The notes under the pieces: generated by a model
Told to the model about the DNA's origin: nothing
The model's database searches: none
Seen by the model: only the letters and a program-made list of their open reading frames with translations
Made by a program: the position numbers and the translations under genes
Part shown: positions 1 to 34,595 of the stretch, in pieces
How positions within the stretch are numbered: position 1 is the first letter of the stretch
Layout of the letters: every line of letters starts with the position of its first letter
Virus record (IMG/VR): IMGVR_UViG_3300003894_000020
Coordinates: 1 to 34,595 of that record
Length of the DNA stretch: 34,595 nt
Source of the DNA: a virus
Reading direction: 5' to 3' (one strand)

Positions 1-117
1 TCCTTCATACGCATTTGTGAAAGATGGGCTGAGGATATGGTCTCCGTCTCTAAGCCCATCTACAGAACCAGCAGCATTCGCCTGAGTGTGGCCTGATAGA
101 GGATTTCCAGTAGGCAT
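1..117 (-). CDS. Partial tail or fibre-region gene, N-terminal 39 codons only
   Basis: The frame starts at ATG 117 and stays open for 39 codons to the left edge, so only the N-terminus is visible (MPTGNPLSGHTQ...). Its ATG overlaps the TGA of the preceding gene (TGATG), and a GGAGGT Shine-Dalgarno lies about 6 nt upstream inside that gene's last codons. The visible part is Gly/Ser/Asn-rich and polar, with no recognisable domain. Its place after the baseplate-hub-like and connector-like genes suggests another baseplate, fibre or host-recognition component. That is inference from gene order only. Confidence 0.7.
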   Translation of the reverse strand, partial: MPTGNPLSGHTQANAAGSVDGLRDGDHILSPSFTNAYEG

Positions 118-464
118 CAGATGACCTCCAAGAGTATTTGGATATGAACTTCGCTGTCATCTCCTTTCTGAATCGCTCTTATTGTATGCCTCCCCACAGG
201 GGTGAAAGTCCCATCTGTGGCTCGGAATTGCACATATACTTCCCTAAGAGGCTCTGAAAATGTATGTTGGGTCCCTAATGTGGCCTCAATCAATAGGCTG
301 GAGTCATCAACCACAGTCACAGTAGGAGTGAGCACTACAGCCGGTCTCCCTGCTGCCCCATCATCTTCAGTGGCATAAGTCCCATCAAATCCTAAAACGA
401 CTTCGTTGATATTATTCGCTAAAGTGTCAATTAGCAAACGCTTGGCTCTACTCAATGCTGGCAT
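117..464 (-). CDS. Small baseplate/tail-fibre connector-like protein (115 aa)
   Basis: The protein is 115 aa. Its start overlaps the stop of the upstream hub-like gene (TAATG), and an AAGGTGGA Shine-Dalgarno precedes it. The N-terminal part is helical; it is followed by VVLGFDGTYATEDDGAAG (about residues 22-39) and then beta-rich sequence ending in an alternating hydrophobic strand. The segment resembles a pattern seen in small phage tail-tip and fibre-attachment proteins, in which a Gly-Thr-rich turn is followed by a D-D-x-x-x-G segment. I therefore suggest a structural adaptor between hub and fibres. Position supports this: it follows the hub-like gene in the tail-tip part of the module. 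The family match is from memory of the pattern, so the function remains tentative. Confidence 0.75.
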   Translation of the reverse strand: MPALSRAKRLLIDTLANNINEVVLGFDGTYATEDDGAAGRPAVVLTPTVTVVDDSSLLIEATLGTQHTFSEPLREVYVQFRATDGTFTPVGRHTIRAIQKGDDSEVHIQILLEVI

Positions 465-1930
465 TATGAATCCACCTTCACCCTATATCTCTTCTCTTTA
501 TTGGAACCCGCCGATTCCCCTGTTGTAGCCGTAGCAGGCTGATACCCTGTCTGTGGTTTACGGCCAATGATACTTGCGGCATTATCCCCAATCCTCTTCC
601 CTGATTTAGCCACAAATCGGAATGTAGCGAAGAGGGTGGAGCGAATCTCAAATTGAGAGAATAAGGACAAATCTTCCTTTTTCAGTTGGACTGTCATATC
701 TTCTGTCAATTCATTCAATGCCATTGCGCTTTCAGTGATACCTTGTAGGACCCCTTCTACACCTGTGCTGATAGCCAAGAACTCCAATGTGCTTTTCTTA
801 TCTGCCATAGAATGCGTGGCTTCTGATACTACAAGGAAAATAGTTCCATTGTAATCTTCGTATCGAACAATATCTCCGGCCCTGACATCCCATACATCTA
901 TCAATCCACTTTGACTGATTCTACCCTTGGCTGCCTGATTACTTCGTAAGATTTGTCTGGCTACTTTACGGGCCGTAGAGATGTTCTTGACGCTTGGGTC
1001 GCTTATCGGAGGTCCTTCACGGATGGTCTCACTACCATCTTTGGCCTCTTGGGATGAGCGGTCATCCATGGTTACACTGGTGACATGATTGAAGCCTCTC
1101 CTCTTCCCAAGAACAGTGATTCGGTTTGGGCTATCTTCATTGGTATCGCTCTTTTGGTCTCCAATGCTCAAATAAGCACGCACCAATCTTTCCCCTCCCC
1201 CTCTTCTGAATGGGACATAACGCAGACTTCCCCATTTATCAGAATAGAGAATACGCCCATCATGGCGACCGACAAACCGTAGCGCAGTAACAAGATTGAC
1301 GCCTCTGAAATCTTGAGAAAGGAACTTTTGGCTATGTTTGACCCTCTCTTCATAATCTGAGGCTACTTTCTTATCATCAGCGATATTGACCCCTGTCAAT
1401 AAATCACTGACAGGCTCAGCCAATCGCATAGCAAGGTCAGTAGTCCGCAACCCAATGTCAATTTCTTGACCTAATCTCACTGTGGATTCATCAAAACCAA
1501 TACCCATCAAAGATTGACCACGCATATTTTGGAGAATCAAACGACTACCAAGACTGGTGCTTTCTACCTTTTCTCCTACTAAGCGTTGTGATTCATCTTC
1601 AGAGCCATACAATATAGAGGGTATTATCGCATCTGTGCTCAATTTTCTATCATTGAAAAATACATCACCAGTATAGGAATGGCCCGGTGTCTGATTGTGA
1701 ACAAGTCGGACTGCACTTTCTTCTTCTATAGCGACATATGTTCGCTCACTGGTAATTTGGAACTCCTCGTGCGTGGATGGTGAGACCTTTCCCTTTTTGG
1801 TCCCTTTATGTTTGCTGTAAATAGCATGATGTGCGCAATTATCCACAAATACTGGAGAACGAATATGTTTCATATCAGTAGGATGATTAGCATCTGAACG
1901 CCCTGTTTTCCTATTATAGACCACTGCCAT
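464..1930 (-). CDS. Baseplate hub-like tail protein (gpD/gp27-like), 488 aa
   Basis: The likely start is ATG 1930 (MAVVYNRKTGRS). A GTG at 1984 also opens the frame, but ATG 1930 has a GGAGAG Shine-Dalgarno made by the last two codons of the preceding gene and lies 4 nt after its TGA. The C-terminal half has the arrangement of hub proteins of the late-control-D/T4 gp27 type: a helix rich in Ala/Arg (STARKVARQILRSNQAAKG), then a stretch where a solvent-exposed strand is followed by VRAGDIVRYEDYNGTIFLV, and a final strand near EATHSMADKKSTLEF. In such proteins this forms the ring at the tail tip that the central spike and fibres attach to. The C-terminal 60 residues are basic, Gly/Ser/Thr-rich and look flexible. 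The genes on either side are the giant tail protein and a small connector, which fits a tail-tip location. Confidence 0.7.
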   Translation of the reverse strand: MAVVYNRKTGRSDANHPTDMKHIRSPVFVDNCAHHAIYSKHKGTKKGKVSPSTHEEFQITSERTYVAIEEESAVRLVHNQTPGHSYTGDVFFNDRKLSTDAIIPSILYGSEDESQRLVGEKVESTSLGSRLILQNMRGQSLMGIGFDESTVRLGQEIDIGLRTTDLAMRLAEPVSDLLTGVNIADDKKVASDYEERVKHSQKFLSQDFRGVNLVTALRFVGRHDGRILYSDKWGSLRYVPFRRGGGERLVRAYLSIGDQKSDTNEDSPNRITVLGKRRGFNHVTSVTMDDRSSQEAKDGSETIREGPPISDPSVKNISTARKVARQILRSNQAAKGRISQSGLIDVWDVRAGDIVRYEDYNGTIFLVVSEATHSMADKKSTLEFLAISTGVEGVLQGITESAMALNELTEDMTVQLKKEDLSLFSQFEIRSTLFATFRFVAKSGKRIGDNAASIIGRKPQTGYQPATATTGESAGSNKEKRYRVKVDS

Positions 1931-1934
1931 GATA

Positions 1935-4900
1935 TCACTCTCCACTATGGTCTCCTGTATTGTAAGATGCTGTCCCATCCTCACCCTTAGGATGTAAAGT
2001 CTGGCTATGTCTGGGTTGCACAGAATAATCTGGGCGGGTTAGAATGGTTTCATCTTCTTGGACTGAACGGCGCCGAGGTGCATCAGACCGGAAATGTTCC
2101 AGAGTATTTTCACTGATAATGACACGAGACACAGTCTTGTCGATTTCTGGTGAATAACCTGCGACATCAGCACCATGAATAAGTGGACCAGTCGAATCTG
2201 CTGTAGTTGGGTTTGCAGAATCAATTGTGTAAACGGGGCTATATGGTGGACTTGTTGGGCTTACAGTCCCGACACGAGCATTCGGGGCATCATAATTGAA
2301 CAATCCATATTTTCCACCAGCAGTGGCTCGATAGCCATCATTGCCTATTTGTGGGCCTGCGTTTACGACACTGTTGGCTCGGAATAATTCGACATGCCGA
2401 TTATCCAATACACGAGTTGGGCGTAATAGGAATCTGACTTTCTTGTCCAATCTATTCGTTTGGGTGCCACCTGCTGCTAATGGGTCATGATTTGCATCTT
2501 GGTATGGGTTGGATGAAGATGCAGCACCAGCCTTACCCCAATTTGTATCATCAAATGGTTTGACATAATTGCGAGATTCTAAGATGTAAGAGCCACCGAG
2601 AGCCCAGAAAGCATGGGCGTTGGATAATCTCACAACGGCTTTAGACGGATTGGTAGCCCAAGATAGGACAGTCAAATCCAAATGGCTCAATGTTGTGCTA
2701 CTACTATCGAATGCTCCTCTGATAGATAGACGCTGTCCGACTTCACGGTCAGTATGCAATGAATAAGCCTGAGTTGACAAAATGACATGGTCTACCTCTT
2801 TACCTCCAGATAATTCTTCTACCGTATCTGCGTCTAATCCGATTCTGGGAGCGGCACGAGAAATTGGGTCAGCAAGAGTTTCTCCACCAGCGTGGAAAGT
2901 GCCTGTCATCTGCTCTACATTTTCGCTCACATTGGCTTCTGGTTTCAATAAACCATCTTGTGATACTCCAAGTCGTGCACTAATACCTCTTGGGAGTTCA
3001 GTTGTAGACAAAGTCTCATTCGATGGGCGTAAATAGCCGGGAGTGAAAGGAGGCTCTGCGGTATTATGCGACACAACCAAACCAGTCGCAGCCATATCTG
3101 TAGATACTGCTTGTAGTAGATGTTCATTGAAAGCCGTTGGCCAACGATTGCCACGACCATCACCACGGTCTCCGATACGCATAGCATCTTGAGGATTGAA
3201 CCAATCTACTCGGGTCATGACATTGTTATTCACAGTGTTATCTGTCCCCTCTTGTTCAGAAGGATAAGAGCCCGGAGTCAAATGCCACATATCTTTGCCA
3301 TTTTCACCGGGCTGGTTGAGATATCCGCCATCAAGATAGGCGGCTTCTGGGTCCCAAGCAGGCCGGATACCAAAACCTCTGGCTGGGAATCTTCGGACTT
3401 CTTCTCCACGAGTATTACCCCACCAATCGACCATGTAGAAGCGGTGCGCATCTGCCAACTCTTCTTTCTCCATACCCAAATCATCGCCGGGGAACTTCTT
3501 CCTCATGGAAGGAGCATTTCTGAGTGTTCTTACAGGGCAACCAAATGAGCGAGTCATTCTGCGCCCTTCACTGTATCTGACTTGTCTGTTAAGTTGGTCA
3601 TTACCAAGCATGGCACTGGCTTCAGTCTGTCTTTCAAGAATACCAGTTGCAGTGGCGGACCAGTCTATATCAGAGGTGCCTAATGCTGTATTTGCATTTT
3701 CTTCCCATCCTCCATCTACGGCTGCTCTATTATCTTGAGCCACAAATGGCCCATGGAAATAGCCGGCCATGAGTTGCGCTGCTCCAGCGTGTGCTGCTAC
3801 TTCATCCAAAGCCCGTATTGCCGGAGACCATCGTGGTCTATTCAAAGGAGGTCTGACAGCAAAACGATACCCAAAGCAAGATTGGCGGCCATGTTCAACA
3901 GGGATGACTAAATCGGGAGTTTGCATTATCCCTCCTTCTTCTCCGGGGTCAACAGTCCATCCGAGACATTGCATACCAAAATCTACACCCCAACCTGCCT
4001 TGATATAACCAAATCCATCCAATTTACTTGCTCCTGCTCCGCCTCTTGAACCTCCGGGCCAGAATCCGGCGAATTGGTAATTACCACCGCCTTGCGCTGC
4101 TCCTCCTGAAGGGAAAGCATGAGGTATCTCTGCTGTTCCATCTTTTGCAGACGATGCTTTCCCTCCATCTAAAGCCTTCATCTGGAAACCAAATGGCCCT
4201 TTACTGATACTGTAAAGGAAATCATTGTAATGAATAGTCTCGAAGTGTTCAGGGATGGTATTGAATGGTTTTTCTTCTCCGGCTATATCCGCAGCACCCG
4301 TATGGTCATAGAATGTTCTTCCTGTGTCGCTATAATAGGTATATGGTCTACCCAAATTAGGATGCCAGAGACACAAATATGCATCTGGTAGATGGAGGGT
4401 ATTTGTATCTCTGCTACCATGAATGGTTTGAGGTAAAACACGAGTGATGGCACTCGTTGTAGATTGTTTGAATACAGTCCCAGCAGAGAATGTATTGTAA
4501 GCACGGCTTAGTCTCAGGACTTTGTTTGATGAAGCAAGAAGCCCAGTCCAAAAACCAAATGTAATCGCTTGCACTCCTTCAAATATAGTTGGTCCATCAA
4601 GTAGATTATGCGCAACAGTTCCTGTTCGGTTAGTATATGACGCCACTTGTCGCACACCATCTCTGTCAATGTATTCTAATCGTTCATTGTAGTAAGGATT
4701 CACTGGGAATAATTCGTTGTTGTCTACTGCGATTTTCTGTGTCGCTTGGTCTACACTCAAAACTACACAGTGAGGATTTAGACTCCTGAGACGGCTATGA
4801 GGCTCATAAATATCCAAATAGACAGACGGATATCCCCCAAGGGTAATTTGTGAACCAATTGCACCATAAGTCGCACGACAGAATTGATAGTAATCATCTG

Positions 4901-7463
4901 GCTTATGCCATTCTAAATGCCTAAATCCAGAAGTCGGAGCCGCATTCGGTGAATCGAAATGGAGAATAGACCACCATGGGATAGTAATTGTATAACCCGG
5001 AGTAGAACGGTCGAAAGTGCCGGGGCGATAAGGTAGACTGCGTCGAGTGAATGGAGGGCTAATGTTTTCATTTACACCAAGAGGATTGTAAAGTGCGAGT
5101 GGTGGTATATTGGTAAATTGACTGGCTGGGTCAGGGTTGAAATCCAACATCACTTCATTGATGAATATCTCACACCCTCTAACATCAGCCATCATTGCTT
5201 CAGCCAATAAAAGAGCGATAGAACCATTGGCGCCACCTGCATCATGTTCGATACCAATAACCAAATTGACCTGTTGACTGGTCAATTCTGAGACTTTCGC
5301 TCCTACTTCATCAGGTCCCTTTATCCCATCTGAATGGTTTTGATGCACGCCAACCAATTGCTGCTTGTGTAAATTGGGTTGGATAATAATTTGATAAGCA
5401 CCCACTTCCATTGGGTCTGGGAAGTGAGGCTTGAGGGAATAAGAACCAGCCGCTTCCAGATACAACAAATGCCTTCCTTGTGAGTTTTCAGTCCCAGCAA
5501 CCCCTTTACTGGCTGCAATACCATAGCCATCATAAGCGACTTTTGTCTCAGTCAAAAGTGTAAATGCGCCCCCATGAACATCATTTGGTCGATATCCGCT
5601 ACTCGGTGTCGAGAACCATACCAATGGGTCTCGTGCGGGGATGGTGTCAACAGAGAAAGTGCCTTCTTGTTCTAATGGAGTTTTTGACGAAGAACGGCAT
5701 CCTCTATGTAAATCATAAGCACGCTCATAGTGAGGGTGACTATAGTGGCCCGGCAGTAGAGCCATTGTCGGAGTGACATAATGATGTCCCATCCTCGGAA
5801 TTGGCATAGGGGTCATTCTGGGTGTAGTGAATAAAGCCACTGGGTCAGGTTGTGCCCAATTTAACCTCTTCATATCAGGACTATTGCCTGAAATCTCACT
5901 ATGGTCCAACAAACGACGAGCAGCAAAGAAGCGATTGGAGCCGGCTGGAATATACCAAGACGGTTTTACAACCAACCCGGTTTTACCCGCTATGAAAGTA
6001 TTGAAATCTGGGCTTACTACAACATCAGTAAATGTAGAGCCTGCGGTATTCAGGAAAGAAAAGACCTCTCCTTTTCCTGTAGAGTCTTCAACTCTGGCAA
6101 ACCATCTACCGCCACTTTGCTCCGTAGCAACTTTCCAGACAGCATTATTCACAGGCACATCAACAGTGATTATACTGGTAGTGGCATTGTAGCCCACGAA
6201 GTTTTCGGTATTGATGGTAACAACACCAGAAACTACACCTGCCGCTGTTCTACTTGTGCTACTATGACCCATCTTCGTAACATGGAAAAACAAAGTCCTA
6301 TCGTGCTGCTCATAAGCAGTCTCCAAAGGATTACCTTCAGTATAATCATCCCACCCTCGACTATGTGCATCTGGGAAAGCAGGGCGAGTGAGACCGGGGG
6401 CCAACGAGATATCTTCTCCATCTTGACTGATATGCTCCCAGCCCTTATTTTCCCAAGTCGGCCACGCTCTGGGCCCTTTTGCATTATCTTGGAAAATATC
6501 TGAGATTCCCGTGGCTGGTTGTGCAGGATGCATCATGCCTCCACTACCCATCGTTTCATTTTGATAAGATTGGACACGGTCAAATCCACTACGCACAACA
6601 ATGTTCCCGGGAATAGAATCAGGGTTGGGTAAACGGATACGCATATTCGGGGCTAATCCGCTATTCGCCAAAGTGGGAGAAAGGCCTTCAGATAGTCTAT
6701 CACTGACATGGTCAAAGTCTCTAATTACAGTCCCAAATGGTGAACCACCCTCCACAGTGTGGATTTGTCCTGTATCATCTATGACCTCCAATGCATCAAA
6801 TTGGACTTCTTCATTTGGAATCAATAAGATGTTTCTCAATTCAATAGGATGTTGTTCTGCTAATTGAGGATGATTCAATTCTTGTGCCTGAATGATAGGG
6901 AACATAGCAGCATTTGTAGTCTCAAAACTGAACCGGTTATTTCCATAAATGGTCTCTCCTAATCGCACCGAGTATGTATCATTGGCGCCCGCACGAGTCA
7001 TCCAAGGGACTCCCCCTAAACCACGAGCATTAGATGCCGGCATTGTGAGATTACCACCATCCATTCTTTTCCAAACAATATGTTCAATGTTGAAATTACG
7101 GCCTGCTGCTCTGGTTTTCCAATACCCCCATGGGTTTACATCATCAGTCATGCCATTATTTGCTGTATCTTCAGCGCAATCGACTTTGAGTGTATCTGCA
7201 TCCACATGGAACCGATTAGCAGGGACTACACTCACATCCCAGAATAAATCCCCTGTAGGAGAGGCACAAGGTGTATTGAGAGTCATTTCACTGGGGTCTA
7301 TGACAGGAGTATGCCAGAAATGTGGCGCTGATTCTGGGTCTGGGTAGCCGACGCCACCATCGGGGTCTGGTTGCCTTTGATTGAGAATGATTTGGGCTTC
7401 TACATTTGGACCAGCATTTGCTGGAGCCATGTATCTATCAAGATTGAATACTTCATCTCCCAC
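1935..7463 (-). CDS. C-terminal part of a giant tail protein, split off by a 22-bp duplication
   Basis: This 1842-codon frame appears to be the C-terminal part of the giant tail protein encoded immediately upstream. The first possible start, GTG 7463, has no Shine-Dalgarno sequence. The frame is open and protein-like above that GTG, up into a 22-bp tandem duplication at 7489-7532. Removing one copy joins it in frame to the upstream gene and gives one protein of about 5,204 aa. The composition matches the upstream part: rich in Gly, Pro, Asn, Tyr, Trp and His, with few Lys, predicted mostly beta and loop, and with no catalytic motif that I recognise. The C-terminus ends Ser-Gly-Glu, and its GGAGAG codons serve as the ribosome binding site for the hub-like gene. 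A tail-tip, fibre or adsorption role is inferred from position and from the lectin-like domain in the N-terminal part. Confidence 0.8.
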   Translation of the reverse strand: MGDEVFNLDRYMAPANAGPNVEAQIILNQRQPDPDGGVGYPDPESAPHFWHTPVIDPSEMTLNTPCASPTGDLFWDVSVVPANRFHVDADTLKVDCAEDTANNGMTDDVNPWGYWKTRAAGRNFNIEHIVWKRMDGGNLTMPASNARGLGGVPWMTRAGANDTYSVRLGETIYGNNRFSFETTNAAMFPIIQAQELNHPQLAEQHPIELRNILLIPNEEVQFDALEVIDDTGQIHTVEGGSPFGTVIRDFDHVSDRLSEGLSPTLANSGLAPNMRIRLPNPDSIPGNIVVRSGFDRVQSYQNETMGSGGMMHPAQPATGISDIFQDNAKGPRAWPTWENKGWEHISQDGEDISLAPGLTRPAFPDAHSRGWDDYTEGNPLETAYEQHDRTLFFHVTKMGHSSTSRTAAGVVSGVVTINTENFVGYNATTSIITVDVPVNNAVWKVATEQSGGRWFARVEDSTGKGEVFSFLNTAGSTFTDVVVSPDFNTFIAGKTGLVVKPSWYIPAGSNRFFAARRLLDHSEISGNSPDMKRLNWAQPDPVALFTTPRMTPMPIPRMGHHYVTPTMALLPGHYSHPHYERAYDLHRGCRSSSKTPLEQEGTFSVDTIPARDPLVWFSTPSSGYRPNDVHGGAFTLLTETKVAYDGYGIAASKGVAGTENSQGRHLLYLEAAGSYSLKPHFPDPMEVGAYQIIIQPNLHKQQLVGVHQNHSDGIKGPDEVGAKVSELTSQQVNLVIGIEHDAGGANGSIALLLAEAMMADVRGCEIFINEVMLDFNPDPASQFTNIPPLALYNPLGVNENISPPFTRRSLPYRPGTFDRSTPGYTITIPWWSILHFDSPNAAPTSGFRHLEWHKPDDYYQFCRATYGAIGSQITLGGYPSVYLDIYEPHSRLRSLNPHCVVLSVDQATQKIAVDNNELFPVNPYYNERLEYIDRDGVRQVASYTNRTGTVAHNLLDGPTIFEGVQAITFGFWTGLLASSNKVLRLSRAYNTFSAGTVFKQSTTSAITRVLPQTIHGSRDTNTLHLPDAYLCLWHPNLGRPYTYYSDTGRTFYDHTGAADIAGEEKPFNTIPEHFETIHYNDFLYSISKGPFGFQMKALDGGKASSAKDGTAEIPHAFPSGGAAQGGGNYQFAGFWPGGSRGGAGASKLDGFGYIKAGWGVDFGMQCLGWTVDPGEEGGIMQTPDLVIPVEHGRQSCFGYRFAVRPPLNRPRWSPAIRALDEVAAHAGAAQLMAGYFHGPFVAQDNRAAVDGGWEENANTALGTSDIDWSATATGILERQTEASAMLGNDQLNRQVRYSEGRRMTRSFGCPVRTLRNAPSMRKKFPGDDLGMEKEELADAHRFYMVDWWGNTRGEEVRRFPARGFGIRPAWDPEAAYLDGGYLNQPGENGKDMWHLTPGSYPSEQEGTDNTVNNNVMTRVDWFNPQDAMRIGDRGDGRGNRWPTAFNEHLLQAVSTDMAATGLVVSHNTAEPPFTPGYLRPSNETLSTTELPRGISARLGVSQDGLLKPEANVSENVEQMTGTFHAGGETLADPISRAAPRIGLDADTVEELSGGKEVDHVILSTQAYSLHTDREVGQRLSIRGAFDSSSTTLSHLDLTVLSWATNPSKAVVRLSNAHAFWALGGSYILESRNYVKPFDDTNWGKAGAASSSNPYQDANHDPLAAGGTQTNRLDKKVRFLLRPTRVLDNRHVELFRANSVVNAGPQIGNDGYRATAGGKYGLFNYDAPNARVGTVSPTSPPYSPVYTIDSANPTTADSTGPLIHGADVAGYSPEIDKTVSRVIISENTLEHFRSDAPRRRSVQEDETILTRPDYSVQPRHSQTLHPKGEDGTASYNTGDHSGE

Positions 7464-7485
7464 TTTGATTGTGCCTGCAAAGGAT

Positions 7486-10400
7486 TCAATCCTTGATTCT
7501 AAGGCATGGCATCCTTGATTCTAAGGCATGGCCTTGAACAGCACCCATCCAGTCTCCTGTAGATAAAGTGCCATTGCGGTCAGCCTTGGCTGCAAGTGCA
7601 CTTTCAGACTCATAAGTGACAGCGACCAAATGTCTGGGCGCTAATCCTTGAGGGCATCCTTTTTCATAGACTACAGCAGCACCTTCGATAGCAGCGGGGA
7701 TAGAGAAAGATTGGCAAGTAGTAGAAGGCCCATAGGGGCTAAAGCCAAGGAATGAATGCCATGCACCTAAACCTGACGCAAAGGTATCATGTGGAAGCAC
7801 TTCATCTGGGTTTTTGAGTTGTAGACTATTGAATCGGGAATATCGTTCCCCATGCCAGCCTACAGCACCTATAGGGCGAGTCCTATCCAAAGCATCGGTC
7901 AAACCGTTGAAATGAACATGACACATGTAATCTTGACTTTTGGGAACACTGGCGGGGCTACCTGTCACTCGCCCGTTATTGAAGATTTGAGTCGAAGATT
8001 TGGTCCAAATGAATACTTTACTGGCGGCAGCGTTGACTGTGCCCGGGTCTGCTGCTGTTATCGGATTATCTGTCACTGCATCTGCGAGGACATTACCAAT
8101 ACCGCCATGATTAGGCGCCAAATTGAATATCAAACTTCCGGGTATAGTAGTCGAATCAACACTTTCGTAAGGGGCAAAAGTCGCAGTTCCTCCACCGGGA
8201 TAATCACCGACTATTGGGATTCCCGGTCGGCCATTACCACCTGCCTCTGTCCGAACCCATCCATATTGAGGTATAGGGGGCATTGTAGGAACTGCTCCTA
8301 ACGGGTTAGCAGCCGTTAATGTGTTTGCGACAGCGTCATAACTCTGGAAAACTGTAGGGACCCAACCATAACGGTCTTGTTTAGAAGCATTTTGGAATGA
8401 AGGTAAGAATGTCCCTCCTAATGCTTTGAGTGCGTCTCTACCGGGGAACTCATTGATTGCACAAGATAGAACAGCACCCAATTCTTCACTATTCTGGACA
8501 CGGGTTGCATCCACAATAATGTAATCTTCACTGTCTATAGAGTCTAATGCTCCATATGCACTGGCCAACAATCCGCTAACACGGAATGATGCAGGATGCT
8601 TTTTGCCGGGAACCCCATGCGCAATCCTTTGATTGTCTATTGGGTTTGGAGGATTTTTCAAAACATGATTATCAAGGAAATGTCCGCCCGGGTGATATCC
8701 TCCATCCATATGCCAAAGATAGCCGGCTTCTCTAACTGCGGAGGCGGCTATAGGAGGAACATGCTGAAATGCATGGGAATAAGGAGGGGGGATACGATTA
8801 GGCCCACCAATCGAATGATGGGGGTCAAGGAATAAACCGTCATCAGCGGATTGGTCATAACCAAAAATGCTACCCCCTGTCCCAGTATTATCTTGTGAAA
8901 TAACATTTGGTTTTCCGTGGGCTACATCCCAATTATCAGTATAGTTCCATCCTATCACATTCCCACCTTGATAGTTCGCCCCTGCTGGTAAATAGGAATT
9001 AGTTCCACTGCGGCTAATTCCATCACCATTAGAGATTTCATTAGGTAGATAACTATTCAGAGGAACGGAAGACCATAAATTACCTAATGCGATAATATCT
9101 TGACCGTTTGGCTCTTCAGTTTGGCTGTTGAATGGGAAGGCTTGGCCCGGACCAAAAATGATGTAAGTCGTTTTGGCCCCATCTCCTTCTGAATTATAAC
9201 GAGCACGACTATGAGCAAAACGAAGGATTACAGGACTGGGTTTGGTTGTATTGACTGTTTGTGTGCCCACAGTATAGGTTAGACCAGTCAAAGGTGCTGC
9301 GGTATTTGCTCCAGCATCGAGGTCTGGTGATAGAATTGCATCTTGGTTGAAGTATGGAGAATTAGTGGCCCCTTTGTGGTTATCCAAATAAGGAGTGCCC
9401 GGGAACATAGCCAAGATAGCAGTGCAATCCAGTAAGCAATATGCTGTGCTTTTCTCTCCGATATTCTGCAACCCAGCGCTACCTGTTGGGCCTTTAGAAT
9501 AAGGATGTGTGTAGAAATCACTGTAGTCATTTTGAGTCCCATCATTGACATCCAAGACAACACCACTGAAACCACCTCCGAAATAAATTGGCACACTATG
9601 GTCAGAACTATCTCTACCTCCACGGAAATACACAAATGGTTCTCCGAACTCATTTCCTTTGAGTCGTAATCCATCGAATAATTTCACTTCCTCAGGGTCA
9701 GCGTATGCTGATAAAATGATATTAGGTTGACCGGAAGCAGCGGCAGCGAGTAATCTTGATTCAAACTCTTTTGAGACTGCTTTTGTATTGTCTGTAGGCC
9801 AGAATAATTGATGAGTTATTATTGAATTATGGGCCTGAACCATACCCCAATCTTGTTCATCTAACCATATTTTTCGCCTTTCACCCCATGAAGAGGCCTC
9901 CAATGTCGAAGCAGGTCGTGCAAAGTGCCATATTTCATGGACTCCCAATACTGGTCTAATGGTGTTGCCCGGTATTATGATTCCTGCTACAGCATCAATA
10001 ACTACAGTGGGGTTGCTAATTGCTGGTATAATCAAATCCCCGGGTGTCCCGACATACCGAGTCCCTCTCAAATTGTCTCTCCATATACGAGTATCAACCA
10101 CATTATTCATTGTATCAACCAATACAGGTGTCGCTGTATTGGCATTAGAGCCTCGATATCTTGTATTGATATGAAGAACTGTTTCAGGGAGATAGCCTGT
10201 CGCAAATCTCTTACCAGTATCAACTCCTGACTGACCGATTTCACTAAGGACATTACTGGCACTAATGCCCCAATCTTTCTCTCTTGTCACTTCAAATAGA
10301 CATCGGAGTGGAATGACCTCGTGGGTTTTGCTATAGGCCTTGATTCTGATTGAATCCTTCTTGATGCCCCAATCACCAAAAGTTCTCCCATCTGCTGCAT

Positions 10401-13400
10401 ACATATGTCTACAGTCAAATCGAGTCTCTCTCAATTTCTGTTGATTGGGGTCATCCATATTGATAGCAAACTCTACAATAGCCGCCATCAATTCATCAGT
10501 CACCAAAGTTGTCCAATTGACTCTTGGGCTAATTACATGGTCTGTTCCTGCACCAAAAATCGCACTTGGTCCTTCACATCCAAAGAAATAATGCTTCCCG
10601 GGATTCAATGGGTCTCCAGTGACATCGAAATGAGAACGCCCTGTATAGGAAAAAGTTTGACCATGGACACCACTACCACCATCGTGATATTGAAATAAAC
10701 CAGATTCAGTGAATCCCAAATAACCCAATAAATCACTATGAGTAGCAGGGCCGGTATCATAAGGAGGCAAAAACTCTATTGTCAATGTGCTACCAGTATA
10801 AGAGACATTTGTATGGTCCAGAGAAATACCAATATCTGGTGCAGGATAAGGCTGCCAAGTATTTCCGACCCAATGGTCTACTCCCCCTACTCCACCCGTC
10901 AAATGGCCAGTGACATCCTCGTTTGCTCCCCACATGTGCCGCCCTAATGTAAATCCACCTTGGCCTACATCTCGGTCATCAATCCATACTACAATTTCTT
11001 GGTCAATGGTAGGGGGTAAAACCGTGCGCTCATTGGTAAATGGTGCATCTACCTGTGAATAGATAAATCGAATCGTATGAGTGCGGCCAATATGGTCAGT
11101 CAACCGAATACCGTAGAGTTGGCTATCTCCAATTGCATCCTCTGCCACTTCATCTTCAGGCACATGCCCAGAAGATACTACAACAGGGTCATTTTTCGTA
11201 TAGGTGACTTCTGACACCGTAAGGGCCTGTCCATAGATTTGTGTATAATGGCTATTCCCTTCTCTTCCCATCCCCCATTTACCCGCTCTTGGGCTAAAGC
11301 CCGGGATACCACTTGCGACCATACCACCAAAATTGATACGGGCTCGTGCCTGAGTGCCGGGCCTCAGTCCTTCAACCAAAACAGAATCAGGACTCTGGCT
11401 TTCATAGGATTCATTGTAAACTGTATTTGCATTTCTCCCTGTTGCACTATTCTGATTAGCATTCTGGATTTGTAGATTGGCTTGATTTTGACCATAATTC
11501 GCATTGTTGAAAAACTCATCATTAGGGTCATCAGGCGGCAAATACTCCTTGAGTGTAGTAATAGGGGCGAATGGTCTACCATCTTTATTGATGGGCATAG
11601 GTGCTGGATGCATATTTTCTGATAAAACATCATCAGGTCTACACCAGAAATTACGGAAGCGACCACCATGACCAACCAAGAACTGAGGGCGATAAGCAGA
11701 TTGCCCTCGGCTATTATCAAGCCATACACAGAAGTTTCTTCCGCTGGCCCCCGGGATTGTGCTATGAATAACAACTGACCAACCTTCATTCCCTTCTGAA
11801 TCTTCGACAACACGGCCTATATGAGCACGGACATAGCCCATATGTGAACCACGGTCATGACTGGCGAATGCCTTTTCTGTATCCCAAAATGGAGCAGGGT
11901 CATGAGTAGACCCAGTGACAGAGAAATCTGCCGCTAAATGCGGTGCTGAGGCATCAAGATTAGAATGTGAAGCATCAGGATTAGGTCCTATATTGGACAA
12001 ATCTAATCTTTCACTTTCCCCCGGATATTGGTCTGCTGGTCTTCTTGCATGAGTTCGCCCTTTGGGTGCACCGGCTTGGTTGATAAGTCGCACCACTTCA
12101 AGAGCGGCGGCTTCAATATCAGTTTTACCAATTCTAAGTCCAACTTCACCGAGGTCAACTGTCAATCTTCTAACGAAATCCATTTGAGTCCATTGAGGTA
12201 GATTCTTCAATCGAGATTCTGGATGATTACTCAAATCAAGGTTCTTATCACGAATACCTTTGAGACATAAGAAAGCAGGAATGGCTCTTGTTCCTTCAGG
12301 AGTATCAAGTAAAGTAGACATTTCGTCTACAAACTCACCACTTTGCATTTCTTTATGGACTTTGTTGGCAGCCAAAACATTACAAGTCCCTTCGGATACT
12401 CTGGGGAATGATAGACCATCTGCCCCTCCATTTTTCTGAGGGGTCTGTGCAAGTTGCAAAACAGGATAAAGTCCACCTAAACCAGTTGACAAATTATGGG
12501 CGTGTGCGGCTTCTATATATTCCGAAAAGGCAGTAGGAGCCAAGTTTTTCAATTCACTGGGAAATCCATTAGCCACATCTAATTCAGTTGAATAATTAAC
12601 AAATGTCGGAAATCCATCAAATGGTGTATTGGGGGGGCTTTCTATCGAGGGCTCTAATCCTATTTCTGGAGTAGCCGGTGAAGATTGGACCTGCATGTGA
12701 ATATCATGCATAGCGATAAACTCACGGTCATGTGCTACATCGTAGAGCAATATCCGGCTGAACTCTTCTGTTGATTGGTATGGGTCAAGGAAAGCCACAA
12801 TAGGTGCTTGTTCAGGGGTGTCTACCTTATTCATTACTTCCCAATTCAATTCAATCGTTTTGTTGATATGTTGAACCAGATGTCTGGCAGTTTCCAAACA
12901 ATCGTCACCAATAAGGAAGTTTTCCATAGGAATACTATCTCTTGGGTTCAGAGCGAACCTCCCTTGGCCACCAGTAAAATGGGTGCTAACCTGTGCTTCA
13001 TTGAAAACACCTCGACTCTTACAGAATAATCCTTCGATAGCATGAGGATTAGTGTAATGCATATTCATCCATACAGTGTCACCATTACGCAATCCTCCTG
13101 CCGCATATGGATGGTTCCAAGCACGGTTCAAAGCCACAGTATCAATGGTTCGTGGATAAGCCGCCGCAGTGATATTATGGAAATCCTTGACTCTCATTTC
13201 GACAGAGCCAGCCGCTAAAGCCGCAGTCAAATCCGCATCAAAAGTAGCACCTAAATTGCTGAGAACCATTGTATTGCCTGTCAATGCTTCATAGTGTGCA
13301 CAAACCTCATTGCCTGCTAAATTGGTAAAGCAGATACGGAACATGAATTGAGACGCACCAGCAATCTGATAATTCTGTGTAGCACCACCAAGAGGGAACT

Positions 13401-16400
13401 CACTCCCATCCTCTAAGACCAATTTATTTCCAACAGCAGTCCAACTGAGCACATTGGAAGAGGCTCTTTTGGTCTTAGTCTTCGCTAAATGTGGGTTTTC
13501 ACGGGGCCCTGCCCTCAATTCAATGGCACTCACATATTGTCGTAGGCCATAATCCAGACTTCCTCCTTGTGTCTGAACATTAGCCCTATCATAGTAGTAA
13601 GGTCTTCTACTTTCATACCCAGCACTTACAATATGTGGATGATTGCGTAATGGAGAAAGACTCTCAGTGAATAAACCGGGACCGGGATAAATTGCCATAC
13701 CCACTTGATATGTATCTCGGAAGTTCTTGGAAAATGCAGTTGGCTGCAATTCAGCGCTGACAACTAAATTGCCTCCTGATATACTCGAATATGCTACCCA
13801 TTCCCCATTTTCCAAAAATGCTCGAAGATAACGATTGGCGAGTGGAAAGCCGCCAAATGTTGTTGGTGCAGTGGTTGAAGTATTGAACAAATCAGTTTCT
13901 TCAATAGGGATTTGGATATCAGTTCCACTGATTGCAATCAGGCCTGCGGTATGTGTTCCTTTGCGTAAAGTTCCTTTGTTCTTCGGATTGCTATACGCAG
14001 AAAAAATAGTGCGGTCAGTTGGGGAGATATCAGGGCATCGTCTTCCAACTGGATTAGGGGCCCATGCGTGAGCAGTATGGGTAGCATCGACATGTAATTT
14101 CAAACTATTATCAGGACCGGGAGTGATGCAGCGTTCTCGGTTCTCAAAGAAGAGGTCGGGGAATAAGGGAATCTCGACCAAAGACCTTGTGCTTGCATAT
14201 TGGGTTCCTAATTGATAATCATGGCTTACTGTATCCATACGCTGGAACATTCGGTCATTTATCGAAGAGCCATCATTACATACCGAATCTTCACCAAAAT
14301 CCCCATCTACAAAGAATAGAGTTCCACTTACTACATCATTTGCCCCAGTCCATGCCCCAATATCTGGTGCTTCAGAGCCATCAGCGTTGATGAACTTTCG
14401 AGACCCAATAACGCTTACACCCGAGAAATTGAATTGAGTGCCTGTTTTCGATTCATAAAGAGCATGTGCTCCATTTTCCAAATACACTCTTCCTGCTTTC
14501 GGGAAGCAATAAGTCCCCCAAGAAGCAAGGTCTTCAGTCTCATTATTCAAAGGGATAACAGTAATTGGTGTAGTAGGAGCCGTTGGGAACCCTACATCAT
14601 TAACCTGAACTGCACAATCTCTACGAGTATTCCAACCCAACCTCGTGAATGGTGATGGGTCATAGGTAGGCTTGGTATTTACTGCACCTTGTCCTACACC
14701 ACCCAGAGAGACAGTGACAACAGGGGCACCCGGCATAATCTCTTTGACAATATGAGAATCAGGTGCACCGCTCCCAAGGACATCAATTGTTCTGGCTGCT
14801 ACATCACCCATCAATCCGATACATGACAAAGCAAAATGCCTCTCGTTTCCTTCTGTATTGCTAAAGCCAACAGCACGAGCACGGCTAAGGAACATCTGTA
14901 GAGAGATAGTATTGGGTTCATCTGGCCGAGTTGTAGAAGTGTTGAACTTCACCAATTGAGTGGTTCGAGAGCGGTCTGATGGATGAATAACTGCCTCAAG
15001 AACGCCGTGCACTGAGCCTTGTGCTTTATGTATCTCAATGATATCAAATGCCTCATAGACATGTGAACTTTGAGAAGTATTTCCAATGTCATAAACACCT
15101 GCTCCTGTATTGATGATACTGGGAGTTGTTCGATGATAATTATCGGTTTTAGCCACTTGATTGATGAGGTCAGGATTTGTATAATCTACAACCATCCTAT
15201 GGAAGTTTGCATCTTTTTGATTATTTGGAGCATGTGATGCTGCAACGGCTTTTGGCATTTCATTAGCCGGGTCTGAAGTATGAGAAGGAGTGTAATTTTG
15301 AGGCGTCAGAGATTCATCTAAGATGTCTTCATAATCAATCCCTTCATCTGCACTGGAGGCGAATAACTGTTCGATATTTGTTTCAGGGAGATGGCCACTC
15401 GAATCTTGAGTATCCAAACGCAATAAGCCACCCGGTGAAAATAATCGAGTATCCTTAGCAGCATCGGCAAGGTCTGCCGCTACAACATCATAAACATTAG
15501 TCGCTCCCAAAACGAGGTCCGCTGATGGCACGGTTTTTTCGACTAACAAACAAGGCTTTGTTAAACCCATACTGGCACCAGTGACATCTATCGCTTTGTA
15601 ATGCACTTGGATAAATGGGGCCAATTCATTACCTGCTCCTACAACGGCTGTATCAGCCAAAGAAGGAACGGATAGAACAGCAATACGACTTGTTTCAATG
15701 GGCCGTAAATGGTGTATTCGATAATTAGCATCATTCAATCCTTGTGCCCTATGGACTGGACTACGAAGTGCAAAAGGTGCATAATCAAACTCAGTTGTAG
15801 ATGTATCATCTTTTGCCCCGATTCCTCCTATCGCAAGAATCTCACGGCCATTACCTGCTGCTTTCCCATTGCTTACCATTTGGAAAGCCCAGCCTTCATT
15901 CAAAACAGATAGCACCTTTGCGTTGACAGTCTCTCTGTAAATATCTACACGGCTATTGGGTGCGACAAGGTCTCGCAATCTTTTCTGACTACTATCAAAA
16001 TGGATTTCTACCACATCAGCGGTGCCGTCTATAGTCTGGTGGACAATTTCCTCATTGGCCTTCGGGAACTGTCTCATGAAATGGTGCCCTTCTGTCACTG
16101 ACAATGTATGCCTTCCTGTGTGCCCCATTTGGAAACCAGTATCGAGACTGGCTGGCCAAACTACAGCGAATGGGTTATTGGGGTCTGTTGTAGTAGTGGA
16201 CATTCTGGTAGAATAAATCAAACCATGACGATGCTCACCGCCCTCATCAATTACCATTTGTCCAGTTCTATCAATAGCCTGAGAACCATAATGAGGGGGT
16301 TGGTAGGGTTTACCAGTCCCTGAATCCAATAATAGGTCTCCAGAAAGCAATACAAAATGGTCGTCTACATTCGTTGTGCGGTCATGTAAAACACCACGAC

Positions 16401-17571
16401 GAGGTCCACCTACTACTACAAAATCCAAATGAATGCTTTCTACTGTAATGACACCTGTCGCACCATTGATGTCAATCAACCTCAATCTTTCTGGTGGTTT
16501 TTGATTGGGCTTTTTGGTTGAATGGTTTACTGCATCAGCATTGAAGAGGATATTGTAAGGTGTATGAGGGACAGTCATAGTTGTTGGAGAGCCGGGAGTT
16601 GAAACATAGTCAACTACTTTGTAATCCCCATGTGAATAAGGAGATGCGGACAAATCTACCTTACCGGCTACCCCACTATTGTAAGTCGAAGCAGCATCAT
16701 ATGCATTCCCAGTTGTTGTAGCAATGAGAGATTGGGCATCACTTGTGGACAGAGTAATTGTTTTGACCATCCCTCCAGCAGAACTGAGTGTCCCGCTTCT
16801 GTAGATAGTTGGATGGACATGGGCTGGTTCTTCAAAACGCCAAAGAGCGTAAGTAGCATCATTAGGCACAGGAGGTTGTGGCATCAGATTCTGTGCATAG
16901 AAGTCAGAAGTCAAATGTAAGGATTCAATAGCACCACGATATTGTCCACCTTTTCCTCCAATATACATATCCGCAGAAGAATCGACAGTTCGATATTCAC
17001 CATCGGAAAGAATCTGTTGTGCAGCCAATGAGCCATTGATGAACAATCCCACTTTTTGGAAACGCTGGAATGCAACAATATGCAATAATTCACGATGGTT
17101 CATATTCATAGCAGTGGCTTTTGTATTCCCACTGTGAGAATTATAAGAACCGTGTAGGTCTAAACCGTGTCTCGGGAAAGTGACACCAGACCACCGAGGA
17201 GTCGTTGTATCTTCTTCAGCAGTAGAGAGAGATACTGTCTGCTGACCCGCATCGCTCTGAAGGTGGATAGTGAATACGGCTGGGCCGGGCTCTCCCACTT
17301 GGCCAACTTTGAGTTCAAACACCCCTTCTTGTGATGCAACAATACCACCACAATCAGGGCGAACCCATGCTTCAACGCAAAAAGTATCCATTCGATTAGT
17401 CCCACGCTCAACAGTTTGGATACCATGGGCAGATTCTCCAGTAGCAGGGATAGAAGACTTACCTTCAGGTAATTGTAAATCAGTAGAAGAAAAGGAGGCT
17501 TGTGGGACAATAATACCATCGCTCACTCCATTCAGAACCAACGCATGGCTACTACGGGATACTACTGTCAT
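7486..17571 (-). CDS. Giant tail/host-recognition protein with N-terminal LamG-like lectin domain (3361 aa, probably truncated)
   Basis: Start ATG 17571 follows a GAGGTGA Shine-Dalgarno that abuts the TGA of the preceding gene. Residues about 9-230 look like a LamG/concanavalin-type lectin fold. Recognisable points are FCVEAWVRPD (64-73), a central strand ending LLHIVAF (162-168), the VGLFING turn (174-180), and MYIGGKGGQYRGAIESLHL (202-220). Such domains bind glycans, so adsorption to a host surface is a reasonable role. The remaining ~3,100 residues are low in Lys, rich in Gly, Asn, Pro, His and aromatics, and look like long beta/loop structural sequence; I recognise no enzyme domain. The frame ends in the second copy of a 22-bp duplication, and the last eight residues (MPCLRIKD) are probably an artefact of that frameshift. 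The gene lies after the tape measure and the distal-tail-like gene, the usual place of tail-tip proteins. Confidence 0.85.
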   Translation of the reverse strand: MTVVSRSSHALVLNGVSDGIIVPQASFSSTDLQLPEGKSSIPATGESAHGIQTVERGTNRMDTFCVEAWVRPDCGGIVASQEGVFELKVGQVGEPGPAVFTIHLQSDAGQQTVSLSTAEEDTTTPRWSGVTFPRHGLDLHGSYNSHSGNTKATAMNMNHRELLHIVAFQRFQKVGLFINGSLAAQQILSDGEYRTVDSSADMYIGGKGGQYRGAIESLHLTSDFYAQNLMPQPPVPNDATYALWRFEEPAHVHPTIYRSGTLSSAGGMVKTITLSTSDAQSLIATTTGNAYDAASTYNSGVAGKVDLSASPYSHGDYKVVDYVSTPGSPTTMTVPHTPYNILFNADAVNHSTKKPNQKPPERLRLIDINGATGVITVESIHLDFVVVGGPRRGVLHDRTTNVDDHFVLLSGDLLLDSGTGKPYQPPHYGSQAIDRTGQMVIDEGGEHRHGLIYSTRMSTTTTDPNNPFAVVWPASLDTGFQMGHTGRHTLSVTEGHHFMRQFPKANEEIVHQTIDGTADVVEIHFDSSQKRLRDLVAPNSRVDIYRETVNAKVLSVLNEGWAFQMVSNGKAAGNGREILAIGGIGAKDDTSTTEFDYAPFALRSPVHRAQGLNDANYRIHHLRPIETSRIAVLSVPSLADTAVVGAGNELAPFIQVHYKAIDVTGASMGLTKPCLLVEKTVPSADLVLGATNVYDVVAADLADAAKDTRLFSPGGLLRLDTQDSSGHLPETNIEQLFASSADEGIDYEDILDESLTPQNYTPSHTSDPANEMPKAVAASHAPNNQKDANFHRMVVDYTNPDLINQVAKTDNYHRTTPSIINTGAGVYDIGNTSQSSHVYEAFDIIEIHKAQGSVHGVLEAVIHPSDRSRTTQLVKFNTSTTRPDEPNTISLQMFLSRARAVGFSNTEGNERHFALSCIGLMGDVAARTIDVLGSGAPDSHIVKEIMPGAPVVTVSLGGVGQGAVNTKPTYDPSPFTRLGWNTRRDCAVQVNDVGFPTAPTTPITVIPLNNETEDLASWGTYCFPKAGRVYLENGAHALYESKTGTQFNFSGVSVIGSRKFINADGSEAPDIGAWTGANDVVSGTLFFVDGDFGEDSVCNDGSSINDRMFQRMDTVSHDYQLGTQYASTRSLVEIPLFPDLFFENRERCITPGPDNSLKLHVDATHTAHAWAPNPVGRRCPDISPTDRTIFSAYSNPKNKGTLRKGTHTAGLIAISGTDIQIPIEETDLFNTSTTAPTTFGGFPLANRYLRAFLENGEWVAYSSISGGNLVVSAELQPTAFSKNFRDTYQVGMAIYPGPGLFTESLSPLRNHPHIVSAGYESRRPYYYDRANVQTQGGSLDYGLRQYVSAIELRAGPRENPHLAKTKTKRASSNVLSWTAVGNKLVLEDGSEFPLGGATQNYQIAGASQFMFRICFTNLAGNEVCAHYEALTGNTMVLSNLGATFDADLTAALAAGSVEMRVKDFHNITAAAYPRTIDTVALNRAWNHPYAAGGLRNGDTVWMNMHYTNPHAIEGLFCKSRGVFNEAQVSTHFTGGQGRFALNPRDSIPMENFLIGDDCLETARHLVQHINKTIELNWEVMNKVDTPEQAPIVAFLDPYQSTEEFSRILLYDVAHDREFIAMHDIHMQVQSSPATPEIGLEPSIESPPNTPFDGFPTFVNYSTELDVANGFPSELKNLAPTAFSEYIEAAHAHNLSTGLGGLYPVLQLAQTPQKNGGADGLSFPRVSEGTCNVLAANKVHKEMQSGEFVDEMSTLLDTPEGTRAIPAFLCLKGIRDKNLDLSNHPESRLKNLPQWTQMDFVRRLTVDLGEVGLRIGKTDIEAAALEVVRLINQAGAPKGRTHARRPADQYPGESERLDLSNIGPNPDASHSNLDASAPHLAADFSVTGSTHDPAPFWDTEKAFASHDRGSHMGYVRAHIGRVVEDSEGNEGWSVVIHSTIPGASGRNFCVWLDNSRGQSAYRPQFLVGHGGRFRNFWCRPDDVLSENMHPAPMPINKDGRPFAPITTLKEYLPPDDPNDEFFNNANYGQNQANLQIQNANQNSATGRNANTVYNESYESQSPDSVLVEGLRPGTQARARINFGGMVASGIPGFSPRAGKWGMGREGNSHYTQIYGQALTVSEVTYTKNDPVVVSSGHVPEDEVAEDAIGDSQLYGIRLTDHIGRTHTIRFIYSQVDAPFTNERTVLPPTIDQEIVVWIDDRDVGQGGFTLGRHMWGANEDVTGHLTGGVGGVDHWVGNTWQPYPAPDIGISLDHTNVSYTGSTLTIEFLPPYDTGPATHSDLLGYLGFTESGLFQYHDGGSGVHGQTFSYTGRSHFDVTGDPLNPGKHYFFGCEGPSAIFGAGTDHVISPRVNWTTLVTDELMAAIVEFAINMDDPNQQKLRETRFDCRHMYAADGRTFGDWGIKKDSIRIKAYSKTHEVIPLRCLFEVTREKDWGISASNVLSEIGQSGVDTGKRFATGYLPETVLHINTRYRGSNANTATPVLVDTMNNVVDTRIWRDNLRGTRYVGTPGDLIIPAISNPTVVIDAVAGIIIPGNTIRPVLGVHEIWHFARPASTLEASSWGERRKIWLDEQDWGMVQAHNSIITHQLFWPTDNTKAVSKEFESRLLAAAASGQPNIILSAYADPEEVKLFDGLRLKGNEFGEPFVYFRGGRDSSDHSVPIYFGGGFSGVVLDVNDGTQNDYSDFYTHPYSKGPTGSAGLQNIGEKSTAYCLLDCTAILAMFPGTPYLDNHKGATNSPYFNQDAILSPDLDAGANTAAPLTGLTYTVGTQTVNTTKPSPVILRFAHSRARYNSEGDGAKTTYIIFGPGQAFPFNSQTEEPNGQDIIALGNLWSSVPLNSYLPNEISNGDGISRSGTNSYLPAGANYQGGNVIGWNYTDNWDVAHGKPNVISQDNTGTGGSIFGYDQSADDGLFLDPHHSIGGPNRIPPPYSHAFQHVPPIAASAVREAGYLWHMDGGYHPGGHFLDNHVLKNPPNPIDNQRIAHGVPGKKHPASFRVSGLLASAYGALDSIDSEDYIIVDATRVQNSEELGAVLSCAINEFPGRDALKALGGTFLPSFQNASKQDRYGWVPTVFQSYDAVANTLTAANPLGAVPTMPPIPQYGWVRTEAGGNGRPGIPIVGDYPGGGTATFAPYESVDSTTIPGSLIFNLAPNHGGIGNVLADAVTDNPITAADPGTVNAAASKVFIWTKSSTQIFNNGRVTGSPASVPKSQDYMCHVHFNGLTDALDRTRPIGAVGWHGERYSRFNSLQLKNPDEVLPHDTFASGLGAWHSFLGFSPYGPSTTCQSFSIPAAIEGAAVVYEKGCPQGLAPRHLVAVTYESESALAAKADRNGTLSTGDWMGAVQGHALESRMPCLRIKD
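7489..7532 (-). repeat. Perfect 22-bp tandem duplication that breaks the giant gene
   Basis: Bases 7489-7510 and 7511-7532 are identical and adjacent. Because 22 is not a multiple of three, the duplication moves the reading frame and brings in a TGA at 7486-7488. Deleting one copy restores one open frame from 17571 to 1935, and the joined peptide reads QGHALESRIESFAGTIKVGD without interruption. This could be a real slippage mutation, a reversible phase-variation tract or an assembly error; the sequence alone cannot tell which. Confidence 0.95.
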
Positions 17572-17580
17572 GTTATCACC

Positions 17581-18810
17581 TCAAAGAATCCAATCTGCTG
17601 GAAGGAATGTCATTTGATAATTATACACAGTCTCACCAGCATCATATGAGACAACAAACTGTTGAACCATACCTTTGATACCTGTATAATCTCCATCTGA
17701 ACTCAAAGAGTCAAACTCTACATCAACAGCATTATCATTGGCTTCAGACCCTTTTTCATCAGATTTGTATGTTGGCCCTGTAGGCATGTAGAAATTGCGT
17801 TGAACATAATCGTCGCCCCCTGTGGCTTGCACCATAGAATGATAAGGAATCTGAATCCCAATGATATAATCACCATATTTATTGTCTCTATGATTGGTCG
17901 AGGAGCCATCTAAACCAATCAAGTCGCCCAACCACCCAAGCGCATCTCCCAAGGCAGGTAGGATATTTCCAAGACCAATACCACCATTGTTTGTATTATT
18001 GAATGTTCCATAGAAATCCATTGCTTTATCGCCAGCAGATTTTCCACTTGAAGCACCCTTTCCTCTTGACCAGCGACGATGATAAGGCACAGAATAGGGA
18101 CCTGTGGTCGAAGAAGGGACCCAACCATCAAAAGAAGGAGTGGCGCCACCGAAATCACCGGCCAACATGACCAAAAGGCCGGACTTGTGATAAATCTTGA
18201 TACGAGAGTTTACTCCATCTTCACCGGGTTGTGATGAAGCGAGTTCACTATCGACTACACCGGCAGAGAAATAATCACCCGGTTTATGTGCGACTCCAGT
18301 CGGATGAGTGTTTTGGCTAATTCCGGCCAAAACAGCATTGGCAATATCTGCCGGAGAAGTTGCGTTAGCAGTCCCAATCGTGCAAGTATCTGCTATACCT
18401 CCACTACTGCCGACTGAACCGAGAACTGAAGAACTGTTGAGTTGGAACTTGTGAGTATTACCATCCCTATCCAATAAAGTGAACCTGATAAAATGAGTGC
18501 CAGCGGCGAAAGTAGCGGCATCAAACCATGATTTCTTCGCCGCATTTACAGCAAAATCAATATCACAAAATGCAGGGACACCCTCTGTAGTTCTATCTAT
18601 AGCATCATCAACAAGAATACCAGTAATGACAATAGCCGCATTGGCTCGATTGAAATCAATCCCAAGACGAGTATTACCGGTGAACCACATGGGAATGGAA
18701 GATACCTTACGGTCAACAGTCATGACAACACTTTCAGCGTTCAAGTAAATGAGTTCTCCATCATTACGCACCAATCGGATTGGCACACCCACTCCTGCTT
18801 GCCCTGCCAT
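17581..18810 (-). CDS. Distal tail-like protein (409 aa)
   Basis: Start ATG 18810 overlaps the stop of the tape measure gene (TGATG). The N-terminal region (about residues 1-75) is beta-rich, with the segment FTGNTRLGIDFNRANAAIVI followed by GILVDDA. This pattern of a beta sandwich with an 'R..id..ra...i.i.G.l.dD' run resembles ring-forming distal tail or baseplate proteins. The C-terminus returns to beta sequence (VQQFVVSYDAGETVYNYQMTF). Between them is a Gly/Ser/Asn-rich region of about 200 residues, including a short hydrophobic stretch near GLGNILPALGDALGWLGDLI. This may be an insert exposed on the tail. Its position, between the tape measure and the giant lectin-bearing protein, is where Dit-type proteins lie. 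The assignment rests on position and general pattern, not on a firm motif. Confidence 0.65.
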   Translation of the reverse strand: MAGQAGVGVPIRLVRNDGELIYLNAESVVMTVDRKVSSIPMWFTGNTRLGIDFNRANAAIVITGILVDDAIDRTTEGVPAFCDIDFAVNAAKKSWFDAATFAAGTHFIRFTLLDRDGNTHKFQLNSSSVLGSVGSSGGIADTCTIGTANATSPADIANAVLAGISQNTHPTGVAHKPGDYFSAGVVDSELASSQPGEDGVNSRIKIYHKSGLLVMLAGDFGGATPSFDGWVPSSTTGPYSVPYHRRWSRGKGASSGKSAGDKAMDFYGTFNNTNNGGIGLGNILPALGDALGWLGDLIGLDGSSTNHRDNKYGDYIIGIQIPYHSMVQATGGDDYVQRNFYMPTGPTYKSDEKGSEANDNAVDVEFDSLSSDGDYTGIKGMVQQFVVSYDAGETVYNYQMTFLPADWIL

Positions 18811-20159
18811 CAGAACGACCCCCGTGTAGTGCCGGCTCCTACTGTCCGTCGAAGTTCTTGTTGGATGATATTACTGATTTCTCGTGCCATTTGTCGCTTA
18901 TCAGTGCGGTCAGTCATGCCACTAAGATTGAAAGACATGTTGAAAGTTGCACCCATTCCTAATCCAGAATTGTTGAAATGGTCAAGTGGGATAACTGCCT
19001 CTGGTCCAGCCTCACCAATAAGGGCTCTTGTAGGCTCTGTCACAACACCACCCTTCGCAAGACGGGTAATTTCAACTTCACTGATTTGATAATCTGATGA
19101 GCCGCCAATATATGGAACACCGGGTAGATAATAAATCGCATCATTGGCTTTCTCAATAAGCCAATTGATACCGTCAATCATTGCGTTGATTGCCCATTCC
19201 AATCCACCCAAGATGCCATTGATAGGTATTTTGAGAATATCAACAAGCATGTTGAATCCGTCTGCTGCTGTGTCAGAGATATAATTCCAAGCCTCTTCCA
19301 TTGGTGTGAAGAAGTTGTCATCAATCCAATCCCAAATCGCCTTGGCGCTTTCTTTAGCGCCCTCCCAAGCACCAACCGCCGTATCCTCAATGGCTTGCCA
19401 ACCATTTTTGATAGGCGTGAGAACATTACCGTCAATCCATTCCCAAGTCTTCTTGGCCCATGTTTTGGCTTTCTCCCAAGCATCTTTACCTGCATTTCCA
19501 ATAGAAATCCATACATTCTTGTAAGGAGTCCAAATCTTCAAATCAATCCAATCCCAAATTGCTTTGGCCTTTTCTTTGATTTTATCCCAAGACCATTTGG
19601 CTTTCTCCCAAGCATCTACCCAGAATTGGATATATGGGTCTATGATGGTAGAAACAAGCCAATTCCAAATCGTATTTGCGTATTCCTTGATTTTATCCCA
19701 AGACCATTTCGCTTTTTCCCAAACATCTACCCAAAATTGGACCCATGGATTTACTACAGTCTCAAGATACCAATCCCAAATCTCAAGGGCTTTTTCTTTG
19801 ATATTATCCCACATATCTATAGCGCCTTGCTTGAGATTTGTCCAGCCTTCGGCCATCGGTATGAAGAAGTTTTCATCAATCCAAGTCCAGATTTCTTGCG
19901 CTTTTGTCACAACCCAATCCCAAGCATCAGAAACCCATCCAACAAACGCATTCCATCCTTCTTCTAATGGGACAAAGACATTTTCATCAACATAATCCCA
20001 CGCCGCTTGGGCCTTTTCTTTAATCCAATTCCAAGCATCAGTAGCCGCTTGTTTGATTGTATTCCAGATTTCTTTGACCCAATTGATGATGGCTTTGGCT
20101 CCTTGGGCAGCGGCCTGAAAGCCTTGTGCTACTGCTTGTGCCGCCCCCGCTCCTACCAT
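18810..20159 (-). CDS. Tape measure protein with exact 37-residue Trp-rich repeats (449 aa)
   Basis: The likely start is ATG 20159, in a TGATG overlap with the chaperone extension and with GAGGGG upstream; a TTG one codon earlier is less likely. After an Ala/Gln-rich start, residues 55-276 form six complete 37-residue repeats with no insertions, plus partial copies at both ends. Each repeat follows roughly WIDxNxxxPxxxxW...W..K..A..IW. A short hydrophobic section follows (about 305-345, with PINGILGGLEWAINAMIDGI), and then the segment LAKGGVVTEPTRALIGEAG followed by PEAVIPL. That C-terminal Gly-Gly-x-x-x-x-P-x-x-x-x-x-G-E-x-G-P-E motif is typical of tape measure proteins. The protein sets tail length: using the known relation of about 0.15 nm per residue, the tail would be near 65-70 nm. 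It is short for a siphovirus tape measure. Confidence 0.92.
   Translation of the reverse strand: MVGAGAAQAVAQGFQAAAQGAKAIINWVKEIWNTIKQAATDAWNWIKEKAQAAWDYVDENVFVPLEEGWNAFVGWVSDAWDWVVTKAQEIWTWIDENFFIPMAEGWTNLKQGAIDMWDNIKEKALEIWDWYLETVVNPWVQFWVDVWEKAKWSWDKIKEYANTIWNWLVSTIIDPYIQFWVDAWEKAKWSWDKIKEKAKAIWDWIDLKIWTPYKNVWISIGNAGKDAWEKAKTWAKKTWEWIDGNVLTPIKNGWQAIEDTAVGAWEGAKESAKAIWDWIDDNFFTPMEEAWNYISDTAADGFNMLVDILKIPINGILGGLEWAINAMIDGINWLIEKANDAIYYLPGVPYIGGSSDYQISEVEITRLAKGGVVTEPTRALIGEAGPEAVIPLDHFNNSGLGMGATFNMSFNLSGMTDRTDKRQMAREISNIIQQELRRTVGAGTTRGSF
19332..19997 (-). repeat. Six 111-nt coding repeats in the tape measure gene
   Basis: Six consecutive units of exactly 37 codons cover 666 nt with no insertion or deletion. 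The end of each unit is marked by Ile-Trp or Thr-Trp preceded by an Ala/Lys-rich helix. The third and fourth units are the most alike at protein level (both contain WEKAKWSWDKIKE), pointing to a recent duplication. The long open frames on the opposite strand here are by-products of this periodicity. Confidence 0.9.
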
Positions 20160-20458
20160 CAAATCCCCTCGTCGTCAAACCATGCAGAGTAGTCAAGGCT
20201 TACAGTCTCTGTGCTCGATGAGCCCCCTTTGTTCTGTTCATCACGCATTCTCTTCCTTTCGTCTTGGATTGCCATGACCCAACCCAATGTCCTCTTGACC
20301 ATATCGGGAGGCATCTTGTAAACCTCCATAGGGGAGATGGAAAAATGCTGTGCAATGATAATGACCCAGTATTCCAAATGCAAAATATGCTCATCGGGTT
20401 CACTTACCTGCTTTTTCGACAGAAACCGTTTTACTCGGTCTCTGTAGGATTGCGAAAC
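20159..20458 (-). CDS. Tail assembly chaperone, frameshift extension (lambda gpT-like part of a G-T fusion)
   Basis: This frame is open from just upstream of the six-G run to its TGA at 20159-20161. It has no ATG near its beginning; the only early start candidates are a CTG and a TTG without Shine-Dalgarno. It lies in the -1 frame relative to the upstream 108-aa gene. Slippage at 20458-20463 would give a fusion of about 199 aa, in which 100 upstream residues are followed by about 99 from this frame. The extension begins VSQSYRDRVKRFLSKKQ, contains a hydrophobic helix around HLEYWVIIIAQHF, and ends with a charged, Ser/Thr-rich tail. In many long-tailed phages, two chaperones made this way load the tape measure during tail assembly, and the gene always lies just before the tape measure, as it does here. 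Confidence 0.85.
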   Translation of the reverse strand, partial: VSQSYRDRVKRFLSKKQVSEPDEHILHLEYWVIIIAQHFSISPMEVYKMPPDMVKRTLGWVMAIQDERKRMRDEQNKGGSSSTETVSLDYSAWFDDEGI

Positions 20459-20463
20459 CCCCC
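20419..20463 (-). promoter_or_regulatory. -1 programmed ribosomal frameshift signal: slippery run, spacer and stem-loop
   Basis: On the coding strand the sequence GGGGGGTTT (20463 to 20455) is read as GGG GGG TTT in the upstream frame. After a 9-nt spacer, a 10-bp stem forms between 20445-20436 and 20428-20419, with one G-U pair and a 7-nt loop that includes the zero-frame TAA. A TGA in the -1 frame lies just upstream of the run, so the shift can only occur in this short window. The heptamer is not the lambda GGGAAAG; P-site GGG re-pairs perfectly if slippage occurs at G-GGG-TTT. Confidence 0.75.
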
Positions 20464-20757
20464 TTGCATCTCCTCAATGAGGTCATTGGGTTGCGGGAGA
20501 ACTTTCGACAATTGGTCTCCGGCATATCCGCCGAGGTCCAACAATTCTTGAGTCGTAAGAGATGGATTGGTTTTCACCACAAAATTACCGAATGCATGTC
20601 GCCAATATCCTTCAAATGAGAACGATAGGCCCTCATTATTCATCACGAGCATCTCTTGGGTTGCTCGCTGGATATCAAGGAAGGTGAGTTCTCTCACCCA
20701 AACTTCCATGATGACATCGGGGTTATCAGGGTCAACTGATACCTCGTGTTTATGCAT
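20431..20757 (-). CDS. Tail assembly chaperone, zero-frame product (lambda gpG-like), 108 aa
   Basis: The preferred start is ATG 20757 (MHKHEVSVDPDNPDVIMEVW), 7 nt after the TGA of the SAP-domain gene. A GTG at 20808 would extend 17 residues but overlaps that gene heavily. The protein has an N-terminal beta strand (EVWVRELTF), then a helix (LDIQRATQEMLVM), an aromatic stretch (FSFEGYWRHAF) and a C-terminal acidic helix (LIEEMQ) ending near the slippery run. Strand-then-helix order and size match the short chaperone made without frameshifting. It should be produced in excess over the fusion, together wrapping the hydrophobic tape measure. Assignment rests on size, on position between the tube protein and the tape measure, and on the frameshift signal; sequence similarity to lambda gpG is not claimed. 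Confidence 0.82.
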   Translation of the reverse strand: MHKHEVSVDPDNPDVIMEVWVRELTFLDIQRATQEMLVMNNEGLSFSFEGYWRHAFGNFVVKTNPSLTTQELLDLGGYAGDQLSKVLPQPNDLIEEMQGGFRNPTETE

Positions 20758-20764
20758 CCTGTTT

Positions 20765-21178
20765 TCATTCAACAATAGGCTCTTTTCCGCCACTCTCCTC
20801 TGACTCACTTACTTCACCTTCTTTGGTTTGTTCGACGGGAGTCGCCTCAGCGAGGCCCGTCTCTTCCTCTTCAACAGCAACGGTAGAATCCGTTGGGGCT
20901 TCCGTGGAATCTGACACAGGGGCACGCAGACGAGCAATTAAGTCTGCCTTGTTCCCTGTAATGGATAGGCCCTTCTCTTTCAGGGCCTCTTTGAGTTCTG
21001 CTACAGTCAAATCTTCGTAGCCATCTGAAGCCAATTCTTCAACGAATGGCTCATCTGTCATTTTACCTGCTTCGGGATTGAAAACTTCCTCTGTAGGAAC
21101 TTCCATAGCAGGCTGGATTTTTTCAACAGGTATCATATTGCTTGAGGCAGTAGGATTAAGATTGATGCGCCTACTCAT
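20765..21178 (-). CDS. Acidic SAP-domain protein (137 aa)
   Basis: Start ATG 21178 is preceded by GAGGTGA, which abuts the TGA of the tail tube gene. Residues about 57-85 (DLTVAELKEALKEKG followed by LSITGNKADLIARL) fit a SAP-type helix-extended loop-helix, a small fold that usually binds nucleic acids but is also common in phage structural proteins of unknown role. The rest is low in complexity: an N-terminal polar arm and a C-terminal acidic tail rich in Glu, Thr, Val and Ser (about 95-137). It lies between the tail tube gene and the chaperone gene, so it may be a minor tail protein or an accessory to tube assembly. The SAP call is good; the function is unknown. Confidence 0.82.
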   Translation of the reverse strand: MSRRINLNPTASSNMIPVEKIQPAMEVPTEEVFNPEAGKMTDEPFVEELASDGYEDLTVAELKEALKEKGLSITGNKADLIARLRAPVSDSTEAPTDSTVAVEEEETGLAEATPVEQTKEGEVSESEESGGKEPIVE

Positions 21179-21187
21179 TTTTTCACC

Positions 21188-23254
21188 TCAACAATGTATC
21201 AATGTGTCCGTGCTTATGATACGAACAGTCTTAGGAACAATCTTCAGAGCGCTGCGGATAACACCTTTATCTTCAGGGATAGGAAGAGGAGCCTCTGTAA
21301 TATAGTAATCATCAATGACCAAAGTCATACGCTCTTTAGTCCCGCCGACACCCTGCTTCTCGAAATCCATACGAATCTCATTTCCAGTGCCAAAGAAGTC
21401 TTGAGCACCTCGCATCTGATGCCAAAAGATTGGGTCATCTACAATGACATCTATACCCAAATCAAAAGTCTCCTTGCCTTCAACTGCCATTGTGGCATTT
21501 CGGCTTGCTCCGTATGGAATCTGAGATGCGATTTGTCCATTAGCGGTGTAAGTCTCTGCAACTGTAGAAGTGCGAATAACATGATGGAAGGTAGTCCCTG
21601 TTGTGCCGCTCAGATTAAAGTTGGTAATTTGAGCAATAGCCTTGCCGCCAACATGCACATTACCATTGTAGAAGAAGAATGGCTTCTGACTTCTTTCAGC
21701 AATGCCGGCTTCTTTACGGGCAGTAGGACTGTTGGCAGTATTCTCGAACATACGGTGGGCTGTGAATCTATCACCAGCATTGGATTCAAGGCGGCCAGTA
21801 TCAGTATAACACATAGCAGAGCCGAAGTTTACAGTGAGTTTCAAGGCAGCATCAGTATCTGCACTCATAGCCCAATCCAATACCTTACATCCTTTGTAAA
21901 TACGAGTCAATTGTTTGGAGTCAAATGCTCCACCCGGTGCATTTGATGCAAGGGGGTCAGTATTCTCAACATTGAAAGAGCCGACATCACGATTACGGAT
22001 ACTGGTCTCTATTGCAAATGATGGCAAATGCCAACGAGTAAACAATAGCCTTGATACTGGATTTGTAATAACTCCATAACCGGGAGCAGAAGTATCCATG
22101 TGCGGGCTACCATATTTTGTTCCATCAGAATGGAATCGGATGAACTTCACCTGTTGACCTGCCGCTGTGCTATCATGAGCGAAAGTAAATGGGTCATCGA
22201 CAAAGAGTCGGTTATTGGTAGCATCAATTGCTGTAATACGGCGTGTCTCAGAACGAACAGTTGATTCATAGAAATCTGCGTGATTATCTCCGCCGGCTTT
22301 TCCAAAATAATTAGTTGGGACTGCGTCTAAATCCACTTCTTTGTGTTGCACAACAGGAATCAAATAATCTCCAGTAGTTCCACTACCAGCATCTGTATCT
22401 TCGATAACGACATAATCGCCTACCTTGAGTAAATCAGCAGCAGCGCCACCACCAGCATCCAGATAAAGAGCATTGACTGCGACATCGACATCAAGATATG
22501 GGTCTCCCATAGCAATACTGGTGGACAATCCTACAGTCTGGGCTGCGTCTGCGGCATTCCAACCCACAACAGCATTAGGCGCAGTGACTGTTTCTCCACC
22601 AAGACAATAGTAAAGCCATCGGGGGCTATTGAGCATTAGTTCCATGGAGCCACCTTCATTGGTGAACTTACCCGGTGCTTGCACTGCGACATCTCGACCT
22701 ACTCCTACGATATGATATCGCTTGACATCTACCTTTGTTTCAGGTAAAGCCACAGTTCCAGCAAGGCCGATGAATTGGTCTGTCAATACAGATTCTTTGC
22801 TATTATCTGCCTGAGCGTCATAGTCAGTATTCGTAACATCTACTGAAGGAGTGCAATAGGCATCAATGATGATGGTATCATCTGCCGCAGAGGCAGCATG
22901 TGTTTTCATTTGTGGAGTAATAGTGATTGTATTTCCACCATTTTCGACAATAGTGAAAATACGACCAGTGGCTTCATAGTCATCAGTTGCCCAAGTAGTT
23001 GGACTTTTGATACGGAGTTTACACCCAACAAGGAGGTTTTTGGGATACTTCAATTCCCCAGTAGTAGCAGCATCAAAAATAACTTCAGGATTTGTTGCTG
23101 CAATTCTACCGAACTCGATGTCTGTTGTATCTGTTGTAGACCCCGCAGAAGAAGTCATTTGGAGGTGTTTTGGATTATCGTGTAGCAACACAAGACCGGT
23201 TTCATGACCGAAAGTCACTTCGGCGAGGTCGCCCTTATAGACAGTTGATGGCAT
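21188..23254 (-). CDS. Major tail tube protein, unusually large (688 aa)
   Basis: Start ATG 23254 (MPSTVYKGDLAEV) follows GGAGGAG by about 8 nt; a GTG at 23263 lies inside that Shine-Dalgarno and is unlikely. The segment GRDVAVQAPGKFTNEGGSME then LMLNSPRWLYYCLGG (about 205-240) recalls tail tube proteins, where a strand pair precedes a 'spr.lyYaLG' helix. A later segment, KGCKVLDWAMSADTDAALKL, fits the paired long strands of the tube barrel. Tube proteins are usually 150-350 aa, so several hundred residues here are inserts, likely domains displayed on the outside of the tail. It is the first gene of the tail part and lies just before the SAP, chaperone and tape measure genes, as expected. Being made in many copies, it should be one of the most abundant virion proteins. 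Confidence 0.78.
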   Translation of the reverse strand: MPSTVYKGDLAEVTFGHETGLVLLHDNPKHLQMTSSAGSTTDTTDIEFGRIAATNPEVIFDAATTGELKYPKNLLVGCKLRIKSPTTWATDDYEATGRIFTIVENGGNTITITPQMKTHAASAADDTIIIDAYCTPSVDVTNTDYDAQADNSKESVLTDQFIGLAGTVALPETKVDVKRYHIVGVGRDVAVQAPGKFTNEGGSMELMLNSPRWLYYCLGGETVTAPNAVVGWNAADAAQTVGLSTSIAMGDPYLDVDVAVNALYLDAGGGAAADLLKVGDYVVIEDTDAGSGTTGDYLIPVVQHKEVDLDAVPTNYFGKAGGDNHADFYESTVRSETRRITAIDATNNRLFVDDPFTFAHDSTAAGQQVKFIRFHSDGTKYGSPHMDTSAPGYGVITNPVSRLLFTRWHLPSFAIETSIRNRDVGSFNVENTDPLASNAPGGAFDSKQLTRIYKGCKVLDWAMSADTDAALKLTVNFGSAMCYTDTGRLESNAGDRFTAHRMFENTANSPTARKEAGIAERSQKPFFFYNGNVHVGGKAIAQITNFNLSGTTGTTFHHVIRTSTVAETYTANGQIASQIPYGASRNATMAVEGKETFDLGIDVIVDDPIFWHQMRGAQDFFGTGNEIRMDFEKQGVGGTKERMTLVIDDYYITEAPLPIPEDKGVIRSALKIVPKTVRIISTDTLIHC

Positions 23255-23292
23255 GCTCTTCACTCCTCCGATATCAACTCAGACCCTAAACC

Positions 23293-23742
23293 TTATGGAA
23301 CCAATTCTGCAAAGGTAATGATTTCAATCTGATAAGTGAACCTCCACAATTTCTTTGTTCTATCACTCAAATCAGTCCTCACTTTGAAGAGCAGTCTATC
23401 GAAATTGGCACCATCGCCCTTACGATTTGCATGAATAACACGCCGCAATTCATTCTCCATTTTGTAAAGATGCTCTCGGCTTCTCACTGTGCGTGTATCA
23501 ACTGTCAAATTGATACGAGTAGTGACAAAATCATACAATAATTCAGGGGCTTCTTCGTTATGGGCTGTCTCATAAATCAGGACATAATCATGTCTTCCTA
23601 AATCAAGACGCTTTCCTCTCTCTGCGCCAACTTCTGAAATGTCTTGGATAACTGGTTTGATTTGATTTGTATTGGCTCTATTCCATCCTTCGTCAAGGAT
23701 TTTGACTACCAAAGGAATACTCTCTAACCAAGTTGCGACCAT
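23293..23742 (-). CDS. Tail terminator/neck-like protein (149 aa)
   Basis: The likely start is ATG 23742 (MVATWLESIPLVVKIL), one base after the TAA of the upstream gene, with AAGGGAGC 8-10 nt before it. The GTG at 23751 is too close to the Shine-Dalgarno. The protein has an N-terminal helix with WNRANTNQIKPVI, a strand near RLDLGRHDYVLIYE, a long central strand (TTRINLTVDTRTV), a helix, and a final amphipathic strand (WRFTYQIEIITF). This alpha/beta order resembles tail terminators of the lambda gpU type, and I associate its N-terminal half with proteins of archaeal tailed viruses. Such a protein caps the tail tube before it joins the head. Lying directly upstream of the tube gene supports the call. 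A head-completion protein is the main alternative. Confidence 0.68.
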   Translation of the reverse strand: MVATWLESIPLVVKILDEGWNRANTNQIKPVIQDISEVGAERGKRLDLGRHDYVLIYETAHNEEAPELLYDFVTTRINLTVDTRTVRSREHLYKMENELRRVIHANRKGDGANFDRLLFKVRTDLSDRTKKLWRFTYQIEIITFAELVP

Positions 23743-23743
23743 A

Positions 23744-24160
23744 TTATGCACGCTCCCTTAGGACCTTTTGGACATAATCAGGGAAATCCCCAAGTTGAGG
23801 ATTCCTGATAACCATGAGTTTGTCCACTACTCGGTCTATTCTACCTTCTTGGGCGCCTGTGATGGGCTTACCTTTCTCATCGACAAACTGTCCTATCTTG
23901 TCATCGAACTCATATCCATTGGCTTCCATCTCAATACGCTCTAATTTGCTACGCAAATCAGGGGGTGAAGAACGCATAGTATCCAAAATGTCCTTCATCA
24001 TCTCTGGATTTCTCAAAGGGTCGAACTCTTCTCTCAAGTTTTTGACATCTCTTTTGGAACGAGGGTCTCCACGAATCATTTCCTTCTCCCAATCATCGGG
24101 GTCGAAATCTGAATCGACCTCAAGCATTTGAGTGCCGACTTTCACCTTCTTTGTGCCCAT
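23744..24160 (-). CDS. Small neck-region protein of unknown function (138 aa)
   Basis: Start ATG 24160 overlaps the TAA of the adaptor gene (TAATG). The protein is highly charged, with many Asp, Glu, Lys and Arg, and is predicted mostly helical; there is no signal peptide or membrane segment. A short sequence around KIGQFVDEKGKPITGAQEGR may form a beta hairpin. I recognise no family. It is encoded between the head-tail adaptor and the tail-terminator-like protein, where HK97-like viruses often encode a stopper or head-closure protein, but those are usually beta-rich and this is not. A minor neck component or assembly factor is the most that can be said. Confidence 0.7.
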   Translation of the reverse strand: MGTKKVKVGTQMLEVDSDFDPDDWEKEMIRGDPRSKRDVKNLREEFDPLRNPEMMKDILDTMRSSPPDLRSKLERIEMEANGYEFDDKIGQFVDEKGKPITGAQEGRIDRVVDKLMVIRNPQLGDFPDYVQKVLRERA

Positions 24161-26001
24161 TACTCAAACACCACCACTTCACGATAGCGAGGTAGTGTAG
24201 CATCAATATCTCTCTGCCAAAGTTGAATCTTGGAAGTCAAATCGACATTCTGAGTTCCCTCAGGAATCAACACACTGCGGTCATCGCCCATTAACAATTC
24301 AATAGCCACCATCTTGGTGCAGACATCTTCTATGGCCTTTTCAACATAACGCTCCCCATAGATGTAAGCAGCCTTGATGGCATTCCACTCAAAGAAAGGA
24401 TAAGAGTTGTTGAAGTAAACAATACCAGATTCTGAATCCAACCACCAATCACGCAATCGAGCATTGTCTCCAACGCTGGAACTACCTTGGAAATCTACCT
24501 GTAAACGACGAGCAAAGACGGATACACCATTAGCCATTGCAGCAGTAAAGCCAGCAGGACCGATATCAGTGACACCTGTGAATTGACCACGATATAATTC
24601 CTCATCATCACTGAGTTCAATGAGTGTCGGACTGTCGCCGAATGTTAGAAGATTAGCGGCTACCGCAGTCAATACTCCGACTTTGTTGCCTTTATTATCA
24701 TATACAGAATCCCCTATATCGAATACAGTAGTAGCGTCTATTGTATCTACTACCAAGGTAGTTTGTCCTGATTCATATCCTCCTGCGAAATTGATAAGCA
24801 CACCTGTGGCAGCATTGAGGCTGGTGTAAGAAGCGACGAATACTTCAGTTTCACTTCCAGTCATGAGTAGACCATGATTGGCAAAACCATCAGTAGTATC
24901 GACGGTAAGAACTCCTGCGACTACAGCACCTGTAGCGGTCGCAGTATCTTCAAAGGTTTGAGAGATTGATAGAGCGGAAAGATTGGTAGTAGCGACTGTG
25001 CAAGTTTCACCTGCCGCAGATGGGCGCATACTGGTAATTTTCACAATACCTCGACCATAATCCGCATTTGCACTGGCAAGGAACTCATTGTGAACGGCTA
25101 CATTTGTTGAACTGCCTTCTAATGTAAACGCTGGACTGAAAGCCAATGCTGTCTTTCCACGACGAGATTCTTTGTTGACGAGGTCAGCAAGATTCTGAGC
25201 AGTAGTCAAGACATCGAAATCGGCTCTCCAATTTGTAGTGCCTGTCCCAATCTGCAAAGAAGCGAAGCCCCCACCACCGGGGGCAAGGAAAAGATAGTCA
25301 GTAGTATCAAGGAGTGTGTTGTCTACAATTTTAACACGGCATTCTGCGGACCCGACTTCACGGTAATCATCGCCTTGCCACAATTCCATCCGCAACACTT
25401 GTTGCACATTACGGAATAATAGAGGAGCCGTTCCCACATAATCTGTGTAATATCTGCGCCTGTATGGCTTGTAAGTATCAAAATTGATGTATTCACCTAC
25501 TACAAGATAAGGTCGCCATGCGTTGTGAGTCTTATTGTCAATGATATCTTGTGCACGCAAAATGAGCCTGTCCACTTTTGCCTTTGTGATACCCCTACTC
25601 TTTCCATCTGTAAAGGTCGCTTGATTTTGGACATAGGTATTATCAGCCGTTTGATAATCTGTGGCAGGTGCTAAATCAGCGGCAGTAAATGTGATTTTGA
25701 CATATCCAGTCCCAGCGCTATCACCAGCAGTGCTACTGGCGACACTGGAGACTGTCAGAGTCTTTCCAAGAGGGTCTACATCGCTGTAAACAAGAACACT
25801 ATCCCCAGCAGAGAACCCATGGGCCCTCAAATCAGCGCCCAGAATATAGACAGCATCAGTATCAGAATCGGCTGAAGTAAGGAAAGCATCTTCTTTGTCT
25901 ATTTCAAGAAGGTCTGCAATCCTTTGGGCAGTTGTATAAACAACTTCATCTGGATTAAGAGGTCGAACTTCAGATTCACCGGGTGAGAAGACCATTGGCA
26001 T
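24160..26001 (-). CDS. Head-tail adaptor-like protein with long beta inserts (613 aa)
   Basis: Start ATG 26001 has AGGTGAGGGG upstream. The protein resembles an expanded head-tail connector of the HK97 gp6 type. A short helical N-terminus (TTAQRIADLLEI, 23-34) is followed by an insert, then a helix around ITKAKVDRLILRAQDIIDN (138-156), where connector proteins begin their core bundle. The C-terminal helix IKAAYIYGERYVEKAIEDVC (542-561) and the following helix complete such a bundle. Between these lie about 370 residues of Thr/Ala/Gly/Val-rich beta sequence that ordinary 100-aa adaptors lack. The adaptor ring attaches under the portal and links it to the tail. Position after the head genes and before the terminator-like gene fits. 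The portal itself is not seen in this window and is probably to the right of it. Confidence 0.65.
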   Translation of the reverse strand: MPMVFSPGESEVRPLNPDEVVYTTAQRIADLLEIDKEDAFLTSADSDTDAVYILGADLRAHGFSAGDSVLVYSDVDPLGKTLTVSSVASSTAGDSAGTGYVKITFTAADLAPATDYQTADNTYVQNQATFTDGKSRGITKAKVDRLILRAQDIIDNKTHNAWRPYLVVGEYINFDTYKPYRRRYYTDYVGTAPLLFRNVQQVLRMELWQGDDYREVGSAECRVKIVDNTLLDTTDYLFLAPGGGGFASLQIGTGTTNWRADFDVLTTAQNLADLVNKESRRGKTALAFSPAFTLEGSSTNVAVHNEFLASANADYGRGIVKITSMRPSAAGETCTVATTNLSALSISQTFEDTATATGAVVAGVLTVDTTDGFANHGLLMTGSETEVFVASYTSLNAATGVLINFAGGYESGQTTLVVDTIDATTVFDIGDSVYDNKGNKVGVLTAVAANLLTFGDSPTLIELSDDEELYRGQFTGVTDIGPAGFTAAMANGVSVFARRLQVDFQGSSSVGDNARLRDWWLDSESGIVYFNNSYPFFEWNAIKAAYIYGERYVEKAIEDVCTKMVAIELLMGDDRSVLIPEGTQNVDLTSKIQLWQRDIDATLPRYREVVVFE

Positions 26002-26012
26002 AATTCATCCCC

Positions 26013-26426
26013 TCACCTGCCCATCATGTATCGAATGGCTTTCAGCATCGCATCACCGGGATGAGGGTCGAATGATTTCTTATCCACGAAATCCTCCAAA
26101 CTCATTTGCCCTGAAGGCATAGCAGCGCTTCCAGCAGATTCTTCAGGAGCAGATTCTACTTCTACTTCTCCTTCAGGTTCTTCCATACCTTCCAGTGGGA
26201 TGGGTTTTCCACTCATGAAGATAATTCCGTGCTTCTCAGGTTCAGAAATAGCCTCTTGCATCAATTGATTGCGGCGAGCAGTGGCCTCTTCTCCTTTCAA
26301 TCCTTCAGCGAATGCTTTCTTATTGGCCCATTGCTGAAGCCTCATTTCAGTCTCGGCTCCTTCCTCGCCGACCAAAACCTTCTGCCGGTGAGGGGGGACT
26401 GGCATTTTTACAAGAATTGAACTCAT
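26013..26426 (-). CDS. Acidic protein of unknown function in the head module (137 aa)
   Basis: Start ATG 26426 overlaps the stop of the zinc-ribbon gene by four bases (ATGA), and GAGGGGG lies upstream. The first ~70 residues are helical and charged (RLQQWANKKAFAEGLKGEEA), the middle (about 80-105) is an acidic, Glu/Ser/Ala-rich linker, and the C-terminus has a short helix ending AMLKAIRYMMGR. No domain was recognised. A small C-terminal helix after a flexible acidic linker recalls virion accessory or scaffolding-like proteins that bind a partner through their last residues, but this is inference. It lies between the zinc-ribbon gene and the head-tail adaptor. Confidence 0.72.
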   Translation of the reverse strand: MSSILVKMPVPPHRQKVLVGEEGAETEMRLQQWANKKAFAEGLKGEEATARRNQLMQEAISEPEKHGIIFMSGKPIPLEGMEEPEGEVEVESAPEESAGSAAMPSGQMSLEDFVDKKSFDPHPGDAMLKAIRYMMGR

Positions 26427-26716
26427 TCTCTGGCCCCCTCGTCACGATGTCCAAGATTGAAATACATAGGCTTACCGCATGCTGAGCAACTTTCAGCCCA
26501 ACAAAAGTAGAGTAAACCGCAATGAGTGCAACGAGTTCCAGACCCAATGTTGAGGATATCTCTCGCTTCGGTATTGCGTTTTCTTTGTTTATGAGTAACA
26601 CCCTTCAATGGGCGTTCTTCATTAACAACTGAACCAGCGCCGTAAGATTCTGCTTTACTGAATCCACGCTTGCCGAGTCGTTGGATATCTTTGAACTCCA
26701 AATCAATAGTCTTCAA
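26423..26716 (-). CDS. Small zinc-ribbon protein (97 aa)
   Basis: Translation probably starts at TTG 26716: a stop codon lies directly upstream in frame, no ATG is available before the zinc motif, and GGTGGTAT is placed about 7 nt upstream. The C-terminal half carries CxxC at residues 63-66 and CxxC at 77-80, with an extra Cys at 72, in CTHCGLLYFCWAESCSACGK. This is a classical zinc-ribbon arrangement; in viruses it may bind nucleic acid or protein or simply stabilise a small fold. The N-terminal half is basic and polar. It lies within the head genes, so it may be a minor virion or assembly protein. A transcription-related role is possible but not supported by anything besides the fold. Confidence 0.78.
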   Translation of the reverse strand: MKTIDLEFKDIQRLGKRGFSKAESYGAGSVVNEERPLKGVTHKQRKRNTEARDILNIGSGTRCTHCGLLYFCWAESCSACGKPMYFNLGHRDEGARE

Positions 26717-26732
26717 CTATACCACCAATACC

Positions 26733-26903
26733 TCAAGCAATGTGTAGAACTGTGTAAACAATCTCACCACGGACTACCGATTTTTCAAAGGCTTGAAGGT
26801 TAGCATCAGTGATACTATCTGCCGCAAGGTCAGCCGCAAATTGCGTAGGTATGTCCACATCGTGTGGGGCATACCTATAGATTTTGCAGAGAATTGCTGC
26901 CAT
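26733..26903 (-). CDS. Small head-module protein of unknown function (56 aa)
   Basis: This short gene runs from ATG 26903 to TGA 26733 and fills what would otherwise be a 200-nt gap between neighbours. The product (MAAILCKIYRYAPHDVDIP...) has normal protein composition: a short strand at the start, a helix around TQFAADLAADSITDANLQAF, and a final strand (GEIVYTVLHIA). CGGAG lies about 10 nt before the start. A strong hairpin is embedded in the first third of the coding region. No domain is recognised. Because flanking genes are tightly packed and on the same strand, a real gene is more likely than a chance frame, but expression is not proven. Confidence 0.7.
   Translation of the reverse strand: MAAILCKIYRYAPHDVDIPTQFAADLAADSITDANLQAFEKSVVRGEIVYTVLHIA
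26846..26877 (-). other. Strong hairpin inside the 56-aa gene
   Basis: The arms 26846-26859 and 26863-26877 pair over about 14 bp with one mismatch and one bulge around a 3-nt loop. The arms read TAGGTATG... and ...CATACCTA. It falls in coding sequence with no T-run, so it is not an obvious terminator. It may affect translation of this gene, mark an RNA processing site, or be chance. Confidence 0.7.
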
Positions 26904-26913
26904 CAAGCATCAA

Positions 26914-26933
26914 CTCCGTGTTCAACCACGGAG
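26914..26933 (-). other. Perfect 7-bp hairpin around the stop codon of the 85-aa gene
   Basis: CTCCGTG (26933-26927) and CACGGAG (26920-26914) pair perfectly with a 6-nt loop that contains part of the TGA at 26922-26924. The 3' arm contains the CGGAG that would serve as Shine-Dalgarno for the 56-aa gene, so folding would hide it and ribosomes finishing the 85-aa gene would open it. That coupling role is inferred. Confidence 0.6.
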
Positions 26934-27179
26934 GCCGATTGCCATCCAACTACCTTCTTGAGCCGCATCAGCGCTTGTAATACCCAATGTAAGGCCGTTA
27001 TCGCTTACACGAGGTAGGTTAGCCGCTGATGGAACTGCTCCGTCTGCCAGAGCGACCATACTGATTACGCTGGACATAGTTCCAGTCATATCCAAAGTGC
27101 CGCCACCAGTGTCGTAGGTCCCAGTAATTACAATCATATTTCCAAATGTGCTTGTTCTTGAGTCTTGTGCCATTGCCAT
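26922..27179 (-). CDS. Small beta-rich virion protein, decoration-like (85 aa)
   Basis: The likely start is ATG 27179 (MAMAQDSRTSTFGNM), 5 nt after the TGA of the preceding gene with GGAGAG upstream; a second ATG two codons later is possible. The protein is almost entirely short beta strands and Gly/Thr/Ser turns (IVITGTYDTGGGTLDMTG), with few charged residues. This composition suits a small capsid decoration or head-fibre protein that packs as a trimer or beta barrel. It lies within the small head genes after the capsid protein. No specific family is claimed. The larger beta-rich protein at 27606-28034 may have a related role. Confidence 0.72.
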   Translation of the reverse strand: MAMAQDSRTSTFGNMIVITGTYDTGGGTLDMTGTMSSVISMVALADGAVPSAANLPRVSDNGLTLGITSADAAQEGSWMAIGLRG

Positions 27180-27184
27180 TTTAT

Positions 27185-27595
27185 TCACTCTCCTTCGTTA
27201 GGTTCATCCTCTCCAGTGGAAGGCGCTTCTTCAACATTCTCCTCAGCGGAAGTCAAATCTGCGACTTCATCAATTTGGCTGGGGTTCAGAAGAGCCTCTA
27301 CAATATCGAGGAGTTGTGTCTTTGTTGCATATCCGCTCGGGCGAGCATCGTAAGTGTCAAGCCATGCCATGATGTCTTTGCGCCTCCAACCGGAGTCAGG
27401 GACACCATCATTGCCCATGTCTATAGTCGGGGCCTCATCTCCATCAATTCGCCAGTGGGACTCAGGCAACCTATGTCGCCATTGGTCTACCCAAGCCTGT
27501 GATACTTGTCGAGCGATATTGCGCTGAAAATCATCATCACCACGGGATGGTGAACGCCTAAATGGGAATGGACCGAGGAATGTGACCATCGGCAT
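27185..27595 (-). CDS. HeH/SAP-like domain protein in the head module (136 aa)
   Basis: Start ATG 27595 (MPMVTFLGPFPFRRSPSRG) follows GAGGTGG; an upstream TTG at 27616 would run into the previous gene. Residues about 71-104 (KDIMAWLDTYDARPSGYATK and TQLLDIVEALL) fit a helix-extended-loop-helix motif of the HeH/SAP type, which in phages appears in small proteins of the head or neck region. Before it is an Arg/Trp-rich helix (QAWVDQWRHRLPESHW); after it is an acidic tail of about 30 residues. The C-terminus is Gly-Glu-stop, and these codons form the ribosome binding site of the next gene. HK97-like viruses often have a head-closure or DNA-contact gene here, but I cannot assign one. Confidence 0.78.
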   Translation of the reverse strand: MPMVTFLGPFPFRRSPSRGDDDFQRNIARQVSQAWVDQWRHRLPESHWRIDGDEAPTIDMGNDGVPDSGWRRKDIMAWLDTYDARPSGYATKTQLLDIVEALLNPSQIDEVADLTSAEENVEEAPSTGEDEPNEGE

Positions 27596-27605
27596 GTTTC
27601 CCACC

Positions 27606-28034
27606 TCAAGCGACAATCATCCAGATGTTGTGGGCTTCAGGGGTAGCGCCCGCTGTGGAATAGGTTAGTGTCACTGTGTCGTTCACTTGCTTGTCAGCAG
27701 CCAAAGCCGAAGTCGCTGTTGCACTTAGTGCTGTGCTAACGCTCTCAGCCGCTGTAGTCATTCCACCAATCATAACGCCCAGAATCTGAGTTCCTTCTCC
27801 AGTAGCCTGAAGACTGATTGTTGCAGCGCTGGCGTCAGGGACTACAAGTCCGCCTACGACCAATTTCATTCCACTGACATTGAGTCTGTCTGCGTTCTGT
27901 GCCTGCATAGCGGTAAGAGCGCCGGGGTAGTCAGTTCCTTGCCACAAGTTTCCGCCTTCAGGGGAACCAGCGTAAAGGTCCAATTCAAGTTGTGATGTAA
28001 ATGTGCATCCTGTGTCTACAAAAGTTATTGCCAT
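27606..28034 (-). CDS. Beta-rich virion protein, decoration-like (142 aa)
   Basis: Start ATG 28034 (MAITFVDTGCTFTSQLELDL) is preceded by GGAGATGA. The protein is directly downstream of the capsid gene, after a 39-nt gap, where capsid decoration proteins are usually encoded. It is rich in Ala, Thr, Gly and Val, with repeated alternating hydrophobic patterns (MKLVVGGLVV, ATISLQATGEG, DTVTLTYSTAG), and ends AHNIWMIVA. There is no signal peptide or enzyme motif. I suggest a protein that binds the capsid surface, perhaps as a trimer; this is inference from position and composition. A head-fibre or minor capsid role is also possible. Confidence 0.72.
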   Translation of the reverse strand: MAITFVDTGCTFTSQLELDLYAGSPEGGNLWQGTDYPGALTAMQAQNADRLNVSGMKLVVGGLVVPDASAATISLQATGEGTQILGVMIGGMTTAAESVSTALSATATSALAADKQVNDTVTLTYSTAGATPEAHNIWMIVA

Positions 28035-28073
28035 AATTCTTCATCTCCTATTGTTTCTTCTCCTCAACAAGCC

Positions 28074-29207
28074 TCACTGAAGGTCTCGCACACTCCCTTG
28101 TCCTCCAAAGAAGGAACACCACATTTCACCCATGGTTCGGTAGAGCCCTTCCTGACCCAAGCGGTTGATACCGAAGGGGTCTCCGGTCTCGATACCCGAC
28201 TCGAAGTATTGGGTCGGGATAGCCGTGCTAAACCAGACATAGTCTGTATCAAGGAAATACATTCGGCTGATGCCGTCAGTCTCAACATCTTTGGATGGGA
28301 TGATTGGCACACCGTTGTAGGTTGCGACCACGAATCCGGCTTCAATACCCGGAACACCCTTCACACCGTTGAAAGTAGGGACAACACGCTTCTCTTCCAT
28401 GAATCGCTGTTGGCTCTGTAGTAGTTGCTGGACACGCATGAGTGTGTCATAGCCAGTCATGATGACCTTGGGGTTTCCACCACGAGTCCATACTTGCTGG
28501 AAGATGGAATCAAGGTGGTCAAGGCTCAAGTTGCGGTTTGCACCGGCTGCGCCTACGCTCACTTCAGCGTTGTGGAAAGCCTGACTTCCATCACGAGTGA
28601 TACTGTAGATATCGTTGTCAGTTGCAGCACTTCTCCATGCAGCAGCGTTCATTGCGGATTCGTCAGTAGTGATACGGTCAAGCGACTCGAAATCGTTGCC
28701 TGATGGTGTATCGAAGTCTTGTAGAAGCATCTGGTTGACATGGTCAGCGTGGTGCTTACCCATCTCTTCCTTCAAGACTTGGCGGATGTCGCCAAGGCCA
28801 TCATCCTTGTCAGCAAGGAAGATTGCAGTCTCGGACATGTCGAAGGTGTGAGCCACGGTCTTGGGCTTTGCACCAACATGTAGGAAGGTAGGCTTGGTGG
28901 TCTCTGGTAGAGTAGCATTCTCAGCCACACCGCCACCCTTTGCGAAGGAAGGCTTTGCGGTGATGATTCTCCATCCACTGCGGTCCCAAGGCTTCTTTGG
29001 TAGGATACTGAAAGCGTTGAACTCTTGGTTCAACTGGCTCCAGACCTTGCGGCCATAGATTGCTTGGTAAGTTCCAGCAGTGCTGCTCATTAGCGGAGCA
29101 TCTGCCTTCAATAGTTCAGAGCCACTGTAGGAGTAGCCCATTGCGTTGCCTGCGCCATAGTAGTAGCGCTCAAGGTCTGTGACTGTTCTGATATAATCTC
29201 GTGCCAT
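28074..29207 (-). CDS. Major capsid protein, HK97 fold (377 aa)
   Basis: Start ATG 29207 (MARDYIRTVTDLERYYYGAG) lies 5 nt after the protease TGA, with GGAGGGGAGAG upstream; the ATG at 29228 is inside the protease gene. The sequence has the features of HK97-type capsid proteins of haloarchaeal viruses: an N-arm, then GRKVWSQLNQEFNAFSILPK followed by KPWDRSGWRI (about 45-75), a long spine helix region (QVLKEEMGKHHADHVNQMLL, about 134-153), and a C-terminal A-domain with the VVATYNGVPIIPS strand. The N-arm is short, so there is no HK97-style delta domain; the scaffold role is probably in the protease gene. The codon use and higher GC of this gene suggest strong expression. Capsomers assembled from this protein form the icosahedral head. 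Confidence 0.9.
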   Translation of the reverse strand: MARDYIRTVTDLERYYYGAGNAMGYSYSGSELLKADAPLMSSTAGTYQAIYGRKVWSQLNQEFNAFSILPKKPWDRSGWRIITAKPSFAKGGGVAENATLPETTKPTFLHVGAKPKTVAHTFDMSETAIFLADKDDGLGDIRQVLKEEMGKHHADHVNQMLLQDFDTPSGNDFESLDRITTDESAMNAAAWRSAATDNDIYSITRDGSQAFHNAEVSVGAAGANRNLSLDHLDSIFQQVWTRGGNPKVIMTGYDTLMRVQQLLQSQQRFMEEKRVVPTFNGVKGVPGIEAGFVVATYNGVPIIPSKDVETDGISRMYFLDTDYVWFSTAIPTQYFESGIETGDPFGINRLGQEGLYRTMGEMWCSFFGGQGSVRDLQ

Positions 29208-29212
29208 ATTAT

Positions 29213-30559
29213 TCACTCTCCCCTCCAAACACTGTTAGCCAAGTTGTGGACATCGCCCCACTCCATTGTGGCCAGTTCAGCAGTTGTAGGAATCTCAACA
29301 TTTGCGTTTGTAGCGGACTTGGCGATGGTTGTGCCACTCTCTCCGCTGGTTAGGCTGTCAATGCGCTCACTGAGTGCACTGATAGACTTCTGAATCTCTG
29401 CAAGAGGTCCACGGGCATCGTATGATGCACGCTCGGCTTCTGCCTTCTCAACTTGCTGCTCTTTGGAAAGGCGGTCAGCGAAGACTTGTCCGAGGTTGCC
29501 CTTGAACTGCTGCTCCATTGCTGCTGCCTTGTAGACTTGGTATGCTGCTTCAATGTCAGCAGAGTTTACATTGTCAGGAGTGAGGAACTCACCCTTGGTC
29601 ATTGAGGAAGCCTTGCCTTTTCCACCAGTGCCGAAGTTGGCCTTGGGGGTCTCTGGCTTGCCCTCAGTCTGCTGACGCTTGGAGGCTTGGCCACCAAAGT
29701 AAGAAGCGCCGTCAATGTTAGGGTCGCCGCCCATCTGCGCTTTGTCCATCTGGTCAAAGTGCGCACGAGCAGCAGCGGTATCAACACCAGCGCCCTTAAC
29801 AGTGCTCTCCAACCAGTTCAAGTATTCACTGGTGATGACATCACTGTATTCAGACTTCTTGGTCTTCTCACTGTCTTCGTCGTCTTTCATTTCGTCTTTC
29901 TCTTCCTTGGCGTCTTTCAATGCCTCAGGAAGTTCACCCTTCTCCATCGAGTCGATGCGACCTTCAAGTCGTGTCAACACGCTTGATAGATGGTCGAGTG
30001 TATCTGTCTGTCCTTCTGTTTCCATTGTCATATTTTCAGTCTCCTGTTTCAATATCCTGAATTGTGCTTCGGGGTTGATGCCTTTCTCGCAGATTGTTAC
30101 CTCATGTAGTTCAAGTTTCGAGATTTCCGTATAAGAGCCATGTTCTTTGTCGCTTTTTTCCATTCGTTTGAATGCTTGTCCACCAATGCTGAATCCTCTC
30201 AGGTTTCCTTTTCGTATCTCTGCGGCCACTTCTCTGGCTTTTTCGATATCATTCCTGAGTTGAACAACGACGAACATTCCGACATCGTCAACTTCGCTCT
30301 TCCACACCCTCCCATTGCTATCTGTATGTTGTTTGATTACTTCTCCAACTTGTATGTTCGAGTGTGCGAGTTGAACATTCTGATATCCCGGGTTCTCCAT
30401 GAACTTCCTGAATGCGCTCTTCAATGCCTCCTTCGTAATTAAATCGCCCTGCTTATCAACCAGTTCGACGCTTGCGTAGCCTGCGACAACGAGGTCTCCG
30501 CCCTTGAGGATAGAGATACCCTTTCTTGGGAGTGTCCGTAGTCGAGGTTCAGCCAACAC
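29213..30559 (-). CDS. Prohead protease fused to a scaffold-like region (about 448 aa)
   Basis: Start choice is uncertain: GTG 30559 or TTG 30556, both after GGTGGA, or TTG 30571. Numbering from the 30571 start, residues about 20-175 match HK97-family (S78) prohead proteases. The catalytic His is probably H70 (NVQLAHSN), the nucleophilic Ser is S128 (RGFSIGG), and the conserved segment LHEVTICEKGINPEAQF (155-171) follows. The ~275 residues after this are charged, Ala/Glu/Lys/Gln-rich and predicted coiled coil (e.g. SVLTRLEGRIDSMEKGELP). This looks like a scaffold. Fused protease-scaffolds guide capsid assembly and then are cut up by the protease. The next gene is the capsid protein, whose N-arm lacks a scaffold domain, which fits. 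The final Gly-Glu codons double as the capsid ribosome binding site. Confidence 0.88.
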   Translation of the reverse strand: MLAEPRLRTLPRKGISILKGGDLVVAGYASVELVDKQGDLITKEALKSAFRKFMENPGYQNVQLAHSNIQVGEVIKQHTDSNGRVWKSEVDDVGMFVVVQLRNDIEKAREVAAEIRKGNLRGFSIGGQAFKRMEKSDKEHGSYTEISKLELHEVTICEKGINPEAQFRILKQETENMTMETEGQTDTLDHLSSVLTRLEGRIDSMEKGELPEALKDAKEEKDEMKDDEDSEKTKKSEYSDVITSEYLNWLESTVKGAGVDTAAARAHFDQMDKAQMGGDPNIDGASYFGGQASKRQQTEGKPETPKANFGTGGKGKASSMTKGEFLTPDNVNSADIEAAYQVYKAAAMEQQFKGNLGQVFADRLSKEQQVEKAEAERASYDARGPLAEIQKSISALSERIDSLTSGESGTTIAKSATNANVEIPTTAELATMEWGDVHNLANSVWRGE

Positions 30560-30583
30560 ACAATCCACCAAACTTCTGCACTT

Positions 30584-30593
30584 CTATATAATA
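30584..30593 (-). promoter_or_regulatory. Possible archaeal TATA box for the capsid genes
   Basis: The minus-strand sequence TATTATATAG lies in the 30-nt gap between the ligase-like gene and the protease gene, with a purine-rich GGATGGGG just upstream. A transcription start about 25 nt downstream would fall near 30563, at or just before the protease start codons, giving a leaderless or very short leader. This is a weak, sequence-only prediction. A bacterial -10 element cannot be excluded. Confidence 0.35.
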
Positions 30594-30601
30594 CCCCATC
30601 C

Positions 30602-33600
30602 TCATATAGATAGGGTCGCTGAATCCTCATCAATATCTAATTCTGCCTCTTCTCCAGAATCTGTTTCAAGAACTTCATGGACTCCGTCTTGCGTTTTTCC
30701 ATTTTCCTTGGCTTTCTTTTCCCAAGGCTTTTCTGGGTCAGTAGAAGGTCTTGGGCGCATATCCCAATCTGGGACCGCAGATTCATTCACAAGGCGAGTC
30801 GGCCCTCTCGGTGATTCTACTGGAGTGCCGAAATCAACTCCCATCCCTCGTGCGCCTGTGGATGTAGTTCGCTCTTTATTGAGAATATCCAATGCCCTAA
30901 TCGCTACATTCAATGCCCGCTTGATTGTTTCTTCATCATCTCCGGGCTTTTGGAATGTATCTTTGATTTTCTTAGGTTCAATTAGAGGTTCAGCATCTTC
31001 TTCTGATTCATGGACTTCTTCTTTCTTTTCTTCTTCTAATCCATAATCCAACCCCTTTAGCATAGCACCAGCAATTGGAGCCCAAAATGGGCGAAGGCTT
31101 TCTGAAAGGCGAATTGCATAATCTGAATCAGTCATATCTCCCATCAAAGCCATAGGTGAATGGATTTGCCAACCTTCTGGCCATTCATTAGACTTGTAAA
31201 TGACTTCATCTTCTATAGATATCAAGTTAATGTGAATATCGTTATCGACCATTGTAATCTGATGAGGCCAAAGAATAGGAGGATGAGATTTAGTGAGTAG
31301 ACTCAATGTTTCCAAACTGGCTGGTCCTTCTCCATATCCTTCTCCAATAACATCTTGCGCTTGGATGGTGAAGACATCTCTACCTTTACGGCTGGATTGT
31401 GAGACACTATCTACACCTACATTGACAATATCACCGACATTGAATGTCTTATCACTTCTGACTACAGTGCCAATATCCATGTATGGTTTATCATCTACAG
31501 ATTTCGCACGATTCCCCAATCCTTCATTATCCAATAATGGCCCTGCACCTAATCTATAGGAGAAGGGACCTTTGCCTCTACGGTCGAGAACAATAAGATT
31601 GACTTCTTGTGGAGACCTCAATAATACCCACTTTGGATGGCGGCGCTCTCCTTTCATGTATGTAGATTGAGAATCTCTTAGAAGATATACATCCTTATCT
31701 TCATCTTTCAGATTTTCCAATGCTTTGTTGAGGCCTTCTTCATCTGTAGTCCGTGTGTTATGTGGAGCAGGCATTTCCACATTCTCATTACTTGAATAAT
31801 GAGCACGAAGTAATTTCACACGCTCATGGGTTAGCAAATCAGATACATCACTTTCTTGGTGTTTTGTAATATCCAAAACTTGGAAATGTTGTCCCTCTTT
31901 GCTTAAGATTCCATCAATGATATAATCTTCATCTGAAATGTTCTTGAAAGAACCAGCCATTCCTGACTCCAACGATTTGCGCTCTCCATTTTCATCGAAA
32001 GCAGTAATTCGCCCTCCTTTCTTCTTGATGACTAAACGCTCACCAGTATTGATTTTTGATACTACCCAACCCCCACTAAATCCTTTGAGTGCTTCAAGGT
32101 CGTCTTTCTGGAAGATGCGATGCATAGGTCGAATAGGCGGACTCCAATCATTAGAGTCTCCTTTCATGAGCAAAGTATCTGGATTGGTCAAACTCAGAAG
32201 GCTGATATTATCTTCAGAAGCCGTAATGATGTTCGGGTCATCCATAGGAGAAGAACCATATTGAGTAGTAGACATCATATTTGGTTCTGCTAAATGTAGG
32301 TCAGAACCAATATGGTCTGCCATTTCTGGGAATGCTGCAAGAAGATAATCAGAAGGAACACTGTGTAATCGGGTTGGCACAGGAACATTACTTCGGTGAA
32401 CTTGCACACTTCCATCACTTCGGAATCGAGGCATGAAATCAGGTGCCATTCCCCATCCCCAATTCAAACGGTCTCCTTCCAATAAATCCAACGCAGTGTG
32501 GCCATTTGGCCCAACATTGTTAATCGGGAAATTAGACCACTTACTCCTTCGGATAGAAGGCATCTCTTCACTTTCTGGTTGCATTTCAGGGTCCAAAAGC
32601 AAGAAAGAGTTCAATCTGTCTAATCCATCTAATCTATTATTGTGAGTTTTGACAGTTGCTCTCCCGCTTCCTCCTGTGCGAGGCATTTCTCTACGCTGCC
32701 CATGAGGTTCGCTCTGAACCCAAGATAGCCCATGTGTTGCTGCTTCAGCGCCTTTCAGATTGAATAATTGGTGCGCTTGTCTCAATCCGGCCTGAACAGT
32801 TGCATCGCCTTGGTCGGCTAATTCATCCAAATCTGCATCTATAGGGTCTACTCTTGGGATGAGACCAGATGAATGGAGTTCTGAAATCTTGAGAGGTATT
32901 TTCTCTTTCCCGTCTAATGAATCCAATAATGCCTGTGCATTTTTCTTATGGATTGGATTGTTGGGGTCGAGTTGTAATAATTCCATAACTTCATCTACAC
33001 TATGATTAGGATTGATGGCACGCTTAGAAAGACCTTTCATCCCTTGGACAATTTTGGAGAATGGATTTTCGCCCAGTAGTTCTTCGGCTTTCTTTTCTTT
33101 TATTTCGACTCCACCATACCCATGTCCATATTGACCATGATATTCATGTGGCATTTCCATCAAATAACGATTAGCGAATCTGAAAGTCTGTAATGCATTG
33201 GAAAGCAATCGCTGCGGGTCATCTTCAGGATAAAGGTCAGGATGTTCTTTCTCCATTTTCTTTCTGAGGTCTTTGGCTACATTTGTGATAGCGGTCATAT
33301 GGCTCTTTGCCATTTCGTTATGTTTGTCCCAAGGCCATTCTGCTCTTCCATGGATTCTTTCGATATTCCTTGTTGGTATTTTGCTGAGGGCTGTCTCCAT
33401 TTCCTTAAGATACTCTTCCATGCCACGATATTCATCTGTCAATTCCTTTACCTTCGCTTCATCACCAGAAGAGATAGCATGGTTAATTCCTTCTTCTAAG
33501 TGCAATAATTCAGTGATGATGGTATCGGCTCTTCCCAACATTGCATCTTCTTCAGGTGTAGGTATATGTTCAGGCACACTTTCCATAGTATTCTTGACAC

Positions 33601-34453
33601 TCCGAATCGTATGGTCTCTCTCTTCTCTCCATGCTTCATGTGCTTCAACATCATGAACATCAGGTTCAGGTGGAATAAGTTCCAAATGTTCCGCAATAGT
33701 AGTAGCATTAGCCCTTCGGCCTAAATCTTTCATAGCCTGTAAGATAGGCATAGTATCGGATGTAAGAACACCTTGGCCCAAAGGTTTTCTTTGCAAAAGC
33801 CCTTGATGTTCAGCCCATAGATTTACATCTCCAAATGGGAGGTGTTCTGGCTGGACCTTGCCTGACATAATATCATTGAAATTGAGAATATCATTTTGCA
33901 TTGGAGAAGCAGGAGGATGCATTCGCCCAAGAATCGTAGCCAAACGATAACTACCTGCCCCTCCTGTTTGAGGATTGATATGACCAGAATAAGGTGTTTC
34001 CATACGAACAAACGGACTGTAAGTGTGTGTATTCCGACCATCCATTTCCCAATTCATTGTAGTCCCCAATTCTTTCTTTCTTTCGTCATGGCTTAATCGC
34101 ATGGCTTCATGCACAAATGGTGAATGATTGGTAGAAGTTGTCAAAGTGACATTATGTTTGGCTTGACGAGGGGCAAACTTCGGTCTAAAGTTCTCTCCAA
34201 ATACTGCGCCTGCTTGTTCCCATAGACTCAAGATTTCTCCTAAGTTTCTCTCCTTTGGTAGAGACATCATTCTTTTTCGAGATTTGGCTTCTTCAGATGA
34301 CTCATGTGGGGATGGCGCAATATGAGGGGGTCTTGCTATAGGTGGTAATATAGAACCAAGTAAGCCCAACATATCATCTCTTAGAGTCAAAGAATGTTTC
34401 TCACCATCACGGAAATCATGGGCCCCTGTCCCAAATAGTGAATGAGAACGCAT
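30602..34453 (-). CDS. Very large protein of unknown role with a degenerate DNA-ligase-like region (1283 aa visible)
   Basis: The frame runs from ATG 34453, which has no Shine-Dalgarno, and very likely continues upstream across a frameshift (see 34485-34593). Residues about 785-950 follow the order of an ATP-dependent DNA ligase core: GGWVVSKINTGERLVIKKK (794-812) in place of motif I, DYIIDGIL (843-850) where motif III normally has DGE, FQVLDI (857-862), then TYMKGERRHPKWVLLR (931-946) at motifs IV-V. An OB-like segment follows (about 988-1035, with FNVGDIVNVGVDSVSQ). K800, G804 and R806 could match motif I, but with one inserted residue and no Asp. The motif III Glu and a clear motif V Lys-x-Lys are missing, so ligation activity is doubtful. 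The first ~750 residues contain long charged helices (300-480) and no recognised domain; the last ~140 are acidic and disordered-looking. The gene lies just before the protease, where a portal or minor head protein might be expected. Confidence 0.75.
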   Translation of the reverse strand: MRSHSLFGTGAHDFRDGEKHSLTLRDDMLGLLGSILPPIARPPHIAPSPHESSEEAKSRKRMMSLPKERNLGEILSLWEQAGAVFGENFRPKFAPRQAKHNVTLTTSTNHSPFVHEAMRLSHDERKKELGTTMNWEMDGRNTHTYSPFVRMETPYSGHINPQTGGAGSYRLATILGRMHPPASPMQNDILNFNDIMSGKVQPEHLPFGDVNLWAEHQGLLQRKPLGQGVLTSDTMPILQAMKDLGRRANATTIAEHLELIPPEPDVHDVEAHEAWREERDHTIRSVKNTMESVPEHIPTPEEDAMLGRADTIITELLHLEEGINHAISSGDEAKVKELTDEYRGMEEYLKEMETALSKIPTRNIERIHGRAEWPWDKHNEMAKSHMTAITNVAKDLRKKMEKEHPDLYPEDDPQRLLSNALQTFRFANRYLMEMPHEYHGQYGHGYGGVEIKEKKAEELLGENPFSKIVQGMKGLSKRAINPNHSVDEVMELLQLDPNNPIHKKNAQALLDSLDGKEKIPLKISELHSSGLIPRVDPIDADLDELADQGDATVQAGLRQAHQLFNLKGAEAATHGLSWVQSEPHGQRREMPRTGGSGRATVKTHNNRLDGLDRLNSFLLLDPEMQPESEEMPSIRRSKWSNFPINNVGPNGHTALDLLEGDRLNWGWGMAPDFMPRFRSDGSVQVHRSNVPVPTRLHSVPSDYLLAAFPEMADHIGSDLHLAEPNMMSTTQYGSSPMDDPNIITASEDNISLLSLTNPDTLLMKGDSNDWSPPIRPMHRIFQKDDLEALKGFSGGWVVSKINTGERLVIKKKGGRITAFDENGERKSLESGMAGSFKNISDEDYIIDGILSKEGQHFQVLDITKHQESDVSDLLTHERVKLLRAHYSSNENVEMPAPHNTRTTDEEGLNKALENLKDEDKDVYLLRDSQSTYMKGERRHPKWVLLRSPQEVNLIVLDRRGKGPFSYRLGAGPLLDNEGLGNRAKSVDDKPYMDIGTVVRSDKTFNVGDIVNVGVDSVSQSSRKGRDVFTIQAQDVIGEGYGEGPASLETLSLLTKSHPPILWPHQITMVDNDIHINLISIEDEVIYKSNEWPEGWQIHSPMALMGDMTDSDYAIRLSESLRPFWAPIAGAMLKGLDYGLEEEKKEEVHESEEDAEPLIEPKKIKDTFQKPGDDEETIKRALNVAIRALDILNKERTTSTGARGMGVDFGTPVESPRGPTRLVNESAVPDWDMRPRPSTDPEKPWEKKAKENGKTQDGVHEVLETDSGEEAELDIDEDSATLSI

Positions 34454-34484
34454 TGCTCTTGATTCTGCATTCTTATCATCAAAG

Positions 34485-34593
34485 TAAGGAAATCATGCAA
34501 GATTTCAAGATAACCCATAGGAGAACGATTCATCCCTCCTTTATTGAAAGGCTTATGCCAATGGCTGGCAAAAGTTTCAGAATGAGGACCATC
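34485..34593 (-). CDS. Probable 5' continuation of the ligase-like gene, in another frame, cut by the window edge
   Basis: From the right edge a frame reads GPHSETFASHWHKPFNKGG, then MNRSPMGYLEILHDF, which looks like ordinary protein. After about 34485 this frame turns into low-quality sequence and stops at 34387, while the frame of the ligase-like gene becomes protein-like (PYFDDKNAESRAMRSHSLF). A one-base shift between the two would join them into HDFPYFDDKNAESRAMRSHS. The likely causes are a sequencing or assembly indel, or a true frameshift. Alternatively, this is the end of a separate gene whose stop is at 34387. Confidence 0.5.
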
Positions 34594-34595
34594 TG

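Follow-up and report, generated by a model that had tools for sequence, protein, structure and literature searches.

A degenerate DNA ligase core in a giant head-operon protein of a putative magrovirus-like virus

Results and Discussion

A ligase core in the giant head-operon protein

We found that a giant protein encoded in the head operon of a viral DNA stretch of 34,595 nucleotides, which is referred to in its whole length as the window, contains what is almost certainly a degenerate core of an ATP-dependent DNA ligase descended from a head-operon ligase. The core, which spans residues 762-1055 (31289..32170, minus strand), was identified by a PF01068 match, a PDB profile match, structural comparison, and hhalign. 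It comprises a nucleotidyltransferase (NTase)-like domain at approximately residues 763-950 (31604..32167, minus strand), for which residues 2-189 of the predicted model were aligned to ligase NTase domains, and an OB-fold-like domain at approximately residues 951-1055 (31289..31603, minus strand), which was all-beta in the model and lay inside the alignment to 2cfm (model residues 2-303).

The ORF bearing this core (30605..34453, minus strand; 1283 aa), which was taken from the ORF list and aligned end to end with its homologues in two related records (L001 and L002), is located directly upstream of the gene of an S78-type prohead (head maturation) protease (29216..30571, minus strand; PF04586, 7.7e-12; phrog_23555, 5e-15), which is followed by the gene of the major capsid protein (MCP; 28077..29228, minus strand; phrog_24667, 4.3e-56). 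The preliminary description had placed the gene just upstream of the protease in a virion-building module, and the PF04586 and phrog_24667 matches downstream support this placement. The order in a related record (L083) was portal (phrog_18178, 1e-65), at least two small ORFs, giant, protease, and capsid protein. The strand, the place, and the 1283-aa length of the ORF were also correctly given in that description, but the gene itself starts outside the window. The homologues in related viral records have 1817-2400 aa, indicating that the window ORF represents only the 3' part of the gene with the true start past the contig end, and alignment to the relatives indicated that the ATG at 34453 is internal to the gene. 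In addition, the reading frame switches approximately 100-130 nt from the contig end, at 34460-34500 of the window and inside the giant gene. Both frames continue the giant protein of the relatives, which have a single open frame there, and the switch could be an assembly error.

The MCP is 33% identical to that of the halovirus HCTV-1, and IMG/VR contains about 600 relatives of it, in keeping with a magrovirus-like virus of marine archaea. This putative assignment draws on the literature on MCP kinship and not on a named record. A close-relative scan with the full 1283-aa protein returned nothing, and the phage collection held no relative of it; the relatives were recruited via the capsid protein and the family profile.

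Downstream of the core, the giant has a C-terminal extension (30605..31288, minus strand), delineated by conservation and the model, that consists of a small beta/helix domain, an acidic linker, and a TG..G.......SPRGPT motif. The C-terminus, TG.KGLGID.ATP.ESPRGPT, was nearly as conserved as the ligase core, and the tail was mostly of low confidence in the model. The N-terminal region, as represented by residues 50-1380 of the L002 giant, consists of about 1300 fast-evolving residues with 5.3% His, 4.7% Met, and no cysteine, preceded by a conserved stretch of 45 residues. Profile and pairwise searches of the N-terminal region found no known domain and no homology to known head or ejection proteins, and a search for Walker A in the giant gave scattered chance matches only.

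With regard to the fold, the best Pfam matches of the window protein as a single sequence were the snurportin cap-binding domain and DNA_ligase_A_M (PF01068), which are both of the nucleotidyltransferase fold and were both under their cut-offs, at about 1e-3 with the whole protein and at 4e-5 to 9e-5 with the domain alone. The PF01068 match of the window domain was at 8.6e-5 and 22.7 bits, under the curated cut-off of 26.2; PF01068 was matched by 31 of 38 family members (best 1.8e-8), and the curated cut-off was passed in 7 of 18 related records. The RNA-ligase family PF09414 had no match in the related genomes. When the family profile was compared with PDB sequences, the values were 1.8e-5 to 3.2e-5 for Thermococcus DNA ligases and 0.003 for the Pyrococcus enzyme, and motifs IIIa, IV, and V were in register. 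An AlphaFold model of the domain, built from 37 family sequences, had the NTase fold followed by the OB domain, with both parts mostly at a pLDDT of 80-96. A Foldseek search with this model returned archaeal DNA ligases as the best matches (4eq5, E 8.8e-14), and its VIA comparison with the Pyrococcus furiosus DNA ligase 2cfm resulted in a Z of 22.6 over 279 residues with an rmsd of 3.6. Archaeal replicative ligases (2cfm, Thermococcus 4eq5, and Archaeoglobus 3gde) share with the window domain the NTase and OB parts and the order of motifs, with Z values of 20-23, whereas the window domain is only about 15% identical to them, is without the catalytic residues, and is encoded in a head operon as part of a giant protein. 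The profiles, the PDB match, and the Z of 22.6 are thus in agreement with the initial proposal that the protein contains a degenerate ligase core, with an OB region and with motifs I, III, IIIa, and IV-V in the expected order. The structural and profile check suggested for it recovered the ligase fold, with no strong support for another family, and the proposal was not refuted.

Loss of the catalytic residues

The motifs of the window domain were located by alignment. The remnant of motif I is KINTGER (residues 800-806; 32036..32056, minus strand), in which the position of the catalytic Lys is I801, and that of motif III is DGIL (residues 847-850; 31904..31915, minus strand), in which the catalytic Glu is replaced by Ile. 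Motif IIIa, VLDI (residues 859-862; 31868..31879, minus strand), is kept, as indicated by the PDB profile match and by the presence of its Asp in all of 109 distinct relatives. The motif IV-V region, DVYLLRDSQSTYMKGERRHPKWVLLR (residues 921-946; 31616..31693, minus strand), was delineated by the alignment of the family and the intact ligases described below; in the window, the motif IV Lys is replaced by Arg and the motif V Lys pair by Leu and Arg.

The replacements were consistent across the family. The motif I Lys position was occupied by W in 85, Y in 12, M in 6, I in 4, and S in 2 of the 109 relatives and by K in none, although the next G (108/109) and the R (95/109) were kept. Some members have WYDGKR or WYDGYR at motif I, indicating that the Lys itself was swapped out of a recognisable KYDGxR motif. 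The motif III Glu was replaced by I, V, M, or L in 109/109 and retained in 0/109. The motif IV Lys was changed to R in 110 of 112 sequences and the first motif V Lys to L, V, M, or I in all 112, and RD..TYM.GE.RHPKW in the motif IV-V region was nearly invariant. The complete absence of the motif I Lys and the motif III Glu among the relatives substantiates the earlier claim that key catalytic residues are altered. The claim that KINTGER stands for KxDGxR was correct in that motif I is altered, but its Lys is not the displaced catalytic Lys: VVQEKYDGIR of the intact form aligns over VVSKINTGER of the window, so that the window Lys is one residue out of register, opposite the Glu of the intact form, and the catalytic Lys corresponds to Ile. 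Judging from these sequences, ligase catalysis was probably lost across the whole magrovirus-like clade and not in one virus alone.

Of 80 capsid loci, 65 extend to the gene, and each of these had the ligase domain; the other 15 are cut off by contig ends. The information content per column was 2.0-3.5 bits in the ligase core compared with about 1.2 in the N-terminal region of the giant. For close pairs, pN/pS was mostly 0.15-0.25 in the core compared with 0.4-0.6 in the N-terminal region, these values being approximate because dS was near saturation. No other part of the giant is as conserved as the ligase domain, which is under purifying selection and is not a decaying segment of a pseudogene.

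An intact ligase at the same place in the operon

When cellular genome contigs were scanned with the family profile, the only relative identified was an 842-aa protein encoded directly before a protease gene on a contig (L191; NZMJ01000101.1) binned with a Maricaulis MAG. This protein matched PF01068 at 1.6e-30 and has the motifs EKYDGIR, DAEL, FDIM, EGVVIK, and WIKFK. The contig bears portal (phrog_18178), protease, and capsid genes of the kind of the window's virus and was, for this reason, treated as a virus contig; it is archaeal-virus-like, and its presence in a bacterial MAG is likely to be a binning error.

Further IMG/VR scans for the intact form (17 and 80 loci, partly overlapping) resulted in 70 distinct near-full-length sequences from marine viral contigs, 68 of which have all five motifs. 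A homologous protease was encoded no more than 100 nt downstream of the ligase in 68/70, and, in the first set of intact loci, the protease matched its window counterpart at about 1e-75 and the capsid protein at about 1e-80. Comparison of the giant with the intact protein by hhalign gave an alignment of 363 columns (Prob 99.9, E 1.6e-34). The intact head-operon ligases (e.g., L191, L192, and L202) share with the dead form the place before the homologous protease and capsid genes, a PM[YH]RIF...LKGF[ST]GEW lead-in, and STY..G...PKW. They differ in that they retain KYDGxR, D[AG]EL, FDI, EGVVIK, and WIKxK, contain, between motifs III and IIIa, about 22 residues that are absent from the dead form, and are about 840-880 aa long, compared with about 1800-2400 aa for the dead giant. 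The ORFs between the portal and ligase genes in the intact clade had no detectable homology to the giant. The predicted model of an intact 830-aa homologue, with a pLDDT of 48.6, was left out of the analysis.

In a tree with cellular archaeal and viral replicative ligases, the head-operon ligases formed one clade (100/100), and the dead ligases formed one branch inside it (100/99-100); both clades were unchanged when the tree was rebuilt without the replicative rows. Because the outgroup has the catalytic form, a single loss of catalysis is the simplest history, and the dead form would accordingly have arisen once within the head-operon clade, as far as the sequences tell.

Thus, a conserved head-operon DNA ligase is identified in abundant marine viruses, and its two forms provide a natural experiment, in which a clade with all catalytic residues can be compared with a sister clade that has none of them, the gene position being shared and purifying selection acting. 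The role of a ligase in the virus head thereby becomes directly testable. We found no published description of a head-operon ligase, live or dead, in a literature search not covering Philosof et al. 2017, in line with the earlier statement that no system of this kind is described. As far as checked, the ligase fold, the pseudoenzyme, and the giant head protein are each of a known kind, and what is new is their combination and the split between live and dead forms at one locus.

Possible roles of the non-catalytic domain

The comparisons show that the domain descends from an ATP-dependent DNA ligase whose gene belongs to the head operon of a group of marine tailed viruses, in the order portal - ... 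- ligase - protease - major capsid protein. The ligase would be made with the capsid and either become part of the head or accompany the genome on delivery, and its intact form would seal nicks, be it in packaged DNA or in incoming DNA. In the lineage of the window, sealing would have been given up while the NTase-OB body was kept, serving a minor head protein or an ejected protein as a binding module without catalysis. Its likely partners would be viral DNA, a nucleotide, or the portal, protease, or capsid proteins, a contact with DNA or the genome end being our first guess. The presence of the giant in the virus particle is suggested by gene order only. As precedents, a DNA ligase is found in the nucleoid of African swine fever virus (PMC12172490), and N4-like phages have giant head proteins that are ejected (PMC12633501). 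For this explanation as a whole, namely the conversion of a head-operon ligase into a domain without catalysis in a minor head protein or an injected one, the chances seem to us evenly balanced. Binding of the domain to DNA in the head or during delivery is a more tentative suggestion, with somewhat less than an even chance. It is rather doubtful that tailed viruses of marine archaea have a dedicated virion ligase, distinct from the replicative one, for mending nicked genomes at packaging or entry, and that in magroviruses this enzyme became a dead nick- or end-binding clamp on a giant head or ejected protein, capable of recognizing broken or terminal DNA without sealing it.

The net charge per 100 aa was -1.7 for the dead domain and +1.0 for the intact form, and about -3 to -5.5 for the other structural proteins tested. 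The slight acidity of the dead domain argues, if only mildly, against a simple DNA clamp and does not favour non-specific DNA binding. With this charge pattern, the domain may still bind DNA, and a purely structural role is the main rival, in which the domain is only a module for protein-protein contacts, for example docking the giant to the portal, protease, or capsid, without any role for DNA or nucleotide. This would also be in line with the loss of every catalytic residue and with the invariable location of the gene next to those of the protease and capsid protein. However, the highest conservation was found in the former active-site region, motifs IV-V, which exceeds what is expected for a mere scaffold, and D, TY, G, and PKW in this region are common to the intact enzyme. 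We regard the structural role as somewhat unlikely, although it is the foremost of the alternatives.

Snurportin-1 has an m3G-cap-binding domain that is a non-catalytic member of the nucleotidyltransferase-like fold. The dead domain could similarly bind a nucleotide or a capped or adenylated end without reacting, and the Trp found at the motif I Lys position in most relatives could stack on the base. Consistent with this, the snurportin domain (PF21974) was the second-best Pfam match, with 19 of 38 members matched and a best value of 2.7e-6. The match, at 24.2 bits, did not reach the curated cut-off of 27, however, and the position is Ile in the window and Tyr or Met in other members. Furthermore, snurportin-1 is a eukaryotic import adaptor without an OB domain, unlike the window protein, and we know of no cap-like viral ligand. 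Binding of this kind is quite improbable.

In a druskavirus, the corresponding operon slot is occupied by HCTV-1 gp109, a 1210-aa zeta-toxin-domain protein (L081, 5744-9376), which resembles the giant in being a large enzyme-like protein of a related archaeal virus with the protease and capsid genes close by, but has a kinase/toxin-type domain and no ligase core. Because the slot may thus carry cargo, and because the N-terminal region of the giant evolves fast, the giant might be a delivered effector, with its ligase-like domain serving as a decoy or inhibitor of host or viral ligation or repair. This is very improbable, since the ligase core evolves slowly, unlike a domain that interacts with the host in an arms race, and since the giant and the HCTV-1 protein are without homology. 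A comparison of the giant with HCTV-1 gp108, gp109, and gp111 and with a vir519 protein detected no homology to any of them. Between portal and protease, different archaeal viruses seem to encode large enzyme-like proteins that are not related to each other.

Finally, it is hardly conceivable that the window protein has remained a ligase by using a different Lys, such as K800, one residue upstream of the lost one, because, although a neighbouring Lys was present in 57/109 sequences, the window's kind among them, it was found in only 8 of 29 clusters at 70% identity, and because the loss of the motif III Glu and motif IV/V Lys would leave the chemistry without its metal and phosphate ligands.

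Other ligase-like proteins in the related genomes

Two near-complete genomes of the intact clade (96 kb) encode a canonical stand-alone ligase of 516-520 aa far from the head operon, indicating that the head-operon enzyme is an extra ligase beside a separate replicative-type one. In the magrovirus-like genomes of 77-110 kb, the PF01068-like matches were the dead domain only, plus one weak match to a 459-aa ORF. In the papers searched, an ATP-dependent DNA ligase of magroviruses is mentioned only among the replication proteins. Ligase annotations in magroviruses may mean non-catalytic proteins, the dead domain being nearly the sole PF01068-like match in the near-complete related genomes.

The 459-aa ORF, found in one genome, is separate from the giant and has relatives in seven other records. 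These eight records of near-complete magrovirus-like genomes (L183-L190; e.g., G005, 74278-75654) encode, at a distance from the head operon, a second ligase-like protein of about 460-525 aa, which has the look of a degenerate ligase in its full length. In an end-to-end alignment with the stand-alone ligase from the sister clade, this protein reached an E of only 2.4e-4 and a probability of 44%. From this weakly supported kinship, magroviruses may have two non-catalytic relatives of ligases. The motif I Lys position of this second protein was mostly occupied by H (FLHI).
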